A stretch of DNA of 64,000 bases from an uncultured Gemmiger sp. (GTDB taxonomy: Bacteria > Bacillota > Clostridia > Oscillospirales > Ruminococcaceae), in assembly GCA_944386495.1 (NCBI GenBank), contig CALXBE010000002.1, positions 1 to 64,000 of the forward strand, written 5' to 3'. Below are positions 1 to 64,000 of the stretch, one piece after another. The position numbers and the translations under genes are program-made. Every line of letters begins with the position of its first letter. The first letter of the stretch is position 1. Under the pieces are notes generated by a model, which did no database searches, was not told the DNA's origin, and saw only the letters and a program-made list of their open reading frames with translations.

Positions 1-95
1 TAAAAGCCAGACCAAGCTTTACCACTTGGTCTGGCTTTTTTCGTTTCATCAGTTCCGGATAAGAACCGCTGTTTTCTTATGTCACCCCGGCTTTG
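1..95 (-). repeat. 95-bp dispersed repeat, copy A
   Basis: The reverse complement of this stretch matches 19825-19918 with one single-base indel (six versus five A) and one substitution. It contains a 15-bp perfect hairpin (2-16 with 25-39) followed by a T-rich run. The match starts at the window edge, so the repeat may continue upstream. It lies just before the ispDF promoter, in the opposite orientation to copy B. Confidence 0.9.
2..43 (+). terminator. Hairpin terminator inside repeat copy A
   Basis: A perfect 15-bp stem (2-16 paired with 25-39) with an 8-base loop is followed by T residues on the + strand. The left arm begins with A residues, so it could also act on the - strand. It probably ends a gene left of the window. 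Confidence 0.7.
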
Positions 96-112
96 CCGGG
101 TGGATTTTTTTT
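83..112 (+). terminator. Second hairpin terminator upstream of ispDF
   Basis: A GC-rich stem (CACCCCGGC with GCCGGGTG, one bulged C, TTT loop) runs into a long T tract. It follows the first hairpin and so gives a double stop before the ispDF promoter. Confidence 0.65.
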
Positions 113-129
113 CTTTTATATAGTATAAT
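101..129 (+). promoter_or_regulatory. Probable ispDF promoter
   Basis: A consensus -10 TATAAT lies at 124-129. The hexamer 17 bases upstream, TGGATT at 101-106, is a poor -35. It is the only promoter-like site ahead of ispDF. Confidence 0.4.
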
Positions 130-164
130 GGACAATGAGTTATTGTAAATTGGAGGGGCTTTTT

Positions 165-1283
165 ATGGGGAAAAGGGTAACAGCCGTCATCGTGGCTGCG
201 GGAAGCAGCAGCCGGATGGGATTTGATAAATTGTCCTGGGACCTGGGCGGCCAGACAGTGCTGGAACAGAGTATTCAGGCTTTCGATAAACACCCCTTGA
301 TTACCAATTTGGTGGTGGTGTACGGGAAAAATCAGGAGAATGCCGAGAAGGCGGCCCAGGGCTGCCGCAAGCCGGTGACCCTGGTAGCCGGGGGCGACAC
401 CCGGGCTCAGAGCGTGAAAAACGGAGTGAGTGCTGCCGGGGGTGAACTGGTGGCCATCCATGATGCGGCCCGGCCTTTCGTGTCGGAGCAGGTAATCACC
501 CATACCCTGGAAGCGGCGGAAAAAACCGGAGCGGCAGCCCCTGCCGTCCCGGTGAAGGACACCATCAAGCTGGCCCGGGAGGGTCTGGTGGAGGAGACCC
601 CCGACCGTTCTCTTCTGTACGGAGTCCAGACTCCCCAGTGTTTTGACCGGGCTCTCTACATACAGGCTCTGGAAAAGCTGGACCCGGACCAGGCAAAAGC
701 AGTCACCGACGATTGCAGCGTGCTGGAACTGGCAGGATTCCCCGTCACCCTGACCCCGGGTGACTACGCCAACTACAAAATCACTACCAAGGAAGATTTA
801 CCAAAGGAGAACACAATGCGGATTGGACACGGGTATGATGTGCACAAGCTGGTGGAAGGCCGGGACCTGATTCTGGGTGGGGTAAAAATCCCCTATGAAA
901 AAGGGCTTCTGGGCCATTCCGATGCGGATGTGCTGGCTCACGCCGTTATGGATGCGGTGCTGGGGGCTGCCGCTCTGGGAGACATCGGAAAGCATTTCCC
1001 CGACACTGACCCGGCATATAAAGGGGCAGACAGTCTGGAACTGACCCGCCATGTGGCCCGGCTGATCAGGGAACAGGGGCTGACCATCCAGAATGTGGAC
1101 AGCACCATCCTCTGCCAGGCGCCCAAGCTGGCTCCTCATATCCAGACCATGCGGGAAAACCTGGCTCAGGCTCTGGGCGTACAGGTCTCCCAGGTGAGCG
1201 TAAAAGCCACCACCGAGGAAAAACTGGGATTCACCGGCCAGGGGCAGGGAATCGCCGTCCATGCAGTGGCCCTGCTGGGTTAA
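165..1283 (+). CDS. ispDF: Bifunctional IspD/IspF enzyme (MEP isoprenoid pathway)
   Basis: This protein of 372 residues joins two enzymes of the MEP isoprenoid pathway. Residues 1 to about 215 are 2-C-methyl-D-erythritol 4-phosphate cytidylyltransferase (IspD), with the nucleotide-binding start [15 protein letters not shown] and the IHDAARPF motif. Residues 218 to 372 are 2-C-methyl-D-erythritol 2,4-cyclodiphosphate synthase (IspF), starting [12 protein letters not shown] and carrying the DAxxHA-type metal site ([14 protein letters not shown]). An upstream in-frame ATG at 135 exists, but the ATG at 165 has GGAGG at a good distance and fits the usual IspD N-terminus. The linker is only a few residues. 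The junction keeps AAAGGAG at 803-809 and an in-frame ATG at 816, so free IspF may also be made. Confidence 0.95.
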
Positions 1284-1295
1284 CGGAGGAAAAGG

Positions 1296-2192
1296 ATGAA
1301 CACACTTTTTTCAGGAGTCCAGAGCAACAATATTCTGGGGTCCATAATCAATAACTTCCGGGCCAGCGGTCCCGCGGACTGGGTAGATATCATCATTATT
1401 GCAGTGATGGTCTACCTTCTCATGGGAATGATCCGGAAAACCCAGGCGGGCCAGGTAGCCAAGGGCGCCCTTGTGCTGGTGGTCATCCTGACCTTGTCCG
1501 AAATTTTCAATCTCCGCACCGTGCGGTTTGTGCTCAACAGCCTGCTCCAGATCGGATTTCTGGCTTTGGTGGTGCTGTTCCAGCCGGAACTGCGCCGTGC
1601 CCTGGAACAGATGGGCCGGACAGAACAGTGGATCAGCCAGATCATCCACCAGCGGGGAAAGATGGACGAAGGGGTCCGGGGCAGATGGCAGGCGGCCATT
1701 CTGGCCATCTGCGATGCGGCTGAGCAGCTCAGCGATACCCGCACCGGCGCCCTGATCGTGCTGGAACGGGGTACCAACCTGAGTGAAATCATCCGGACCG
1801 GAACCCCTCTCCACGCGGATGTGAACTCGGAAATGCTGGGGACCATTTTTTACGAGGGCACCCCGCTCCATGACGGAGCTGTGGTGATTCGGGACGGGGA
1901 ACTGGTAGCCGCAGGCTGCGTGCTGCCCCTGTCCAATAACCTGCAGATCGGCAAAGACATGGGTACCCGTCACCGGGCTGCCCTGGGCATGAGCGAAAAC
2001 TCCGATGCCATCTGTGTGGTGGTCAGCGAGGAAACCGGAATCATCTCCATGACCCGGGAGGGCGTGCTGATGCGCCGGCTGGATCGGCAGAAGCTGTACA
2101 GTATGCTGGAGACAGAGCTGATTCCCAAGGAGGAATCTCCTGCCCAGAAAAACACCCTTCTGCCCTGGAGGAAGAAAAATGAAACAGATTGA
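1296..2192 (+). CDS. cdaA: Diadenylate cyclase CdaA
   Basis: CdaA makes the second messenger c-di-AMP from two ATP at the membrane. The 298-residue protein has N-terminal hydrophobic helices (about residues 30-95) and then the DAC domain, with the DGA motif (LHDGAVVIRDGEL, near residue 192) and the RHR motif (GTRHRAALG, near residue 225) that bind ATP. It starts 12 bases after ispDF behind GGAGG and overlaps cdaR by 14 bases. The cdaA-cdaR pair is conserved in Firmicutes, but the usual third gene glmM is not next here. In this phylum c-di-AMP controls potassium, osmotic balance and cell-wall homeostasis. Confidence 0.95.
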   Translation: MNTLFSGVQSNNILGSIINNFRASGPADWVDIIIIAVMVYLLMGMIRKTQAGQVAKGALVLVVILTLSEIFNLRTVRFVLNSLLQIGFLALVVLFQPELRRALEQMGRTEQWISQIIHQRGKMDEGVRGRWQAAILAICDAAEQLSDTRTGALIVLERGTNLSEIIRTGTPLHADVNSEMLGTIFYEGTPLHDGAVVIRDGELVAAGCVLPLSNNLQIGKDMGTRHRAALGMSENSDAICVVVSEETGIISMTREGVLMRRLDRQKLYSMLETELIPKEESPAQKNTLLPWRKKNETD

Positions 2193-3462
2193 CTGGAAAG
2201 GAATCAAGGACCGGCTGCTCCTGGTGCATATTAACGAGGACCTCCGGAACTGGCTGATTGCCTTCCTGATTGCGGTGGCTGCCTGGCTGGTGGTGACCAT
2301 GAACTATGATCGGAATACCACCCTGGAAATGACCACCTATGTGGACTTCAACTACAACACCAGCGCCTATACCGCCCTGGGAGTGGAAATCGTCAATCAG
2401 CCCCAGAAGCAGGTGACGGTGAAATTTGCCGGCAGCGGTATTACCCTGGGCCAGATTCGTCAGGATGACTTTGTGGTCTACCCGGATTACAGCAGTGTCC
2501 GGGGAAGCGGCGCCACCACCCTCAACCTGGTGGTGGAAATGGTTGGCAGCCAGTTCAGTTCGGTGGACCCCACCATTGTGGACGGGGACCGTACTGTGGA
2601 TGTAGTCTTTGCAACTGTGGATGAAAAGACCATCCCGGTCACCATTGACAGCCAGAACATCCAGGCTGCGGAAGGTTACATCCTTAACCGGATGGTATCC
2701 AATCCCGTGGAAGTGACCGTGCGGGGCGCAGAGGAAGAGATCGAGAAGATTCAGAAGATCGTGGCTCATCTGCCCTCCCAGGAACAGCCCATCAATACGA
2801 CCATAACGGTGGATGCGGAACTGGAGGCTCAGGATGCGGACGGAAATCCCCTGGAACTGCAGTATACCACCCTCAGTGCCTACAGCGCCGAGGTGGTGCT
2901 CCAGGTTTATCAGGTGAAGGAACTTCCCCTGACCATCAACTTTATCAATGTGCCCACCGGCTTTGATATTTCCACCCTTGACTACCACCTGGACCAGGAG
3001 ACCCTCCTGGTGGCAGGTTCCGAAAAGACCCTCTCCGGCCTTACCGAAATCAGTGTGGCCAGCTTTGACCTTTCCACCTTCCAGCTGGGCAAGACCTATC
3101 CCCTGGCCCTGCAGCTGCCCACCGGACTGGTCAGCCAGGAGGGAATCACCGCTGTCAACCTGACCTTCGACACCGAGGGCCTGGCAGAAAAGACGGTGGA
3201 TGTAAGCAATATCCGGGTGGTCAACTCTGCGGTGGAAGGTTCCGTGTCGGTGATCACCAACCGAATCAAGTCGGTGACCCTCATCGGCCCGGAGGAGGAA
3301 CTGGAAAAACTCTCCTCCTTCCAGGTGGAAGCCCAGATCCTGGGCCAGGATATTACCGTCACCGGCGGCCAGCAGAATGTGCCGGTCCAGATCGTGGTGC
3401 CCTCCTCTTCCAGCATTTTTGCGGTGGGGAACTATACCGCCACAGTGCAGGTGGACGCATGA
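2179..3462 (+). CDS. cdaR: CdaR, YbbR-domain regulator of CdaA
   Basis: This is a single-pass membrane protein of 427 residues. One transmembrane helix lies near residues 20-40 (NWLIAFLIAVAAWLVV) and is followed by tandem extracellular YbbR domains rich in beta strands. In Firmicutes CdaR binds CdaA and modulates c-di-AMP synthesis. The gene overlaps cdaA by 14 bases, which suggests translational coupling, and its own end overlaps the next gene by 4 bases. No catalytic motif is expected or seen. The identification rests on context, topology and the repeated VTVRGAEEEIEKI-type strand pattern. Confidence 0.9.
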   Translation: MKQIDWKGIKDRLLLVHINEDLRNWLIAFLIAVAAWLVVTMNYDRNTTLEMTTYVDFNYNTSAYTALGVEIVNQPQKQVTVKFAGSGITLGQIRQDDFVVYPDYSSVRGSGATTLNLVVEMVGSQFSSVDPTIVDGDRTVDVVFATVDEKTIPVTIDSQNIQAAEGYILNRMVSNPVEVTVRGAEEEIEKIQKIVAHLPSQEQPINTTITVDAELEAQDADGNPLELQYTTLSAYSAEVVLQVYQVKELPLTINFINVPTGFDISTLDYHLDQETLLVAGSEKTLSGLTEISVASFDLSTFQLGKTYPLALQLPTGLVSQEGITAVNLTFDTEGLAEKTVDVSNIRVVNSAVEGSVSVITNRIKSVTLIGPEEELEKLSSFQVEAQILGQDITVTGGQQNVPVQIVVPSSSSIFAVGNYTATVQVDA

Positions 3463-5042
3463 TTCTGGTATCGGGAATCCGCCTGGCCCTTTCCGGCTCG
3501 GAGAGGGAAGCGGCGGAAAAGGCATTCAAAATCCTCCGGATTTCTCCCGCCAAAGCCCTTCGGTGGGATTTGGCCCGGCTTTCGGTGGATGCCCGGCATG
3601 GTCAGCCCAAGCTGGTCTATACCATTGCGGTCACCCTGAAAAATCCCGGGGAGGAACTGAGATATAAAGGCAAACCCGGAATCCGGGTGGAACAGGACCA
3701 GCCCCTGGTGCTGACCCTGGGCACCGCTCCTCTGGCCAACCGGCCGGTGGTCTGCGGATTTGGCCCGGCGGGAATGTTCGCCGCCCTTCTTCTGGCCCGG
3801 AAGGGGTATCGTCCCCTGGTGCTGGAGCGGGGCGCTCCCATGGACCAGCGGGTGGCGGATGTGGAACGGTTCAGCGCCACCGGCCAGCTGGACCCGGACA
3901 GCAATATCCAGTTCGGGGAAGGGGGCGCCGGAACTTTCAGCGATGGAAAACTCACCACCCGCATTGGGGACAGCCGGTGCAGCTTTGTAACAAAAACCTT
4001 TCTGGAACATGGTGCCCCGGCGGAAATCGCCATCCGGCAGAAGCCTCATCTGGGCACCGACCTGCTCCGGGGAGTCATCACCTCCATCCGGGAGGAGATT
4101 CTCTCCCTGGGCGGGGAGATTTTGTTCCATACCCGGCTGACCGGTCTGGAAACCAAGAACGGCCAGCTGACCGCCCTGGAGACCACCGGGGGGACCATCC
4201 CCTGCCAGGTTTGTATCCTGGCGGTGGGACACTCTGCCCGGGATGTGTTTGACATGGTCCAAAAGGCAGGGCTGGAACTGGTCTGCAAGCCTTTCAGTGT
4301 GGGATTCCGGGCGGAACATCTTCAGTCCGCCATTGATAAATCCCTCTACCATGAGGCGGCGGGACATCCTGCCCTGCCCCAGGGAGAGTATCAGCTGAGC
4401 CAGCAACTGGAGAATGGCCGGTGTGTCTACACCTTCTGCATGTGCCCCGGCGGCCAGGTGGTGGCCTCGGCCAGTGAAGAGGGCGGGGTAGTCACCAACG
4501 GAATGAGCTACCATGCCCGGAGCGGGAAAAACGCCAATGCGGCGGTGGTGGTCAGCGTGGATGGCCGGGACTTTGACCAGGACCCCCTCAAGGCCATCGC
4601 CTTCCAGCGCCTGCTGGAAAAAACCGCATTTGCCGCCGGCGGGGGCGGGTACAAGGCTCCCGCCAGCCATATGGCCGCCTTCCTGGAAGGCCGTGCCGGG
4701 CTGGAAGTAGCCCAGGTGGAGCCTACCTATGACCGGGGCATTACCCCCGCAGACCTGGGTTCGCTTCTCCCGGAGGAACTGTCCGGCAGCCTGCGCCAGG
4801 GTCTTATGGCCTTTGAACGAAAGATTCGGGGGTATACCGACCCCCATGCCATCCTCACCGGTCTGGAGACCCGGACCAGCAGCCCGGTCCGCCTTGTGCG
4901 GAATGAATCGGGACAGGCTCCGGGATTGCAGGGACTTTATCCCTGCGGAGAAGGAGCCGGTTACGCGGGAGGCATTATGAGCGCCGCCGTGGACGGACTG
5001 CGGATGGCCCAGCAGGTGATACAGCAGTATGCACCTTTTTAA
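3459..5042 (+). CDS. FAD-dependent dehydrogenase, COG2509-like
   Basis: This 527-residue flavoprotein has an N-terminal lead of about 95 residues (a ferredoxin-like fold in the family), then a Rossmann FAD site CGFGPAGMFAALLLARKG near residue 100. A GEGGAGTFSDGKLTTR segment and a C-terminal CGEGAGYAGGI FAD-contacting motif are typical of the family. The substrate is unknown. The start overlaps cdaR by four bases (ATGA), so it belongs to the cdaA-cdaR transcript, a linkage common in Clostridia that may indicate an envelope or redox role. It is not a GlmM replacement: no phosphohexomutase motif is present. Confidence 0.85.
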   Translation: MILVSGIRLALSGSEREAAEKAFKILRISPAKALRWDLARLSVDARHGQPKLVYTIAVTLKNPGEELRYKGKPGIRVEQDQPLVLTLGTAPLANRPVVCGFGPAGMFAALLLARKGYRPLVLERGAPMDQRVADVERFSATGQLDPDSNIQFGEGGAGTFSDGKLTTRIGDSRCSFVTKTFLEHGAPAEIAIRQKPHLGTDLLRGVITSIREEILSLGGEILFHTRLTGLETKNGQLTALETTGGTIPCQVCILAVGHSARDVFDMVQKAGLELVCKPFSVGFRAEHLQSAIDKSLYHEAAGHPALPQGEYQLSQQLENGRCVYTFCMCPGGQVVASASEEGGVVTNGMSYHARSGKNANAAVVVSVDGRDFDQDPLKAIAFQRLLEKTAFAAGGGGYKAPASHMAAFLEGRAGLEVAQVEPTYDRGITPADLGSLLPEELSGSLRQGLMAFERKIRGYTDPHAILTGLETRTSSPVRLVRNESGQAPGLQGLYPCGEGAGYAGGIMSAAVDGLRMAQQVIQQYAPF

Positions 5043-5072
5043 GTAAGGAAAGAGTTAGGAGCTAATCAAGGT

Positions 5073-7115
5073 ATGAAGTATCGTCCCTGGAATGTGAAAC
5101 GGCCTGTCCCTGCCAAGGTAAGGGGGCTTGCCCAGGCCATCGGAGCGCCGGAACTGCTGTCCGGTGTTCTGGTGGCACGGGGGTGGGAGGACCCTGCCCA
5201 GGCTTACCAGCTGCTGGAGGAGAATCCGCCCATGAGCGACCCCTTCCTTCTGAAGGATATGGATCGTGCCGTGGAGCGGATTCACCGGGCCCTGGAGATA
5301 GAAGAACCCATGGTGGTGTTTGGGGACTACGATGTGGACGGTATTACCGCCACCGCCCTTCTCTTTTCCCATCTCCGGAGTATGGGGGCCAATGTCCGGT
5401 GCAAACTGCCCACCCGGGAAGGGGAAGGGTACGGCCTGAGCCGGAGCGTGGTGGACAATCTTTACAAAAAAGGCTTCAAACTCATTATCACAGTGGACAA
5501 CGGTATCTCAGCGGTGGAGGAAGCAGAGTATGCCGCCAGCCTGGGAATGGACCTGATCATCACCGACCATCATCTTCCTGCGGGGAAGCTGCCTTCCGCC
5601 TATGCGGTGGTAGACCCTATGCGGCAGGATGATACATCTCCCTTCAAATACCTGTGCGGGGCAGGGGTGGCCTTCAAGCTCTGCGCCGCTTTGGACGGAA
5701 TTGAGCCCCAGGACCTGCTGGAAGTCTGCGGGGACCTGGCCGCCATCGGTACGGTGGCGGATGTAATGCCTCTGACCGGGGAAAACCGTACCCTGGTCAA
5801 GGCGGGGCTGGAAGGGATCAAAAACACCGACCGTCCCGGCCTGGTGGCCCTGATGGAGGAGGCGGGGCTGTGGGACCGTCCCCTGGGGGCGGAGAGCATC
5901 AGCTTTGGCCTGGCTCCCCGGCTGAATGCGGCAGGGCGGATGGAGGACCCCTCCCTGGCTTTGAAGCTGGTCCTGACCGAGGACCCGGACCAGGCTGCCG
6001 CCATGGCTCAGCGATTGGAAGCCCTCAACGCTGCCCGCCAGCAGGCGGAACAGGAAATCATGGCCCAGGCCCAGGCCGAGATGGAGCAGCACCCGGAACG
6101 GCTGGAGGACCGGGTTTTGGTGATTTGGGGAGAGGATTACCACCCCGGAGTCATCGGGATCGTGGCCAGCCGGCTGGTGGAAAAATATAACCGTCCCGCC
6201 ATCGTCATTACCCTGAAAGGGGGCGAGGGCCGGGGAAGCGGACGGAGCGTGCCCGGCTTTAACCTGTACGATGCATTGGATTCCTGCAAGGATATCCTGG
6301 TTCGGTTCGGAGGCCATGCCCTGGCTGCCGGACTGTCGGTGGAACCGGGACAGATCGAGACCCTCCGCCGGCGGCTGGATAACTGGGCCAGGACCCATCA
6401 GCCTGCCCAGCTGCCCCCGGCCCTGGAACTGGACTGCCCCGCCCGGATGTCCCGGGTAAACCTGGAGGAGGTAAGGGCCCTGGATTACCTGGCCCCCTAC
6501 GGGAACGGAAATCCCCGTCCCGCCTTCCTTCTGGAAAACGCCACCCTGGAGGGGGTCTGGCCGGTGAGCGACGGAAAACATTCCCGGCTCCGGCTGACCC
6601 AGGACGGTGTCAGCTTTTTCGGGGTCTGGTTCGGAATGGCCCCTCAGTCCCTGCCCTATGCCCCGGGAGACCGGGTGGATGCAGCGGTGACCTTCTCGGT
6701 TTACCAGGGAAAAAACGGGGAGATGGTCTCGGTGCGGATTCGGGAACTTCGCCCGGCGGGACTGACCAATGAACATTGCACCCAGGCGGCCCTCTTTGAC
6801 GCCTTCCGGACAGGGCTTCCCCTGACCGGGGAACAGCGGGCCAGCCTGCTGCCCCAGCGAAGCGAGACGGTGGCCCTGTACCGGGCCATCCAGACCGGCA
6901 GTGTCCGGGGCGAGGACCTGCGGCCCCTCTTTGCAGCCATGGGCCCTGACCAGGCGGGAAAGACCCTGGTCAGCCTGACCGCCCTGGAACAATCCGGGCT
7001 GGTGGCCTGCTGTCAGGACAACGAGGGCCGGCAGTTCTGGCGGGTGATTCCTACCCGGGAGAAAAAGGATCTTACGGCGGCCCCCATCTTTGCGGGTCTG
7101 CAGGAGAAGGAGTGA
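5073..7115 (+). CDS. recJ: Single-stranded-DNA-specific exonuclease RecJ
   Basis: RecJ degrades single-stranded DNA 5' to 3' in recombination and mismatch repair. The 680-residue protein has the DHH phosphoesterase motifs GDYDVDGITA (near residue 84) and ITDHHLP (near residue 165) that bind the two metal ions, a DHHA1 motif FGGHALAAGLSV (near residue 413), and a C-terminal OB-like region. The C-terminal extension after residue 560 is typical of Firmicutes RecJ. The gene is followed after 6 bases by rel; recJ-rel-dtd is a common Clostridia order, although the apt gene often found between recJ and rel is missing. Confidence 0.95.
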   Translation: MKYRPWNVKRPVPAKVRGLAQAIGAPELLSGVLVARGWEDPAQAYQLLEENPPMSDPFLLKDMDRAVERIHRALEIEEPMVVFGDYDVDGITATALLFSHLRSMGANVRCKLPTREGEGYGLSRSVVDNLYKKGFKLIITVDNGISAVEEAEYAASLGMDLIITDHHLPAGKLPSAYAVVDPMRQDDTSPFKYLCGAGVAFKLCAALDGIEPQDLLEVCGDLAAIGTVADVMPLTGENRTLVKAGLEGIKNTDRPGLVALMEEAGLWDRPLGAESISFGLAPRLNAAGRMEDPSLALKLVLTEDPDQAAAMAQRLEALNAARQQAEQEIMAQAQAEMEQHPERLEDRVLVIWGEDYHPGVIGIVASRLVEKYNRPAIVITLKGGEGRGSGRSVPGFNLYDALDSCKDILVRFGGHALAAGLSVEPGQIETLRRRLDNWARTHQPAQLPPALELDCPARMSRVNLEEVRALDYLAPYGNGNPRPAFLLENATLEGVWPVSDGKHSRLRLTQDGVSFFGVWFGMAPQSLPYAPGDRVDAAVTFSVYQGKNGEMVSVRIRELRPAGLTNEHCTQAALFDAFRTGLPLTGEQRASLLPQRSETVALYRAIQTGSVRGEDLRPLFAAMGPDQAGKTLVSLTALEQSGLVACCQDNEGRQFWRVIPTREKKDLTAAPIFAGLQEKE

Positions 7116-7121
7116 GTTACC

Positions 7122-9272
7122 ATGCGGGAAATGACCTATGAAAAACTTTGTGAGGTGATTCGGGAAACCGGAAAACCTTACGATATGGATATGATTGCCC
7201 GGGCCTACCAGGTGGCCGAGAAAGCCCACGGAGGACAGCGCCGCCGGAGCGGTGAGCCCTACATCTGCCACCCTCTTTGTGTGGCACAGCTTCTGGTGGA
7301 GCTGGGAATGGACAGCGAAAGCGTGGCCGGAGCCCTTCTCCATGATGTGGTGGAGGATACCAATATCTCTCTGTCCCAGATCAGCCGGGAATTCGGCCCC
7401 AGCGTGGCCCTGCTGGTGGACGGAGTCACCAAGCTGACCAAAATCGAGTTCAGCAGCCTGGAGGAGCGGCAGGCGGAAAACCTGCGGAAAATGCTTCTGG
7501 CCATGAGCCAGGATGTGCGGGTCATGATCATCAAGCTCTGTGACCGGCTCCATAATATGCGGACCGGGGACGCCTGGCCGGAGCAGAAGCGCCGGGACAA
7601 GGCTCTGGAGACCATGGAGGTCTATGCGCCCATTGCCCACCGGCTGGGAATCAGCAGTATCAAGGAGGAACTGGAGGACCGGAGCCTCCATTACCTGGAC
7701 CCCATCGGCTACCAGCATATCAGCGAACAGCTGGCCCAGCATGACGACAGTTTCCTGGAAAACATCTGCCAGGTGGTCCGCCGTCACCTGGAAGATAACG
7801 GAATCCATAATATGATCATCAAGAGCCGGATCAAGAGCGTGTACGGAATCTATCGGAAAATGTACATGCAGGGGAAGGAATTTGATGAGATCTACGACAT
7901 CTACGCCGTTCGTATCATTCTGGATACGGTGGCGGAGTGCTACACCGCCCTGGGTCTCATCCATGATATGTACCATCCCATTCCCAACCGGTTCAAGGAT
8001 TATATTTCCACCCCCAAGCCCAACGGGTACAAGAGCCTTCATACCACCGTCATCGGCCATGAGACCGTCCCCTTTGAGGTACAGATTCGCACCCGGGAGA
8101 TGGACCAGAACGCGGAATACGGCGTGGCTGCCCACTGGAAATACAAGGCGGGGGTCACCACCCGGGATAAGCTGGATGAACGGCTGGCCTGGGTCCGGCA
8201 GCTGCTGGAAAGCCAGCAGGAAAACGGGGATGTGGACGAACTGCTCCAGGGAATCAAGAGCGACCTGCTCCCTGAGGAAGTATTTGCCTTCACCCCCCGG
8301 GGAGATGTAATCAACCTGCCTGCGGGAGCCACCGCCATCGACTTTGCCTACGCCATCCATTCGGCGGTGGGCAACCGGATGATCGGAGCCAAGGTGAACG
8401 GGCATATCGTCCCCATCGACCATAAGGTCTCCACCGGTGAGATCATTGAGGTGGTCACCGGCCCCGAGGACAAAGGCCCCAGCCGGGACTGGCTGAAAAT
8501 CGTCAAGACCAGCGAGGCCAAGAACAAGATTCGCAGCTGGTTCAAGAAGGAACGGCGGGAGGAGAACATCCAGGAAGGCCGGGCCGCCCTGGAGCGGGAA
8601 CTGCGCCGGAACAATATCCGCATCCCCCCCGAAAAGTGGGATGAAATCATGACCGAGCTGGCCCGCCGCCAGCACACCAACGGGGTGGAGGAAATGTACG
8701 CCGCCATCGGGTATGGGGGACTGCTGGTCTCCAAGCTCATGCCCAAGCTGAAGGAGGAATACCAGAAGCTGAAGGTGGTGGAGGTCAAGTTGACCAACGC
8801 CCCCATTCCCACCACCCATTCCAGTGAAGGCGTGGTGGTGGAAGGGGTGGACAACTGCCCCATCAAGTTTGCCAAGTGCTGCAAGCCCCTGCCCGGAGAT
8901 GAGATCATCGGCTTCATTACCCGGGGCTTCGGCGTGTCCATCCATAAATGCGACTGCGCCAATGTGAAGGCCGCCCAGGAAAACCCGGAGAATAACGGCC
9001 GGTTCCTGCCCTGCCGGTGGGAAAAGAACGACCGGGAAACCTACAAGGCCACCCTGGAGATCACCGCCATGGACCGCACCGGCCTGGTGGGAGACATTGC
9101 GGTAAGCCTGGGGGATATGCGGGTGCCCATCTATTCCATGAACGCCCGGGAGGGGGACAACGGCCGTGCCCTCATCAATATCACCCTGGGAACCACCAAC
9201 ATCGAACACCTGAACAGCGTGGTAGCCAAGCTGAGGAAGGTACGGGATGTGATCAGCGTAGTCCGCGTGTAA
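7122..9272 (+). CDS. relA: Bifunctional (p)ppGpp synthetase/hydrolase Rel
   Basis: Rel makes and destroys the alarmone (p)ppGpp. The 716-residue protein shows the full order: HD hydrolase domain (HPLCVAQLL and LLHDVVEDT, residues 45-85), synthetase domain with RFKDYIS and NGYKSLHTTV (residues 285-315), TGS domain (FAFTPRGDVINLPAG, near residue 388), a conserved Cys/His helical or zinc-finger part (KCCKPLPGDEI, near 585) and a C-terminal ACT domain. The RxKD-type motif RFKD is the form found in bifunctional Rel enzymes rather than in synthetase-only RelA. It is co-directional with recJ (6-base gap) and dtd (12-base gap). Confidence 0.95.
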   Translation: MREMTYEKLCEVIRETGKPYDMDMIARAYQVAEKAHGGQRRRSGEPYICHPLCVAQLLVELGMDSESVAGALLHDVVEDTNISLSQISREFGPSVALLVDGVTKLTKIEFSSLEERQAENLRKMLLAMSQDVRVMIIKLCDRLHNMRTGDAWPEQKRRDKALETMEVYAPIAHRLGISSIKEELEDRSLHYLDPIGYQHISEQLAQHDDSFLENICQVVRRHLEDNGIHNMIIKSRIKSVYGIYRKMYMQGKEFDEIYDIYAVRIILDTVAECYTALGLIHDMYHPIPNRFKDYISTPKPNGYKSLHTTVIGHETVPFEVQIRTREMDQNAEYGVAAHWKYKAGVTTRDKLDERLAWVRQLLESQQENGDVDELLQGIKSDLLPEEVFAFTPRGDVINLPAGATAIDFAYAIHSAVGNRMIGAKVNGHIVPIDHKVSTGEIIEVVTGPEDKGPSRDWLKIVKTSEAKNKIRSWFKKERREENIQEGRAALERELRRNNIRIPPEKWDEIMTELARRQHTNGVEEMYAAIGYGGLLVSKLMPKLKEEYQKLKVVEVKLTNAPIPTTHSSEGVVVEGVDNCPIKFAKCCKPLPGDEIIGFITRGFGVSIHKCDCANVKAAQENPENNGRFLPCRWEKNDRETYKATLEITAMDRTGLVGDIAVSLGDMRVPIYSMNAREGDNGRALINITLGTTNIEHLNSVVAKLRKVRDVISVVRV

Positions 9273-9284
9273 GGAGGAAGAAAA

Positions 9285-9743
9285 ATGAGAACTGTGATTC
9301 AGCGTGTTTCTTCCGCCAGCGTGGTGGTGAACGGGGGCCAGCCCCGTGCCATCGGTCCCGGACTGGTCATCCTGCTGGGGGTAGGGGAGAATGACTCTCC
9401 CGCACTGGTCCCCAAACTGGCGGAAAAATGCGCCCACCTGCGGATTTTCTCCGACGAGGAGGGAAAGCTCAACCGCTCGGCGGTGGAGCTGGGATATTCC
9501 GCCCTGGTCATCAGCAATTTCACCCTCTACTCCGACACCCGGAAGGGAAAGCGGCCCAGCTTCTCCCATGCGGCCAAGGGAGAACTGGCCCAGGGATGCT
9601 ATCAGCTTTTCCTGGAAGAGATGGAAAAGCAGGGACTGAAACAGGTTGCCCACGGAGAGTTCGGGGCAGATATGCAGGTGAGTCTCTGCAACGACGGCCC
9701 CGTTACCATTATCATTGACACCGACGATTGGAGCAAAAAATGA
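9285..9743 (+). CDS. dtd: D-aminoacyl-tRNA deacylase
   Basis: Dtd hydrolyses D-amino acids (and Gly from tRNA-Ala) off tRNA. At 152 residues it has the usual length. It shows the MRTVIQRVSSASV start, the active-site KRPSFSHAA segment and the GPVTIIID motif carrying the cis-proline pair that rejects L-amino acids. The gene follows rel by 12 bases behind AAGGAGG, and its stop codon overlaps the start of the next gene in ATGA. Confidence 0.95.
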   Translation: MRTVIQRVSSASVVVNGGQPRAIGPGLVILLGVGENDSPALVPKLAEKCAHLRIFSDEEGKLNRSAVELGYSALVISNFTLYSDTRKGKRPSFSHAAKGELAQGCYQLFLEEMEKQGLKQVAHGEFGADMQVSLCNDGPVTIIIDTDDWSKK

Positions 9744-10345
9744 AAGTGATTCAGATTCAGGGCCTGCCGCCCATGTATACCAACACCTATATGATTTTTT
9801 CCCAGGGAGGAAAGGCAGCGGTCATTGACCCGGCAGGGTCGGTAGCGGAGTACCAGCAGGCCCTTGAGAAAAACGGGGCGGCCCTGGCCTATATCTTCCT
9901 GACCCACGGTCACTTTGACCATGTGGGCAGCGTGAAGGCTCTGGCTAAGGCTACCGGCGCTGTGGTGGTGATGGATTCCGCCGATGCACAGGGGAACCAG
10001 TATTACCCCCTGACTGCCCAGGACCTGACCCGAGGCTATAAGGAAGGGGAGACCTTCCAGCTGGACGAGGTGGAAATCTCCTGCTGGCATACACCCGGCC
10101 ACACCCAGGGCAGCTGGTGCCTTTACTGCCAGGGGCATCTCTTTACCGGGGACACCCTGTTCAGCGGCAGTATTGGCCGCACCGACCTGCCCGGGGGCGA
10201 TATGGGACAGATGCGCCAGAGCCTGGCCAAGCTGGCTGCCCTTTCCCTGGACCCCGATACCCAGGTGCTGCCGGGGCACGAGGCCTGCTCCACCCTGGGA
10301 GAGGAAAAGAAATATAACTATTACCTGCGGCACTTTGCCCAGTAA
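9740..10345 (+). CDS. MBL-fold metallo-hydrolase, glyoxalase II-like
   Basis: This 201-residue zinc hydrolase of the metallo-beta-lactamase fold has the metal motif THGHFDH (HxHxDH), a later His in HTPGHTQGS, the Asp in FTGDTLF and a C-terminal GHE. It resembles the short YqgX/glyoxalase II-like group; the substrate cannot be told from sequence. I chose the ATG at 9740, which overlaps the dtd stop by four bases, over an upstream in-frame ATG at 9728. The dtd-MBL-hemZ order is usual in Clostridia. Confidence 0.9.
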   Translation: MKVIQIQGLPPMYTNTYMIFSQGGKAAVIDPAGSVAEYQQALEKNGAALAYIFLTHGHFDHVGSVKALAKATGAVVVMDSADAQGNQYYPLTAQDLTRGYKEGETFQLDEVEISCWHTPGHTQGSWCLYCQGHLFTGDTLFSGSIGRTDLPGGDMGQMRQSLAKLAALSLDPDTQVLPGHEACSTLGEEKKYNYYLRHFAQ

Positions 10346-10354
10346 GGAGGAACC

Positions 10355-11776
10355 ATGGAACTGTACATCACCGGTCTGAACTCCGGTTATGAGGTGGAAA
10401 ATGTGGCCCGGCTCTTTTTCCCGGCGGCCCATCTCACCACCCAGTGCCCCCAGGAAGGGGACCGGATTCTGGCCCGGGCCGGAGAGGAACTGGAAGCCAC
10501 CCTCTCCTTGAACGGGACCCAGGTCAGCCGGACTGCTCCCCTGGGGGAGAATCCTTCCTTTGGGCTGGCCAGTCTGGTCTATGACCTGGCGGAGGAGGTC
10601 ACCGGGATTCGCCCCTCCTGGGGTAAGATGACCGGGGTGCGCCCGGTGCGTATCATCCATGATAACCGCCGCCGGGGGCTGAGCGAGGAGGAGATTCGTC
10701 AGCTTTTCTGCGGCCACTATGACTGCACCCCCGAAAAATACCGGCTGGCCCTGGAAATCGCAGATTTGCAGCGGCCCATTATGGCCCAGAGCGGCCCTCG
10801 GGATTACAGCCTTTATGTGGGGATTCCCTTCTGTCCCTCCCGGTGCAGCTACTGCAGCTTTGTCAGCCGGACCACCGGCAAGGACGGAAAACTCACCGGC
10901 CCCTATGTGGAGAAATTGTGTGAGGAACTGGAAGCCTTCCGAGATCAGGCGAATAAAAACGGGCTGCGGCTGCGTACCATATATATGGGGGGCGGCACCC
11001 CCACCAGTATTACGGCACCCCAGCTCCGCCAGCTGATGGGGACCATCCGGGACCTGTTTGACCTGTCCCAGGTGGAGGAATATACCGTGGAAGCGGGCCG
11101 TCCCGACTGCACCGACCGGGAAAAGCTGGAAATCATCAAGGAATACGGGGCTACCCGTATCTCCATCAATCCCCAGACCTTCAGCGACCAGGTGCTGGCC
11201 GCCATTGGCCGGAAGCACACCGCCCAGAATATTCTGGACTGCTACCGGACCGCCCGGCAGGTGGGACATACCAATATCAATATGGACCTGATTGCAGGTC
11301 TGCCTGGAGACACGGTGGAAGGTTTTGCCCAAAGCCTGAAAACCGCCATCGACCTGGGCCCGGAAAATATTACGGTCCACACCCTCACCCTGAAACGGGC
11401 CTCCAACCTGGTCATTGAAAAACAGGCTGCGGCGGATGCCGGGGTGGCGGCTATGCTGGAACAGTGCAGCATGCTGGCCCAGGCAGGATATCGGCCCTAC
11501 TACCTGTACCGGCAGAAGGGGACCCTGCAGAACCTGGAAAACACCGGCTGGTGTAAGCCTGGGTATGAGGGACTGTACAACATTTACATTATGGAGGAGG
11601 TCCACAGCATCCTCTCCGCCGGTGCGGGGGGAAGCACCAAGCTGGTGGACCCGGCCTCCGGACGGATTCAGCGAATCTTCAACTACAAATACCCCCAGGA
11701 GTATCTGGAAGGATTCGGGGAGATCCTCCGGCGGAAAGAGGGAGTGAGTGAATTCTATGGGAAAGATATGGCTTGA
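10355..11776 (+). CDS. hemZ: HemZ-type radical SAM coproporphyrinogen dehydrogenase-like
   Basis: This 473-residue radical SAM protein carries the cluster motif CPSRCSYC near residue 160 and the glycine-rich YMGGGTPT segment near residue 210. A long N-terminal region of about 150 residues is typical of HemZ, which is predicted to convert coproporphyrinogen III to protoporphyrinogen without oxygen. The biochemical role in an organism with few visible haem genes is uncertain, and related proteins include haem chaperones (HemW). Its end overlaps the next gene by 20 bases. Confidence 0.88.
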   Translation: MELYITGLNSGYEVENVARLFFPAAHLTTQCPQEGDRILARAGEELEATLSLNGTQVSRTAPLGENPSFGLASLVYDLAEEVTGIRPSWGKMTGVRPVRIIHDNRRRGLSEEEIRQLFCGHYDCTPEKYRLALEIADLQRPIMAQSGPRDYSLYVGIPFCPSRCSYCSFVSRTTGKDGKLTGPYVEKLCEELEAFRDQANKNGLRLRTIYMGGGTPTSITAPQLRQLMGTIRDLFDLSQVEEYTVEAGRPDCTDREKLEIIKEYGATRISINPQTFSDQVLAAIGRKHTAQNILDCYRTARQVGHTNINMDLIAGLPGDTVEGFAQSLKTAIDLGPENITVHTLTLKRASNLVIEKQAAADAGVAAMLEQCSMLAQAGYRPYYLYRQKGTLQNLENTGWCKPGYEGLYNIYIMEEVHSILSAGAGGSTKLVDPASGRIQRIFNYKYPQEYLEGFGEILRRKEGVSEFYGKDMA

Positions 11777-12680
11777 AAAACGACTTGTAAAGGCAAAGCT
11801 GGTCAACTTGGCTGCCCGGGACCCGCAGGCCCTGATCCGCTCCTGCGAGGCCTCTTACCGGGCGGGGGTGGAGCGGGCCGCCCAGGAGATCATCAACCGG
11901 CAGAGCAAGCTGGTCCTGCTGGCGGGGCCCAGCGGCAGCGGCAAGACCACCAGCGCCAAAAAGCTGGTGGAGGTGCTGGAAGCCCACGGCTGTCCCGCCC
12001 AGCATATTGCCATGGACGATTTCTATCAGAGCCTGGACGACTACCCCCGGCTGCCCGACGGAACCAAGGACTATGAGAATGTGACCGCCCTGGACCTGCC
12101 CCTGCTCCACTCCTGCCTGGATGAGCTTCTGACCCAGGGAAAGACGGAACTTCCCATCTTCGACTTTGAGTCGGAAATGCGCCGTCCCGAGACCCGGCCT
12201 GTAAGCCTGAACGGGGGTGTGGTGGTCATGGAGGGAATACACGCCCTCAACCCCCTGGTGAGCCAGGGCCTGGACAGCCGCCATCTTTTCAAGATTTATG
12301 CAGGCGTCCGGGAGGAGTACTGCGACAACGAAGGAAAAAATATCCTGGACGCCAAGGAACTCCGGCTGGCCCGGCGGACCCTCCGGGACACCCGGCGGGG
12401 AAGGGATGCAGAGGAGACCATTGCCAAGGGTCCTCAGGTGGACCAGGGAGAGGAGCTGTATATCCGCCGGTATAAGCTCCAGGCCCACTATATTCTGGAC
12501 ACTGCTTTCAGCTATGAGCCCTGCGTGCTGGCGGGAATCCTGCCCCGGGTCTACCGGGCAATCTCTCCCCAGAGCCAGAGCTATGCCCCTGCCCAGCGGC
12601 TGACCCGGGCTTTGGAACAGTTCCAGCCCATTCCCTGGGAGCTGGTGCCTCAGGACAGTATGCTCCAGGAATTCCTGTAA
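11757..12680 (+). CDS. Uridine kinase-like nucleoside kinase
   Basis: The protein has 307 residues and belongs to the phosphoribulokinase/uridine kinase P-loop group. The Walker A motif is AGPSGSGKTT near residue 60, followed by MDDFYQSLDDYP and a VVMEGIHALNP segment that places the acceptor site. A GTG at 11748 is possible, but the ATG at 11757 has a better distance to AGGGAG at 11739-11744. It overlaps the end of hemZ and so is likely coupled to it. The substrate could be uridine/cytidine or another nucleoside. Confidence 0.85.
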   Translation: MGKIWLEKRLVKAKLVNLAARDPQALIRSCEASYRAGVERAAQEIINRQSKLVLLAGPSGSGKTTSAKKLVEVLEAHGCPAQHIAMDDFYQSLDDYPRLPDGTKDYENVTALDLPLLHSCLDELLTQGKTELPIFDFESEMRRPETRPVSLNGGVVVMEGIHALNPLVSQGLDSRHLFKIYAGVREEYCDNEGKNILDAKELRLARRTLRDTRRGRDAEETIAKGPQVDQGEELYIRRYKLQAHYILDTAFSYEPCVLAGILPRVYRAISPQSQSYAPAQRLTRALEQFQPIPWELVPQDSMLQEFL

Positions 12681-12685
12681 AGGGA

Positions 12686-12711
12686 GAAGTTTAAATATTT
12701 TTTTAAACTTC
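12686..12711. repeat. AT-rich 10-bp inverted repeat
   Basis: GAAGTTTAAA at 12686-12695 is the exact reverse complement of TTTAAACTTC at 12702-12711, with a six-base T-rich loop. It sits just after the nucleoside kinase stop and 10 bases before the next -35. It may be a weak terminator or an operator. Confidence 0.5.
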
Positions 12712-12721
12712 CGGGCATTTC

Positions 12722-12751
12722 TTGCAATTTTCACGGTAAAAGCGGTATAAT
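12722..12751 (+). promoter_or_regulatory. Sigma-A-type promoter for the zinc-ribbon protein
   Basis: TTGCAA at 12722-12727 is followed after 18 bases by TATAAT at 12746-12751. Confidence 0.7.
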
Positions 12752-12799
12752 GCAGATAGTACCCGGCAGGTAAAGCTGGTCTGCAAAGGAGAAATCAAA

Positions 12800-13366
12800 A
12801 TGGAATTTAACATGGACAAATTCAAGGCACAGGCAATGCAGGTGGCAAAGGCTGCCCAGAAGACTGCCCTCGCTATGGCAGACACCGGCAAAAACCAGGC
12901 CAAACTGTTGGATGCCCAGAGCAAGCTGGCCAAGGCAGAGCGTCAGCTGGGACAGCTGGTGTACAGCCTCCAGAAATCCGGCGAGCTGGATATGGAGCTG
13001 ATCCAGAAGTATGTGGAATCCATCGACGAGAAGAAGGCCACCATCGCAGCTTTGGAAGAGGAACTGGAGCCTGTCAAGGAGGCAGCCCGGGATGCTGTGA
13101 ACACTGCGGTGGAGAAGGCTTCCGCAGCCTATGAAACTGTAAAGACCACCGTGGTCAATGCCACCAAGTGCGACGACTGCCAGGAAGAGGAAATCATCCT
13201 GGAGACCCAGGCCGAGGAGACTGTTGAGGAAGAACCTCAGGAGGAAGAAGTCAAGGCCGAGGAGCCCCAGGAAGAGGAAAAGCCTCAGGGCAAGAAGTGC
13301 CCTCAGTGCGGCGCTGACGCAGGGGAGGAAGAACTGTTCTGCCCCAGCTGCGGCTCTCAGCTGTAA
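12800..13366 (+). CDS. Coiled-coil protein with zinc ribbons
   Basis: I do not recognise a named family for this 188-residue protein. Residues 1 to about 105 are predicted helical coiled coil rich in Ala, Lys and Glu. A CDDC pair lies near residue 129, then a Glu/Pro-rich acidic linker (about 133-165), and finally a zinc ribbon with CPQCG and CPSCG at residues 169 to 186. No membrane segment or signal peptide is visible. It has its own promoter and a strong terminator, so it is a single-gene unit. A scaffold or adaptor role is possible but only a guess. Confidence 0.8.
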   Translation: MEFNMDKFKAQAMQVAKAAQKTALAMADTGKNQAKLLDAQSKLAKAERQLGQLVYSLQKSGELDMELIQKYVESIDEKKATIAALEEELEPVKEAARDAVNTAVEKASAAYETVKTTVVNATKCDDCQEEEIILETQAEETVEEEPQEEEVKAEEPQEEEKPQGKKCPQCGADAGEEELFCPSCGSQL

Positions 13367-13384
13367 CCTTGAGTTTATAACCAG

Positions 13385-13424
13385 AAAAATGCCTTCCCGG
13401 TATTTAGCCGGGAAGGCATTTTTA
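13385..13424 (+). terminator. Terminator after the zinc-ribbon gene
   Basis: A 16-bp perfect stem (13385-13400 with 13408-13423) encloses a 7-base loop and ends in T residues. The -35 of the next promoter begins at its 3' edge. Confidence 0.9.
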
Positions 13425-13454
13425 TTGACTGGTCCGGAGCCATTGGAATATAAT
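13425..13454 (+). promoter_or_regulatory. Promoter of glgX
   Basis: TTGACT at 13425-13430 and TATAAT at 13449-13454 are 18 bases apart, directly behind the previous terminator. Confidence 0.75.
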
Positions 13455-13493
13455 AAAGACAGTTATAATTTGCCTTGGAAAGGGTGAGTTACA

Positions 13494-15635
13494 GTGCGTT
13501 TTGGATTCATGAAAAAGGAGAAAACCCCTCCGGCACCCATCCGGTCCGAAGTCCCGGCTCCCGCTCCCCGGCAGGAGGATATACTGCCCGGCAAGGTGGA
13601 ACCCCTGGGAGCTACCGTGGAGGCGGACGGGGTGAATTTTGCCCTGCAAAGCCATGGGGCCTGCGGATGCACCCTTCTTCTCTACCGCCCCGGCCAGCCC
13701 CAGCCCTTCCGGGAAATCCCCATCCCCCTGAAATGGCGGGTGGGAGATGTGTGGGCGGTCAAGGTCACCGGTCTGGACTGGACCAATACCGAGTACGCCT
13801 ACCGGGTGGAAGGTCCCACCCAGCCCCAGAAAGGACTGCGGTTTGACGGCAGAAAAATTCTGCTGGACCCCTACGCCAAGTCGGTGGCAGGGAAGGACCA
13901 GTGGGGCTCAGGGGGAGACTTTGTCTACCGTGCCCGTATCGTGGAAGACCGGTTTGACTGGGGGGAGGACCGGGCCCCCGGGTACCCCCTCACCGACCTG
14001 GTCATCTATGAAATGCACACCCGCTTTTTTACCCGTCATCCCACCAGCGGGGTTTCTGCCCCCGGCACCTTCTCCGCCATCCGGGAGAAAATCCCCTATC
14101 TGAAAGAGCTGGGGATCAATGCAGTGGAACTGCTCCCCATCTTCCAGTTTGACGAGACCCTTCACCGCCGCCAGTTCGAGGGAAAACTGCTTCTGGAAAG
14201 CTGGGGCTACAACACGGTGGGATATTTTGCTCCCCATGCCGCCTACTCCGGCCATCAGGAACCGGGACAGGCCGGTACTGAGCTGAAAGAGCTGGTGAAA
14301 GAACTCCACAAAAACCGGATAGAGGTTATTCTGGATGTGGTGTTCAACCATACCGCCGAGGGAAATCAGGACGGCCCCCTCTTCTCCTTCAAAGGACTGG
14401 ACAACAACTTGTATTACATCCTGAGCCCGGACGGAAGCTACCACAACTACAGCGGCTGCGGCAACACACTGAAATGCAATCACCCGGTGGTCCAGCGGAT
14501 GATTCTGGACTGTCTGCGGTACTGGGTCATCCGTTATCATGTGGACGGATTCCGGTTTGACCTGGCCAGCGTTCTCAGCCGGGGAGAGGACGGGACCCCT
14601 CTGGAAGACCCGCCCATCCTCCGGGCCATTGCCTGCGACCCCATTCTCAGCCGGACCAAACTGATTGCGGAAGCCTGGGACACCGGTCTTTACCAGGTGG
14701 GACGGTTCCCTGCCAATGGCCGCTGGGCCGAGTGGAACGGCCAGTACCGGGACACCATCCGGGGCTACCTGAAAGGGGACTTGTGGGAGAGCGCCGCCGC
14801 CCTCCGCCGCATCGGGGGAAGCGAGGATATGTACAGCCACGGAGGCTATCGGGGCTGTGCTTCCAGTGTCAACTTCCTCACCTGCCACGACGGGTTCACC
14901 CTTTATGACCTTTACTCCTACAACCAGAAGCATAACCGGGCCAACGGATGGAACAACACCGACGGCACCGACGATAACCGGAGCTGGAACTGCGGAGCAG
15001 AGGGGGAGACCTCCGACCCGGAGGTGAACCGGCTGCGGAAAAAGATGATCTGCAACGCGGTGACCCTCCTCCTTTGCAGCCGGGGCGCAGCCATGTTCCT
15101 GGCCGGGGACGAGATGGGGAACACCCAGCAGGGAAATAACAACTGCTACTGCCAGGACAATGACCTGAGCTACCTGGACTGGAGCCTTCTGGAAAAGAAC
15201 CGGGAAATCTATATCTATTTCCAGAAGCTCATCCGCCTGCGCCGGGAGCATCCGGTGCTCCGCCGCCCTCTCACGCCCTTGAAGGGAATGCCGGGGATTC
15301 AATTCTTCGGCCCGGACGGCAAGACCGCCCCGGAGAAGAACGCCCCCACCGTGGAGGTATGTTTTGCGGGGGTCCATCCCGCCACCGGGGAGGAGGACCT
15401 GGTCTGTTTGGTATACAATGCACACTGGGAGGGAACCACTGTCCGCCTGCCCGCTCTGCCGGTGGGACTGGAATGGACGGTGGCCGCCAACGCCTCCGCC
15501 CCCAGGGAAGACAAGGGGTGGGAAGGCCGTCCCGCCATCCAGCCCTATCCCCTGGAGGGAAGGACCGCAGCGGTCTTTGTAGGGCGCAGACGGGCCTCGG
15601 TTTTTGGAAAAAAGTCCAGAAAACCGAGAAAATAA
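13494..15635 (+). CDS. glgX: Glycogen debranching enzyme (GlgX/isoamylase type, GH13)
   Basis: This 713-residue enzyme cleaves alpha-1,6 branches of glycogen-like glucans. It begins with a CBM48-type beta domain (residues about 25-125) followed by a GH13 barrel. The catalytic groups are visible: the nucleophile Asp in GFRFDLAS, the acid/base Glu in LIAEAWD, and the transition-state His-Asp pair in TCHDGFTLYD; the VVFNHTAEG region is also conserved. The GTG at 13494 is preferred because AAAGGGTGAG lies at a proper distance. No other glycogen genes are nearby, and the gene has its own promoter. Confidence 0.9.
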   Translation: MRFGFMKKEKTPPAPIRSEVPAPAPRQEDILPGKVEPLGATVEADGVNFALQSHGACGCTLLLYRPGQPQPFREIPIPLKWRVGDVWAVKVTGLDWTNTEYAYRVEGPTQPQKGLRFDGRKILLDPYAKSVAGKDQWGSGGDFVYRARIVEDRFDWGEDRAPGYPLTDLVIYEMHTRFFTRHPTSGVSAPGTFSAIREKIPYLKELGINAVELLPIFQFDETLHRRQFEGKLLLESWGYNTVGYFAPHAAYSGHQEPGQAGTELKELVKELHKNRIEVILDVVFNHTAEGNQDGPLFSFKGLDNNLYYILSPDGSYHNYSGCGNTLKCNHPVVQRMILDCLRYWVIRYHVDGFRFDLASVLSRGEDGTPLEDPPILRAIACDPILSRTKLIAEAWDTGLYQVGRFPANGRWAEWNGQYRDTIRGYLKGDLWESAAALRRIGGSEDMYSHGGYRGCASSVNFLTCHDGFTLYDLYSYNQKHNRANGWNNTDGTDDNRSWNCGAEGETSDPEVNRLRKKMICNAVTLLLCSRGAAMFLAGDEMGNTQQGNNNCYCQDNDLSYLDWSLLEKNREIYIYFQKLIRLRREHPVLRRPLTPLKGMPGIQFFGPDGKTAPEKNAPTVEVCFAGVHPATGEEDLVCLVYNAHWEGTTVRLPALPVGLEWTVAANASAPREDKGWEGRPAIQPYPLEGRTAAVFVGRRRASVFGKKSRKPRK

Positions 15636-15708
15636 AGGGAAATTCCCCTTGCAAAAAAGAAGAATATAATGTAAAATAGAGCCTGGTCCATTTTGAGGGA
15701 GGCCCGAT

Positions 15709-16404
15709 ATGAAGCCATTTCAGACAAAGGAAACCTATGGTATGGAAGATCTGGTAGAGATCATCCGGATTCTCAGGGACCCCGAAAATGGCTGCCCCTG
15801 GGATAAGGTCCAGACCCATCAGTCCATCCGGAAAAATCTTCTGGAGGAAGCCTACGAGGCTGCGGAAGCCCTGGATACAGGGGACCCGGAGATGATGCGG
15901 GAGGAATTCGGGGACCTGCTCATGCAGGTGGTGTTCCACTGCCAGATGGAGCAGGAAGCCGGTCACTTTGACTTTCAGGGCGCCTGCGACAGTGTCTGCA
16001 AGAAACTGATTTTTCGGCACCCCCACATTTTCCCAGACTCCTCGGGCCATACTACCCATAAGGATTGGGAGACCCTGAAACGGGAGGAGAAGGGCCGCAG
16101 CACTCTGGAGGATGAACTGGACAGCGTTCCGGTCACCCTGCCTGCTCTTATGAAGGCCCAGAAAACCCTTTCCCGGGCCGCCCGGTATGGGGTGGAACTC
16201 CAGCCATTGTCCCTGGAACTGGGGCAGGACCCTGCCCGTCAGGTGGGAGAACTTCTTCTCAAAGCCACAGCCCTGGCCCAGCAGGCGGGGGTGGATGCAG
16301 AGGAAGCCCTCACCCGAGCCGTCCAGAATTTCGTTCTGGAGGCCAAATCACGGAACAGCGAACAGAAGGCGAACAACGCCGAATGTGCTGAAGATATTGA
16401 TTAG
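15709..16404 (+). CDS. mazG: Nucleoside triphosphate pyrophosphohydrolase MazG
   Basis: MazG hydrolyses NTPs or dNTPs to monophosphates and pyrophosphate, which clears unusual nucleotides and can affect ppGpp levels. The 231-residue protein has the motif set [21 protein letters not shown] and [13 protein letters not shown] that coordinates magnesium, and a second helical half. A TATAAT at 15665-15670 lies upstream, but its -35 is unclear. It opens the cluster mazG-hup-rqcP-yabP-yabQ-divIC-S1, the same order as B. subtilis yabN-yabO-yabP-yabQ-divIC-yabR except for the extra hup gene. Confidence 0.93.
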
Positions 16405-16418
16405 GAGGTCAAATAATA

Positions 16419-16691
16419 ATGACTAAGGTAGATTTGATTGCAAAGATGGCCGAGACCGGCATGACCAAGAAGGACGCTGAGAAGGCTCTCAACGCTGCTC
16501 TGGAAGCCGTTACCGCTGCCCTGGCCGCTGGGGAGAAGGTTGCTATCACCGGATTTGGCACTTTCGAGGTTCATGACCGTGCCGCCCGCACCGGTATCAA
16601 CCCCCAGACCAAGGAGACCATCCAGATCGCTGCCTCCAAGGTCCCCGCTTTCAAGGCCGGCAAGGCTCTCAAGGAAGCTGTAAACAAGTAA
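16419..16691 (+). CDS. hup: HU-family DNA-binding protein
   Basis: This histone-like dimeric protein bends and compacts DNA. It has 90 residues, with the helical [20 protein letters not shown] start, the [15 protein letters not shown] core and the DNA-gripping arm [21 protein letters not shown]. It follows mazG by 14 bases with AGGAGG and ends in its own terminator, which allows high expression apart from the flanking genes. Confidence 0.97.
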
Positions 16692-16712
16692 TCGGACAGG
16701 CATGGACCTGTT

Positions 16713-16744
16713 GCCCGTCACCCTGGGGTGGCGGGCGTTTTTTG
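16713..16744 (+). terminator. Terminator after hup
   Basis: A 10-bp stem (16713-16722 with 16727-16736, one G-T pair) closes a four-base loop and ends in seven T. It lies immediately before the rqcP ribosome binding site, so some readthrough or a cryptic promoter must serve rqcP. Confidence 0.85.
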
Positions 16745-16761
16745 TAAAGGAGATGAATGAT

Positions 16762-17010
16762 ATGCGGATCGACAAGTATCTCAAGGTAAGCCGTCTGGTC
16801 AAGCGCCGCACCGTGGCCAACGAGGTGGCGGATGCAGGCCGGATCCTGGTCAATGGCAAGGTGGTCAAGGCCAGCTACAATGTGAAGGAAGGGGACATCA
16901 TCGAGATCACCTTCGGCAACAAGCCGGTAAAGGTCAAGGTCCTCATGGCCGAGGTAAACACCCAGAGCAAGGACCTGGCCCGGGAAATGTACCAGGTGAT
17001 CGAGGAATAA
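16762..17010 (+). CDS. rqcP: S4-domain RNA-binding protein RqcP (YabO)
   Basis: RqcP works with RqcH on stalled 50S subunits to add alanine tails to incomplete proteins. The 82-residue protein is almost all S4 domain, starting MRIDKYLKVSRLVKRRTVA. The ATG at 16762 has AAAGGAG nine bases upstream; an ATG at 16753 is too close to that site. The position between mazG/hup and yabP matches B. subtilis yabO. Confidence 0.92.
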   Translation: MRIDKYLKVSRLVKRRTVANEVADAGRILVNGKVVKASYNVKEGDIIEITFGNKPVKVKVLMAEVNTQSKDLAREMYQVIEE

Positions 17011-17071
17011 CCTGCCGCCCCGGCGCATATCCTCTCTTGAACGGGGATTTCCCGGAAAGGGAGGACTGCCC

Positions 17072-17353
17072 ATGGAAAACCAGGCAAAACCCGGGGCTCT
17101 GCCCCACAGCCTTACCCTGCAGGAACGGAAGAAACTTTCGGTGACCGGGGTAAAGCGGATTATCTATTATGACGAGTCGGGGGCCCAGCTGGACACCGAC
17201 CAGGGACGGCTGACAGTGGGAGGACAGCAGCTCCAGGTCAGCGAACTGTCGGTCCAGACCGGACAGCTGGAAATCAGCGGCCTGGTGGAATCCCTCCAGT
17301 ACACGGCGGCCCCCGGCCCCCGCACCGGCCTGTTCGGCCGGCTGGGCCGTTGA
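17072..17353 (+). CDS. yabP: Sporulation protein YabP
   Basis: YabP is a small sporulation protein needed for normal spore formation, possibly with YabQ. The 93-residue sequence fits the family: PHSLTLQERKKLSVTGVKRI followed by the beta-rich TDQGRLTVGGQQLQVSELSV and ISGLVESLQY. Its stop overlaps the yabQ start by four bases. Its presence points to an endospore-forming lineage. No mother-cell sigma factor site was identified. Confidence 0.9.
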   Translation: MENQAKPGALPHSLTLQERKKLSVTGVKRIIYYDESGAQLDTDQGRLTVGGQQLQVSELSVQTGQLEISGLVESLQYTAAPGPRTGLFGRLGR

Positions 17354-17811
17354 CGGTCAGCCTGCCCTGGGACCGGCTTTTGCAGGATATGCTGGACTGC
17401 ATGGGCTGGGGGCTCCTTCTGGCTATAGGGTATGACCTGGCCCGGACCCTGGTGGGGACCGGGTTCTGGCGCTGCCTGGTGCTGGACCTGACCGGCTTTT
17501 TGGCAGCGGCGGTGGTGGTCCGGGGATACGGGGCCGGAATCAGCGCAGCCGGGGTGCCCCGGTGGTATCATGTGCTGGGGATGATTCTGGGGGCCAGCGC
17601 CTGGTTTGGCGAGGTGGCCCCGGCCCTGGCAGAGGTGCGCCGGAAGGTCCTGTGGCTGGCGGGGCGCCCGGTCCGGCTGGCCCGAATCTGGGTATTCGTC
17701 CCTTTCAAAGAGAGGGTGAAGGCCCTGAAAAAAGAAAAAAAGAAAAAATCCCGGGAACTTCCCCGAAAACAGTTGCCAAAAAAGGGAAGAATGTTGTATA
17801 ATTCAAAATAA
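17350..17811 (+). CDS. yabQ: Spore cortex protein YabQ
   Basis: YabQ is an integral membrane protein required for spore cortex formation in B. subtilis. This 153-residue protein has hydrophobic segments near residues 15-35, 40-60 and 70-90, then a basic lysine-rich tail. It starts at a TTG that overlaps the yabP stop (TTGA), a start supported by frame and context. The family is poorly conserved, so the call depends largely on the yabP neighbour and topology. Confidence 0.85.
   Translation: MTVSLPWDRLLQDMLDCMGWGLLLAIGYDLARTLVGTGFWRCLVLDLTGFLAAAVVVRGYGAGISAAGVPRWYHVLGMILGASAWFGEVAPALAEVRRKVLWLAGRPVRLARIWVFVPFKERVKALKKEKKKKSRELPRKQLPKKGRMLYNSK
17773..17802 (+). promoter_or_regulatory. Promoter of divIC
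   Basis: TTGCCA at 17773-17778 and TATAAT at 17797-17802 are 18 bases apart and lie inside the 3' end of yabQ, giving the division gene vegetative expression apart from the spore genes. Confidence 0.7.
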
Positions 17812-17862
17812 TTCCGTTTATTTTGGCGTATCGCCTGTTGGTTCAAGTGGAGGCAGTGTGAG

Positions 17863-18150
17863 ATGAGGGAAAAAAACAGTTCCGCTCTTCATTGGTTGCT
17901 CACTGCGGCGTTCTGGATCGCAGTGGTTTATCTGGGGGTACAAATCTTTTCTACCCGGGTGGCCATCGGTCAGAAAGAGCAGGAGTTGGCTACTGCCACC
18001 ACCCGGCTGGCAGAGCAGGAAGCGGAAAATGAGGAACTGAGCCGGACCCTTTCCGGCAGCACCCAGAGTATTGTGGAGCAGGTGGCCCGGGACGAGCTGG
18101 GTTATGCGCAGCCCAATCAGCGGGTGTTTGTGGATGTGACCGGCAAATAA
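17863..18150 (+). CDS. divIC: Septum formation initiator (DivIC/FtsB-like)
   Basis: This 95-residue bitopic protein belongs to the divisome. It has a short cytoplasmic N-terminus, one membrane helix (near residues 9-29) and an extracellular coiled coil with Glu/Ala/Leu heptads, ending in a conserved ARDELGYAQPNQ segment of the DivIC/FtsB family. The position after yabQ and before an S1 protein equals that of divIC in Bacillus. Confidence 0.9.
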   Translation: MREKNSSALHWLLTAAFWIAVVYLGVQIFSTRVAIGQKEQELATATTRLAEQEAENEELSRTLSGSTQSIVEQVARDELGYAQPNQRVFVDVTGK

Positions 18151-18171
18151 TAAAGGTGAGGGGTTAGTTTT

Positions 18172-18636
18172 TTGGCAGTCGAGGTAGGAATGATTCTGGA
18201 AGGCCGGATCACCGGCGTTAAGAAGTTTGGGGCATTTGTGGCTCTGCCCGAAGGAAAGGTGGGCATGGTCCATATTTCGGAAGTGTCCAACCAGTTTGTG
18301 GAGGATATTACTGCGGTGCTCCACGAAGGGGATACGGTCAAGGTAAAGGTCATGTCCATTGGGGAGGACGGCAAAATCGCTCTTTCCATCAAGCGGACCC
18401 TGCCTCCTCCTGCTCCCAAGGCAGCAGGAGAGCGGAAGGACGGCCCCCGGCCTGCCCGGCGCAAACCCGCACCTGATGCTCCCCGGGTCTGGCAGCCCAA
18501 GCCGGTCCAGTCCCAGGAGAACATGAGCTTTGAGGATATGATGAGCCAGTTCAAGAGCCGCAGCGAGGAGAAAATCGCTGACAGCAAGCGCTGGACTGAA
18601 AACCGCCGGGGCGGAGGATACAGCCGCCGGAGATAA
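18172..18636 (+). CDS. S1-domain RNA-binding protein (YabR-like)
   Basis: The N-terminal 75 residues form an S1 domain (MILEGRITGVKKFGAFVAL, VHISEVSNQFVEDI, DGKIALSIKR), close in pattern to B. subtilis YabR. The remaining 80 residues are basic, Pro/Arg-rich and probably disordered. I chose the TTG at 18172 because AAAGGTGAGGGG precedes it and the MAVEVG start matches the family; the ATG at 18190 has no room for a ribosome binding site. It probably binds RNA or ribosomes. Confidence 0.9.
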   Translation: MAVEVGMILEGRITGVKKFGAFVALPEGKVGMVHISEVSNQFVEDITAVLHEGDTVKVKVMSIGEDGKIALSIKRTLPPPAPKAAGERKDGPRPARRKPAPDAPRVWQPKPVQSQENMSFEDMMSQFKSRSEEKIADSKRWTENRRGGGYSRRR

Positions 18637-18642
18637 ACACCA

Positions 18643-18675
18643 AGGGGCGTTGCCGCAGGTCACGCCTCTTTTTTT
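18643..18675 (+). terminator. Terminator after the S1-domain gene
   Basis: AGGGGCGT at 18643-18650 pairs with ACGCCTCT at 18662-18669 (one G-T pair), followed by a T run. Confidence 0.8.
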
Positions 18676-18689
18676 GTAGGAGAAAAAAG

Positions 18690-19808
18690 ATGAATGTAAA
18701 TTTGATTGCCCCCTGTTATTTCGGATTGGAATCCACCCTGGCCTTTGAGGTCCGGCGGCTGGGCGCCCAGGATGTTCAGGTCACCGACGGTCGGGTGGCC
18801 TTCAGCGGCACCCAGGAGATGATTTGCCAGGCCAACCTGAACCTGCGCACCGCCGAACGGGTGCTCATGCTGCTTTATACCGGAAAGGCCGAGACCTTTG
18901 ACGAACTGTTTGACAGTGTCTATTCCATCCCCTGGGAGGAACTGATTCCCGCCAACGGGGCTTTCCCTGTAAAGGGAAGCAGCCTGTCCAGCCAGCTTTC
19001 CAGCGTGCCTGCCTGCCAGAGCGTTGTGAAGAAGGCTGTGGTCAAGCGGCTGATGGCAGGGCATAAAACCTCTGTCCTGCCCGAGGACGGAAAGGAATAC
19101 CGGATTCGGTTTGCCCTCCGGAAAAACGCTTTGGAGGTCATGCTGGACACCAGCGGGGAAGGACTCCATAAGCGGGGGTACCGGAGAAACGCCACCCTGG
19201 CTCCCATCAAGGAGACCCTGGCCGCCGGAATCGTGGACCTGAGCCGGGTCCGCCGGGACAGCCGGGTGGAGGACCCCTTCTGCGGCAGCGGCACCCTCAT
19301 CATTGAGGCCGCACAGAAAGCTCTGAACATTGCCCCTGGTCTCCGCCGCCGGTTTGCCGCCGAGCATTACAGCTTTGTAGGCCCGGAACTCTGGCGGCAG
19401 GCCCGGAGCCAGGCCATGGATGCCATCAAGCGGGATGCCGCCTTTGAGGGATTGGGATATGACATTGACCCTCAGGCTGTGGCACTGGCCACCCAGAATG
19501 CCAAGCTGGCGGATGTGGGGGACCGGGTCCGGTTCCAGGTGGCGGATGTAAAGAATTTCGCCCCTGATTCTCAGAGCATTGTCATTACCAACCCTCCCTA
19601 CGGCGAGCGGCTGGGCGACCTGAAAATGGCCGGGGAACTGGCCCAGGTGCTGGGACAGCGGTACCGGGAATATCCCACCCAGGGACTTTACGCCATCACT
19701 GCCGACGGTGAGTTTGAGCACCACTTTGGCCAGAAGGCTTCCAAGCGCCGGAAGATGTACAACGGCATGATTCCCTGCCAGATTTATATGTACTATAATA
19801 AGAAGTAA
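18690..19808 (+). CDS. THUMP-domain class I rRNA methyltransferase (RlmL/YpsC-like)
   Basis: This 372-residue SAM-dependent RNA methyltransferase has an N-terminal ferredoxin-like/THUMP part (residues 1-155), then a Rossmann domain with the SAM motif VEDPFCGSGTLIIEAA near residue 191 and the catalytic NPPYG motif (ITNPPYGERLGD) near residue 306. The NPPY tetrapeptide marks amino-group methylation. Family members act on 23S rRNA guanine; the exact position here is inferred. It has a good GGAG site and is followed at once by the structured repeat element. Confidence 0.88.
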   Translation: MNVNLIAPCYFGLESTLAFEVRRLGAQDVQVTDGRVAFSGTQEMICQANLNLRTAERVLMLLYTGKAETFDELFDSVYSIPWEELIPANGAFPVKGSSLSSQLSSVPACQSVVKKAVVKRLMAGHKTSVLPEDGKEYRIRFALRKNALEVMLDTSGEGLHKRGYRRNATLAPIKETLAAGIVDLSRVRRDSRVEDPFCGSGTLIIEAAQKALNIAPGLRRRFAAEHYSFVGPELWRQARSQAMDAIKRDAAFEGLGYDIDPQAVALATQNAKLADVGDRVRFQVADVKNFAPDSQSIVITNPPYGERLGDLKMAGELAQVLGQRYREYPTQGLYAITADGEFEHHFGQKASKRRKMYNGMIPCQIYMYYNKK

Positions 19809-19810
19809 GA

Positions 19811-20113
19811 AAAAGGACCGGTGCCAAAGCCGGGGTGACATAAGAAAACAGCGGTTCTTATCCGGAACTGATGAAACGAAAAAGCCAGACCAAGTGGTAA
19901 ATCTTGGTCTGGCTTTTATATTATCCTTCCTTACAGTTCCGGGAAGAACTGCCCTGCACCGGGGGAGGGGTGATTTTGAGGGGAGTCCAAGGAAAATCCC
20001 CGCAGGCACCCTTGGTGGTTGTCAAGGGGATTTGACGACGGAATCACCCAAAAGCGCCACTTCTCCGGCGCTGTTTTCTTACGGAACCTCGGCAAAATGC
20101 ACCGGTCCTTTTA
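19811..20113. mobile_element. ~303-bp structured element with imperfect terminal inverted repeats (MITE-like)
   Basis: The ends are inverted copies: AAAAGGACCGGTGC begins at about 19812 and its reverse complement ends at 20113. After a diverged 16-17 bases, TAAGAAAACAGCG (19841-19853) is matched by its complement at 20069-20081. Inside are nested inverted repeats: CCGGAACTG (19862-19870) with CAGTTCCGG (19934-19942), a 15-bp hairpin (19880-19894 with 19903-19917), and AAATCCCC (19994-20001) with GGGGATTT (20036-20043). No ORF of note lies inside. It separates two convergent genes and shares 19825-19918 with the window start. A structured non-coding RNA or terminator module is the alternative. 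Confidence 0.6.
19825..19918 (+). repeat. 95-bp dispersed repeat, copy B
   Basis: This is the inverted copy of positions 1-95, with one substitution and one indel. It forms the left third of the structured element and holds a 15-bp terminator-like hairpin. Confidence 0.9.
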
Positions 20114-20115
20114 TG

Positions 20116-20961
20116 TCAGTTGTTGAGGTATTCCATTAAGGCAGGGAAAATCTCCTTGGTTACCTGATACCCAATATGGTAACCTTCGGTCAGCTTCTCC
20201 TTGTTCTTCTCGGTACGGCCGATGTTCAAACTCTCGGGGGGACGGATGACAAACACCTTTCCGGCTGCCTCGTCCTGCTCCAGCCGCTCCAGGGTCTGGT
20301 TATATCCCAGATACCGGCTGGCGCTGGCCTGGACAAACTTGGGGTACTTCCGGTACTCCGCCGCAATCAGGGGCTGGAGGGAGGAAGGCTCCTTCCGGTA
20401 TCCTTTGGGCCGGGTGAGGACCACCACATTCTTGTCGTTCCCCAGATGGATGCTCTTCAGGTAGGGAATGCTGTCCGCAATTCCGCCGTCCAGGTAATAC
20501 TTCCCGTCAATCTCCACCTTCCGGCTGACCAGAGGCAGGCTGGCGCTGGCCCGGACCCAGGTCACATCCTGGTATCCGTTGGCAACCTCGTGATAGACTG
20601 CCTTGCCGGTTTCCAGGTTGGTGACGGTGGCAAAAAAGCGCATGGGGTTTTTGTTGAACTGGGCATAGTCCATGGGGTCCAGCAGATCGGGAATGGCCCG
20701 GTAGCAGAAATCCACCCCGAACATATCCCCGGTGGTGAGCAGGCTGCGGACAGAACAGTACCGGGGATCATCCAGATAATCCACGCTGATCCGCAGAGCC
20801 CGGCCCGGCTGCTGGGCCTTGTAGCTGCACCCGTGGCAGGCCCCGGCACTGACCCCGATGAGGGTGTCAAACCAAAGATCCTGCTCCATAAAATAATCCA
20901 GCACTCCTGCGGTAAAGATACCCCGCAGGCCGCCGCCTTCCAGTACAAGTCCCTTACTCAT
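20116..20961 (-). CDS. Patatin-like phospholipase
   Basis: This 281-residue serine hydrolase has the patatin catalytic dyad: Ser in GVSAG (near residue 39) and Asp in DGGIADSIP (near residue 158), with the oxyanion glycine-rich GGGLRG at residues 9-14. It starts MSKGLVLEGGG behind GGAGG. The family cleaves fatty acids from phospholipids or other esters; no signal peptide or membrane segment is visible, so it probably acts in the cytoplasm. It is transcribed towards the structured repeat element, which may terminate it. Confidence 0.9.
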   Translation of the reverse strand: MSKGLVLEGGGLRGIFTAGVLDYFMEQDLWFDTLIGVSAGACHGCSYKAQQPGRALRISVDYLDDPRYCSVRSLLTTGDMFGVDFCYRAIPDLLDPMDYAQFNKNPMRFFATVTNLETGKAVYHEVANGYQDVTWVRASASLPLVSRKVEIDGKYYLDGGIADSIPYLKSIHLGNDKNVVVLTRPKGYRKEPSSLQPLIAAEYRKYPKFVQASASRYLGYNQTLERLEQDEAAGKVFVIRPPESLNIGRTEKNKEKLTEGYHIGYQVTKEIFPALMEYLNN

Positions 20962-21069
20962 GGCAAATACGCCTCCTTATTCCTTTAGTGAAATGACGGG
21001 CCAACCCGGAGGCCGGCCCTGTCACTGAACCTATTGTACCACAAATTTACCAAAATCCATAGGGACAAT

Positions 21070-21098
21070 TTGCCCAAAATGACAGATGGTGGTATAAT
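21070..21098 (+). promoter_or_regulatory. Promoter of the PHP gene
   Basis: TTGCCC at 21070-21075 and TATAAT at 21093-21098 are 17 bases apart. Confidence 0.7.
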
Positions 21099-21164
21099 AA
21101 ACCCCAGAATCAAAGTCCCTTCCTTTTGGGAAAAATCAGATTCGGAAAGCAGAGGGAAAAGTAT

Positions 21165-22031
21165 ATGCCGGGAGACCTTCATACCCATTCCAATTATTCG
21201 GACGGTTCGGTAAATCCGGAAAAGGTGGTTTGGCTGGCGGCAAAGACCGGGTTGACCAGTCTGGCCATCAGCGACCATGACAGCATGGAAAGCGTCCGGT
21301 ACGCATACGCCCATCCGGTCCAGCACGGAGTGGAACTGATTCCCGCCCTGGAACTGAGCTCCTATGACTATGAGCGGCAGCACCGGGTCCACATCCTCTG
21401 CTACTATCCTGACGACTGCCCGGCACTGGAAGAACACTGTGAACTTATGGGCCGGCGCCGGACCCAGGCCACCCTCCAGAGCTGCCGGGAACTGGAAGCC
21501 ATCTGCCCCCAGTTCTCCACCCAGGATGCCTGGGCTTACTGCGGGGAAGGGAAAGTCCTCTATAAAGCCCATGTTATGCGGGCGCTCATGGATGCAGGAC
21601 TGGCGGACAACATTTACGGGGACCTGTACCATGAGCTGTTTGCCCTCCGGCCGGTGCCGGGGAAGGTGATCCATGAAGCCAAGTACCGCCCGGTGGAGGA
21701 AGTACTGGCCACTGTCCGGGCCTGCCGGGGGGTGGCGGTCATTGCCCATCCCAGCGTTTACCACAGTATGCCCCTGGTGGAGGACCTGGCGGCCCGAGGG
21801 CTCATTGACGGGGTGGAAATTCACCATCCCCGGAACACCCCCCAGGACAAGGAACGGCTGGAACAGCTGGCCAGGGAATACGGCCTACTGGTCACCGGAG
21901 GGACTGACTACCATGGAATGAACTCCAAGGTGCCTCATCCGGTGGGAACCTGCCAGACCGACGATGAAACCATCCAAGCCATCAAGGCTTTGGCCCAGAG
22001 CCGCAAAACCGAAAAAGCAAAGGAGAAATAA
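21165..22031 (+). CDS. PHP-domain phosphoesterase
   Basis: This 288-residue protein has the PHP metal motifs DLHTHSNYSDGS at the N-terminus, SDHDSME, and later AHPSVYHSM and GTDYHG. It resembles the YciV/TrpH group, which includes RNase AM and nucleoside 3',5'-bisphosphate phosphatases. An upstream in-frame TTG at 21126 would add 13 residues, but the ATG at 21165 has AGAGGG at a good distance and lets the family motif start at once. It is followed by the TSCPD gene after 2 bases. Confidence 0.88.
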   Translation: MPGDLHTHSNYSDGSVNPEKVVWLAAKTGLTSLAISDHDSMESVRYAYAHPVQHGVELIPALELSSYDYERQHRVHILCYYPDDCPALEEHCELMGRRRTQATLQSCRELEAICPQFSTQDAWAYCGEGKVLYKAHVMRALMDAGLADNIYGDLYHELFALRPVPGKVIHEAKYRPVEEVLATVRACRGVAVIAHPSVYHSMPLVEDLAARGLIDGVEIHHPRNTPQDKERLEQLAREYGLLVTGGTDYHGMNSKVPHPVGTCQTDDETIQAIKALAQSRKTEKAKEK

Positions 22032-22033
22032 AT

Positions 22034-22294
22034 ATGGTTACTGTAAACTACAAGAATCAGGGGACCTGCAGCGTCCTCACCACCGTTACCCTGGCCGATG
22101 ACCACACCATCCAGGAAATCGCCGTCAAGGGCGGCTGCAACGGCAACCTGAAAGGAATCTGCGCCCTGCTGAAAGGCCAGAAGGCCGAGGATGTCATTGC
22201 CCGGATGGAGGGTATCAAATGCGGACCCCGCTCCACCAGCTGCCCCGACCAGATCAGCAAAGCTCTGACCCAGGCCCTCAAGGAACTGGGCTGA
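22034..22294 (+). CDS. TSCPD-domain protein (TIGR03905 type)
   Basis: The 86-residue protein matches the small single-domain TSCPD family, named for a Cys-containing motif seen here as TSCPDQI near the C-terminus, together with KGGCNGNLKG in the middle. The domain also occurs at the C-terminus of some ribonucleotide reductases, and the free form has no firm function. It is coupled to the PHP gene and closed by a terminator. Confidence 0.88.
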   Translation: MVTVNYKNQGTCSVLTTVTLADDHTIQEIAVKGGCNGNLKGICALLKGQKAEDVIARMEGIKCGPRSTSCPDQISKALTQALKELG

Positions 22295-22305
22295 ACCTGA
22301 ACATG

Positions 22306-22339
22306 CCGCCTTCCTTTCAAAAAGGAGGGCGGTTTTTTT
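22306..22339 (+). terminator. Terminator after the TSCPD gene
   Basis: CCGCCTTCCTTT (22306-22317) pairs with AAAGGAGGGCGG (22321-22332) with one G-T pair; seven T follow. Confidence 0.9.
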
Positions 22340-22415
22340 GATTCCCGTCCTTTCGATGTTTATTTGTCTTCTGCCCGTCTATACTGGATTATATCTCTTG
22401 ACGGGAGGAAGATCC

Positions 22416-24677
22416 ATGAACGAATTCAAGGGTTTTTCCCCCTCTGCTGTCCGCTGCCTGAAGGAATCCCTTCAGCTGGCAGGGGACCGGGGGGTCACCC
22501 AGGCCAATACGGGACATCTGCTCCTGGCCATCCTTCGGGAGGGCGGGGCGGCGTCTCAGTTTTTAAAGAACAAAAAAGTTACCGAAACCGCAATCCTTCC
22601 CCTGGCCGGGGAGGTGAGTATCCACCGGGTGCGGCTGAAACCCCGGGACCTGACCGGGGAATTGCAGAAAACCCTGGAATTTGCCCGGCTGGGAGCCCGC
22701 AGCGCCCAGTGCCGCCGGGCGGGAAGTGAACATCTCCTCTGTGCCATGCTGGAGGACACCACCTGTACCGCCAGCCGGTGGATGGCTTCGGTGGGGCTGG
22801 AGGTCACCGGGGCGGCCCGGGAGTGCCGTCAGCTGTCAGGGCAAATCATCCTGCCCCAGCCGCCCCGGGCCACCGCCAACCGGACAGGCCGTCCCAGCGA
22901 CAAATACGGCCGGGACCTGACCAGGATGGCTTTGGAGGGCCGGCTGGACCCGGTGCTATGCCGGGAAAAAGAACTGGCCCGGATGGTGGAAATCCTCTGC
23001 CGCCGCCAGAAAAACAATCCCTGCCTCATAGGGGAACCGGGGGTGGGCAAGACCGCCCTGGCGGAAGCCCTGGCCCAGAAAATTGCCCAGGGACTGGTCC
23101 CGCTTTCCCTGACGGGAAAACGGGTGCTGGCTTTGGATATGGCCGCTCTGGTGGCCGGGACCAAATACCGGGGAGATTTTGAAGAGCGGTTCAAAAGCCT
23201 GCTGGAAGAATTGCAGCGGGACAAAAATACCATCCTTTTTATTGACGAAATTCATGTGGTGGTGGGGGCCGGTGCGGCGGAGGGAGCCATCGACGCAGCC
23301 AGTATCCTGAAGCCGATCCTGGCCAGGGGAGAGATTCAGCTGGTGGGAGCCACCACCCAGGAGGAGTACCGGAAGTGCATCCAGAAAGACCCGGCCCTGG
23401 ACCGGCGGTTTGGAAAAATCACGGTGGAGGAGCCTACCCCCGCCCAGGCTCAGACCATCCTGAAAGGGCTGATTGGCCGGTATGAGCAGTATCACCGGGT
23501 ATCCATCCCAGCCAGCACCATCCGGGCCGCTGTGGAACTGAGTGTCCGGTATCTGCCGGGACGGTATCTCCCGGATAAGGCCATCGACCTGCTGGACGAG
23601 GCGGCTTCCCGGCTCCGAATCGCAGGGGAAGGGCAGAACAAGGAGGACTTGATTCTCCTCCCGGAGGATGTGGCGGCGGTGGTCAGCCGGGCCAGCGGCG
23701 TGCCTGCGGAGCGGGTAAACGAGGCCCAGCGGGAACGGCTGGCCCAGCTGGAACAGCGGCTGGAGGAACAGGTGGTGGGCCAGCATCAGGCGGTGGCCGC
23801 CGTGGCGGGAGCCGTCCGCCGGAGCCGCACCGGTCTCCGGGAGGCAGGCCGCCCCATGGGCGCCATGCTCTTCCTGGGACCCAGCGGGGTAGGGAAGACC
23901 CACCTGGCCCGAACCCTGGCCCAAAGCTGGTTTGGGAGTGAGAAAGCCCTGCTCCGGTTTGACATGAGCGAGTATATGGAAGCCCACACGGTGGCCCGGC
24001 TGATTGGGGCCCCTCCCGGATATGTGGGCCACGATGAAGGGGGACAGCTTACCGAGGCCATCCGCCGCCGTCCCTACAGTGTGGTCCTCTTTGATGAGAT
24101 CGAGAAAGCCCACGGGGATATCCAGAACATCCTGCTCCAGATTCTGGAGGACGGGCGGCTCACCGACAGCGCCGGGCGGACGGCGGACTTTACCAACGCC
24201 ATCATCCTGATGACCAGCAACCTGGGTGCCCGATGGCTGGCAGGACAAACCTCCCCTCTGGGGTTTGGGACCCAGGAGGATGCCTTTGACAAACAGAGCC
24301 AACAGGCCATGGCGGAGGTGAAACGGTATTTTCGCCCCGAACTGCTGGGGCGGCTGGACGAGGTGGTGGTGTTCCATCCCCTGAAACGGCAGGAACTGAT
24401 ACAAATCACCGAGAAACTTCTCTGCCAGCTGGAGGAGCGGGCCGCCGCCCAGGGTTACCGGCTGGACCATCAGCCTGCTCTGGCTCAGGCGTTGGTAGGG
24501 GCGGAGAACAGCCCCTACGGCGCCCGGGAACTGCGGAAAAAGGTGAGCCGGGCGGTGGAACAGGCCATGGCGGACGGAATCGCCCGGGGAACCCTGGTGG
24601 AGGGAGGACAGTTCACCGCCTGCCTGGACCAGGAAAACCGGGTGGTCATCTGCGCCCGGGAGACCGCCACCGTGTAA
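22416..24677 (+). CDS. Clp-type AAA+ unfoldase (ClpA/ClpC-like)
   Basis: This 753-residue two-ring ATPase unfolds proteins for a peptidase. A Clp_N double repeat (residues about 1-150) is followed by AAA1 with GEPGVGKT (near 206) and AAA2 with GPSGVGKT (near 488) and FDEIEKAH. The linker between the rings is short, without the coiled-coil M domain of ClpC/ClpB, so the layout resembles ClpA. A PLGFGTQ loop near residue 614 fits the LGF tripeptide that docks on ClpP. I chose the ATG at 22416 (GGAGG eight bases upstream) over an in-frame start at 22338. No mcsA/mcsB/ctsR genes are adjacent. Confidence 0.85.
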   Translation: MNEFKGFSPSAVRCLKESLQLAGDRGVTQANTGHLLLAILREGGAASQFLKNKKVTETAILPLAGEVSIHRVRLKPRDLTGELQKTLEFARLGARSAQCRRAGSEHLLCAMLEDTTCTASRWMASVGLEVTGAARECRQLSGQIILPQPPRATANRTGRPSDKYGRDLTRMALEGRLDPVLCREKELARMVEILCRRQKNNPCLIGEPGVGKTALAEALAQKIAQGLVPLSLTGKRVLALDMAALVAGTKYRGDFEERFKSLLEELQRDKNTILFIDEIHVVVGAGAAEGAIDAASILKPILARGEIQLVGATTQEEYRKCIQKDPALDRRFGKITVEEPTPAQAQTILKGLIGRYEQYHRVSIPASTIRAAVELSVRYLPGRYLPDKAIDLLDEAASRLRIAGEGQNKEDLILLPEDVAAVVSRASGVPAERVNEAQRERLAQLEQRLEEQVVGQHQAVAAVAGAVRRSRTGLREAGRPMGAMLFLGPSGVGKTHLARTLAQSWFGSEKALLRFDMSEYMEAHTVARLIGAPPGYVGHDEGGQLTEAIRRRPYSVVLFDEIEKAHGDIQNILLQILEDGRLTDSAGRTADFTNAIILMTSNLGARWLAGQTSPLGFGTQEDAFDKQSQQAMAEVKRYFRPELLGRLDEVVVFHPLKRQELIQITEKLLCQLEERAAAQGYRLDHQPALAQALVGAENSPYGARELRKKVSRAVEQAMADGIARGTLVEGGQFTACLDQENRVVICARETATV

Positions 24678-24700
24678 GCCCCCACTCTACCAAGCGTAGG

Positions 24701-24729
24701 TTGTGCCCGGGCGGGACAGCTGGTATGAT
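24701..24729 (+). promoter_or_regulatory. Promoter of the HTH-desulfoferrodoxin gene
   Basis: TTGTGC at 24701-24706 and TATGAT at 24724-24729 are 17 bases apart, with an extended -10 TGG directly upstream. Confidence 0.7.
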
Positions 24730-24764
24730 ACAGATAAAGAAAATTCACCCACAGGAGGAATCGT

Positions 24765-25349
24765 ATGGATCTGTATGTGACCGGCGCTGCCATCCGTCGC
24801 CTTCGGGAGGCCCGGGGACTGACCCAGGCCCAGTTGGCCGGACTTCTGGATGTGAGCAACAAGGCTGTCTCTAAATGGGAAACCGCCAAGGGCTTTCCCG
24901 ATATTTCTTTGCTGGAACCGTTGTCGGCGGCTCTGGGGGTGTCTGTGGCAGAGCTCCTCTCGGGGGACAAGGTGACCAACCGCAACCGGGGCGCCAACAT
25001 GCTCCGGTCCCGGTTTTATGTCTGCCCCCTCTGCGGCAATGTGATTCACGGGACAGGCCAGGCCCTGGTCAGCTGCTGCGGGATCACCCTGCCGCCCCTG
25101 GAAGCGGAGGAACCGGACCAGAACCACAAGCTGGAGATAGAACCGGTGGAGGATGAGGACTTTATCCGGGTTCTCCACCCCATGACCAAGGACCACTATA
25201 TTTCCTTCCTGGCCTACCTTACCGGGGACCGGTGTCAGATGGTCCGGTTCTACCCGGAAGGAAACGGGGAATGCCGCCTGAGGCTGACCCGGGGCGGGAC
25301 CCTCTATTACTACTGCAACCGCCATGGTTTGTTCCGCCAGAAGGTTTGA
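24765..25349 (+). CDS. XRE-family HTH regulator fused to a complete desulfoferrodoxin-like domain
   Basis: Residues 1-70 are a Cro/C1-type helix-turn-helix (AIRRLREARGLTQAQLAGLL, VSNKAVSKWETAKGFPD). Residues 84-194 resemble desulfoferrodoxin, the superoxide reductase. Cys87, Cys90, Cys104 and Cys105 fit the rubredoxin-like centre I (CPLCG and CCG). His121, His138, His144, Cys184 and His187 fit the four-His one-Cys iron centre II; the spacing of six between HPM and HYI and of three in CNRH equals that of the enzyme. A redox or superoxide sensing repressor is the likely role. It lies directly upstream of a MATE exporter. Confidence 0.88.
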   Translation: MDLYVTGAAIRRLREARGLTQAQLAGLLDVSNKAVSKWETAKGFPDISLLEPLSAALGVSVAELLSGDKVTNRNRGANMLRSRFYVCPLCGNVIHGTGQALVSCCGITLPPLEAEEPDQNHKLEIEPVEDEDFIRVLHPMTKDHYISFLAYLTGDRCQMVRFYPEGNGECRLRLTRGGTLYYYCNRHGLFRQKV

Positions 25350-25358
25350 TGTCCTCCC

Positions 25359-25387
25359 TTGACTTGAAGCCCCGAATGTGATAGCAT
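25359..25387 (+). promoter_or_regulatory. Promoter of the MATE gene
   Basis: TTGACT at 25359-25364 and TAGCAT at 25382-25387 are 17 bases apart, with an extended TGA before the -10. Confidence 0.65.
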
Positions 25388-25390
25388 AAG

Positions 25391-25470
25391 TCGAACCGTT
25401 AAGATTCGACCCGCCGGGGTCTTTCATTGTACAGTAGGCCTGTGTTGTACAACACAGGCCTTTCTTTTTG
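25391..25470 (+). promoter_or_regulatory. Structured 5' leader with terminator-like palindrome before MATE
   Basis: Behind the promoter the RNA can form a first hairpin (GTCGAA with TTCGAC) and then a perfect 26-base palindrome at 25436-25461 that runs into TTCTTTTT, just before the GGAGG site. An alternative stem of TTGTACA (about 25428-25434) with TGTACAA (about 25446-25452) would break the palindrome. This looks like transcription attenuation or an operator. I could not match a known riboswitch class. Confidence 0.55.
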
Positions 25471-25481
25471 GAGGAAATACC

Positions 25482-26786
25482 ATGAACCAATCAAGCTGGC
25501 TGAGGGAGTTTGCCCGGTACTCGTCCCTGAATGTGCTGGGGATGATAGGGCTCTCCTTCTACATACTGGCGGACACCTTCTTTGTGTCCCAGGGCCTGGG
25601 CACCGACGGTCTGGCCGCCCTCAACCTGGCCATTCCCTTTTACAGCATGATTCAGGGCACCGCCCTTATGCTGGGAATGGGAGGAGGGATCCGGTTTGCC
25701 ATCCAGAAACACCAGGGACAGGAAAAAATCAACCGGATTTTCACCAACACCCTTTATCTGGGCGGAATGGCGGCGGTGATTTTTCTCACCCTGGCCCTGG
25801 TGGGCACCCACTGGATGGTGGGGCTGACCGGCGCTTCCGGGAATGTGTACCAGATGACCCACACCTATCTCCAGGTCCTGCTCTGCTTCTCCCCGGCCTT
25901 CCTCCTCAACAACATCCTGCTCTGCTTTGTGCGGAACGACGGAATGCCCCAGCTGGCCATGGCGGCTATGATCGGGGGAAGCCTTTCCAATGTGGTGCTG
26001 GACTATATCTTCATTTTTCCCTGCAATATGGGGATTTTCGGCGCGGTCTTTGCCACCGGCCTGGCGCCCATCATCAGCATGGCCATTCTGTCTCCCTTCT
26101 TTATCCTGAAAAAGAATCACTTCCGCCCGGTCCGGTGCGGGCTGAATTTACGGTTGGGGGGCGGCATCCTCTCCGGGGGCCTGCCCTCCCTCATTACCGA
26201 AATCTCCTCCGGGGTGGTCATCATGGTCTTCAACACCATCCTTCTCTCTTTGGAGGGGAACACCGGGGTGGCGGCCTACGGGGTCATTGCCAACCTGTCC
26301 CTGGTGGTCACCTCCATCTATACCGGAATCGCCCAGGGAATCCAGCCCATCCTCAGCACCAGCTTCGGACGGCGGGAAATCAAAAAGATGGGGGCTATCC
26401 TAGGATATGCCCTCATCACCATGGGAATTCTCTCCCTGGCGGTGTACGCCGGAGCCTATTTCGGAGCCGAGGAGCTGACAGCCATCTTCAACCGGGAAGG
26501 GGACCGGCTCCTGGCCCAGCTGGCAGTGCCGGGAATGCGCCTTTACTTCCTGGCCTGTCCCTTTGTGGGATTCAACATCATCCTCTCCGCCTACTTTGCA
26601 GCGGTGGACCGGGTAAGGCCTGCCCAGGTGCTCTCCCTGCTCCGGGGTGTGGTGGTCATTATCCCCATGGCCATCCTTCTTTCCCGGCTCTGGGGGACCA
26701 GCGGGGTATGGTGCTCCTTCCCCCTGACCGAGCTGGTGGTCAGCCTGGCAGGGCTGGGGGTCTACCTGAAAAGAAAAACAAATTGA
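25482..26786 (+). CDS. MATE-family efflux transporter
   Basis: This multidrug and toxin extrusion carrier has 434 residues and about 12 membrane segments in two similar halves. It couples export of organic cations or drugs to a sodium or proton gradient. The pattern NLAIPFYSMIQGTALMLGMGGGIRFA is typical of the clostridial branch. The start has GGAGG eight bases upstream. The leader and neighbouring redox-type regulator suggest it is induced by stress or by the exported compound. Confidence 0.9.
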   Translation: MNQSSWLREFARYSSLNVLGMIGLSFYILADTFFVSQGLGTDGLAALNLAIPFYSMIQGTALMLGMGGGIRFAIQKHQGQEKINRIFTNTLYLGGMAAVIFLTLALVGTHWMVGLTGASGNVYQMTHTYLQVLLCFSPAFLLNNILLCFVRNDGMPQLAMAAMIGGSLSNVVLDYIFIFPCNMGIFGAVFATGLAPIISMAILSPFFILKKNHFRPVRCGLNLRLGGGILSGGLPSLITEISSGVVIMVFNTILLSLEGNTGVAAYGVIANLSLVVTSIYTGIAQGIQPILSTSFGRREIKKMGAILGYALITMGILSLAVYAGAYFGAEELTAIFNREGDRLLAQLAVPGMRLYFLACPFVGFNIILSAYFAAVDRVRPAQVLSLLRGVVVIIPMAILLSRLWGTSGVWCSFPLTELVVSLAGLGVYLKRKTN

Positions 26787-26791
26787 GCCAC

Positions 26792-26828
26792 AAAACTCCG
26801 GCCTTCTTAATGAGGACCGGAGTTTTTT
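26792..26828 (+). terminator. Terminator after MATE
   Basis: AAAACTCCGG at 26792-26801 pairs with CCGGAGTTTT at 26817-26826, followed by T residues. Confidence 0.9.
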
Positions 26829-26967
26829 CTTCCCAAAATTCTGCTGGAAATTTCCGGAAAAAGGTGATAAAATAATATTATAGACACCGGCCCGGGAAAA
26901 GGGGCTGGCACCATGGTCCGGCTGTGCAGCAGCTGGCTTTTTTCTTATGACGGAAAAGGAGGAAATT

Positions 26968-27471
26968 ATGTATCAAGTGGGAGATGTAGTACGCCATCCC
27001 AGTGCAGGAGTATGTGAAATTACAGAGATTCGGGAGCAGTGCTTCGGGAATCTGCCTCCTCAGCAGTACTACATCCTCAAGCCTCTTTATGCCAAGGCGG
27101 CTACCACCGTTTACACTCCGGTGGACAGCCCCAAGGTCCCTTTGCGGAAACTCCTCAATGAGGAGGAACTGGACCGGCTGCTGGCCCAGGTGCCGGAACA
27201 TTGGCTGGAATGGAAGGAAAACGAGCAGGAGCGCCACAACCAGTTCAGCGAGATTCTCCGCAGCGGGAATGTGGTGGAGGCGGTGCGGCTGATCGTGCTG
27301 CTCCACTATAAGGAGAAGGAACGGAAGGAACTGGGCAAACAGCTGCGGGTAGGGGACAAGAAATACCTGGAGGAGACCAAGCGGCTTCTCCATCAGGAGT
27401 TTGCCTACGCCAAGGACCTGGAACCGGAACAGGTGCCCCAGTATATTATGGATAAGCTGGGCCTGGAATAA
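26968..27471 (+). CDS. CarD/CdnL-family transcription regulator
   Basis: This 167-residue protein has an N-terminal CarD/TRCF-RID Tudor-like domain (MYQVGDVVRHPSAGVCEITEI), which binds the RNA polymerase beta subunit, and a helical C-terminal DNA-contacting domain rich in Glu, Lys and Leu. CarD proteins stabilise open promoter complexes. The ATG at 26968 follows AAAAGGAGG; an in-frame ATG at 26947 lacks one. It is a single-gene unit. Confidence 0.9.
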   Translation: MYQVGDVVRHPSAGVCEITEIREQCFGNLPPQQYYILKPLYAKAATTVYTPVDSPKVPLRKLLNEEELDRLLAQVPEHWLEWKENEQERHNQFSEILRSGNVVEAVRLIVLLHYKEKERKELGKQLRVGDKKYLEETKRLLHQEFAYAKDLEPEQVPQYIMDKLGLE

Positions 27472-27483
27472 AGTTGCACAAAA

Positions 27484-27514
27484 ACCCCCTTTCTTTTTTG
27501 TAAAGAAAGGGGGT
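27484..27514 (+). terminator. Hairpin after the CarD gene
   Basis: ACCCCCTTTCTT pairs with AAAGAAAGGGGGT around a T-rich loop; the T tract after it is short and interrupted. Confidence 0.6.
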
Positions 27515-27524
27515 ATCGCTTTTC

Positions 27525-27553
27525 TTGCGGGGAAATTGAACGGATGGTATAAT
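27525..27553 (+). promoter_or_regulatory. Promoter of the HMA-domain gene
   Basis: TTGCGG at 27525-27530 and TATAAT at 27548-27553 are 17 bases apart with an extended -10 TGG. A leader of about 115 bases follows. Confidence 0.7.
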
Positions 27554-27671
27554 GACCATAGAACCTATCTTACGGGAAAAAAATTATTTTCCGCCCCTGA
27601 AAAGGGATATTAAAAAGATGGTATTCCAAGAAAATTCTGATCCCTCCGGGGAGAAAGGAGCGTGCTGAACA

Positions 27672-28040
27672 ATGCTTGACAGGATGGTAGTGATTGCAGC
27701 CGCAGTATTCTGCGGATTTCTGGCCTATGATATGCTCCAGCGGGAACGGGGAAGAAAAGCCGTGACCCCTGCCCAGGCAGGGGACAAGGACGCTCCCCAG
27801 GAGGACCGGAGTGAAAGTCATTACCCCTACCGCACCTATGTGCTGGTGGAGGGAATGAACTGCAGCAAGTGCGCCCTCCGGATTGAGAACGCCCTCAACG
27901 CCCTGCCCTTTACCTGGGCCACTGCGGAACTGGAGGAAAAGCGGGTGCTGGTCCGGACCCGGGAGCCTTTCCAGGAGGAACTGGTCCGTCAGACCCTGGA
28001 GAACGCAGGGTATCAGATGACCGGAACCATGGAAGCCTGA
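27672..28040 (+). CDS. Membrane-anchored HMA-like heavy-metal-binding protein
   Basis: This 122-residue protein has one N-terminal hydrophobic helix (residues about 4-21), a charged linker, and an HMA ferredoxin-like domain (residues 52-122) with the metal site GMNCSKC. The C-terminal part LVRQTLENAGYQM is typical of copper-chaperone HMA folds. It could deliver or sense a soft metal or bind another partner at the membrane. No copper ATPase lies next to it. Ribosome binding is somewhat weak (GGAG 11 bases before the ATG). Confidence 0.82.
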   Translation: MLDRMVVIAAAVFCGFLAYDMLQRERGRKAVTPAQAGDKDAPQEDRSESHYPYRTYVLVEGMNCSKCALRIENALNALPFTWATAELEEKRVLVRTREPFQEELVRQTLENAGYQMTGTMEA

Positions 28041-28047
28041 AAAGTAT

Positions 28048-28084
28048 AAAAAGGGAGCACCCCGGCTGGGGTACTCCCTTTTTT
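28048..28084. terminator. Bidirectional terminator between HMA gene and pyrI
   Basis: A long stem (about 28049-28063 with 28068-28083, one mismatch) has A residues on the left and T residues on the right, so it can end both convergent transcripts. Confidence 0.85.
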
Positions 28085-28097
28085 GTTGGGCTTGGAT

Positions 28098-28529
28098 TTA
28101 TTCCGGTTTCAGCTCAAAGGCCTGTTCACAGTAAGCGCAGCGGTACTGGCCGGTGCTGCTGAGCAGGAAGATGTGGTCACATTCCTCCTCCATGCTGGTG
28201 ATGCACCGGGGGTTCCGGCACCGAATCACATTCACCAGTTTGTGGGGCAGGTCGGGCCGCTTCTTGGAAACGATTTTTCCGTCCTGGATGGTGGCTACGG
28301 TAATGCCGGGGTCCAGGTAAGCCAGAATGTTCAGGTTGAGGGAACTTACATCCCCCTCGATTTTGATGATGTCCTTCTTTCCGGACTTGCTGGAACGGAC
28401 ATTCTGAATCAGGGCAATGCTGGCGTTTTCCAGCTTGTCCAGCTCCAGAAGCCGGTACAGTTCCAGGCTGGTTCCGGCCTGGATATGGTCTACCACGATT
28501 CCGTTGTTGATGGCGTCTACATTCAGCAT
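28098..28529 (-). CDS. pyrI: Aspartate carbamoyltransferase regulatory chain
   Basis: PyrI is the allosteric subunit that binds CTP/ATP and clamps the PyrB trimers. The 143-residue chain has the N-terminal nucleotide domain (MLNVDAINNGIVVDHIQAG) and the zinc domain with the four Cys pattern CRNPRC and CAYC. Its start is one base after the pyrB stop. The presence of pyrI is common in Clostridia but not in Bacillus. Confidence 0.95.
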   Translation of the reverse strand: MLNVDAINNGIVVDHIQAGTSLELYRLLELDKLENASIALIQNVRSSKSGKKDIIKIEGDVSSLNLNILAYLDPGITVATIQDGKIVSKKRPDLPHKLVNVIRCRNPRCITSMEEECDHIFLLSSTGQYRCAYCEQAFELKPE

Positions 28530-28530
28530 A

Positions 28531-29469
28531 TTAAGCCCCTTCCTTTCCCTTGGGATCGGCCAGACCCAGCAGGGTCATAATCAAGGCCATCCGCACATAC
28601 ACTCCGTTCTTGGCCTGCTCAAAGTAGGCGGCCCGGGGATCATCGTCCACAGAAAGGGCAATCTCGTTTACCCGGGGCAGGGGATGAAGAACTGCCAGAT
28701 TGGGGCTGGCCAGCTTCATTTTGTCTTCGGTGAGGATGTAGGTGTTTTTCAGCCGGATGTAGTCCTCCTCGTTGAAGAACCGCTCCCGCTGGACCCGGGT
28801 CATGTAGAGAATGTCCAGCTGGGGCATGCTGTCCTCCAGGCTCCGTACCTCCTGGTACTCCAGGCCGGCAGGCTCCACCACATCGGTAATGATGTAGCTG
28901 GGGACCCGCAGCTCCTTGGGACTGATGAGGATGAACTTTACCCCCTCATACCGGGCCAGGGATTTGATAAGGCTGTGGACGGTCCGTCCGAACTTCAAAT
29001 CTCCGCACAGGCCGATGGTGAGATGGTCCAGCCGTCCGCAGCGGCGGCGGATGGTCATCAGGTCGGTGAGGGTCTGGGTGGGGTGGTTGTGTCCGCCGTC
29101 CCCCGCATTGATGACCGGAATACCGGAATACTGGCTGGCCCGCAGGGGAGCGCCCTCCTTGGGATGGCGCATGGCGGCAATATCGGCGTAGGAGCTGATG
29201 ACCCGGATGGTATCGGCTACGCTTTCGCCCTTGGAGGCGCTGGATACATCAGCGGCAGGGAAGCCCAGAACGCTTCCTCCCAGGTTGAGCATGGCGGCTT
29301 CAAAGCTGAGCCGGGTGCGGGTGGAAGGCTCGTAGAACAGGGTGGCCAGCTTTTTGTGGCGGGCTACTTCCTGGTAGGCGGCGGGGTCGGCAATGATCCG
29401 GTCGGCCAGGTCCAAAAGGGACTCGATTTCCTCCTTGGTAAAATCCAAAGGATCGATCAAATGACGCAT
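28531..29469 (-). CDS. pyrB: Aspartate carbamoyltransferase catalytic chain
   Basis: PyrB condenses aspartate and carbamoyl phosphate in pyrimidine synthesis. The 312-residue protein shows the carbamoyl-phosphate motif STRTRLSFE, the HPTQTLTDL segment and a C-terminal HPLPRVNEI. It lies nine bases after the GntR gene on the same strand, so it is probably cotranscribed with it. No pyr attenuator or PyrR site is visible in this short gap. Confidence 0.96.
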
Positions 29470-29478
29470 AGTACCTCC

Positions 29479-30213
29479 TTACAGCTTCTTGCGGATGATG
29501 GAAAAATCAAAAAAGTTGGTGTAATAGGCGTAACTGTGGAACACCGGTTTGCAGAGCTGGGTGTAGGCAACCTCATCCAGCAGAAGCAGTGCCTCGGAGG
29601 GGGGCAGCTGCAAAGCATTCCGGATGGCCACCGTTCCGGCGCTGGCCTTCACATGGCTGACCGTGCTGACTACCTGGATTCCCGCAGAGTGGAGGAGTTC
29701 AAAGATGTTGCAGTTGAAATCCATGTCCTGGGGAACATTGTCCCCAAACAGCTGGGGGTTCAGATAGTCGATGGAGTAGAGCACCGGGGTGTTCCCGGCC
29801 AGTACCCGTTTGGTCAGCTTGATTACAGGGTCCCCGGGCTGAAGGCCCAGGCTTTTGGCCAGCAGGGGCTTTGCGGAATCCCGGGTGACGGTCAGGCTGT
29901 CGGAATGGGGCGTTTCCCCCAAAGCCTGGATCATGTCATAGTATTCCAGCTTGTGGTCCATCCGGTTGCGGAGAGTCAGGGCATCCCGGTTTACCACCGT
30001 GCCGATTCCCCGCACCCGTTCAATGTACCCGCTTCGCTCCAGCTCGGCCATGGCGTCCCGGATCACCGTCCGGCTTACACCCATCTGGCGGGCCAGGTCC
30101 AGCTCTGCCGGTAATCGGTCGGCCTGGGCAAAACGCCCCCGACGAAGATCCTCCAGCAGTTGAGCCAAGACCTGATCACTCATTAGGGCTCCGCCTAAAA
30201 TCGTTTCTTCCAT
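29479..30213 (-). CDS. GntR/HutC-family regulator with UTRA ligand domain
   Basis: This 244-residue regulator has an N-terminal winged helix (LPAELDLARQMGVSRTVIRDAM, YIERVRGIGTVV) and a UTRA effector domain of the HutC type, which usually binds a sugar phosphate or small acid. The start at 30213 has AAAGGAG eight bases upstream; a second ATG at 30183 is weaker. It is divergent from a KdgK-like sugar kinase and upstream of pyrBI. The effector is unknown. Confidence 0.88.
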   Translation of the reverse strand: MEETILGGALMSDQVLAQLLEDLRRGRFAQADRLPAELDLARQMGVSRTVIRDAMAELERSGYIERVRGIGTVVNRDALTLRNRMDHKLEYYDMIQALGETPHSDSLTVTRDSAKPLLAKSLGLQPGDPVIKLTKRVLAGNTPVLYSIDYLNPQLFGDNVPQDMDFNCNIFELLHSAGIQVVSTVSHVKASAGTVAIRNALQLPPSEALLLLDEVAYTQLCKPVFHSYAYYTNFFDFSIIRKKL

Positions 30214-30230
30214 GGTCTTACTCCTTTTGA

Positions 30231-30255
30231 GTATTACTTATCCCAGATAGTATAC
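30231..30255. promoter_or_regulatory. Possible GntR operator and gntR -10
   Basis: An imperfect inverted repeat, GTATTACTTATC and GATAGTATAC with three bases between, covers the -10 of the gntR promoter (TATACT on the - strand at 30249-30254, with an extended TGG). This suits autorepression. Confidence 0.45.
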
Positions 30256-30275
30256 CACAAACGGGAGGCTTTGTG

Positions 30276-30304
30276 TTGAAATCCGAAAGATTTTAGTTTA
30301 AAAT
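30276..30304 (+). promoter_or_regulatory. Promoter of the sugar kinase gene
   Basis: TTGAAA at 30276-30281 and TAAAAT at 30299-30304 are 17 bases apart. Confidence 0.6.
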
Positions 30305-30355
30305 GAAATCATGGCCCAGAGCCATCAGAAAAAAGAGAGAGCGGAGGGTTTCTTT

Positions 30356-31444
30356 ATGGAACACCACAATCCCCTGCTGACCGGGGAAACCAGCGGAAAG
30401 AAATTCATTACCATCGGAGAGATCATGCTTCGGCTGACTCCTCCCAACTACGAAAAAATCAGAATGGCTTCCAGCTTTGAAGCCAGCTACGGCGGGGCAG
30501 AGGCCAACATTGCCCTGGCCCTGGCAAACCTGGGTGTGGACAGCACCTTTTTCAGTGTAGTCCCCAACAACAGCCTGGGTAAGAGCGCCGTGCGCATGCT
30601 GCGCTCCAACGATGTACATTGCACCCCCATGATCCTGTCCACCCCCCAGGAGACTCCCACCCACCGGCTGGGCACCTACTACCTGGAAACCGGCTACGGA
30701 ATCCGGCCCAGCAAGGTCACCTATGACCGGAAGCACAGCGCCATCACCGAATATGACTTCTCCAATTTCGATGTAAAGGAACTGCTGGAAGGGTTCGACT
30801 GGCTCCACCTGTCCGGAATCACCCCCGCCCTGGCCCCCAACTGCCGGGAACTGACCCTCCGGGTCATTAAGGCGGCCAAGGAACTGGGGCTCACCGTCAG
30901 CTTTGACGGCAACTTCCGCAGCACTCTCTGGAGTTGGGAGGAGGCCCGGGACTTCTGCACCCTCTGCCTGCCCTACACCGATGTGCTGCTGGGCATCGAG
31001 CCCTACCACCTCTGGAAGGACGAGGAGGACCACTCCAAGGGCGACTGGAAAGACGACATCCCCTTCCAGCCCAGCTATGAGGAACAGGATGAGGTGTTCC
31101 GCCGGTTTATTGAGCGGTATCCCAACCTGAAGTGCATTGCCCGCCATGTGCGGTATGCCCACAGCGGCAGTGAGAACAGCCTGAAAGCCTATATGTGGTA
31201 CCAGGGCCATACCTTCGAGAGCAAGCTGTTCACCTTCAACATCCTGGACCGGGTAGGGGGCGGCGACGCTTTCGCCAGCGGTCTGATTTATGCCATGATG
31301 CATGACTACAAGCCTATGGACATGATCAACTTTGCAGTGGCCAGCAGCGCCATCAAGCACACCATCCATGGTGACGCCAACATCACCGACGATGTGTCCA
31401 GCATTCGGAACCTGATGAATGCCAGCTACGACATCAAGCGGTAA
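30356..31444 (+). CDS. kdgK: PfkB-family sugar kinase, KdgK-like
   Basis: This 362-residue ribokinase-fold enzyme probably phosphorylates 2-keto-3-deoxygluconate or a related sugar acid. It shows the early glycines YGGAEANIALALANLG that hold the sugar and the anion-hole/catalytic motif GGGDAFASG near the C-terminus. A 45-base upstream extension (ATG at 30311) is in frame, but the ATG at 30356 has GGAGGG and fits the family. KdgK is the closest pattern I recognise, not a proven substrate. Confidence 0.8.
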   Translation: MEHHNPLLTGETSGKKFITIGEIMLRLTPPNYEKIRMASSFEASYGGAEANIALALANLGVDSTFFSVVPNNSLGKSAVRMLRSNDVHCTPMILSTPQETPTHRLGTYYLETGYGIRPSKVTYDRKHSAITEYDFSNFDVKELLEGFDWLHLSGITPALAPNCRELTLRVIKAAKELGLTVSFDGNFRSTLWSWEEARDFCTLCLPYTDVLLGIEPYHLWKDEEDHSKGDWKDDIPFQPSYEEQDEVFRRFIERYPNLKCIARHVRYAHSGSENSLKAYMWYQGHTFESKLFTFNILDRVGGGDAFASGLIYAMMHDYKPMDMINFAVASSAIKHTIHGDANITDDVSSIRNLMNASYDIKR

Positions 31445-31455
31445 ATTCACCTCAC

Positions 31456-31490
31456 AGAGGGCGGGGAAACCTGCCCTCTCATTTTATTTT
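31456..31490 (+). terminator. Terminator after the sugar kinase
   Basis: AGAGGGCGGG pairs with CCTGCCCTCT around GAAA (one G-T pair), followed by a T-rich tail. Confidence 0.75.
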
Positions 31491-31499
31491 AAAATCCCG

Positions 31500-31528
31500 T
31501 TGACAAAGTATAGTCAGGATGATATCAT
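31500..31528 (+). promoter_or_regulatory. Promoter of the SPFH-Arc operon
   Basis: Consensus TTGACA at 31500-31505 and TATCAT at 31523-31528 are 17 bases apart, with an extended TGA. Confidence 0.75.
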
Positions 31529-31538
31529 AATGATATCA
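31520..31538. promoter_or_regulatory. 19-bp perfect palindrome over the -10 (probable operator)
   Basis: TGATATCAT, a central A, then ATGATATCA form an exact inverted repeat covering the -10 hexamer and the start region. The Arc-type repressor two genes downstream is the obvious candidate to bind it. Confidence 0.7.
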
Positions 31539-31574
31539 AAACAAGTTGCCTTTTTCTTAAAGGAGGAATGAAAG

Positions 31575-32627
31575 ATGACAGAAAAAATTTTGCAGACCCG
31601 GAAAAACGGGATGGCGGCCCTGCTGCTGATTCTGCTTGTGTATGCCGCAGGGATTGCCTTGTTTATCCTCAGCCTGACGGCCTGGGCCCGGTATGATTTC
31701 TGGGGTGAGACCATCCCCAATGTTCCGGCTATGGTGGTTGGCATCCTGATTATGGCTCTGGGCTGGATTCCCCTCTGCGGCCTTAAGGTGCTGAAACCCC
31801 AGGAAGCCCTGGTCCTCACCCTCTTCGGCAACTACATCGGCACCCTGAAAGGGGAGGGCTTTTACTGGGTCAATCCCTTCTGCACCGCCGTCAACCCTGC
31901 CGCAGCCACCCGGCTGAGCCAGAGCGGGGATGTGAAGGATGGAAACAGCGTAGCCGCTATCCTTACCAGCGGCCAGCAGAACAACGCTGCCGCCGCCCAG
32001 GCCATGGCCAACGGGAAAAAGATTTCCCTGAAACAGATGACCCTGAACAACGCCCGGCAGAAAATCAACGACTGCCTGGGCAACCCGGTGGAAATCGGTA
32101 TCGCCGTTATCTGGCGGGTCACCGACACGGCCAAGGCGGTATTCAATGTGGACAACTACAAGGAATACCTCTCCCTCCAGTGTGACAGTGCTCTGCGGAA
32201 TGTGGTCCGGATCTACCCTTATGATGTGGCCCCCAATGTGGACACCACCGGAGACGGCCACGCCGATGACGGCAGCCTGCGGGGTTCCAGCGAGGTGGTA
32301 GCCCGGCGGATTCGGGATGAAATCCAGGAGAGTGTCCGGGAAGCCGGTCTGGAAATTCTGGATGCCCGCATTACCTACTTGGCCTATGCGCCTGAGATTG
32401 CAGCGGTCATGCTCCAGCGCCAGCAGGCCAGCGCCATCATTGACGCCCGGAAGATGATCGTGGACGGTGCCGTAGGCATGGTGGAGATGGCCCTGGAACG
32501 CCTGGCGGAAAACAATACCATTGAGATGGATGATGAACGGAAGGCGGCCATGGTGTCCAACCTGCTGGTGGTTCTCTGCGGCAACCATGACGCACAGCCG
32601 GTGGTGAACTCCGGCAGCCTGTATTAA
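31575..32627 (+). CDS. SPFH/Band 7-family membrane protein
   Basis: This 350-residue protein has two N-terminal membrane helices (near 13-37 and 50-68) and then an SPFH (stomatin/prohibitin/flotillin) domain with [35 protein letters not shown] and the helical C-terminus ISPEIA-like [22 protein letters not shown] proteins form large membrane-bound cages. Asn/Ala-rich [16 protein letters not shown] looks like an insertion. It is paired with a small Arc-like protein 12 bases downstream. Confidence 0.88.
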
Positions 32628-32639
32628 GGAACTGGTCCC

Positions 32640-32843
32640 ATGGCGGACGGTCCCAAGAAGCAGGTGCCTCTCCGGCTTTCCCCAAAGCTGTATAACCAGC
32701 TGGCAGCCTGGGCGGAGGATGACTTCCGGAGCCTGAACGGGCAGATCGAGTATCTCCTTACCGAGTGTGTCCGGCAGCGGAAGAAGAACGGAAAGTATGT
32801 GGGGGAGGACATCGACAAATCCATAGAACTGGATATTGAGTAA
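32640..32843 (+). CDS. Arc-family ribbon-helix-helix DNA-binding protein
   Basis: The 67-residue protein fits an Arc/MetJ ribbon-helix-helix fold: the strand KQVPLRLSPKLYNQL and the two helices QLAAWAEDDFRSLNGQIEYLLTECV, with an acidic tail. Such genes often follow SPFH genes in Clostridia. It probably represses its own operon at the palindrome 31520-31538. A toxin-antitoxin role is an alternative, but no toxin is adjacent. Confidence 0.85.
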   Translation: MADGPKKQVPLRLSPKLYNQLAAWAEDDFRSLNGQIEYLLTECVRQRKKNGKYVGEDIDKSIELDIE

Positions 32844-32845
32844 AG

Positions 32846-32880
32846 AAAAGGCCCCTTCCGGTTGGAAGGGACCTTTTTTA
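32846..32880. terminator. Terminator between the Arc gene and a convergent gene
   Basis: CCCTTCC pairs with GGAAGGG around GGTT, extended by AAAGG and CCTTT after one mismatch, and ends in seven T. It lies between convergent genes. Confidence 0.85.
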
Positions 32881-33477
32881 TTATACAGCCGGGGGAATTT
32901 CCTCCGGGGGTTCCAGATTATCCAGATAAAGGGAGAGGTCGTTGAGGGTCAGGCAGATCCAGATGGTTACCAGAATTCCGATTCCCAAAACCCAGTATAT
33001 CCTGGCCCCGGTTATAAACTGGGAAACGGGGGGCAGCCCTACTGCCATAATGAAGGTGGAAAGAAGGGTGTTCACCGTCCGGAGCCGGAGCAGTTTTTTC
33101 ACGCCGGGATATTCCTTCATCCGGGCAGTCTCCGCCAGATCGGTGAGAAGCTGGAAGTGAAAGTAAAGTCCCGCCACCCCGGCGGCTGCCTGGGCCAGCT
33201 GCCAGAGGCTGGTCCCCAACAGGCCGGTGGGGGTGATGGAGAAAAGGGTGAAGAGCCAGCATACTCCCTCCCAGGCGGCAAGCCCCCGGCCCAGGGGCCG
33301 CAGAAGCAAAGCGGAAGGCCGGGTGAGGGACAGGTCGGGAAGAATCTCATTGATGAAGAGATACCCTACCCAGTTGGGGAGAATGTTCAGGGTCCCTATG
33401 TTCAGATTGAGATGAAGGAAAAGATATCCTTTCAGAATGCTGTCCGCCGCATTGGCGGCAGGGGTACGCTTTTTCAT
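32881..33477 (-). CDS. Multi-pass membrane protein of unknown function
   Basis: I do not recognise a family. The 198-residue protein has about five hydrophobic helices: near 34-48, 68-84, 88-108, 133-152 and 157-178. The C-terminal LDNLEPPEEIPPA is hydrophilic. Its start overlaps the stop of the BlaR1-type gene by four bases, so it is the third gene of that operon and could be its output or partner. A small sensor-coupled exporter or immunity role would be speculation. Confidence 0.8.
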   Translation of the reverse strand: MKKRTPAANAADSILKGYLFLHLNLNIGTLNILPNWVGYLFINEILPDLSLTRPSALLLRPLGRGLAAWEGVCWLFTLFSITPTGLLGTSLWQLAQAAAGVAGLYFHFQLLTDLAETARMKEYPGVKKLLRLRTVNTLLSTFIMAVGLPPVSQFITGARIYWVLGIGILVTIWICLTLNDLSLYLDNLEPPEEIPPAV

Positions 33478-35471
33478 CCTGCTTCACCTCCCAGTACAAG
33501 GTCCGCTTTCAGCTGTCCGTCCCAGTAAATTTGGACCGGGATGGACTGGGGCAGTTTCACCAAACCGTCTTTCAGGCCGACACCGCCGCCGCTGCCACCC
33601 CGGATGAATCCATCCCAGCCATCTATAACCTGCTGCCGGTCCCACTGGGTGCCGTCACTGCCGCCGCCTCCGATGCCCTCGCTGTCATCCACGCCCCAGT
33701 CGGTGCCGGGAATGTACTCCGGGTCACAGAGCAGCTGGATTTGTACATACCGCTGAGGAGAATCAGGGTTCTCCAGATTGCACTGGTATTGGTAGAAGCA
33801 GTAGAGCATCCCCTCGGAAAACTCCATGTCCGGATAAAGGTTGTTGTCCAGGTAGGCGGTACCGGTCCAGCCCTGGGACCGGAGGGGGTATTTCTCCGGG
33901 CAGTAGCCGGCGGTCACTCCCACCTGAAGGGTGCCAAAGTCTCCTTCTGTCCGGTATTCCTGAGCCAGAGGACTTTCCTCCCAGTCTTCAAGCCAGGGGT
34001 AGGATTCTATGGAGTGGAAGGAGGGGGTGCGGGACAGTTCTTCCACCACCCAACCACCGTCCGCCCGGGTCAGGGAAACCTGGAACAGGACACTCCCTGC
34101 AAAACCGGTGGCGCCCTGCTGGTCTTCCATCATCAGGCCGGTGTCCGGGTCCACGAAGCCTTCGGTGGCCATCACCACCTGGGCAATGTATCCGTCTCCG
34201 TTGGAGGTCAGGTTGTAAATCTCATACCCCTGAGAAGGATCGGAAATATCCATCCAATCCCCGCTGTCCAGATGATAGGCCACCCATCCGTCCTGGATGC
34301 TGCGAACCATCTCGGCTTCCAGGTCAGGGTGCTCATTAAGGGGCGTCACCGTGGCAAGGTAAGCGCCGTTCTCCAAAAGGATTCCCTTGGCCCAGGTATC
34401 CAAAGCGCCTGCTACTGTGGTGCACCGGTTGAGCCGGGCGGCGGCAAAGGCCAGGTCCAGCTCAGATTCAGAAACCGGAGTAAAGAGATTGGTGGAATAT
34501 TGGGGGGCTGCCCCCATGAGAAGGGGCCCGGCCAGGGCAAGCCCAATGCAGACCGACACCAGAGCCATCCCCCGAGGATATTTTTTGAACCGGGCAATGG
34601 CGGCAATTCGCCGGGCAATGTTCTTGCTGCCGTTGGAGATACTGGTGGTGCCTGGGCACCGGGGGTACCGGGTGGAGGCCATATCCAGGAGAATCACTCC
34701 GTATTCCCGACGGTCCTCTCCCTCCAGCCGTTCCAGCACCCGCTGGTCACAGAGACTTTCCAGGTCGTTGCCGATTCGATCAAAGCAGTACCAGAGGAAG
34801 GGATTGCACCAGTGGAGCCCCCGGAGAAAGGCCCAGAACAGGTGCTGGGCGTTGTCGTGGTATTTCAGGTGAAGCAGTTCGTGAAGGAGGACTTTTTCAT
34901 CCGGCTCTTTCCCGGCAGGGAGAGCCAGCAGAGAGGGGAATCCTCCGCAGACAAAGGGGGATTCCAGCCCTTCCACCAGCACCACCCGGCACCGGGGGAG
35001 ATGGTATTTCTCCCGGACTTCCTCTATCTTTTCCAGAAGGGCGGGGGAGGGGGCGGCTCCCTGCTTTTTCAGAATATGCCGCAGTCTGGCCCACCGGAAA
35101 AGAGTGCGGCCCCAGAAAAAGAGCACTCCCGCCAGATAAAGGCAGAACAGCCAGTCGGTAATGCTCCGGGGCGCTCCCGTGACCCAGGGCAGGGGGCCGG
35201 TAATGCCCCGAGCCTGGTTCAGGGAGGTGTAGGCGGAGGAAAGCCCGGCCTCCACCTGGCACCGTGCCAGTTCCAGCCCCAGGGGAAGGGGAAAAATCAC
35301 CCACCGGTTGGGGAAGGCGGGAATCAGAAGCCGCAGCCCCAGAAGTCCCCAGATACCATATTGCCACCGGGGACTGAGTTTGTCTTCCATAAGGGCTTTC
35401 AGCAAAAGCAGAAGCCCGGCCACCAGACTGGCCGTAAGGGTCTGGAGCAAAAAGGCCCAGAGATTGGTCAT
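33474..35471 (-). CDS. BlaR1/MecR1-like M56 metallopeptidase with unusual extracellular domain
   Basis: This 665-residue sensor-protease has N-terminal membrane helices, the zinc motif HELLH of family M56 near residue 197, and a later membrane helix near 310. The C-terminal 340 residues are outside the cell and unlike the penicillin-binding domain of BlaR1: I see no SxxK motif and no KTG, but many acidic, Gly-rich and aromatic stretches, and several Cys. It probably senses another signal and cleaves or inactivates the BlaI-type repressor encoded four bases upstream. No beta-lactamase gene is in view. Confidence 0.85.
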   Translation of the reverse strand: MTNLWAFLLQTLTASLVAGLLLLLKALMEDKLSPRWQYGIWGLLGLRLLIPAFPNRWVIFPLPLGLELARCQVEAGLSSAYTSLNQARGITGPLPWVTGAPRSITDWLFCLYLAGVLFFWGRTLFRWARLRHILKKQGAAPSPALLEKIEEVREKYHLPRCRVVLVEGLESPFVCGGFPSLLALPAGKEPDEKVLLHELLHLKYHDNAQHLFWAFLRGLHWCNPFLWYCFDRIGNDLESLCDQRVLERLEGEDRREYGVILLDMASTRYPRCPGTTSISNGSKNIARRIAAIARFKKYPRGMALVSVCIGLALAGPLLMGAAPQYSTNLFTPVSESELDLAFAAARLNRCTTVAGALDTWAKGILLENGAYLATVTPLNEHPDLEAEMVRSIQDGWVAYHLDSGDWMDISDPSQGYEIYNLTSNGDGYIAQVVMATEGFVDPDTGLMMEDQQGATGFAGSVLFQVSLTRADGGWVVEELSRTPSFHSIESYPWLEDWEESPLAQEYRTEGDFGTLQVGVTAGYCPEKYPLRSQGWTGTAYLDNNLYPDMEFSEGMLYCFYQYQCNLENPDSPQRYVQIQLLCDPEYIPGTDWGVDDSEGIGGGGSDGTQWDRQQVIDGWDGFIRGGSGGGVGLKDGLVKLPQSIPVQIYWDGQLKADLVLGGEAG

Positions 35472-35474
35472 GGT

Positions 35475-35834
35475 TTACACCTCCATCTCGTCCAGCAGCT
35501 TCCGCAGCCGGTCCCGTTCCTGGGGAGTGATGGTGCTTTCCTGCAAAAAGGCGGCCACCAGATCTCCGGCGGAACCTCCGTATACCCGGGACAGCAGGTC
35601 CTTCCGTTCTGCCCGGCGGCATTCCTCCCGGCTTACTCCTGCGCTGTAGGGAGCCTTCTGTTCGTGGTCCACCCGGACCAGCCCTTTGGCCCCCATCCGG
35701 TTGAGGTAGGTGTATACCGTGTTCCGGCTCCACCCTTTTGTGGCTGAAAGCGCCTGGACCACCTGGCCCAGGGTGCAGGGGCCTTCCGCCCACAGCACCT
35801 CCATGACGGCCCACTCGGAATCAGTCATTCCCAT
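35475..35834 (-). CDS. blaI: BlaI/MecI-family repressor
   Basis: The 119-residue winged-helix repressor starts MGMTDSEWAVMEVLWAEGPCT and carries the recognition region TKGWSRNTVYTYLNRMGAKGL, a wing, and a C-terminal dimer part. It should bind TACA-N2-TGTA sites; two such sites lie in its own promoter. It heads the operon repressor, M56 sensor, membrane protein. Confidence 0.93.
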   Translation of the reverse strand: MGMTDSEWAVMEVLWAEGPCTLGQVVQALSATKGWSRNTVYTYLNRMGAKGLVRVDHEQKAPYSAGVSREECRRAERKDLLSRVYGGSAGDLVAAFLQESTITPQERDRLRKLLDEMEV

Positions 35835-35848
35835 GAATAACCCTCCTT

Positions 35849-35862
35849 CCTACAAATGTAGG
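35849..35862. promoter_or_regulatory. BlaI-type operator 1
   Basis: CCTACAAATGTAGG fits the BlaI/MecI site TACANNTGTA with matching flanks. It lies in the blaI leader, just before the start codon. Confidence 0.85.
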
Positions 35863-35876
35863 CGTTCTTTGATTTT

Positions 35877-35905
35877 ATCCTACACTTGTAGGAGAATTTT
35901 GTCAA
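35877..35905 (-). promoter_or_regulatory. Promoter of the blaI operon
   Basis: On the - strand TTGACA (35900-35905) and TAGGAT (35877-35882) are 17 bases apart; operator 2 lies within the spacer and -10. Confidence 0.8.
35879..35892. promoter_or_regulatory. BlaI-type operator 2
   Basis: CCTACACTTGTAGG is the second TACANNTGTA site. The two centres are 30 bases apart, about three helical turns, which suits cooperative binding on one face. Confidence 0.85.
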
Positions 35906-35907
35906 CA

Positions 35908-35940
35908 AAAAAATCCCTGCCCCCGGAAAGGGGCAGGGAT
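35908..35940 (-). terminator. Terminator of nfnA-nfnB
   Basis: An 11-bp stem (35913-35923 with 35930-35940) ends in a T run on the - strand, between the nfnB stop and the blaI promoter. Confidence 0.88.
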
Positions 35941-35963
35941 GAAAGGTCAAAAAGAACGATTTA

Positions 35964-37367
35964 TTACTTGTTCTTGTTCTGGATGTACTCGTCCATGGCC
36001 TTGGCGGCAGCCTTGCCGGCGCCCATGGCCAGGATAACGGTGGCGGCGCCGGTGACAGCGTCTCCGCCTGCGTAAACCCCTTCCCGGCTGGTCAGGCCGT
36101 CCTCGCCGTTGGTGACGATGCAGCCGTGACGGTTGGTTTCCAGACCGGGGGTGGTGCTCCGGATCAGGGGGTTGGGGCTGGTGCCGATGGACATGATCAT
36201 GGTGTCCACCTCCAGCACAAAGTCGCTGCCCTCCTTGACAATGGGACGGCGGCGGCCGGAAGCATCAGGCTCGCCCAGCTCCATCTCTACGCACCGCATA
36301 CCACGGACCATGCCGTTCTCGTCTCCCAGAACCTCCACGGGGTTGCAGAGGGTCTTGAAGATGATGCCTTCCTCCTGGGCATGCTCCACCTCTTCCAGAC
36401 GGGCGGGCAGCTCCTTCATGCTCCGGCGGTAGACAATATAAACGGTCTCGGCGCCCAGCCGCTTGGCGCACCGGGCGGCGTCCATGGCCACATTGCCGCC
36501 GCCTACTACGGCTACGGCGTGGCTGTGCATAATGGGGGTCTTGCTGTCGGAACGGTAAGCCTTCATCAGGTTTACACGGGTCAGGTATTCGTTGGCGCTG
36601 TAAACACCCTTCAGGCTCTCGCCGGGGATTCCCATAAAGTTGGGCAGGCCGGCGCCGGAAGCAATGTAAACACCCTCGTATCCCATCTCGCCCATCAGCT
36701 CGTCCACGGTGAGGACCTTGCCGATGACCATGTTGGTCTCGATTTTAACGCCCAGGTCTTTCAGGCCGTCGATTTCCTTCTGAACGATCTCCTTGGGGAG
36801 ACGGAACTGGGGAATACCATACATGAGCACGCCGCCAGCCACATGGAGGGCTTCGTAAACGGTGACATCGTAGCCCTTCTTGGCCAGGTCGCCTGCGGCG
36901 GTCAGACCGCTGGGGCCGGCACCGATGATGGCTACCTTATGGCCGTTGGGCTGGGGACGGGGAGGAACCTCGCAGGTGTTCTCCCGGTGCCAGTCGGCTA
37001 CAAACCGCTCCAGACGGCCAATGCCTACGCTCTCGCCCTTGATGCCACGGGTGCACTTTCCTTCGCACTGGTTTTCCTGGGGGCAGACCCGGCCGCAGAC
37101 GGCGGGGAGGGAGGAATCCCGGGCAATCACCTGGTAAGCCTCCTCAAAGTTGCCCTCGGCCACCTGATGGATGAAGGCGGGGATGTCGATGCCTACCGGG
37201 CAGCCGCTCTGGCAGGGCTTGTTCTTGCACTGGATGCACCGCTTGGCCTCGTTGACGGCCATCTCGGCGGTGTAGCCCAGAGCCACTTCCTCAAAGTTCT
37301 TGTTCCGCACATTGGGGTCCTGACTGGGCATGGGGCATTTATGAGGGTCCATATTGAAATTGGGCAT
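35964..37367 (-). CDS. nfnB: NfnB: glutamate synthase small-subunit-like flavoprotein
   Basis: This 467-residue subunit has two N-terminal [4Fe-4S] cluster motifs (CIQCKNKPCQSGCP, CGRVCPQENQCEGKC), an FAD site AIIGAGPSGLTAAGDL and an NADPH site AVVGGGNVAMDAARCAKRLG. It pairs with nfnA next door. NfnAB bifurcates electrons: it couples ferredoxin and NADH oxidation to reduction of two NADP+. The proteins also resemble sulfide dehydrogenase SudAB and the glutamate synthase small subunit GltD; the pairing makes Nfn the best call. Confidence 0.88.
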   Translation of the reverse strand: MPNFNMDPHKCPMPSQDPNVRNKNFEEVALGYTAEMAVNEAKRCIQCKNKPCQSGCPVGIDIPAFIHQVAEGNFEEAYQVIARDSSLPAVCGRVCPQENQCEGKCTRGIKGESVGIGRLERFVADWHRENTCEVPPRPQPNGHKVAIIGAGPSGLTAAGDLAKKGYDVTVYEALHVAGGVLMYGIPQFRLPKEIVQKEIDGLKDLGVKIETNMVIGKVLTVDELMGEMGYEGVYIASGAGLPNFMGIPGESLKGVYSANEYLTRVNLMKAYRSDSKTPIMHSHAVAVVGGGNVAMDAARCAKRLGAETVYIVYRRSMKELPARLEEVEHAQEEGIIFKTLCNPVEVLGDENGMVRGMRCVEMELGEPDASGRRRPIVKEGSDFVLEVDTMIMSIGTSPNPLIRSTTPGLETNRHGCIVTNGEDGLTSREGVYAGGDAVTGAATVILAMGAGKAAAKAMDEYIQNKNK

Positions 37368-37368
37368 T

Positions 37369-38211
37369 TTACTTTACCTCCTGCTTCATCAGGTTGCAGT
37401 GTTCGTCCCGGCGATGGGTCTCAAATTCCTTGTACATGGACCCACGCTTCATGGCCTCGTCAAAGTCCACCAGGTGTCCATCGAAGTCGGGGCCGTCCAC
37501 ACAGGCAAACTTGGTCTCGCCGCCCACGGTGAGACGGCAGCCGCCGCACATACCGGTGCCGTCGATCATAATGGGGTTCATGGAGACGATGGTCTTGATG
37601 CCGTATTTCTTGGTGGTCTGGCAGACAAACTTCATCATGATCAGGGGTCCGATGGTGATGACCTCGTCGTACTGGTTCCCTTCCTGAATGAGGGCTTCCA
37701 GGGCGGCGGTGACCACACCCTTCTCACCGTAGCTGCCGTCGTCGGTCATGACTTTCAGCACATCGCTGCAGGCTTTGAACTCGTCTTCCAGAATCAACAG
37801 GTCCTTGTTCCGGAAGCCTACCACGCTGTGGACTTCGCAGCCCTGCTCGTGGAGCTTCTGGGCAATGGGCAGGGCAATGGCGCAGCCCACGCCGCCGCCT
37901 ACTACGCAGACCTTCTTCAGGCCTTCGGTGTGGCTGGCAACACCCAGGGGGCCCACAAAATCATGTACGCTGTCCCCGGCATTCAGGGTATCCAGCTCCA
38001 TGGTGGTGCCGCCTACGATCTGGTAAATGATGGTCACGGTGCCTGCCTGGCGGTCATAACCGGCGATGGTCAGGGGAATCCGCTCGCTGTCCTCCAGAGG
38101 ACGCACAATGATAAACTGTCCCGGCTGGGCCTTTTTGGCAATGAGGGGAGCCTGAATCACCATTTTGGTCACAGTGGGATTGAGAGATACCTTCTCTATG
38201 ATCTTATTCAA
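37369..38211 (-). CDS. nfnA: NfnA: dihydroorotate dehydrogenase electron-transfer-like subunit
   Basis: This 280-residue subunit has a ferredoxin-reductase-like FAD domain (AQPGQFIIVRP), an NAD-binding part (VCVVGGGVGCAIALPIA) and a C-terminal [2Fe-2S] region (GMCGGCRLTVGG with a further ACVDGPDFDGH). I chose TTG at 38211 because AAAAGGAG lies 10 bases upstream and MNKIIEKVSLNPT fits the family; the longer reading at 38232 would start before the ribosome site. It precedes nfnB by one base. Confidence 0.88.
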   Translation of the reverse strand: MNKIIEKVSLNPTVTKMVIQAPLIAKKAQPGQFIIVRPLEDSERIPLTIAGYDRQAGTVTIIYQIVGGTTMELDTLNAGDSVHDFVGPLGVASHTEGLKKVCVVGGGVGCAIALPIAQKLHEQGCEVHSVVGFRNKDLLILEDEFKACSDVLKVMTDDGSYGEKGVVTAALEALIQEGNQYDEVITIGPLIMMKFVCQTTKKYGIKTIVSMNPIMIDGTGMCGGCRLTVGGETKFACVDGPDFDGHLVDFDEAMKRGSMYKEFETHRRDEHCNLMKQEVK

Positions 38212-38283
38212 TCTCTGTCCACTCCTTTTCAAGTAGATTTTCGCTTTCCCGTTTCCCTATAAAATTTTCGGTCAACCGATTCC

Positions 38284-38312
38284 ATTATATAAGAAACCCT
38301 TCCAAAAGGCAA
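38284..38312 (-). promoter_or_regulatory. Promoter of nfnAB
   Basis: On the - strand TTGCCT (38307-38312) and TATAAT (38284-38289) are 17 bases apart. Confidence 0.75.
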
Positions 38313-38344
38313 CAAAAATAGCCTCCCGCCCTGGAAAAAGGCAA

Positions 38345-38376
38345 CAAAAAACCCCGCCGGGGAATCCCGGCGGGGT
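38345..38376 (-). terminator. Terminator of fba
   Basis: ACCCCGCCGGG and CCCGGCGGGGT form the stem with a run of T on the - strand. Confidence 0.88.
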
Positions 38377-38391
38377 AAGAGAGATAAAATA

Positions 38392-39255
38392 TCAGGCCTT
38401 ATTGGCGCTGCCGAACAGCTCGATCTTCTCCCGAACGGTAGCCTTGATAGCCTCGGCACCGGGGGCCAGGAGCTTACGGGGGTCAAAGCCCTTGCCCTGC
38501 AGGTCCTTGCCGGCTTCCACATACTCACGGGTAGCAGCAGCAAAGGCGAGCTGGCACTCGGTGTTCACATTGATCTTGGAAACACCCAGGCTGATGGCCT
38601 TCTTGATCATGTCGGCAGGGATGCCGGTGCCGCCATGGAGAACCAGGGGGATGTTATCGGTGGCCTGATGGATCTTGTCCAGAGCCTCGAAGTCCAGACC
38701 CTTCCAGTTGGCGGGGTACTTGCCGTGGATGTTGCCGATACCGGCAGCCAGGAAGTCAATGCCCAGAGCGGAGATCTTGGCGCACTCAGCGGGATCGGCA
38801 ACCTCGCCGGCACCGATAACGCCGTCCTCTTCGCCGCCGATGGAACCAACCTCGGCCTCGATGGAAACGCCCATGTCGTGAGCCATCTTGACCAGCTCGC
38901 TGGTCTTGGCAATGTTCTCCTCGAGATCGTAGTGGCTGCCGTCAAACATGATGCTGGTGAAACCGGCTTCCAGGCAGGCCTTGGCGCCTTCGTAGGAGCC
39001 GTGGTCCAGGTGCAGAGCTACGGGAACGGTGATTCCCAGGCTCTCGTCCATGGCCTTGACCATGGCAGCTACGGTCTTGTAACCGGTCATATACTTACCG
39101 GCGCCCTCAGATACGCCCAGAATCACGGGGCTGTTCATCTCCTGAGCGGTGAGCAGAATGGACTTGGTCCATTCCAGGTTGTTGATGTTGAACTGACCCA
39201 CGGCATAGTGACCGTCACGGGCCTTCAAAAGCATTTCCGCTGCATTTACCAGCAT
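38392..39255 (-). CDS. fba: Class II fructose-bisphosphate aldolase
   Basis: This zinc-dependent aldolase of 287 residues cleaves fructose-1,6-bisphosphate in glycolysis. It shows the zinc motif ALHLDHGS, the MFDGSHYDLEENI region, GEEDGVIGAGEVAD and the phosphate-binding VLHGGTGIPADMI. The second of two close ATG codons (39255) fits the GGGAGG site and the family start MLVNAAEMLLKARDGHYAVGQFN-like N-terminus. Codon use is strongly biased, as expected for a highly expressed enzyme. Confidence 0.95.
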   Translation of the reverse strand: MLVNAAEMLLKARDGHYAVGQFNINNLEWTKSILLTAQEMNSPVILGVSEGAGKYMTGYKTVAAMVKAMDESLGITVPVALHLDHGSYEGAKACLEAGFTSIMFDGSHYDLEENIAKTSELVKMAHDMGVSIEAEVGSIGGEEDGVIGAGEVADPAECAKISALGIDFLAAGIGNIHGKYPANWKGLDFEALDKIHQATDNIPLVLHGGTGIPADMIKKAISLGVSKINVNTECQLAFAAATREYVEAGKDLQGKGFDPRKLLAPGAEAIKATVREKIELFGSANKA

Positions 39256-39313
39256 ATACATTACCTCCCAAAATTTGCGTTCGAGGGACAGAAACCCGCC
39301 CTCATACAGCTTC

Positions 39314-39343
39314 ATTATACACCAACCCCCAAAACAAAAGCAA
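39314..39343 (-). promoter_or_regulatory. Promoter of fba
   Basis: On the - strand TTGCTT (39338-39343) and TATAAT (39314-39319) are 18 bases apart with TG directly before the -10. Confidence 0.7.
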
Positions 39344-39443
39344 CGGGTTGTCCATAAAAAATAATGCTTTGGAGGAAATAAAGCGCAACAAGTCAACAAT
39401 GGGTAGAATTTTCAGGAATGAAATCGGCCCTGAAAGGTCAAAT

Positions 39444-39566
39444 TGTGGAAAACTCACCCTTTGAGGAAGGGGTTTTTCACATTTTCCACCGACTTTTCCA
39501 CAATCGGAAATCCGGGCGTGCCATTTTACGGGGCGTAAAACCATTTTCCAAAAAGGACTGGAAAAT
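39444..39566. promoter_or_regulatory. Cluster of DnaA-box-like sites and short palindromes
   Basis: In the non-coding stretch 39344-39644 lie TTTTCCACA on the - strand (39444-39452), TTTTCCACC (39482-39490) and TTTTCCACA (39494-39502), each one or two bases from the DnaA box TTATCCACA. Nearby are exact inverted repeats: CGGAAATCCG (39505-39514), TTTTACG/CGTAAAA (39524-39540) and ATTTTCCA/TGGAAAAT (39543-39566). No dnaA or dnaN gene is near, so an oriC is unlikely. Confidence 0.5.
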
Positions 39567-39578
39567 CACGGGGGATGG

Positions 39579-39587
39579 TGTTATACT
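39579..39587 (+). promoter_or_regulatory. Extended -10 of rlmB
   Basis: TGT followed by TATACT at 39582-39587 forms an extended -10; the -35 region is poor. Confidence 0.45.
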
Positions 39588-39644
39588 TGTATTTGTTTAT
39601 AAAAAGTAAAAATGGCGTAGAAGCCCAAAATTCCGGAGGTATCC

Positions 39645-40406
39645 ATGCACCAGAATCCTGAATCGAAAACCGAAAATTTGGTTTACGGGAAAAATCCCGT
39701 GGCAGAACTGCTGAAAAGCGGCGGGGTGGATACCCTTCTGCTGGCGGACAGCATGGCCCCTCAACAGGCTGGGTATTACCAGGCACTGGCCAAGAAGGCC
39801 GGGGCCGTGGTCAAGCGGGTGCCTGCCAATAAGCTCAAGCTTATGACCGGCACCGACAGCCACCAGGGTGTGGCCGCCTGGGCCAGCGTGGTGGAATATG
39901 TGGGCCTGGATCAGCTGCTGGAGAAAGCCCGCCAGGAGGGACAGCCTCCCTTCCTGGTTCTCTGTGACGGAGTGGAGGACCCCCATAACCTGGGGGCCAT
40001 CATCCGGAGCGCCCTGCTCTGCGGAGCCCACGGTGTGGTCATCCCCAAACGGGGCGGCGCCGCCATCACCCCTATTGTCATGAAGAGCAGCGCCGGAGCC
40101 GCCGCCACCCTGCCGGTGGCCCGGGTCGCCAACATCGGGGAAGCCATCCGGAAGCTGAAAGAGGAAAATGTATTTGTTTACTGCGCTGATATGGATGGCG
40201 TGTCTTTGCGGAAGAATAATCTTACAGGCCCCATCGCTCTGGTCATGGGCGGAGAGGGCAGCGGCGTCAGCCCCCTGGTGAAGAAACTCTGTGATGGTGT
40301 GGTAGCCCTGGATATGGCTGCCGGCGTAGGCGGAGTGGACAGCTTCAATGTGTCGGTGGCCGCCGGAGTCATTATGTACGAGATCATGTCCCAGCGTAAG
40401 GGATAA
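39645..40406 (+). CDS. rlmB: 23S rRNA (guanosine-2'-O-)-methyltransferase RlmB-like
   Basis: This SpoU/TrmH-fold 2'-O-methyltransferase of 253 residues has an N-terminal substrate-binding domain (NLVYGKNPVAELL) and the knotted SAM domain with the motifs CDGVEDPHNLGAIIRSA, LVMGGEGSGVSPLV and SFNVSVAAGVIMYE. RlmB-type enzymes modify G2251 of 23S rRNA; other TrmH homologues cannot be ruled out. The gene precedes a P-type-ATPase-like gene by 10 bases. Confidence 0.9.
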   Translation: MHQNPESKTENLVYGKNPVAELLKSGGVDTLLLADSMAPQQAGYYQALAKKAGAVVKRVPANKLKLMTGTDSHQGVAAWASVVEYVGLDQLLEKARQEGQPPFLVLCDGVEDPHNLGAIIRSALLCGAHGVVIPKRGGAAITPIVMKSSAGAAATLPVARVANIGEAIRKLKEENVFVYCADMDGVSLRKNNLTGPIALVMGGEGSGVSPLVKKLCDGVVALDMAAGVGGVDSFNVSVAAGVIMYEIMSQRKG

Positions 40407-40416
40407 GGAGAAGGAA

Positions 40417-43400
40417 ATGGGAAGACAAAAGTCTCAGGCATCCGTGGATGAAATTCTTCAGGATGTGCGAAACAGGGCCAAGGAGGAACATGCCCGCACC
40501 GCCCGGCAGGACGATGAGGTAGATGAAATCCTGGCCAGCCTGGGGATGGGCAAGTCCCTTCCCCCCCGGCGGAGGAGCCGCTCGCTGGAACAGCCGTCCC
40601 AGCCCGCACCCCAGCCTGCCCCCAGTGCAGGGCAGCAGCCGGAGGTGAAGGCCAGTCAGCCCTCCCGCCAGATGGGGGGAACCCGGCCTCAGGGGCAGCC
40701 TGCTCCCAGAGCAGCACAGCCCCAGCCCAAACAGGCCCAGCCAGCCCCCAAGGCTCAGCCGGTAAAAGAGCAGGTCCGCCCTGCCCCTCAGACCCAGCTG
40801 CCCTCTCAGCCGGTAAAGGCCAAGGCAGAACTGCCTTCCCAGCCGGTACAGCCCAAAACCCAGCTGCCCGCCCAGCCGGTCCAGCCTGCAGCCCAGCCCG
40901 CTCAGCCGGTGATCGAGGACGCGGTCCACGGCTTTTTCAACAGCGCCAAGGACAACGGCCTTTTGGAGGACCCCAGCGAGCTGCTCAAGAAAGAGGAGCG
41001 GTTCCGGAGCGTTTTCAGCAAGAGCGTTTCGGTGATTCCCGGAGAGAAGAATCACGCCTTTGAGGATACCGGGGACTGGACCACCGACTTTGAACAGGTG
41101 GACAAGAAAAAGCGCTGGAGCTTTTTCGGAAAGAAGAAAGACAAGGCCAAGGCTCAGCCTGCGCCGGAACCCCAGGAGGAACCGGCAGTGGAGGAGGAGC
41201 CTCTGGAAATCGAACCTTACCAGTTCGGCGCTGCAGAGGAGCCCCAGGTCATAGAAAACCTGCCCGGCCAGCAGTATTACAACGCCACCACCAGCATTCC
41301 CAAGGTGACGGCCACTGAGCAGAAAAAGGCATGGAGCGAGGAAATCGACCTGCCCAGCGCCAGGGATGCCAGCTATACCTCTGCCTGGGCCCGGGCGGAA
41401 ACCCGCCGGGAGGGCAGTTTCCAGTTCGGCAAGGTGGATGCAGGCCAGCTGAAAAAGCTCCTTTTCTCCACCGGAGAACAGCCTGCCCCCAAGAAGGTCC
41501 CTACCGGAAAAATCCAGTTTGGGGGAGCCCAGGAACCGGTGCAGCAGCCCGCTGCTCCCGCTCCCGCACCTGCCCCTGAGCAGTACACTCCCACCGGAGA
41601 GATGGATTTCTTCCCGGAACAGGAATCCCAGGAGGAGCGGATTCCTACCGGTCAGATGGACCTGAGTGAGGCACTCTTTGCTCAGGAGGCTCCCCAGGAG
41701 CAGTCTGCTCCTGCCCAGGACCAGCGGATTCCCACCGGACAGATTCAGCTTACCCCCGAGGAAGGGGCAGAGGCTGCTCAGCCCCTCCAGATGACGGCGG
41801 AACAGCAGTTTGTCAATACGGTGGCAGAAAATATCATCAGTGACAGCATGCTCCTGGACCAGGTGCCTCTGGATGAGGAGGACCAGGAGGAAGAAGCCGG
41901 GACCAAAACCGGCAGAAAAGGCCTGGCCCGGCTGCTGGGAGTGCCCCAGGACGAGGAGGAGACCCAGTCTCCCTTTGAGGAGGTGGAGGATACCTTCAAG
42001 CCGGACGAGCTGGTGGACGACTACAACAAGCCGGAGGATGCTCCCGGCGTGGCTGCCGACCTGGCAGATATGGCTTTCCACCTGAAAATTCGGACGGTGG
42101 TCACCGGCGCCCTCTCTCTCATCCTGCTTTACCTGGCTCTTGCTGCGGAGGGATTCCTTCCCGCCATCTCGGCAGTGGACCCTGCCTATGCACCTCAGCC
42201 TTACCTGGCGGCCAACCTGATTCTCCTGGCCGTGGGAGCTGTTATAAGCCAGTCCACACTCCTGGGCGGATTCCAGGGGCTTTTCGGCCAGCCTAACCCG
42301 GACAGCATCCCGGCCCTGGCTACCCTGGCCAGCGCCCTTCAGCTGGTCCTCTTCCTGGTAATGGACGGCTGGTACAAGCCGGGAGAAATGTCGATTTATG
42401 CCCCTGTGGCCCTTCTGCTCCTCTGCTTCAACAGCCTGGGCAAGAGCCTGTTCAGCCAGGTGGCCCGGGATAACTTTGAACTGGTGAGCAACGGGGTGGA
42501 CCACGCCGCCGCTTACCGGCTGCGGGATAACCAGCTGGTCCGGGAACTGGCCAAGGGACTGGACCTGGAAAAGCCTGACCTGCTTCTCAGCCGCCCCACC
42601 GTGCTGGTCCGGGGATTCCTGACCAATACTTTCAGCCAGCGTAAGAGCGACAGCGCCGCCAAGAAACTTTCCCTGGCCCTGCTGGGCACGGCCCTGGCCT
42701 GCGCCCTTATCAGCGGCCTGATTCAGAAGAACGGGGGACAGGCCATTACCGCCTTTGCGGCAGTCTTCTGCCTGGGTGGACCTTTGGCAGGGACCCTGCT
42801 CTCCGCTATCCCTGAGGCACAGATGCAGAAGCACGCTTCCCGGGTGGGAGCAGTGGTGCCGGGTTGGAATTCCATCCGGCAGCTTTGCAGCGCCAACACC
42901 ATCCAGGTAGCTACCGGGGACCTTTTTCCCAGCGGCAGCATCAAGCTCCACGGAATCAAGACCTTTGAGAAGGAACGGATCGACCTGGCCATCGTCTATG
43001 CAGCCAGCATCCTGGTGGAGGGGTGCGATACCCTGCGGAATGTGTTCCTGGGAATCCTTCAGAATGACCGGCGGCTGCTGCTGCCGGTGGAGAACCTGAC
43101 CGCCGAGATCGGGGCCGGATTCCTGGGCTGGATTCAGAATAACCGGGTCATTGTGGGCAACCGGTATATGATGGAAAAATACCAGATCCCGCTGCCCGAC
43201 CTGGAATTTGAAAAGCGTTATACCGCCAACGGCCGCCGGCCCATCTACCTGTCCGTGTCCGGCAAGCTGTTCGGCATGTTCCTGGTCAGCTACGAACCCA
43301 ACCCGGAAGCCTATGATGCACTCACCAGCCTGAATGCAGGCGGAGTGAATTTCCTGGTCACCGGCACCGACTTCCTGGTGGATGCCGCCCTGGTGGAGGA

Positions 43401-43743
43401 CACCTACGGCCTTATCCCCGGCACCGTCAAGCTGCTGGACGCCGAGGAAAGCGACCTGCTGGCCCCCAACATTGCCTGGCTCAGCGAGAGCGAGGGCTGC
43501 ATGATCCATATGGGCAGCTTTGCCAGCTATGCCGGCGGTATGCTGGCCGCCTGGGGCGCTGCCCGGGGAGAGAAAGCAGCAGCTCTTGCCATGGAGATCT
43601 CTGTTCTCATCAGCTGTGTGCTCAGCATTGCATTCTGCTGCCTGGGCAGCTTCACGGGGCTCAGCCTTCTCCAGCTGCTCCTTTATCAGGCGGCCTGGAC
43701 CGGGATTACCCTGGCTCTGCCCCTGATTCAAAAATATCGCTAA
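40417..43743 (+). CDS. Large membrane protein resembling a catalytically dead P-type ATPase
   Basis: Residues 1 to about 540 are low-complexity: Pro/Gln/Ala-rich (about 55-165) with three LPxQPV-like repeats, then acidic stretches and four PTG[KEQ][IM] repeats at residues 362, 392, 410 and 439. Residues 560-1108 resemble a heavy-metal P1B ATPase in layout: about six membrane helices, a cytosolic part, two final helices, and EIGAGFLGW...RVIVGNRYMMEKY like the nucleotide domain. The phosphorylation motif DKTGT is replaced by VATGDLFPSG (near 835), TGDN by VTGTD (near 980), and GDGxND is absent. I infer a pseudo-ATPase with a scaffold or sensing role. ATG at 40417 follows AAGGAG. Confidence 0.75.
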   Translation: MGRQKSQASVDEILQDVRNRAKEEHARTARQDDEVDEILASLGMGKSLPPRRRSRSLEQPSQPAPQPAPSAGQQPEVKASQPSRQMGGTRPQGQPAPRAAQPQPKQAQPAPKAQPVKEQVRPAPQTQLPSQPVKAKAELPSQPVQPKTQLPAQPVQPAAQPAQPVIEDAVHGFFNSAKDNGLLEDPSELLKKEERFRSVFSKSVSVIPGEKNHAFEDTGDWTTDFEQVDKKKRWSFFGKKKDKAKAQPAPEPQEEPAVEEEPLEIEPYQFGAAEEPQVIENLPGQQYYNATTSIPKVTATEQKKAWSEEIDLPSARDASYTSAWARAETRREGSFQFGKVDAGQLKKLLFSTGEQPAPKKVPTGKIQFGGAQEPVQQPAAPAPAPAPEQYTPTGEMDFFPEQESQEERIPTGQMDLSEALFAQEAPQEQSAPAQDQRIPTGQIQLTPEEGAEAAQPLQMTAEQQFVNTVAENIISDSMLLDQVPLDEEDQEEEAGTKTGRKGLARLLGVPQDEEETQSPFEEVEDTFKPDELVDDYNKPEDAPGVAADLADMAFHLKIRTVVTGALSLILLYLALAAEGFLPAISAVDPAYAPQPYLAANLILLAVGAVISQSTLLGGFQGLFGQPNPDSIPALATLASALQLVLFLVMDGWYKPGEMSIYAPVALLLLCFNSLGKSLFSQVARDNFELVSNGVDHAAAYRLRDNQLVRELAKGLDLEKPDLLLSRPTVLVRGFLTNTFSQRKSDSAAKKLSLALLGTALACALISGLIQKNGGQAITAFAAVFCLGGPLAGTLLSAIPEAQMQKHASRVGAVVPGWNSIRQLCSANTIQVATGDLFPSGSIKLHGIKTFEKERIDLAIVYAASILVEGCDTLRNVFLGILQNDRRLLLPVENLTAEIGAGFLGWIQNNRVIVGNRYMMEKYQIPLPDLEFEKRYTANGRRPIYLSVSGKLFGMFLVSYEPNPEAYDALTSLNAGGVNFLVTGTDFLVDAALVEDTYGLIPGTVKLLDAEESDLLAPNIAWLSESEGCMIHMGSFASYAGGMLAAWGAARGEKAAALAMEISVLISCVLSIAFCCLGSFTGLSLLQLLLYQAAWTGITLALPLIQKYR
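40793..40900 (+). repeat. Degenerate tandem repeat coding LPxQPV units
   Basis: Three in-frame units of about 33-36 bases encode LPSQPVKAKAE, LPSQPVQPKTQ and LPAQPVQPAAQ in the disordered N-terminus of the P-type-ATPase-like protein. Confidence 0.65.
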
Positions 43744-43751
43744 ACCACACC

Positions 43752-43786
43752 AAAGGCGGCCTGCCCCAAGGACAGACCGCCTTTTA
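43752..43786 (+). terminator. Terminator after the P-type-ATPase-like gene
   Basis: AAAGGCGG at 43752-43759 pairs with CCGCCTTT at 43777-43784, with further inner pairing of CTG and CAG. Confidence 0.8.
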
Positions 43787-43831
43787 CAAGTTCACCCCAA
43801 ATTTTATTACGAATAAGGAAAAAGCAAAACA

Positions 43832-44710
43832 ATGACTGAATGGATGGAACTTTTGCAGGAGGTATTTCTGGAAGCCTGGGGGGACAGCATCAAAATGCTG
43901 CCCTTCCTCTTCGGGGCTTACCTTCTTATCGAATATATTGAGCGCCACCAGAGCAGCCGGATCGAGGCAGCCCTGGCCGGCGGCGGACGGTGGGGATTCT
44001 TCCCTGGAGCGGTCCTGGGCTGTGTGCCCCAGTGCGGATTCAGCGCTGTGGCTGCCAACTTCTACGGCAGCCGGGTCATCACCCTGGGAACCCTGGTAGC
44101 CGTCTTTATCGCCACCAGCGACGAAGCTATCCCCCTCCTTTTCAGCATGCCCGACCAGTGGCCTACCCTGGGGCTGCTTCTGGCAGTGAAGGTGGGATAC
44201 GCTCTTCTGGCTGGTATTATGCTGGACTTTGTTCTGGTGAAGCTGATTCCCAAAGGTTTGCGGGGTGGCTACAGCGGCCACATCCAGGATGTGGACTGCC
44301 ATGAGGAACACGAGGAAAGCGGCAGCATCTGGCTGGCTGCCCTTCGCCACACCCTGGAAATTTTCGTCTATATCCTGGTTTTCAGCCTGGTCATCGACCT
44401 GGCGGTGGAAGGGGTAGGTCCCGAGCGGTTTGCCGCATTCCTTACCAGCCTGGGCATGGCACAGCCTTTGCTGGCTTCCCTGGTAGGCCTGCTTCCCAAC
44501 TGTGCCGCCAGCGTTCTTCTCACCGAGCTGTATCTTTCCGGAAGCATCCAGTTCTCCAGCGTGATTGCAGGTCTCTGCAGCGGCGCCGGTGTGGGTCTGG
44601 CAGTGCTGTTCCGGGCAAACCCCAGCCTGAAGCAGAACCTTTTCATCACCGGACTGCTCTGGGCCCTGGGCGCTTTTGCGGGGGTCCTGGCCATGATGGC
44701 CGGGCTGTAA
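43832..44710 (+). CDS. Putative heavy-metal exporter (ArsP_2-like 10-TM family)
   Basis: This 292-residue membrane protein has two related halves. Each half holds a small-residue Cys/Asn motif: GCVPQCGFS near residue 69 and GLLPNCAASV near residue 227. This inverted-repeat pattern is typical of the putative manganese/arsenic exporter families. A soluble loop HIQDVDCHEEHEESG near residue 150 is rich in His, Cys and acids and could bind metal. The direction and the metal cannot be set from sequence. It is followed by a HAD phosphatase after 13 bases. Confidence 0.82.
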   Translation: MTEWMELLQEVFLEAWGDSIKMLPFLFGAYLLIEYIERHQSSRIEAALAGGGRWGFFPGAVLGCVPQCGFSAVAANFYGSRVITLGTLVAVFIATSDEAIPLLFSMPDQWPTLGLLLAVKVGYALLAGIMLDFVLVKLIPKGLRGGYSGHIQDVDCHEEHEESGSIWLAALRHTLEIFVYILVFSLVIDLAVEGVGPERFAAFLTSLGMAQPLLASLVGLLPNCAASVLLTELYLSGSIQFSSVIAGLCSGAGVGLAVLFRANPSLKQNLFITGLLWALGAFAGVLAMMAGL

Positions 44711-44723
44711 GGGGAAGAATGCC

Positions 44724-45533
44724 ATGGAATACAAGATTGCAGCCTTCGATTTCGACGGTACCCTTCGGGCTGGCAGTCAGCCCCAAATCAACCCCTATGT
44801 GGTCAAAACCCTGAAACAGCTCCAGAAAGCGGGAATTCCGGTGGTGGTGGCCACCGGCAGAAGCTTCGGAGGCCTTTCTCCCAAACTGCTGGGAGGATTT
44901 CGCCCCGATTACTATGTCTGCGCCAATGGAAGCCAGGTGCTGGACAGCAAGGGCAGCCCCCTCTATACCCGCCAGATGACCCCGGAGGAAATGTATGCCC
45001 TGGTGGATTTCTCGGAGGATTACGAGCTTCCCCTGGGCTTCACCTTTACAGATGCCTACTATATTTATGTGGGTTACGAGACCATGCGGGACTTTTACAG
45101 CAAGGTCACCGGCAGCGGAGACCTTTGCCGGGACGGGGAGGACATGGACCATCATCTGGTGGAAATGCCCTATGGCGCCTTTACCCTTATGCCGGTAGAA
45201 TACTCCCGCCGGTTCGTGGAAAAATATCCCCACCTGGACCTGCAGTTCTTCTATTACTCCGACTTGGCCGCAGACATCGTTCATAAGGACACCAACAAGG
45301 CCAAGGGACTGGAATTCCTGTTGAATCGGCTGGGGCTGGAACCCAGCCAGCTGGTGGCAGCAGGGGACAGCGGCAACGACCTGGAAATGCTCCGGTATGC
45401 AGGGCTGGGCGTGGCCATGGGGAACGCAGACCCTGCCGTCAAGGCAGTTGCGGACAGGGTTTGCCCCTCCGACGAGGAAAACGGGGCGGCAGCCCTCTGC
45501 CGACAGGTTTTCCCCCAGGTATTTGAATCTTGA
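44724..45533 (+). CDS. HAD-superfamily Cof-type phosphatase
   Basis: This 269-residue class IIB HAD hydrolase carries the nucleophile motif AFDFDGTLR, the VVATGRSF motif II, and the C-terminal acidic motif AAGDSGNDLEML with GVAMGNADPAVK. Cof-type enzymes dephosphorylate sugar phosphates or flavin precursors; the substrate is open. It probably shares a transcript with the metal exporter. Confidence 0.92.
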   Translation: MEYKIAAFDFDGTLRAGSQPQINPYVVKTLKQLQKAGIPVVVATGRSFGGLSPKLLGGFRPDYYVCANGSQVLDSKGSPLYTRQMTPEEMYALVDFSEDYELPLGFTFTDAYYIYVGYETMRDFYSKVTGSGDLCRDGEDMDHHLVEMPYGAFTLMPVEYSRRFVEKYPHLDLQFFYYSDLAADIVHKDTNKAKGLEFLLNRLGLEPSQLVAAGDSGNDLEMLRYAGLGVAMGNADPAVKAVADRVCPSDEENGAAALCRQVFPQVFES

Positions 45534-45558
45534 TTTTCAACTCTGAATCATGTAGTAT
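45530..45558 (+). promoter_or_regulatory. Promoter of the xpaC-telA cluster
   Basis: TTGATT at 45530-45535 and TAGTAT at 45553-45558 are 17 bases apart, with TG before the -10. Confidence 0.55.
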
Positions 45559-45602
45559 GAGACTAAAAGGGAGAGATATTTTCCCTGCTGTTGAGGCTGG
45601 TT

Positions 45603-46247
45603 ATGAGTAAATTTCACGAGAAAAAAATAAAACCGGTGCTGCCCGTTTATCTGGCAGCTGCCGCCTGGCTGGTCTGCGGCCTGGTGCTTCCTCTTTACCG
45701 CCTTTGGGCACTGGGCCTGACCGCACTGGTCAGCCTGGCCGTCTACCTGGTATCCGCCCGTCTTTGCCCTGACCGGTACAGACTGGTGGAGGTAGGGTTC
45801 CAGACTGGGCTGGAGGATGTGGACCAGATGCTGGAGGGAATCCAGAAGAATCTGGATGTTCTCCATAAACTGAACCAGGAGATTCCGGACCCGGAACTGA
45901 GCCGGTACATGGACCGGATGGAACAGGCCGGAAGAAATATCCTGAGCCATGTGGAACAGCATCCCGACCAGGCTACCGCCATCCGCCGGTTTGCCAACCA
46001 TTACCTGCCTGACAGTGTAAAGATCCTGTCCACCTACAGCGAGCTGGTACGCAGCGGCGTGAAGGGTGAAAATGCAGACAGGATCAAGCAGGAGATCAAT
46101 CAGAACGCTCAGACCATTGCCATGGCCTTTGAGAACCAGCTGGACGCCCTGTTTGCCGCCCGCAGCCTGGACATCAGTGCCGACCTTACGGTGCTGGATA
46201 CCATGCTCAAGGCCCAGGGCCTGGCAGGAAAAGATATGGAAATCTGA
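45603..46247 (+). CDS. XpaC-like protein (TelA partner)
   Basis: This 214-residue protein has two N-terminal membrane helices (near 13-32 and 35-53) and a helical cytosolic part. It resembles XpaC (5-bromo-4-chloroindolyl phosphate hydrolysis family), whose gene is regularly paired with telA. I chose the ATG at 45603, which GAGG precedes, over the TTG at 45591. The hydrolase name is historical and no phosphatase motif is seen. Confidence 0.8.
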   Translation: MSKFHEKKIKPVLPVYLAAAAWLVCGLVLPLYRLWALGLTALVSLAVYLVSARLCPDRYRLVEVGFQTGLEDVDQMLEGIQKNLDVLHKLNQEIPDPELSRYMDRMEQAGRNILSHVEQHPDQATAIRRFANHYLPDSVKILSTYSELVRSGVKGENADRIKQEINQNAQTIAMAFENQLDALFAARSLDISADLTVLDTMLKAQGLAGKDMEI

Positions 46248-46277
46248 ATTCTAATATTATGAAAGGATTTGATGAAG

Positions 46278-47432
46278 ATGAGCGATGAACTGAAGCTGAC
46301 TTTGGAGGAAACCGCAGCCCCGTCCCTGACATTGGAGACTCCCTCTCTCACTCTGGATCCTGAAAAGGTGGAGGAAGAGAAGCCTGTGGAGCCTGCCACC
46401 GTGGAAGACACCCGCCTCACCGAGGAAGAGCGGAAGATGGTGGACGAGTTTGCCAAGAAAATCGATGTGACCAACAGCCAGATGGTGCTCCAGTACGGCG
46501 CCGCCAGCCAGAAAAAGCTGAGCGACTTCTCCGAGACCGCTCTGTCCAAGGTCCGCACCAAGGACCTGGGCGAGGTAGGGGGAATGATCACCGACCTGAT
46601 TGCTGAGCTTCAGGGATTCAGCGCCATGGAGCAGCCCAAGGGAATCATGGGCTTGTTCAAGAAGGCCGGCTACAATATTGAGCGGATGAAGACCCAGTAC
46701 AAGGATGCCAGCCAGAATGTGGAGCGGATTCAGGGAATGCTGGAACAGCACCAGGTTACCCTGATGAAGGACATTGCCATGCTGGACCGGATGTACGAGC
46801 TGAACACCGTTTATTTCAAGGAACTGTCCATGTACATTCTGGCCGGTAAGAAGCGGCTGAAGGAAGTGCGGGAGAAGGACCTGGTGGATGCCGAGAACCG
46901 TGCCAAGCTCAGCGGCCTGCCCGAGGACGCTCAGGCTGCCCGGGACCTGGCCGACCGGTGCGACCGGTTTGAGAAGAAGCTGTATGACCTGGAACTGACC
47001 CGGAACATTTCTATCCAGATGGGCCCCCAGATCCGGCTGATTCAGAACAACAACACACTTATGGCAGAGAAGATTCAGACCACCATCGTCAACACCATTC
47101 CCCTGTGGAAGAACCAGATGGTGCTGGCTCTGGGTCTGGCTCACAGCCAGCAGGCCATGGAAGCCGAGCGGTCTGTGACCAACATGACCAACGATCTGCT
47201 CAAGCAGAACGCCGCCGCCCTCAAGCAGGGAACCATCGACATTGCCCGTGAATCCGAGCGGGGTGTGGTGGACATCGAGACTCTGCAGCAGACCAACAAG
47301 AACCTGATCGAAACTCTGGACGAACTGAACAAGATCCGTACCGAGGGAAAGGCCAAGCGGGCAGCCGCCGAGGCCGAGCTGGGCCGGATCGAAGGGGAGC
47401 TTCGCAACAAGCTCATGGAGATGAACCAGTAA
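46278..47432 (+). CDS. telA: TelA-family toxic anion resistance protein
   Basis: This 384-residue, mostly helical, cytosolic protein fits the TelA/KlaA family known from tellurite resistance loci and from Firmicutes stress operons (YceH). The conserved core covers FSAMEQPKGIMGLFKKAGYNIERM, QVTLMKDIAMLDRMYELN and NMTNDLLKQNAAALKQGTIDIARE-type segments. ATG at 46272 and TTG at 46269 are alternative starts; AAAGGA lies 10 bases before 46278. The molecular function is not firmly known. It lies between XpaC and a LemA-like gene. Confidence 0.88.
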   Translation: MSDELKLTLEETAAPSLTLETPSLTLDPEKVEEEKPVEPATVEDTRLTEEERKMVDEFAKKIDVTNSQMVLQYGAASQKKLSDFSETALSKVRTKDLGEVGGMITDLIAELQGFSAMEQPKGIMGLFKKAGYNIERMKTQYKDASQNVERIQGMLEQHQVTLMKDIAMLDRMYELNTVYFKELSMYILAGKKRLKEVREKDLVDAENRAKLSGLPEDAQAARDLADRCDRFEKKLYDLELTRNISIQMGPQIRLIQNNNTLMAEKIQTTIVNTIPLWKNQMVLALGLAHSQQAMEAERSVTNMTNDLLKQNAAALKQGTIDIARESERGVVDIETLQQTNKNLIETLDELNKIRTEGKAKRAAAEAELGRIEGELRNKLMEMNQ

Positions 47433-47433
47433 G

Positions 47434-48045
47434 ATGGAATTGCAGGAAACCTATCGGGTCACAGGGCCTCAGCTGGAGGTCTTGGGCCGGGCAGAAACCG
47501 CTCTTCCTGCTCCTGCCCGGAAACGCCCGGTAGCCCTGGGAGTGCTGGTGGCAGCGGCTCTGGCCGCTGTGCTGGCCCTGGGGGGACTTAAGCTGAAAGG
47601 GGAGTACAAGGCGGTTTCTCAGCTTTATCATTCTGAAAACGACGGGTACAGTATTGGCTTCCTGGTGGACCAAAGCCAGAACTATGCAGCCAATATGATT
47701 CGGGTGGCCTCGGAGGTGCTGGATGCTCAGGACCCGGCCCTTACAGGTGCCCAGGAAGCCCTGGAGGCTTTGGAACAGGCCGAGACTCCCAGCCAGGAAT
47801 ACCAGGCGGAGAGCCAGCTGGTTTCCCGGGTAAAAGAACTGTACGAGACTGCATCTCCTCTTCTGGAGGGCAGCCGGTATGACAGTTTCCGGGGCCAGTA
47901 CCAGGAAGCGCTCAGCGCCTGGGAGCAGTCCGGACACATGACCTATAACCAGGAGGCAGCGGCCTACAACGAGACCGCAGCCGCATTCCCCGCCAACCTG
48001 ATTGCAGGCCTGTGGGGAGTTCAAGAGGTAGAGTTGTATCAATGA
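47434..48045 (+). CDS. LemA-like membrane-anchored protein
   Basis: This 203-residue protein has one membrane helix near residues 30-51 and a long helical region outside. The C-terminal YNETAAAFPANLIAGLWGVQE closely follows the LemA signature (YNxxxxxFPxxxxAxxxGF). The remaining sequence is divergent, so it is a LemA relative rather than a standard LemA. It begins one base after telA, and its stop overlaps the TPM gene in ATGA; lemA-TPM pairs are frequent in bacteria. Confidence 0.75.
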   Translation: MELQETYRVTGPQLEVLGRAETALPAPARKRPVALGVLVAAALAAVLALGGLKLKGEYKAVSQLYHSENDGYSIGFLVDQSQNYAANMIRVASEVLDAQDPALTGAQEALEALEQAETPSQEYQAESQLVSRVKELYETASPLLEGSRYDSFRGQYQEALSAWEQSGHMTYNQEAAAYNETAAAFPANLIAGLWGVQEVELYQ

Positions 48046-48944
48046 AAAGAAAAGCAGCGATTTTACTGGGCCTGATTCTGGCCCTGACCATGGCTCTGCC
48101 CGCAATGGCGGCAGACCTGCCGGAGCTGTCCCCCGATGTGTGCGTGGTGGACCAGTCTGGCGTATTGAGCCAGGAGACCGAGAACCTGGTGGAACAGGCC
48201 AACCAGGCCCTTTCGCCCAGCGGAGCCCAGATCGGAGTGGTGACGGTGGACTTCACCGGAAATTCCACCACCGAGGAGTACGCCTACGAGGTGTTCAATG
48301 CCTGGGGGATCGGAGACAGCTCCAAGAACAACGGGGTGCTCCTGCTCTTGGTCATTGAGGGGGAGGATTACTGGTGTATGCCGGGCAGCGGCCTGAATGC
48401 AGCCCTACCCACCAGCACCGTCAGCACCATTCTGTCCAAGGAATGTGAGCCCGGTTTCGCCAAGGGCGATTACGATGACGCAGTTTCCCAGACAGTGGAA
48501 GCCATTGCGGAGGAGCTGAGCTATTATTATGATCTGGACGGAAGCACCCAGCAGAATTCCGGGGAAGCAGGATATTACTATGAACCCTGGTATAGCCGCT
48601 GGGGTCAGGCCATTGTCTGGCTGGTGGTGATTCTCATTGTGGTCATTGTTCTCCTGGCGGTTCTGCCGGGAGGAAGAGGACCCCGTTCCGGTGGCGGTGG
48701 CGGCGGTGGATTTGCAAGCGGCTTCCTGTGGGGAAGCATGCTCAGCCGTCCCCGGCGCAGATACTATGCACCTCCGCCTCCCCGGCGCAGACCCCCGCCC
48801 CCTCCGGGTGGGTTCGGCGGATTTGGCGGACCTCGCCCCGGCGGTTTCGGCGGTGGCCGCAGCTTTGGCGGTGGTGCAGGCCGAGGCGGTTTCGGAGGCA
48901 TGGGCGGCGGCCGCAGCTTTGGAGGCGGCGCCGGCCGGCGATAA
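48042..48944 (+). CDS. Secreted/membrane TPM-domain protein with Gly/Arg/Pro-rich tail
   Basis: This 300-residue protein starts with a signal peptide (LILALTMALPAMA then cleavage near AAD). A TPM domain follows (VVDQSGVLSQETENLVEQANQAL to about residue 160, with VEGEDYW-like LLLVIEGEDYW), then a membrane helix near 191-212, and a low-complexity tail of GGFG, RRRPPPPP and GGGRSFGGGA. TPM proteins with such tails are common and may act in photosystem- or envelope-type protein maintenance; the activity here is unknown. Start overlaps the LemA-like stop. Confidence 0.85.
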   Translation: MKRKAAILLGLILALTMALPAMAADLPELSPDVCVVDQSGVLSQETENLVEQANQALSPSGAQIGVVTVDFTGNSTTEEYAYEVFNAWGIGDSSKNNGVLLLLVIEGEDYWCMPGSGLNAALPTSTVSTILSKECEPGFAKGDYDDAVSQTVEAIAEELSYYYDLDGSTQQNSGEAGYYYEPWYSRWGQAIVWLVVILIVVIVLLAVLPGGRGPRSGGGGGGGFASGFLWGSMLSRPRRRYYAPPPPRRRPPPPPGGFGGFGGPRPGGFGGGRSFGGGAGRGGFGGMGGGRSFGGGAGRR

Positions 48945-48955
48945 ATAGTATTTTT

Positions 48956-48989
48956 GGAAAAGCCGCAGTGCTGCGGCTTTTCCTTTTGT
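48956..48989 (+). terminator. Terminator of the xpaC-telA cluster
   Basis: A perfect 13-bp stem GGAAAAGCCGCAG / CTGCGGCTTTTCC with a two-base centre (longer loop in practice) is followed by TTTTG. Confidence 0.85.
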
Positions 48990-49008
48990 GAAAAAGAGGA
49001 AGAGAGAA

Positions 49009-50151
49009 ATGACAGAGGAATTGGCAAAACACTGGCGGCAATGCGCCTTTCGGTCCATGTTTATTGCAGGACTTTGCGCCACCAGTACCAGCGTGGTGGT
49101 CTCCATTCTGCAGCAGCAGTGGGACCTGAGCTACAGTATGACAGGCACTATGCTTTCCATGGTGGTGGTAGGAAATATTACCGCCAGCTTTTTGGTGGGG
49201 GTCCTGTCACAAATAATAGGGGAACGGATGGCAAACCTGATTCTCAGCACAGGCAGCTGTCTGGGATACCTGATTCTCATCGTGACAGGTCAGCCTGTCT
49301 GGCTTTGTGCAGGATTTTTAATAATCGGCCTGGCCAAGGGCACTACCCTGAATACCGGGACGGTGCTCGTCAAGCGTTCCACGGATCAGCCTACCCGCAG
49401 TGTTAACCTTGCGCATGGCTTTTACGCCACAGGAGGGCTGGTTTGCCCCTTCGTCATCGCAATGTTTGGATGGGGACCCTGGTGGCTTCCCATGGCAGCA
49501 TTGAGCGTGATAGGAATTGGCCATGTGATTTCTTTCATGGTAGCAAAGCTGCCCAGCCGGCCTGATAAGGTGAATAAAAAACGGGGAGAATGGGGATTCC
49601 TTCGCCAGCCCTTCTTCTGGGTACTTACCGCAACCCTCTTCTTTGAATGCGGCAGTGAGCAGGCTGTTACCAGCTGGGTGGTCAGCTACTTTAAGAACAG
49701 CGGGATTCTCACCGGATTCTATGCTGACCTTACCGTGACAGTAGTGTGGGGGGCCATGCTCCTGGCCCGGCTGGCCATTGCGTTTTTGATTCAGTTCCAG
49801 GACTCTTTCAAAGCACTGATCTTTATGGTCCTGGGATGCCTGGTGACCTATGGCGGCTTGTTGGCCGCTCCGAGAGGATTCTGGGCATTGGGAGCCCTCT
49901 TCCTGTTCGGACTTGCAGTGGCAGGTGCTAACCCCACCCTTATTGCTTCCGGCGGCAGCTATATTACGCCTACCGCTCTGGGGGTGATGATTGCCACTGG
50001 CTGCACTGGTGCAGTGATTATGCCCTACCTGGTAGGGGTAGTGGCCGAAGGCTGGGGTATGACCGCCGGAATGGCCTGCCCCCTGGTGGGCTTTGTGGCC
50101 ATGCTGATTCTTCTGGTTGTATGCCGTAAAATGCAGCCCAAAGAGAACTAA
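49009..50151 (+). CDS. Major facilitator superfamily transporter
   Basis: This 380-residue carrier has about 12 membrane helices in two halves. FRSMFIAGLCATSTSVVVSILQ opens the first helix, and the loop between helices 6 and 7 holds KLPSRPDKVNKKRGEW. It may carry a sugar or drug; the FucP/sugar branch is the closest feeling but not certain. The ATG at 49009 has AGGAAGAG; an in-frame GTG at 48988 is weaker. Base composition here is less GC-rich than the housekeeping block. Confidence 0.85.
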   Translation: MTEELAKHWRQCAFRSMFIAGLCATSTSVVVSILQQQWDLSYSMTGTMLSMVVVGNITASFLVGVLSQIIGERMANLILSTGSCLGYLILIVTGQPVWLCAGFLIIGLAKGTTLNTGTVLVKRSTDQPTRSVNLAHGFYATGGLVCPFVIAMFGWGPWWLPMAALSVIGIGHVISFMVAKLPSRPDKVNKKRGEWGFLRQPFFWVLTATLFFECGSEQAVTSWVVSYFKNSGILTGFYADLTVTVVWGAMLLARLAIAFLIQFQDSFKALIFMVLGCLVTYGGLLAAPRGFWALGALFLFGLAVAGANPTLIASGGSYITPTALGVMIATGCTGAVIMPYLVGVVAEGWGMTAGMACPLVGFVAMLILLVVCRKMQPKEN

Positions 50152-50203
50152 ACATACCTGAAAAAGAAAATAGAAAAAAATATTACTTTTTTTGAAAAAA
50201 TAG

Positions 50204-50232
50204 TTGACAAACCTATCAAGCTGAGATATAAT
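50204..50232 (+). promoter_or_regulatory. Consensus promoter of tRNA-Pro
   Basis: Perfect TTGACA (50204-50209) and TATAAT (50227-50232) with 17 bases between. Confidence 0.92.
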
Positions 50233-50274
50233 AGCAAATGTCGCCGGGAGACAGAGCTCTTCCGAAAGCGATAT

Positions 50275-50351
50275 CCGGGTGTAGCGCAGTTTGGTAGCGC
50301 GCTTGAATGGGGTTCAAGAGGCCGTGAGTTCGACTCTCGCCACTCGGACCA
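50275..50351 (+). tRNA. tRNA-Pro (anticodon GGG)
   Basis: A full cloverleaf of 77 bases can be drawn: acceptor CCGGGTG with CACTCGG (one G-T pair), D arm GCGCAGTTTGGTAGCGC, anticodon stem CTTGA/TCAAG with loop ATGGGGT and anticodon GGG, T arm GTGAG/CTCGC with loop TTCGACT, discriminator A and encoded CCA at 50349-50351. Confidence 0.97.
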
Positions 50352-50383
50352 AATCCCCCGACCGAAAGGTCGAGGGATTTTTT
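50352..50383 (+). terminator. Terminator after tRNA-Pro
   Basis: ATCCCCCGACC pairs with GGTCGAGGGAT around GAAA (one mismatch), followed by six T. Confidence 0.9.
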
Positions 50384-50760
50384 GTTTTATCTATCAGAAA
50401 ATCTTTTACCTATGAGAATTTCAAAGAAAGCGGAAAAGAATATCAGCTTAATTTAGAAGGAACAAAAAATAATCATTAGTAAAAGGAAATAAAGAAAAAT
50501 TGCAGACCAGATGCAGACCCAAAATAGAGGGTCATTTTGCGGGAGCTTATCCAGTTTATCCCCAACGCCATCCAGCATACGGCTTGCCCATGGAACGGGC
50601 CAATCATTTTGGTGTTTACACTTTCAATCAGCTGGATAGCGATTCCTTCGGTTCCCCCTGACTCGGCAAGCATACGGATATTTGTGCGGGAACTGGCAGC
50701 AGGTACGCCTATTTTTCTCTTATTCTGTACCAAGCTAAAAGCAATGTTAATTCCTGTTGC
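50384..50760. other. AT-rich non-coding stretch, possibly degraded gene
   Basis: About 380 bases without a convincing gene. A TGCAGACC direct repeat lies at about 50501 and 50512. Minus-strand frames hold short protein-like pieces (for example DGVGDKLDKL) broken by stops, which could be the remains of an integrase-type gene next to the tRNA. I cannot confirm this. Confidence 0.3.
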
Positions 50761-50790
50761 TTGCCATGAAAAGGGAAAAGGACCTATAAT
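50761..50790 (+). promoter_or_regulatory. Promoter of the XRE-SdpI gene
   Basis: TTGCCA at 50761-50766 and TATAAT at 50785-50790 are 18 bases apart. Confidence 0.65.
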
Positions 50791-50813
50791 GACCAGCAAA
50801 GGAGGGCGCAGAT

Positions 50814-51695
50814 ATGATTAGTGAGAATATCAAGAACGCCAGAAAAGCAAAAGGAATCAGCCAAGAGGAAATGGCACTGAAACTGAATGTAGTGAGGCAG
50901 ACCGTTTCAAAATGGGAAAAAGGTTTGTCCGTCCCGGATGCGGATGTGCTGATTCAAATTGCGGAATTGTTGGAGGTGCCGGTCCATACACTGCTGGGGA
51001 TTACACCGCAGGAAGACAGGGCAGAGGACCTGGCAAAAGAACTGGAAAGGCTCAATCAGGAATTGGCGCTCAAAACTCAGGAGCACAGGCTGTTTATGGA
51101 GGCCAACAAAAAGAGAGGTTTTATTTTACTGCTTTCTTTTCTGGCTATGCTGACTGCCATGAGCGTGAAAAACGAACTTCTGTCCCTTGTACTGGTCAGC
51201 GGCTGTGTGCTGGCAGCTCTCATCATTCTGTATCGCAATCTTGCCCTACTGACGAAAGTGACCACCAACGATTTGAGAATTGGCGTGCTGAAAGCTACCA
51301 CCATCTTTAACGGGACGATCCTTGCAGCGGTGGCCGTGATTGTGGGAATGGAGAAAACAGCCCTCATTCATATGTCAGAGACACAGGATAAGCTGTTAGC
51401 CCTGGGCATTGTCAGTGCCATCATCCTGTTTGGGGGGTTCATTTCCCCAAAGCTCCCCTTTAACCGCCATACCGGTCTGAGACTTCCCTGGACCGTACAG
51501 GATGAAGATACCTGGAATGTAGCCCATAAGCTGATAGGGATTATCTCATTGCCCCTGTGGCTGCTCTATCTGGCTTTGACCTTTACCCTAAGGGATTTTG
51601 AAACAGTGACCTTGGTAATAGTAGCCCTCTGGATTGGGATACCGGGAATTTTCTCCTTTATCTTTTGGAGGAGAAAATTTCGGGGAAAACTGTGA
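50814..51695 (+). CDS. XRE-family HTH fused to an SdpI-like membrane domain
   Basis: Residues 1-65 are a Cro/C1 helix-turn-helix (ISENIKNARKAKGISQEEMAL, VVRQTVSKWEKGLSVPD). A short coiled coil leads to about six membrane helices (near 101-118, 121-141, 163-181, 197-215, 238-258, 263-282). The segment SPKLPFNRHTGLRLPWTVQD followed by EDTWNVAHKLIG fits the SdpI family, the immunity protein and signal receptor for the SdpC toxin. In B. subtilis, SdpI captures the separate repressor SdpR at the membrane; here the DNA-binding domain is covalently joined to it. It has its own promoter and terminator. Confidence 0.87.
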   Translation: MISENIKNARKAKGISQEEMALKLNVVRQTVSKWEKGLSVPDADVLIQIAELLEVPVHTLLGITPQEDRAEDLAKELERLNQELALKTQEHRLFMEANKKRGFILLLSFLAMLTAMSVKNELLSLVLVSGCVLAALIILYRNLALLTKVTTNDLRIGVLKATTIFNGTILAAVAVIVGMEKTALIHMSETQDKLLALGIVSAIILFGGFISPKLPFNRHTGLRLPWTVQDEDTWNVAHKLIGIISLPLWLLYLALTFTLRDFETVTLVIVALWIGIPGIFSFIFWRRKFRGKL

Positions 51696-51713
51696 ACCTA
51701 AGGATATAGAAAG

Positions 51714-51763
51714 AAAAAGCCCACAGATGATCAGTTCATGGCTGGACCATCTGTGGGCTTTTT
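51714..51763 (+). terminator. Terminator of the XRE-SdpI gene
   Basis: A perfect 16-bp stem AAAAAGCCCACAGATG / CATCTGTGGGCTTTTT with an 18-base loop. Confidence 0.9.
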
Positions 51764-51971
51764 ATAGATATGTTTTTCTTTCTGGATAAAGTCCATCATC
51801 AAGGCACTGCCTTTTATCAGCGGCCAATGAGATTCTTTCCCTTCAAAGTGGCCAGGGAGAAGTTATAGGGGGCACTGGGGGAGGGGAGTGGGCACACTGT
51901 ACGACTCAGACCAAAGAAGTTGTTCAGGGGGGGCAAAGGTTTTGGTCCGTACTTTGAGCAATCTTTTGGAT
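51764..51971. other. Non-coding gap before the symporter
   Basis: About 210 bases with no clear gene; only a G-rich run near 51880-51935 stands out. Short open frames on both strands lack ribosome sites. Confidence 0.5.
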
Positions 51972-52000
51972 TTGACGAAGGAACAAAAACAGGATAAAAT
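51972..52000 (+). promoter_or_regulatory. Promoter of the symporter gene
   Basis: TTGACG at 51972-51977 and TAAAAT at 51995-52000 are 17 bases apart. Confidence 0.7.
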
Positions 52001-52034
52001 AAATACACATTTTACCGAAGAAAGAGGAGAAGGC

Positions 52035-53459
52035 ATGATTGAATGGATTGCGGCCGTTAATAGTGCGGTCAATAATTTTATCTGGGGCGTGCCGGCTATG
52101 GTCTGTATCCTGGGCGTGGGTTTGCTGCTCAGTGTCCGTACAGGTTTCTTGCAGATCCGGAAATTCCCCTATGCCATCCGTACTACCATTGGTCGGATGT
52201 TCCGCAAAAAGGATGCGGCTGACGGAGCTATGACTCCCTTCCAGGCAGTCTGTACGGCACTGGCTGCCACCGTGGGCACCGGCAATATTGCCGGTGTTGC
52301 GGGAGCCATCGCCATCGGCGGACCGGGGGCTGTGTTCTGGATGTGGTGCTCGGCGGTGCTGGGCATGTGTACCAAATTTGCCGAGGTTACCTTGGCTGTT
52401 CATTTCCGGGAACGGAGCGCCGGGGGAAACTGGACCGGCGGTCCCATGTATTACATTAAAAACGGCCTGGGCAAGCGTTGGCAGTGGCTGGCAGCATTGT
52501 ATTCTCTGTTTGGTGTGCTCACCGTGTTCGGTACCGGAAATGCTACCCAGGTGAATACCATTGTCACTTCTATTGATACTGCACTGCTCCAGTACGGGCT
52601 GATCAGCCAAGGATTCCTGCCTACCCTCAATCTGATAGTGGGTATTTGTGTGGCCATGATGGTGGCCATGGTGCTGCTGGGCGGAATCAAGCGGATTGGC
52701 AGCGTGGCGGAAAAGCTGGTGCCTTTTATGGCGCTGCTGTATGTGGTGCTGGCCCTGGGTCTGGTGGTACTGAGGATTGACCGGCTGCCCGGTGTGCTGG
52801 CTTCCATTGTGGCCGGAGCGTTCCAGCCCCAGGCATTCACCGGCGGTGTGGTGGGCAGCATATTCCTCAGCCTGAAAAAAGGCGTTTCCCGGGGCATCTT
52901 CTCCAACGAGGCCGGTCTGGGTACCGGTTCCATCGCTCATGCCTGCGCCGACACCCGTAAGCCTGTGAAGCAGGGAATGTTCGGTATCTTCGAGGTTTTT
53001 GCTGACACCATCGTTATCTGCACTCTGACCGCACTGGTGATTTTGTGCAGCGGTGCGCCCATTCCCTACGGTGTGGAGGCTGGTGCAGAACTGACTATCT
53101 CCGGCTTTACCACCACCTACGGCAGCTGGGTATCCCTCTTTACTATGGTAGCTCTCTGCTGCTTCGCTTTTTCCACCATCATTGGCTGGGGGTTGTATGG
53201 CTCCACCTGCATCTCCTTCCTGTGCCGCAGCGAAAAAGTGGTGCGGCCCTTCCTGGTGGTCTATTCCTTCGTGGCCATTCTGGGCGCTACCATGGACTTG
53301 GGACTTTTGTGGAGTATCGCAGACACCTTCAACGGTCTCATGTCCATTCCCAACCTGATTGCACTGCTTCTGCTTTCCGGCACAGTGGTGCGTCTGACAA
53401 AGGAATACTTTGCCGGTGAGGGAAAGACTGGTGCAGCCACTGCGGTTGACCGGCCCTGA
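52035..53459 (+). CDS. Sodium:alanine symporter (AGCS family)
   Basis: This 474-residue membrane carrier imports alanine or glycine with sodium or protons. It shows the family features TGFLQIRKFPYAIR, the GTGNIAGVAGAIAIGGPGAVFWMW consensus region, FSNEAGLGTGSIAHA and WGLYGSTCISFL. The ATG at 52035 follows AGAGGAGAAGG; a longer frame opens at 51888 but has no site. It ends with a 14-bp hairpin. Confidence 0.92.
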   Translation: MIEWIAAVNSAVNNFIWGVPAMVCILGVGLLLSVRTGFLQIRKFPYAIRTTIGRMFRKKDAADGAMTPFQAVCTALAATVGTGNIAGVAGAIAIGGPGAVFWMWCSAVLGMCTKFAEVTLAVHFRERSAGGNWTGGPMYYIKNGLGKRWQWLAALYSLFGVLTVFGTGNATQVNTIVTSIDTALLQYGLISQGFLPTLNLIVGICVAMMVAMVLLGGIKRIGSVAEKLVPFMALLYVVLALGLVVLRIDRLPGVLASIVAGAFQPQAFTGGVVGSIFLSLKKGVSRGIFSNEAGLGTGSIAHACADTRKPVKQGMFGIFEVFADTIVICTLTALVILCSGAPIPYGVEAGAELTISGFTTTYGSWVSLFTMVALCCFAFSTIIGWGLYGSTCISFLCRSEKVVRPFLVVYSFVAILGATMDLGLLWSIADTFNGLMSIPNLIALLLLSGTVVRLTKEYFAGEGKTGAATAVDRP

Positions 53460-53475
53460 ATCTCCGGAGGCTTAC

Positions 53476-53510
53476 AGAAAGGCTGTCCCGTCCAGGGGGA
53501 CAGCCTTTCT
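53476..53510 (+). terminator. Hairpin after the symporter gene
   Basis: AGAAAGGCTGTCCC pairs exactly with GGGACAGCCTTTCT; the following T tract is short. Confidence 0.75.
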
Positions 53511-53631
53511 ACTTTATGTATGGAAGTAAAGGGAAAATAGACACCAAAGCGAAAATCTGTATAATAGTATTCGGTATACTGTATGGGAAAAGGGCCAATG
53601 ACTTGATAACAAAGAAAAACGGAGGGTCCGA

Positions 53632-55797
53632 ATGACGGCAGAAGCATTTATAAAAGAATATGGTTTGCGGCTGGACCCGCAGCAGAAAAAAGCCGTCCAG
53701 ACCACAGAGGGTCCGGTTCTTTTGCTGGCTGTTCCGGGAAGCGGAAAAACCACCACCCTGGTAAGTCGGCTGGGATATCTGGTGCTGGGCCTGAAAATAC
53801 AGCCGGAAAACATTCTGACCATGACCTATACCGTGGCAGCGACCGGGGAAATGCGCCAGCGGTTTGGGAAGATGTTCGGGGAGGAGTTGGCCCGGCGTTT
53901 GGACTGCCGTACCATCAACAGTCTGTGCTGCAAAATTATTGCCGCATACGAAAGGCAAGGCCACACGGCCCCGGCCCTCATAGAGGAGGGAAAAAGAAAT
54001 GCTCTGCTTAAGGAAATTTGGTCTGAAACGGAAAAGGTATTCCCCACAGAGCAGGATATAAAAGGGGCTGGGCTGGTCATCGGAAATGTGAAGAACCGGA
54101 TGACCAAAGAGGATGGGGAAATACAGGAAATCGGAGAAAAGCTGGCCGGGGACAGCCAGGCTGACTGGGCCAGGATTTACAGAGAATACCAGCGTGCCAT
54201 GCGGCAAGCCGGACTTATGGACTATGATGACCAGATGGTGTTTGCCTTGGCCATCCTGCACAGGGAACCTGAGATTCTCCACAGTTTTCAGAACCGGTAT
54301 CAATATATCTGCGTGGATGAGGCACAAGACACCAGCCATATTCAGCACGAGATCCTCACACTGCTGGCTCAGAAAAATAAAAATATTTTTCTGGTAGGGG
54401 ATGAAGACCAGTCCATTTATGGCTTCCGGGCAGCAGAGCCGGAGAAACTCCTGGATTTTGAAAAGAGATGGCCCGGGGCGCAGGTCCTGTTTATAGAGAC
54501 AAATTACCGCTCTACCCAGGAAATCACCCAGGGAGCCATGCGAGTTATCCGGCAAAACCGAAAGCGCAGGGATAAAACCATCCGGCCGGTTTGTGGGCAT
54601 GGCCCTCAAATCGAGACCATTTTGTGTGAAACGAGGGGAAAGCAATATGACCGGCTGGTCCAAATCGCAGAGGAGGCAGCCAAAACCGGGCAAGAGACTG
54701 CGATTCTTTACCGAAATAACGAGACAGCTCTTCCCGTAATCGACGCATTGGTCCGGAAAGGAATCCCTTACAGGGCAAAAGGAGTGGACTCCCTGTTTTT
54801 CCAGTCCAGGGAGTATCTGGATATGCTGGCGTTTTTTCGGGTCGCAAGAAATCCCGGAGATGCAGAAGCCTTCCTGCGGATTTTCTACACCATAGACGGA
54901 CTGTACGCAAAGAAACAGGAAATCCTGGAAGCGGCTCAGGAAGAAACCGATGTGTTCCGGTTTTTGAAAAATACAGACCGAAGAAAAGAAGTACGGCGAA
55001 TTTTCACCTCGCTTCCCGGACTTTCTGCCAAGGAAGCCATTCGAAGGATTCGGGAAGACTTGGGATATGAGGACTGGCTCTCCCAAAGAAAAATGGACCC
55101 CTTCAGACTGTCTATCCTTAAGATGCTGGCCAGAAACCACAAGAGCCTGGAAGAATTTTTCCTCCACATGGAAGATGCGGATGGTCTGAGAGCAGCCGTC
55201 GCCAGGGGAAGCGATTCCCAGGCAGGATGTATTCTCTCCACCATTCATTCTGCTAAAGGTCTGGAATTTGACCGGGTGATTCTGGCTGATGTGGTAGATG
55301 GGATTTTCCCCAGTGCCAACGCTATCTCCCAGGAAGCCAAAAACCGGGTGGACGACATGGAAGAGGAACGGCGGCTTTTTTATGTGGGAGTGACCAGAGC
55401 CAGGAAAGAACTTGCCGTTATTACCTTTAAGAAAGAAATGTCAACATTTTCTGATGTCCTTACCGGAAAAGAGTGTCTGAAAAAAACAGTAGAACCGGAG
55501 AAAAATGAGTGGGAGTTGTTTTCGACACGAAATCATAACAGGGCCGGAGCAAGAATGATGCAGGACACCGCCCTGAGTTCCATCCGGGATATAGACCGGG
55601 CATACTGGCAAAAACAAATCAACAGCCATGAGATTAAACTGATCCCCGGAACTGCCGTCCGGCATAAAACTCTGGGACAAGGAAGAATTAGAAACTACTC
55701 AAAAGGCGTGTTGACGATTCAGCTTGAAAAGGGCGAAGAAAAGAAATTGGATGCCTGCTATGTACTGGCCAAAGGAATCCTTGAAGTTATCTCTTAG
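53632..55797 (+). CDS. UvrD/Rep-type superfamily 1 DNA helicase
   Basis: This 721-residue ATP-driven 3'-5' helicase has the motifs Q-like LDPQQKKAV, Walker A AVPGSGKTTTL (residue about 30), TMTYTVAA (Ia), VDEAQDTS (II), LVGDEDQSIYGFRAA (III), NYRSTQEI (IV), HSAKGLEFDRVILADV (V) and FYVGVTRARKELAV (VI). The C-terminus (TAVRHKTLGQGRI to the end) forms a small Tudor-like tail as in PcrA. Base composition is AT-richer than most of the window, which suggests transfer. A TATAAT at 53560-53565 lies upstream. No defence partner is adjacent. Confidence 0.9.
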   Translation: MTAEAFIKEYGLRLDPQQKKAVQTTEGPVLLLAVPGSGKTTTLVSRLGYLVLGLKIQPENILTMTYTVAATGEMRQRFGKMFGEELARRLDCRTINSLCCKIIAAYERQGHTAPALIEEGKRNALLKEIWSETEKVFPTEQDIKGAGLVIGNVKNRMTKEDGEIQEIGEKLAGDSQADWARIYREYQRAMRQAGLMDYDDQMVFALAILHREPEILHSFQNRYQYICVDEAQDTSHIQHEILTLLAQKNKNIFLVGDEDQSIYGFRAAEPEKLLDFEKRWPGAQVLFIETNYRSTQEITQGAMRVIRQNRKRRDKTIRPVCGHGPQIETILCETRGKQYDRLVQIAEEAAKTGQETAILYRNNETALPVIDALVRKGIPYRAKGVDSLFFQSREYLDMLAFFRVARNPGDAEAFLRIFYTIDGLYAKKQEILEAAQEETDVFRFLKNTDRRKEVRRIFTSLPGLSAKEAIRRIREDLGYEDWLSQRKMDPFRLSILKMLARNHKSLEEFFLHMEDADGLRAAVARGSDSQAGCILSTIHSAKGLEFDRVILADVVDGIFPSANAISQEAKNRVDDMEEERRLFYVGVTRARKELAVITFKKEMSTFSDVLTGKECLKKTVEPEKNEWELFSTRNHNRAGARMMQDTALSSIRDIDRAYWQKQINSHEIKLIPGTAVRHKTLGQGRIRNYSKGVLTIQLEKGEEKKLDACYVLAKGILEVIS

Positions 55798-55817
55798 CAG
55801 AAAAGCATAGTATTTAT

Positions 55818-55864
55818 AATGCGGAAATAAGCCGATAGACAAAGGCTTGCTTCCGCATTTTTTT
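55818..55864 (+). terminator. Terminator after the helicase gene
   Basis: AATGCGGAA and AGCC pair with GGCT and TTCCGCATT (internal loop of three bases each side), followed by seven T. Confidence 0.8.
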
Positions 55865-55952
55865 ATGGTCATTTATAGAAAGGGAAATTTTCTGGTCTTT
55901 TAAATTTTTTGGAATTATTGGAACTTGCCAGACAATTTTGGGGTTTTGTCTG

Positions 55953-55980
55953 TTGACGGGAAAGTAAAATAAGTTATAAT
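55953..55980 (+). promoter_or_regulatory. Promoter of the hydrogenase-rubrerythrin gene
   Basis: TTGACG at 55953-55958 and TATAAT at 55975-55980 are 16 bases apart. A leader of about 125 bases follows with no obvious known riboswitch. Confidence 0.72.
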
Positions 55981-55985
55981 AAAAC

Positions 55986-55998
55986 AAGAATCATTCTT
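55986..55998. promoter_or_regulatory. Fur/PerR-like palindrome
   Basis: AAGAAT-C-ATTCTT is an exact 13-base inverted repeat just after the -10. Its 6-1-6 layout and the ATNAT core resemble Fur/PerR boxes. PerR control of rubrerythrins is known in Clostridium. Confidence 0.5.
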
Positions 55999-56113
55999 AT
56001 TTTGGTTTAGGATAAATCTGTTTTATAGGGGGACCGGCTGCTGCGTGTGGCGGCTTCCATGTTGCTCCGAAACCTGAAGTTCACTTGCTTATGCAAGGAT
56101 TGTAAAAATAAAA

Positions 56114-58261
56114 ATGAAAGGTGTGAGGAAACTGAGTCATCTGCCCTTATCCGTCCGAGTTCCCATTGAGGAGAACAACCCCAGTATCCTGCGTGTGGAA
56201 GAAAAGTGCATCCGCTGTGGTATGTGCAAAGAGGCATGTGCCAACCTGATGGGAGTGCATGGGACCTATACCCTGGAGCAAACCGGAGGGAATGCCATCT
56301 GTATCTACTGCGGCCAGTGTGCCAATGCCTGCCCGGTGGACAGCATTGTGGAGCGGGACGAAAGCGCCCAGGTGCAAAAGGCCATTGCCGACCCGGATAA
56401 GGTGGTGGTAGTCAGCACTTCTCCTGCCGTCCGGGCTGCTTTGGGCGAGGAGTTCGGGATGGAACCCGGCGCCTTTGTGGAAGGGAAAATGGTGGCGCTT
56501 CTCCGGGCCTTGGGAGCCGATTATGTGCTGGACACCAATTTCGCTGCAGACCTGACTATTGTGGAGGAGGCCAGTGAATTGATTCGCCGGATTCAGGAAA
56601 AGGACCGGCCTCTGCCCCAGTTCACCAGCTGCTGTCCCGGCTGGGTCCACTTTGCGGAGATTTATGCTCCGGAACTGCTGCCCCACCTGTCCACCGCCAA
56701 AAGCCCCATTGGAATGCAGGGCCCTACGGTGAAAACCTATTTTGCTCAGAAGATGGGTCTGGACCCCAAACAAATCATCCATGTGGCCCTGACTCCATGC
56801 ACTGCTAAAAAGTTTGAAATTCGGCGGGAGGAAATGCACGCTGCCGCCGACTTCCACGGAGTGGAAGGAATGCGGGACACCGACCAGGTCATTACCACCA
56901 GGGAACTGGCCCGGTGGGCCAAGTCTGCCGGAATTGACTGGACGGCCCTGGAAGATTCCGCTTATGATTCCCTCATGGGAAAGGCCTCGGGGGCCGGAGT
57001 CATCTTTGGCAACACCGGCGGAGTGATGGAGGCCGCTCTCCGCACCGCTTACGAGTACCTTACCGGGGAACCCGCTCCCCAGAAGCTGCTGGAACTCAGC
57101 CCGGTCCGGGGATATGAAGGGGTCAGGGAAGCCCAGGTGGAAATCGGAGAACTGAAAATTCAGGTGGCAGTAATTTACGGCACAAAGAATGCCCGGAACT
57201 TCCTGGAAGAGATGAAGCAGAAGGGAAGAGAGTACCACTTTGTGGAGGTCATGGCCTGCCCCGGCGGCTGCATTGGGGGCGGCGGACAGCCCAAGGATCT
57301 GATGAAGGACGGGGACGAAACCCGTAAGAGCCGAATCGCTGCCCTGTATCAGCGGGACCGGTCCATGACCTTGCGGACCAGCCACGAAAATCCTGAAATC
57401 AAAGAGGTATATGAGGCTTTCTACGGTCAGCCTCTCAGCCCGCTGGCGGAACAGATGCTCCATACCAGCTACCGGGACCGGAGCGAACTGCTCCACAGAG
57501 GGGAAGGAAAAGAGCCTGCCTCTGACCTTCTTGTAGAAGAAACAAAAACACCTATGAACCATGAAACAAAACTGAAAGGAGAAAATAAGACTATGAATAA
57601 ATGGAAATGCAAGATTTGCGGCTACATCTATGAGGGGGATGTTCTCCCCGATGACTTCACCTGCCCTCTCTGCAAGCAGCCTGCTTCCTCTTTTGAGCTG
57701 ATCAATCAGGCTCCCGCCCAGGGCGCAGGGAAGTATGCCGGTACCCAGACCGAGAAGAACCTGGAAGCCGCCTTTGCCGGTGAGTCTCAGGCCCGGAACA
57801 AGTACACCTATTTCTCCTCTGTAGCCCAGAACGAAGGGTACGAGCAGATCGCAGCTCTCTTCCTCCAGACCGCAGAAAATGAGAAGGCTCACGCCAGAAT
57901 GTGGTTTGAGGAACTGCACGGTGTAGGAACCACCTCCGAGAACCTGCTCCATGCTGCCGAGGGCGAAAACTACGAGTGGACCGATATGTACGACGGCTTT
58001 GCCAAGACTGCGGAGGAGGAAGGCTTCCCCGAGCTGGCTGCCAAGTTCCGGCTGGTGGCTGCCATTGAGAAGCGCCATGAGGAACGGTATCGCGCTCTGC
58101 TCCACAATGTGGAAACTGCCCAGGTCTTTGAGAAGAGCGAAGTCAAAGTATGGGAGTGCCGGAACTGCGGCCATGTAGTGGTTGGAACTGCTGCCCCCGA
58201 GGTATGCGCTGCCTGCGGCTACTCCAAGAGCTTCTTTGAGATTCATAAAGAGAACTATTGA
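56114..58261 (+). CDS. [FeFe] hydrogenase - rubredoxin - rubrerythrin fusion
   Basis: One 715-residue frame joins three modules. Residues 30-77 hold two [4Fe-4S] motifs ([23 protein letters not shown]). Residues about 90-440 are the H-cluster domain with all signatures: [15 protein letters not shown] and [13 protein letters not shown]. From residue 494 follow a rubredoxin ([17 protein letters not shown]), a rubrerythrin four-helix diiron domain ([29 protein letters not shown]) and a second rubredoxin-like site ([15 protein letters not shown]). The likely role is reduction of H2O2 with electrons from H2. AAAGGAG at 57575-57581 and an in-frame ATG at 57593 could start the rubredoxin-rubrerythrin part alone. 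The first ATG has only a weak ribosome site. Confidence 0.9.
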
Positions 58262-58273
58262 TTTTATAAAGAA

Positions 58274-58315
58274 GGGAGCGCCCCGGAATATCATCCGGGG
58301 CGCTCCCGGTTTTTT
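58274..58315 (+). terminator. Terminator of the hydrogenase fusion gene
   Basis: A perfect 14-bp GC-rich stem (58274-58287 with 58294-58307) followed by a T run. Confidence 0.92.
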
Positions 58316-58393
58316 ATCCGGAGAGAAATTTCCGGGCAGGGGAGAGGTGCGGAAAGTGTGGGAATCAGACGGATTTTGCCGCCCCTCATAAAG

Positions 58394-58411
58394 AAGTTGA
58401 CTTTTCAACTT
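58394..58411. promoter_or_regulatory. MarR-type operator 1
   Basis: AAGTTGA-CTTT-TCAACTT is an exact inverted repeat (7-bp arms) covering the -35 of the marR promoter. Confidence 0.7.
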
Positions 58412-58425
58412 TGGGTTGCTATACT
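58397..58425 (+). promoter_or_regulatory. Promoter of the marR operon
   Basis: TTGACT at 58397-58402 and TATACT at 58420-58425 are 17 bases apart with an extended TGC. Confidence 0.8.
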
Positions 58426-58429
58426 GTAA

Positions 58430-58447
58430 AAGTTGCGTTTTCAACAT
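58430..58447. promoter_or_regulatory. MarR-type operator 2
   Basis: AAGTTGCGTTTTCAACAT repeats operator 1 at 15 of 18 positions and lies 36 bases further on, just after the -10. Two copies around one promoter suggest autorepression. Confidence 0.68.
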
Positions 58448-58467
58448 TTAGAAGGAAGGAGTTTTCC

Positions 58468-58920
58468 ATGGTCGAACGCTTTGATCGTTTTTCGCTGGCA
58501 ATTGCTGAAATCAACCGGTACTGGCACAAACTGGCCGGGGAGGAAATGAAGGTATACGGGCTGAAAGGGGCACATGCCACCTATCTGACCGCTTTATACC
58601 GGTACCCCCAGGGAATCACGGTTCCGGAACTCTGCGAGATCTGCCTGAAGAACAAGTCTGATGCCTCCCGGATGCTGGCCATTCTGGCGGAGAAAGGACT
58701 GGTTCGGAAGGAAGGAAAGCACAAGAGCGGCTACGGCGGAACGGTACAGCTCACCGAGGCGGGGATGGAAGCTTCCCGGCATGTGCGGCAGCGGGTCTGC
58801 CGTGCGGTGGAGGTGGCGGGAAAAGATTTGACCCCTACCCAGCGGGAGGAGTTCTACAAAGCGCTGGAATCCATTACGGAAAACATCCGGACCCTTATTG
58901 ATGAGGGAATTCCGGAATAA
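58468..58920 (+). CDS. MarR-family transcription regulator
   Basis: This 150-residue winged-helix regulator has MarR features: helix GLKGAHATYLTALYRYPQ, the recognition region LKNKSDASRMLAILAEKGLV and the wing HKSGYGGTVQLTEAG. AAGGAG precedes the ATG at 58468; a longer frame opens at 58411. Two near-identical 18-bp repeats sit in its promoter. It heads an apparent operon with a hydrolase, an ene-reductase and aconitase X, and probably responds to their substrate. Confidence 0.92.
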   Translation: MVERFDRFSLAIAEINRYWHKLAGEEMKVYGLKGAHATYLTALYRYPQGITVPELCEICLKNKSDASRMLAILAEKGLVRKEGKHKSGYGGTVQLTEAGMEASRHVRQRVCRAVEVAGKDLTPTQREEFYKALESITENIRTLIDEGIPE

Positions 58921-58944
58921 GCCCAACAGAGAAAGGAACTATCT

Positions 58945-60183
58945 ATGAACCCTGTAGAAGCAAAACCCAAGAAAAACCTGAAAAAGATTCTGCTGACCCT
59001 GGCGGTTGTGGTCCTACTGCTGGTAGTGATTGCTGTGGCTGTCATTTATGGGGTCTGGCACAATGAAATCAGCTCGGTGGCCAGCATTAAAATGCTCCGG
59101 GACCGGAATGATGACCATCTGGACGGTGCCGTCTACTCCATGGAGGTAAAAGGAGACTTTTACCTGGATGATTTTGTGGCCCAGGGCGGTGTCAGCAGTG
59201 ACAGCGAACTGATCCAGTTCATCACCGACAACATCACCAAGGGCGTGGTAAAAATCAACATGACCGCCCCTGAAATCGGCTGTTCCTCCTTTACCGCCAC
59301 CACCCAGGAGGGAGACGCCATCTTTGCCCGGAACTATGACTTCTCCAAGACCAACGCCATGCTGGTCTTTACCCAGGCCAACGAGGGCCGCCATGCCTCC
59401 ATCTCCACAGTGGACCTGCAGTTCCTGGGAGTGGATGTGGACCAGAACATGACCAGCATGATGGACAAAATCCTCTGCCTGGCCGCTCCCTATGCTCCTC
59501 TGGACGGTGTCAATGATGCCGGGGTCAGCTGCGGTATCTACATGACCTACCAGGGCGGGGAGGAGACCGTTGCCACCAGCCAGGATACCGACAAGCCCGA
59601 CTTTACCTCCACCACTCTCCTACGGCTGATTCTGGACTACGCCGACAATGTGGAGGAGGCGGTGGAAATTGCCTCCTCCTATGACCTCCATGACTCTGCC
59701 GTTACCTCCTACCACTACATGGTGGCAGATGCCTCCGGCAAGAGCGCTATCCTGGAATGGACCACCGACGGTGCCGTGGACACCACCGACAACGACGGAA
59801 GCCAGCGGACCCTCAAGGTGATTTACAATGACCAGGACCAGAACATCGGGGAGCGGGAAGCCGCCAGCGATTACCAGATCATCACCAACTTTGTGCTCCA
59901 GCCCGGTTACTATGAGGGCGTTCCCGCCGAGAACAAGAAGGGTGCCGACCGCTATGACCGGCTGTATGAGGAACTCCAGGCCATTGACGGGGTCGTAGCC
60001 GACGAGCAGGGAGCCATGGATATTCTGGAAAGCGTAGGCCGCCGCAGCTGGGACAATGACGACAAGAACAGCTGCACTGTACACAGCGCTGTCTATAACC
60101 TGACCGACAAGAGCGTACTGTGGGTCACCAACGAAAATTACGACGATCCCACAGCCGTGTTTACCTTCTCTTTGGAGGACTGA
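58945..60183 (+). CDS. Membrane-anchored choloylglycine-hydrolase-family (Ntn) enzyme
   Basis: This 412-residue protein has one N-terminal membrane helix (residues about 14-36) and then an Ntn-hydrolase domain of the linear amide C-N hydrolase kind. The likely nucleophile is Cys113 in IGCSSFTA, followed by GDAIFARNYDF as in bile salt hydrolases and penicillin V acylases. GVNDAGVSCGIYM and a late NSCTVHSAVYN also fit. In most relatives the Cys becomes the mature N-terminus, so cleavage before Cys113 is expected or the enzyme is of a different type. It may cleave an amide of a conjugated acid outside the cell. Gap to marR is 24 bases. Confidence 0.78.
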   Translation: MNPVEAKPKKNLKKILLTLAVVVLLLVVIAVAVIYGVWHNEISSVASIKMLRDRNDDHLDGAVYSMEVKGDFYLDDFVAQGGVSSDSELIQFITDNITKGVVKINMTAPEIGCSSFTATTQEGDAIFARNYDFSKTNAMLVFTQANEGRHASISTVDLQFLGVDVDQNMTSMMDKILCLAAPYAPLDGVNDAGVSCGIYMTYQGGEETVATSQDTDKPDFTSTTLLRLILDYADNVEEAVEIASSYDLHDSAVTSYHYMVADASGKSAILEWTTDGAVDTTDNDGSQRTLKVIYNDQDQNIGEREAASDYQIITNFVLQPGYYEGVPAENKKGADRYDRLYEELQAIDGVVADEQGAMDILESVGRRSWDNDDKNSCTVHSAVYNLTDKSVLWVTNENYDDPTAVFTFSLED

Positions 60184-60202
60184 GCAGAAAGGAGCCCTGG
60201 TT

Positions 60203-62260
60203 ATGAATCAGAAGTATGAAGCCCTTTTTACCCCCTGGAAAATCGGTAATGTGGAAATCAAGAACCGGATCGTGCTTTGCCCCATGGGCGGCACCTCCCT
60301 GTTTGGCTGGATGGAGCCCAACCACTTTGACAAGGAAGCTGCCAACTTTTTCCTGGAACGGGCCCGGAACAATGTAGGTCTGATCATCCCCGGCATTGCG
60401 CCCATCCGGGATACCATAGGGGGCCGCTGGCTCTACCAGAACAAAAAGATGTTCCGGGAACTGAAAGACTATATGGAAAAAATCCATGCCACCGGCGCCA
60501 AGCTCTTTGTGCAGCTTACCGCCGGCATGGGCCGGTCCTGGGGCATCTCCGATGAGGTAATGATCCTCCAGAACAATCCGGTCCTCAAGGTTCTGGCAAA
60601 GCCCATCCTGGATGTGGACTATCAGCTGGCCAGCCCCAGCCCCCTGCCTTCCCGCTGGGCGGAAGGGGTCACCTGCCCTGAAATGACCGTAAAGCAGATC
60701 GAGGAAATCATTGAAGCCTTTGCCAAGACTGCGGCTCTCTGCAAGGAGGCCGGGGTTGACGGAGTGGAGGTCCATGCGGTCCATGAGGGCTATCTGCTGG
60801 ACCAGTTTGCCATGAAGTACACCAACCACCGGAAGGACTCCTACGGCGGCAGCTTTGAAAACCGGTACCGTTTCCCGGTGGAAATCGTCAAGGCCATCAA
60901 GGCTGCCTGCGGTCAGGATTACCCTGTATCGGTGCGGTACAGCGCTGTTTCCAAGGTAAAGGATTTCTGCTATGGCGCTCTGCCTGGGGAAGAATATACC
61001 GAAATCGGCCGGGATATGGAGGAGAGCGAGAAGGCCGCCAAGTATCTCCAGGATGCCGGTTATGATATGCTCAACGCTGACAACGGCACCTATGATTCCT
61101 GGTACTGGGCTCATCCGCCCATGTACATGCCCCAGAACTGCAACCTGGAGGATGTGGCCCACATTAAGAAGTTTGTGGACATCCCGGTGGTCTGTGCAGG
61201 ACGGATGGAACCGGATGTGGCGGCTGAGGCCATTGCCCAGGGCCGTATCGACGGCATGGGCGTGGCACGGCAGTTCCTCTCTGATGGGGAGTGGGTGACC
61301 AAGCTGCTGGAGGACCGGATGGAGGACATTCGCCCCTGCATCTGCTGCCATAACGGCTGCTTCAACCTCTGCCATTACAAGGGCCACGCCAACGCCCAGT
61401 CCCTGCCGGACACCCGGGGAATGGCCCGGTGCGCTCTGGACCCCCGGACCATGCAGACCAAAAAGTACCGCATTACCCCCGCTGAGAAGAAAAAGAAAAT
61501 CGCAGTCATCGGCGGCGGCATCGGCGGCATGGAGTCCGCCCTGGTCTGTGCCCAGCGGGGCCATACTGTGACCCTGTATGAAAAGACCGATGCTCTGGGC
61601 GGTGTGTTTGTGGCTGCGGCTGCACCCTCCTTCAAGGAAAAGGACCGGGAACTGCTGGCCTGGTATGCCCGGGAACTGACCAAGTACCCCAACATTACCG
61701 TAATGCTGAACACGCAGGTGGATGACCTGGAAGCCCTGGGGGCCGACGAGGTCATTGTGGCCACCGGTTCCACCCCCGTGAACCTGCCGGTCCCCGGTGC
61801 TGAAAAGGGAATCCAGGCAGTGGATTACCTGCTGGGCCGGGCTCCCGTAGGGGAGAAGGTGGTCATTGTTGGCGGCGGTCTCACCGGCTGCGAAATCGCC
61901 TATGATCTTTACCTCCAGGGCAAACAGCCCACCATTGTGGAGATGAAGGACGATCTGATTGCGGTGAAGGGAGTCTGCCTGGCCAACTCCAGCTACCTCC
62001 GGGACTTCTTCAAGACCAACCAGGTGCCGGTATACCTGGAGACCTCCCTCAAGGAAATCGGAGAGGGAAGCGTCACCGTGGCGGGCAAGGACGGCACCAC
62101 CCGGCAGATCCCGGCGGACTCCGTCATTCTGTCGGTGGGCTATCGTCCCGCTCCTCTGGCTCCCAAAGGCCGCCATGTCCACATCGTGGGAGATGCCAAC
62201 AAGGTAGGCAACCTGCGTACCGTCATCTGGCGGGCCTGGGATGTCTGCATGAAACTGTAA
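60203..62260 (+). CDS. OYE-type NADH:flavin oxidoreductase / 2-enoate reductase (BaiCD/FadH-like)
   Basis: This 685-residue enzyme has an FMN TIM barrel (residues 1-370; FTPWKIGNVEIKNRIVLCPM, VEVHAVHEGYLLDQF, NRYRFPVEIV), a [4Fe-4S] motif CICCHNGC with ARCALDP near residues 380-410, and a C-terminal FAD/NAD domain (VIGGGIGGMESAL near 436, VIVGGGLTGCEIA near 555). This architecture is shared by 2,4-dienoyl-CoA reductase, 2-enoate reductase and BaiCD/BaiH. The reaction is probably C=C reduction with NADH. HEGYLLDQF resembles the bile-acid BaiCD branch, but no other bai gene is present. It starts 19 bases after the hydrolase. Confidence 0.85.
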   Translation: MNQKYEALFTPWKIGNVEIKNRIVLCPMGGTSLFGWMEPNHFDKEAANFFLERARNNVGLIIPGIAPIRDTIGGRWLYQNKKMFRELKDYMEKIHATGAKLFVQLTAGMGRSWGISDEVMILQNNPVLKVLAKPILDVDYQLASPSPLPSRWAEGVTCPEMTVKQIEEIIEAFAKTAALCKEAGVDGVEVHAVHEGYLLDQFAMKYTNHRKDSYGGSFENRYRFPVEIVKAIKAACGQDYPVSVRYSAVSKVKDFCYGALPGEEYTEIGRDMEESEKAAKYLQDAGYDMLNADNGTYDSWYWAHPPMYMPQNCNLEDVAHIKKFVDIPVVCAGRMEPDVAAEAIAQGRIDGMGVARQFLSDGEWVTKLLEDRMEDIRPCICCHNGCFNLCHYKGHANAQSLPDTRGMARCALDPRTMQTKKYRITPAEKKKKIAVIGGGIGGMESALVCAQRGHTVTLYEKTDALGGVFVAAAAPSFKEKDRELLAWYARELTKYPNITVMLNTQVDDLEALGADEVIVATGSTPVNLPVPGAEKGIQAVDYLLGRAPVGEKVVIVGGGLTGCEIAYDLYLQGKQPTIVEMKDDLIAVKGVCLANSSYLRDFFKTNQVPVYLETSLKEIGEGSVTVAGKDGTTRQIPADSVILSVGYRPAPLAPKGRHVHIVGDANKVGNLRTVIWRAWDVCMKL

Positions 62261-62272
62261 GGAGGAATTTCC

Positions 62273-63553
62273 ATGGAACTGACAAAGGAACAGCAGAGGA
62301 TTCTGGACGGCGCCAAGGGCGAAACCATGGCCAAGGTCCTGAAAACCCTGATTATGTACGGCGAAATTTTCGGGGCCGAAAAACTGGTCCCGGTGACCTC
62401 CCAGTATAACCATCTGGTCACCTCCTTCGGCCTCAAGGCCCTGGGACCGGTGTATGACCTGATGAACCAGCTCATTGAGGCGGGGGCTGTATCGGGCCAG
62501 AAATTCTCTGTGGACCCCCGGCCCCTGGACCCCAATGTGCCTGCAAACTTTTTGCAGAACCTGGTTTTCAAAAAGTTCATGTACAGCAAGCAGGACTTTT
62601 ACGAGGGACAGCTCCGGCAGCTTGGCCTGATGAATGAGGATGCGTTCAGCTGCGCCTGCTACCTGGACCAGCAGAATAACCGCCCTGCCCAGGGGGAGGT
62701 GCTCAGCTGGGCCGAATCCTCCGCCGTGGTCTACGCCAACTCGGTGCTGGGGGCACGGTGCAACCGGAACTCCGGTATCATGGACCTGATGGGCTCTGTG
62801 GCTGGGTATGTGCCCTACTTCGGCCTCCTTACAGACGAGGGCCGGAAGGCCACCTGGGTGGTCCGGGTCAACACCACCCAAAAGCCGGAAGCCCAGCTGC
62901 TGGGCTCCGCCATTGGCATGAAGGTGATGGAGGATGTGCCCTATGTGGTAGGTCTGGACCGCTGGCTGGGCAACGAGCTGGACGATGCAGCCTGCGCCTA
63001 CCTGAAAGACTTCGGCGCAGCCACCGCCTCCAACGGTGCAGTGGGTCTTTACCACATTGATGGCCTGACCCCCGAAGCAAAGCAGCAGGGAAAGGACCTG
63101 ATCGTCCCCGGCGCCAGGGAGTATGTCGTTGATGACGCAGAACTCCAGCGGGTCAAGGACAATTACCCTCTTGTCTGGAAAAATCCTGATGCCAAGCCCA
63201 AACTCTGCTTTGTGGGCTGCCCCCATCTCAGTTTGCAGCAGCTGGAGGACTGGACCCTCCGTCTGGAGGAAAGCCTGAAAGCAGCCGGACGGAAAAAGGT
63301 ATGCGTGCCCACCGTATTTACCACCGCTCCCGGAGTGAAAAAGGCTTTTGAAGCCACCGAGTACGGGAAACGGCTGGCCGCTACCGGTGTCATTCTCTCC
63401 TGCATCTGCCCCCTTATGTACATGAATAACCCCCTCTGCGGGCCCATGCCGGTGATTACCTGCTCCAACAAGCTGCGCACCTACACCACCGCCCGGTACT
63501 ACACCGAGGGGGAGATTCTGGAAAAAATCACGAAAGGAGAAGCCCGGAAATGA
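62273..63553 (+). CDS. acnX: Aconitase X catalytic (large) subunit
   Basis: This 426-residue protein fits the aconitase X large domain (AcnX_cat, formerly DUF521): MELTKEQQRILDG..., NHLVTSFGLKALGP, YANSVLGARCNRNSGIMDL with an iron-sulfur Cys, and CPHLSLQQLEDW. Known AcnX enzymes dehydrate cis-3-hydroxy-L-proline or, in archaea, mevalonate 5-phosphate; others are unassigned. Two late Cys (SCICPLMYMNN and CGPMPVITCSN) may hold the cluster. It follows the ene-reductase by 12 bases behind GGAGG. Confidence 0.9.
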   Translation: MELTKEQQRILDGAKGETMAKVLKTLIMYGEIFGAEKLVPVTSQYNHLVTSFGLKALGPVYDLMNQLIEAGAVSGQKFSVDPRPLDPNVPANFLQNLVFKKFMYSKQDFYEGQLRQLGLMNEDAFSCACYLDQQNNRPAQGEVLSWAESSAVVYANSVLGARCNRNSGIMDLMGSVAGYVPYFGLLTDEGRKATWVVRVNTTQKPEAQLLGSAIGMKVMEDVPYVVGLDRWLGNELDDAACAYLKDFGAATASNGAVGLYHIDGLTPEAKQQGKDLIVPGAREYVVDDAELQRVKDNYPLVWKNPDAKPKLCFVGCPHLSLQQLEDWTLRLEESLKAAGRKKVCVPTVFTTAPGVKKAFEATEYGKRLAATGVILSCICPLMYMNNPLCGPMPVITCSNKLRTYTTARYYTEGEILEKITKGEARK

Positions 63554-64000
63554 AAGAATTCAAAGGACGCGTGGTGGCTCCCGGCACGGTGAGCGCACCT
63601 GCTCTTGTCTCCCACGGGGGACTGAACACCCTGGCCTCCTTCCAGAAGGCGCTCCAGTTCGGAGACAAAAACGCCACCTGCGGAGACCAGAATAACCCTG
63701 ACCTTTACGGCAAGCCCATGGCAGGCAAGGTCCTCTGCCTGCCCCAGACCATCGGCTCTACTACCGGGGGACTGGTGCTCTACTGCGCCTGCTCCATGAA
63801 CCGGCAGCCCGCCTGCCTGCTTTTCTCCAACCCCATCGACTCTCTGGCCGCCGCCGGGTCGGTGCTGGCCGCTGTCTGGCTGGAGAATATCCAGATGCCG
63901 GTAGTGGATTGCCTGGGAGAGGAGTTCCTTGGCTATGTCCGGGACGGCATGACCATCACCGTCAAGGAGGACGGTCTGGTCTGTGTGGAGGAGAACGGCC
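63550..64000 (+). CDS. Aconitase X swivel (small) subunit, 3'-truncated by window end
   Basis: The ATG at 63550 overlaps the AcnX stop in ATGA and the frame stays open to the window edge for 150 codons. The sequence (MKEFKGRVVAPGTVSAPALV, LPQTIGSTTGGLVLYCACSM, KEDGLVCVEENG) is the swivel domain (DUF126), with the conserved Ser of GSTTGG as the expected active-site residue. It forms the heterodimer with the large subunit. Confidence 0.9.
   Translation, partial: MKEFKGRVVAPGTVSAPALVSHGGLNTLASFQKALQFGDKNATCGDQNNPDLYGKPMAGKVLCLPQTIGSTTGGLVLYCACSMNRQPACLLFSNPIDSLAAAGSVLAAVWLENIQMPVVDCLGEEFLGYVRDGMTITVKEDGLVCVEENG

Follow-up and report, generated by a model that had tools for sequence, protein, structure and literature searches.

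A MarR-headed operon of a gut Gemmiger sp. pairs aconitase X with an Fe-S flavoenzyme behind a putative operator shared with fatty-acid-type genes in relatives

INTRODUCTION

Two activities of aconitase X (AcnX) have been characterised, and each is described as a dehydration in the pathway to which it belongs; the archaeal enzyme TkAcnX (AcnX IIb, a mevalonate-5-phosphate dehydratase; structures 7cnr/7cns) acts on a tertiary-alcohol acid (PMC8184944), while the other known activity is on 3-hydroxyproline (PMC5144071). The archaeal reaction is reported to be reversible and was assayed in the hydration direction, and the functions of the bacterial subfamilies IIc-IIf were stated in 2023 to be unknown (PMC10040528). 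Fe-S flavoenzymes of the OYE type, whose functions are mostly unknown (PMC11574389), include BaiCD, BilR, daidzein reductase, and the 2-enoate reductase FldZ of gut Clostridia. Finally, FabT is a MarR repressor of fatty-acid synthesis in Lactobacillales (PMC13046290, PMC8406281).

Here, we analysed a 64,000-nucleotide stretch of an uncultured Gemmiger sp. (contig CALXBE010000002.1, positions 1 to 64,000; the window), at the end of which a first-pass annotation had placed a MarR-controlled operon with a possible role in deconjugation, dehydration, and reduction of an amide-linked hydroxy acid.

RESULTS

Layout of the operon

The operon is a same-strand run of five genes at 58468-64005 for a MarR regulator, an Ntn amide hydrolase, an Fe-S OYE-type reductase, and the two AcnX subunits. 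Coordinates bear out the arrangement first described, with intergenic distances of 24, 19, 12, and -4 bases, and family models scored above cut-off for all five products (MarR_2; AAT/CBAH and NCBIfam C45; Oxidored_FMN and Pyr_redox_2; AcnX; AcnX swivel domain). The features are as follows.

58274..58307, + strand: terminator-like stem of 14 pairs followed by a T run, which would close the upstream hydrogenase-rubrerythrin gene
58394..58411, no strand: putative MarR operator 1, AAGTTGACTTTTCAACTT, overlapping the -35 box; same position in relatives
58397..58425, + strand: promoter-like TTGACT-17-TATACT, 10/12 consensus matches; position kept in relatives
58430..58447, no strand: putative MarR operator 2, AAGTTGCGTTTTCAACAT, 3' of the -10; same position in relatives
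58468..58920, + strand: MarR-family regulator, 150 aa, operon gene 1 (PF12802, MarR_2, 40.6 bits)
58945..60183, + strand: Ntn amide hydrolase of the C45/AAT/choloylglycine-hydrolase superfamily, 412 aa (NF040521, 87.5 bits versus cut-off 85)
60203..62260, + strand: Fe-S flavoenzyme, OYE / 2,4-dienoyl-CoA reductase type, 685 aa (Oxidored_FMN 190.5 bits, Pyr_redox_2 114.4 bits)
62273..63553, + strand: AcnX large subunit (AcnX_L), 426 aa (PF04412, 297 bits; cut-off 31.5)
63550..64000, to 64005 on the contig, + strand: AcnX small (swivel) subunit (AcnX_S), 151 aa (PF01989, 46 bits; cut-off 27)

The MarR reading frame opens with a TTG at 58411, and the 150-aa form is counted from the ATG at 58468. 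Beyond position 64000, which the first-pass annotation had singled out for inspection, AcnX_S stops after five bases (matching locus L002, 7551-8006) and the next gene lies on the minus strand, convergent with the operon. The terminator-like stem and the two palindromes (58394-58445) mark the 5' end of the operon. The region holds 11 terminator-like sites versus 6.8 (SD 3.0) in shuffles, among which the stem at 58274-58307 is the longest; promoter-like sites number 3 versus 2.3 in shuffles, so that the consensus match is weak by itself and is backed by its conserved position in relatives.

OYE and AcnX recur together

Among the best 80 of 567 loci, all from gut Clostridia, an OYE gene lies on the same strand within 1.7 kb of this AcnX in 76, with a median gap of 24 bases; L055, L083, and L102, which lie at contig ends, are scored as misses in this count. 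Because the pair recurs at this frequency, the gene arrangement is not due to chance. An adjoining OYE was found for 23 of 28 representatives chosen from the clade (with the fragment L186 omitted) and for 0 of 20 AcnX from elsewhere in the phylum; in 16 of these 20, the sequence extends 1.7 kb to either side. In the family sample, 11 genomes have this OYE (at least 69% identity) and AcnX is present in 10 of them, as against 3 of the 137 genomes that lack the OYE (Fisher P = 3e-12, from a single test that counts related loci as independent). OYE and AcnX also co-occur unlinked, on separate contigs in G025 and G137 and 14 kb apart in G417. Thus, the two genes do not scatter independently in relatives, the outcome on which the earlier pathway proposal hung, and the core of the cassette is OYE-AcnX_L-AcnX_S.

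In a tree that omits OYEs shorter than 560 aa and two duplicates, the partners of AcnX fall on different branches and in different OYE subfamilies; gene orders also vary. The cassette occurs in many unrelated genomic settings, and we found no fixed third partner: no other gene, transporters included, adjoins it in many loci. In Rhodococcus opacus PD630, which carries a clade AcnX, no OYE lies within 15 kb of it. In a phage search, one human faecal record titled 'Bacteriophage sp.' carries the cassette; in a plasmid search, five records of Enterococcus raffinosus plasmids had a 44% OYE, and the gene list around it in the one record inspected includes no AcnX.

AcnX departs from both characterised types at substrate landmark residues

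Both AcnX domain models are passed by subunits split into two genes (type II). The active-site residues of AcnX_L (three cluster cysteines, Glu/Ser/Lys/Tyr) are invariant in 21 sequences. Cys127, Glu148, Ser149, and Cys316 align with TkAcnX; Cys379 and Lys400 align, allowing for ten tag residues, with AtAcnX Cys508 and Lys530, which have been equated with Tk Cys342 and Lys361 (PMC8184944); Tyr404 was assigned by spacing only. The Gly-Ser-Thr of AcnX_S, with the catalytic Ser, aligns with characterised AcnX, and its closest PDB chain is the TkAcnX small subunit. TkAcnX is the best match by both fold and sequence (AcnX_L model to 7cnr, E = 1.9e-24, with pLDDT below 50 at residues 147-166 beside the active site), sharing separate subunits, type-II cluster cysteine positions, the catalytic serine, and the carboxylate-binding residues.

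The enzymes part at the phosphate loop. A longer H-x-V-T-S-F loop replaces the Gly48-Val49-Ser50 loop of TkAcnX, Asp81 and a DPRPxD insert stand in place of its Asn79, and the phosphate-binding set Gly48, Val49, Ser50, Asn53, and Asn79 is not matched in an alignment that is ambiguous by up to 3 residues in this loop. AtAcnX-type hydroxyproline enzymes belong to the same family, and the same dehydration chemistry is expected; however, the position of AtAcnX Asp203, which binds the ring nitrogen, holds Val49/Thr50 in the window (alignment uncertain by up to 3 residues) and mostly one of these two residues in the displayed clade sequences, with an Asp at position 53 in L151. As aligned, the window AcnX is without the landmark residues for both known AcnX substrates, and 3-hydroxyproline, named by the first-pass annotation as a substrate to test, is therefore disfavoured. 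A clade-specific Arg402 sits between Lys400 and Tyr404, and Asp81 is followed by Arg83, or in some sequences by Lys or Gln at that position, each of them basic or polar. Arg402 could signify a second acidic group on the substrate rather than an acyl tail.

The Fe-S flavoenzyme

As in BaiCD, BilR, FldZ, and daidzein reductase, the reductase has an FMN domain, a putative Fe-S motif, and an FAD/NAD domain. Its motif, which starts at residue 379, reads CX2CX3CX23C, whereas the gut enzymes have 11-13 residues before the fourth cysteine (PMC11574389). The longer spacing was found in 16 of 19 AcnX-linked OYEs of the window type; L046, L105, and L118 gave no script match. Bile-acid or bilirubin reduction was rejected based on scores far below the NCBIfam cut-offs (BaiCD, 353.9 of 825 bits; bilirubin reductase, 345.4 of 750 bits). 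We note that FldZ, a characterised 2-enoate reductase, refuses aliphatic enoates (PMC5882074), which counts against acyl chains as substrates.

An accessory Ntn hydrolase

The hydrolase belongs to C45, scoring 87.5 bits with NF040521 (cut-off 85) and having an N-terminal-type Cys with Arg/Asp. It shares this pattern with choloylglycine hydrolases, penicillin V acylases, and C45 enzymes, and the model fold matches choloylglycine hydrolases; unlike that group, it has a long hydrophobic helix at its N-terminus, and identities are 12-18% in the structural matches listed. Cys113, Arg129, Asp132, and Asn190 are invariant in 14 sequences, and Cys113 is likely the nucleophile. The penicillin V amidase model gave 22.4 bits versus a cut-off of 600, and a PHROGs scan gave no match.

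Because the gene is present in only 8 of the 80 cassette loci, some of which are truncated at contig ends, the hydrolase is not core. A place as an optional partner is retained by position (upstream of the cassette in all of the eight but L098, where it lies downstream; beside the cassette in four of five sampled genomes with a close copy, the window's own included) and by the L072 genome, in which the gene lies on another contig (L256) behind the same operator.

An operator shared with fatty-acid-type genes in relatives

The palindrome GTTGA-N4-TCAAC overlaps the operon promoter, with two matches in the window versus 0.02 expected for a pattern taken from these two sites themselves. Its assignment as the operator of this operon is new in this analysis. 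The motif was found in the window, then in 14 relatives, and then counted on loci including these; it lies upstream of 37 of 68 cassettes versus 0 of 279 control promoters. The 68 comprise the loci among the 80 for which an OYE was found and enough upstream DNA was present (at least 700 bases in the first pass, 400 in the counting pass) plus the window locus and L226, and the operon heads of several (MarR or Ntn starts) were placed by hand after viewing relatives and before the count. The remaining 31 promoters lacked the operator even when one mismatch was allowed.

We found 46 sites versus 3 for the reversed pattern across 20 genomes that all carry the cassette and were picked for an operator at it, so that the evidence lies in the 29 sites away from the cassette. 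In relatives, the operator precedes genes for DegV/FakB-type, FakA-type, and acyl-ligase proteins, aldehyde (ALDH) and iron alcohol (Fe-ADH) dehydrogenases, and the same Ntn hydrolase; the gene set as first seen was therefore too small. DegV, FakA-type, AMP-binding, DAGK, ALDH, or Fe-ADH genes stand behind it in 15 of 23 non-cassette regions, while the other eight have no clear lipid gene and include three Crp-type regulators. Some of these genes adjoin the cassette: DegV lies within its operon in L080 and directly after it in L076, ALDH directly follows it in L079, and L226 has MarR, Fe-ADH, ALDH, Ntn, OYE, and both AcnX genes as seven consecutive genes. Three DegV queries, drawn from the operator regions themselves, gave eight matches. 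The L260 match is weak and not behind an operator; the L254 gene escaped the gene caller but was recognised on later inspection. Several operator sites lie between divergent genes, and either side could be served. Relatives can have several MarR paralogues, so that the apparent regulon may be a set of parallel local switches.

Names are at family level, as none of the DegV, FakA-type, ligase, ALDH, and Fe-ADH proteins reaches an NCBIfam equivalog cut-off. Scores in bits were 151 for FakB1 (cut-off 350), 487 for FakA (975), and 226-276 for the long-chain ligase (476); the highest-scoring models for ALDH and Fe-ADH were benzaldehyde dehydrogenase (436; cut-off 550) and lactaldehyde reductase (306; cut-off 523). 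The best ALDH matches are class-3 enzymes, the second best chain being named fatty aldehyde dehydrogenase. In the window's own genome (81% complete), exact sites occur in this promoter only, and the lipid link is thus borrowed from relatives. The arrangement resembles the FabT regulon of Lactobacillales, in which a MarR heads its own operon, TTGA-type palindromes lie at promoters, and acyl metabolism is controlled (PMC13046290, PMC8406281). The likeness is one of operator style and gene position alone: the operator sequence differs, and the partners here are of salvage type, whereas such genes are reported to be outside FabT control in those species (PMC13046290).

DISCUSSION

We give an even chance to the reading that AcnX dehydrates and the OYE then reduces a free beta-hydroxy acid, likeliest a 3-hydroxy fatty acid, in an acyl-chain salvage regulon. 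AcnX_L/AcnX_S would remove water from the beta-hydroxy carboxylic acid, the small-subunit serine taking the C2 proton and the OH departing to an iron-sulfur cluster on three cysteines; the 2-enoate so formed would be reduced by the Fe-S flavoenzyme, with NADH as the presumed donor. This conversion would take two steps and be apparently CoA-free. The MarR protein would repress its own operon via the two palindromes flanking the promoter. Acyl chains are the likeliest substrates because the operator in relatives heads DegV/FakB, FakA, acyl-ligase, class-3 ALDH, and Fe-ADH families; 3-hydroxy fatty acids may be freed from amide-linked lipids, where present by the membrane-anchored Ntn hydrolase, and the plain saturated products would serve the cell's own use.

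A fuller version, which we consider rather unlikely, is a dedicated CoA- and ACP-free route by which gut Clostridia would make ordinary saturated acids from the 3-hydroxy fatty acids that other gut microbes carry in amide linkage, in lipid A and in the sphingolipids and N-acyl amino acids of Bacteroides. The Ntn hydrolase would free the acid, AcnX and the enoate reductase strip the hydroxyl, ALDH/Fe-ADH handle aldehyde and alcohol forms, and FakA/FakB load the chain into the membrane, all under one MarR operator. On that reading AcnX would act on fatty acids, an activity that we know of in no other member of the aconitase superfamily.

The strongest competitor, itself on the unlikely side, has the same two steps serve as an electron sink with a beta-hydroxy acid that is small and polar, for example citrate, 3-hydroxy-3-methylglutarate, or some other di- or tricarboxylate of plant or host origin; MarR would then sense general acyl or membrane state, hence the operator at lipid genes. 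Arg402 and the residue after Asp81 fit such a substrate, as do the tertiary-alcohol acid of the archaeal relative and the naming of a ruminant in 49 of 80 record titles; however, no transporter recurs beside the cassette and the operator partners are mostly lipid genes. We consider it improbable that the order is reversed, with a polyunsaturated or oxo acid as the substrate of the flavoenzyme and AcnX then hydrating the product, in detoxification or biohydrogenation of exogenous fatty acids: the lipid link is compatible with both directions and archaeal AcnX is reversible, but both characterised activities run as dehydrations in their pathways. Very improbable is a 3-hydroxyproline pathway, with AcnX forming pyrroline-2-carboxylate and the OYE replacing the usual reductase. 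This is a known AcnX activity, and L154, alone among five partly annotated loci (L152-L156), has a proline-racemase-family neighbour, on the opposite strand; we rejected 3-hydroxyproline as the main substrate on the landmark residue, the tree, and the neighbours, since the AcnX of L163, amid proline-racemase and ornithine-cyclodeaminase-family genes, lies on a different branch. A mobile or selfish operon of functionally unrelated genes that travel together would suit the unrelated settings and the lack of other conserved neighbours, but the unlinked co-occurrence and the pairing with different OYE subfamilies leave it barely credible. Gap-filling in fatty-acid synthesis was rejected, as matches to FabZ and to a FabK-type protein (the latter 407.7 bits, below the cut-off of 453.1) lie 3 kb apart on C7 of the window's own genome.

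To our knowledge, these enzymes had not been linked to lipids before. One member each of the AcnX and Fe-S flavoenzyme families are now paired, given a putative operator, and tied to fatty-acid-type genes, which narrows the search for the substrate to the scale of a single assay, and the R. opacus PD630 relative offers an aerobic strain for work on the clade AcnX. Many gut bacteria have a switchable gene set by which, most likely, the hydroxyl of an acid is stripped and the acid then saturated. Signs in the control regions suggest that this acid is a fatty acid from the lipids of other cells; if so, the cassette would be a means of lipid cross-feeding between gut bacteria.

Organization of the operon

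The first-pass annotation described five genes separated by 24, 19, 12, and −4 bases, and gene calls confirmed that all five are real and intact with this spacing. In the DNA past position 64000, the last gene stops at 64005, five bases beyond the window, and is followed by a gene of opposite orientation; therefore, the operon is complete and consists of genes for MarR, an Ntn amide hydrolase, an OYE (Fe-S flavoenzyme), and the large and small subunits of aconitase X (AcnX_L and AcnX_S). Using profile searches, we found that the family assignments of the operon proteins exceed curated cut-offs. In structure searches, the predicted model of AcnX_L (mean pLDDT 80) had Thermococcus AcnX as its best match (7cnr, E 1.9e-24), and that of the Ntn hydrolase (pLDDT 84) matched choloylglycine hydrolases (3hbc, E 2.4e-13). 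The upstream region contains the following features:

58274–58307, 14-pair terminator-like stem between the upstream gene and the operon
58397–58425, promoter-like TTGACT-17-TATACT (three such sites in the region versus 2.3 in shuffles)
AAGTTGACTTTTCAACTT and AAGTTGCGTTTTCAACAT, putative operators that overlap, then follow, the promoter-like site

We note that 56114–58261 is a single 715 aa ORF for a group-A [FeFe] hydrogenase fused to rubrerythrin with rubredoxin-like domains, and that L032, one of the loci compared, also has a 715-aa version. The Fe-S motif of the OYE (60203–62260) starts at residue 379; in this OYE clade (16 of 19 AcnX-linked OYEs of the window's type), the fourth cysteine comes after a spacer of 23 residues, compared with 11–13 in the family motif (PMC11574389).

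A clade of AcnX keeps an OYE partner

The co-occurrence of ene-reductase and AcnX anticipated in the first-pass annotation was borne out in relatives. Scanning AcnX_L against GTDB contigs matched at least 593 stretches, at least 567 of which encode a relative. Among the best 80 of these at least 567 relatives (75–98% identity), 76 have a same-strand OYE gene no more than 1.7 kb away (median gap, 24 bases), AcnX_S follows in 79, and genes for MarR and the Ntn hydrolase are present in 13 and 8, respectively; most loci are metagenome bins, and counts over related loci are not independent. A neighbor comparison, in which genes away from the OYE-AcnX_L-AcnX_S cassette were called with a custom script, found no other genes recurring in many of the 80 loci. 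Four loci lack an adjacent OYE: the DNA upstream amounts to 154 bases in L055 and 249 in L083, that downstream to 70 bases in L102, and in L103 an OYE fragment lies 8 kb upstream on the same contig.

In a tree of 48 chosen representative AcnX_L sequences, a long branch (support 100/100) separates the clade of the window's protein (28 rows) from the remaining 20, which are other AcnX of the same phylum. An OYE is adjacent in 23 of the 28 clade rows and in none of the 20 others (Fisher p 3e-9, related rows not being independent), and no OYE was detected at E 1e-5 anywhere in the loci of these 20, 16 of which include 1.7 kb of DNA to either side. In five clade rows no OYE is adjacent: L103; L102, at a contig end; genomes G025 and G417, with a window-type OYE elsewhere (70% and 75% identity); and G014, with a 750-aa-type OYE elsewhere (35%) and its AcnX at a contig end. 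The partner is either the 685-aa window type, a 41–45% type (L154), a 724–755-aa type (L112, L152, L153, and L155), or a 34–39% type (L156), and is located ahead of AcnX_L or behind AcnX_S. Linkage to AcnX, mapped as a label on a 61-row OYE tree, requires eight changes, at least six of which are forced by well-supported branches. Therefore, even where the OYE has been replaced or the gene order rearranged, AcnX of this clade retains an OYE partner.

Across 148 family genomes, including the window's own, AcnX exceeded the cut-off in 10 of 11 genomes with a window-type OYE (≥69% identity) versus 3 of 137 without an OYE of this type. Against strict pairing, G069 has the OYE without AcnX, and the clade AcnX of Rhodococcus opacus PD630 has no OYE in 31 kb (none within 15 kb of the pair). 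This AcnX pair (L229:15001–16730; 48% identity), on a plasmid of an aerobic actinobacterium, lies inside an aromatic-acid island, close to genes for an LLM-class flavin oxidoreductase and for a cysteine hydrolase.

In L116, L119, and L122, a window-type OYE (69–70%) elsewhere adjoins a 517 aa gene, which encodes a flavoprotein in L116 and L119 (amine-oxidase-like in L119); in these two, a 2Fe-2S ferredoxin-reductase-like gene is also beside the OYE. In L165, a gene for an AcnX of another branch forms a same-strand run with genes for an RraA-like aldolase and an FAD_binding_2 (fumarate-reductase-type) protein, possibly a second dehydratase and ene-reductase set.

The AcnX active site

Seven AcnX_L residues do not vary across 21 aligned sequences: Cys127, Glu148, Ser149, Cys316, Cys379, Lys400, and Tyr404. 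In TkAcnX, the residues aligned with the first four are Cys110, Glu129, Ser130, and Cys283. In AtAcnX, those aligned with Cys379 and Lys400 are Cys508 and Lys530 (ten tag residues allowed for), which PMC8184944 equates with Tk Cys342 and Lys361; the counterpart of Tyr404 was placed by spacing. The small subunit retains the Gly-Ser-Thr bearing the catalytic serine. Neither the phosphate loop of archaeal AcnX nor the Asp of the hydroxyproline enzyme was found at the aligned place in the clade, although the loop alignment may be off by as many as three residues. In their stead, members of the clade carry H-x-V-T-S-F (with variants), Asp81 together with a DPRPxD insert, and an Arg402 located between Lys400 and Tyr404; the most distant row, L156, is without the last two. 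AcnX types IIc–IIf are without both landmark sets (PMC8184944), and their functions are described as unknown (PMC10040528).

The Ntn hydrolase is optional but linked to the cassette

Querying the Ntn protein in overlapping samples of 148 family and 291 class genomes, both including the window's own, identified a copy of ≥64% identity in five. This copy adjoins the cassette in G000, G110, G058, and G765 and not in G081; in L098, the gene is behind AcnX_S and not ahead of OYE. The hydrolase, whose gene is present in only 8 of the 80 loci, is not part of the core but is linked to the cassette.

A palindrome at the putative promoter recurs at other genes in relatives

The pattern of AAGTTGACTTTTCAACTT and AAGTTGCGTTTTCAACAT, which was read off these sites, occurs twice in the window versus 0.02 expected. 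They are the only two exact sites in the 1.89-Mb genome; at one mismatch, there are two further sites versus two for a control pattern. GTTG-N6-CAAC lies no more than 80 bases from the start of MarR in all 14 loci inspected, the window's included (weaker form in L058, L068, and L076), with MarR identity down to 30%. GTTGA-N4-TCAAC with at most one mismatch precedes 37 of 68 cassettes (28 exact; 31 without) and none of 279 control genes taken from those loci.

In 20 genomes picked for having the operator at their cassette, WWGTTGANNNNTCAACWW gave 46 sites in 19 genomes versus 3 when the pattern was reversed. Of the 46, 17 belong to cassettes, and the other 29 are in 23 regions (20 fetched and three among the operator-search loci); this regulon evidence comes from relatives, all cassette carriers, and not from the window's own genome. 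In 12 of the 23 regions (L250, L254, L257, L258, L261, L262, L264, L266, L268, L270, L271, and L272), the operator is followed, either immediately or with a MarR gene in between, by genes for DegV, FakA-type proteins, or AMP-binding ligases, with L266 having MarR-ligase-DegV-FakA in one row. Together with L256 (Fe-ADH-ALDH-Ntn hydrolase [68%]; this genome is that of L072, and its cassette is on another contig), L235 (ALDH), and L265 (diacylglycerol-kinase-type gene), they make up 15 of the 23. The remaining eight have genes for an M28 peptidase (L255), MarR with ALDH 1.15 kb further (L259), MarR divergent from an M20 amidohydrolase (L267), products without clear identity (L263 and L273), and, in three genomes, Crp-type regulators (L238, L260, and L269).

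Of the 114 genes that the 20 fetched regions contain, 8 encode DegV, versus 4 of 942 in loci around cassettes (p 5e-6), where the eight include one that is weak and not behind an operator, and one further DegV was missed. DegV is also inside or just behind the cassette in L080 and L076, as is ALDH in L079, and in L226 (G765) two operators precede a row made up of MarR, Fe-ADH, ALDH, Ntn, OYE, AcnX_L, and AcnX_S. Among PDB chains, the ALDH matches those of class 3, the second best carrying the name fatty aldehyde dehydrogenase (the human enzyme). Because none of the operator-linked proteins (DegV, FakA-type, ligase, ALDH, and Fe-ADH) passes an NCBIfam equivalog cut-off, these names are family names.

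Proposed reaction and substrates

Judged from the families, AcnX is a dehydratase of acids that bear a carboxylate, a proton at C2, and a hydroxyl at C3 (PMC8184944), and the 2-enoate reductases of Clostridia use NADH to reduce free 2-enoates, with FldZ refusing aliphatic ones (PMC5882074). AcnX and OYE together would convert a hydroxy acid to a saturated acid, and the cassette contains no CoA ligase. Operator sharing points to acyl chains as the probable substrates. 3-Hydroxy fatty acids are often amide-linked in bacterial lipids; were they the substrate, this linkage would also account for the amide hydrolase. Sphingosine breakdown, which also involves fatty aldehyde dehydrogenase and 2-enoic acid reduction, is a possible source. 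The window's genome holds its own FabZ and FabK-type genes, and therefore the cassette fills no gap in fatty-acid synthesis.

In the open-licence PMC literature, we found no paper on AcnX together with enoate reductase, on OYE/flavin reductase and aconitase in gut Clostridia, or on R. opacus with aconitase X. A human fecal record labeled "UNVERIFIED: Bacteriophage sp." (L228, MT837347.1), likely a bacterial contig, holds OYE, AcnX_L, and AcnX_S and places the cassette in a human gut sample.
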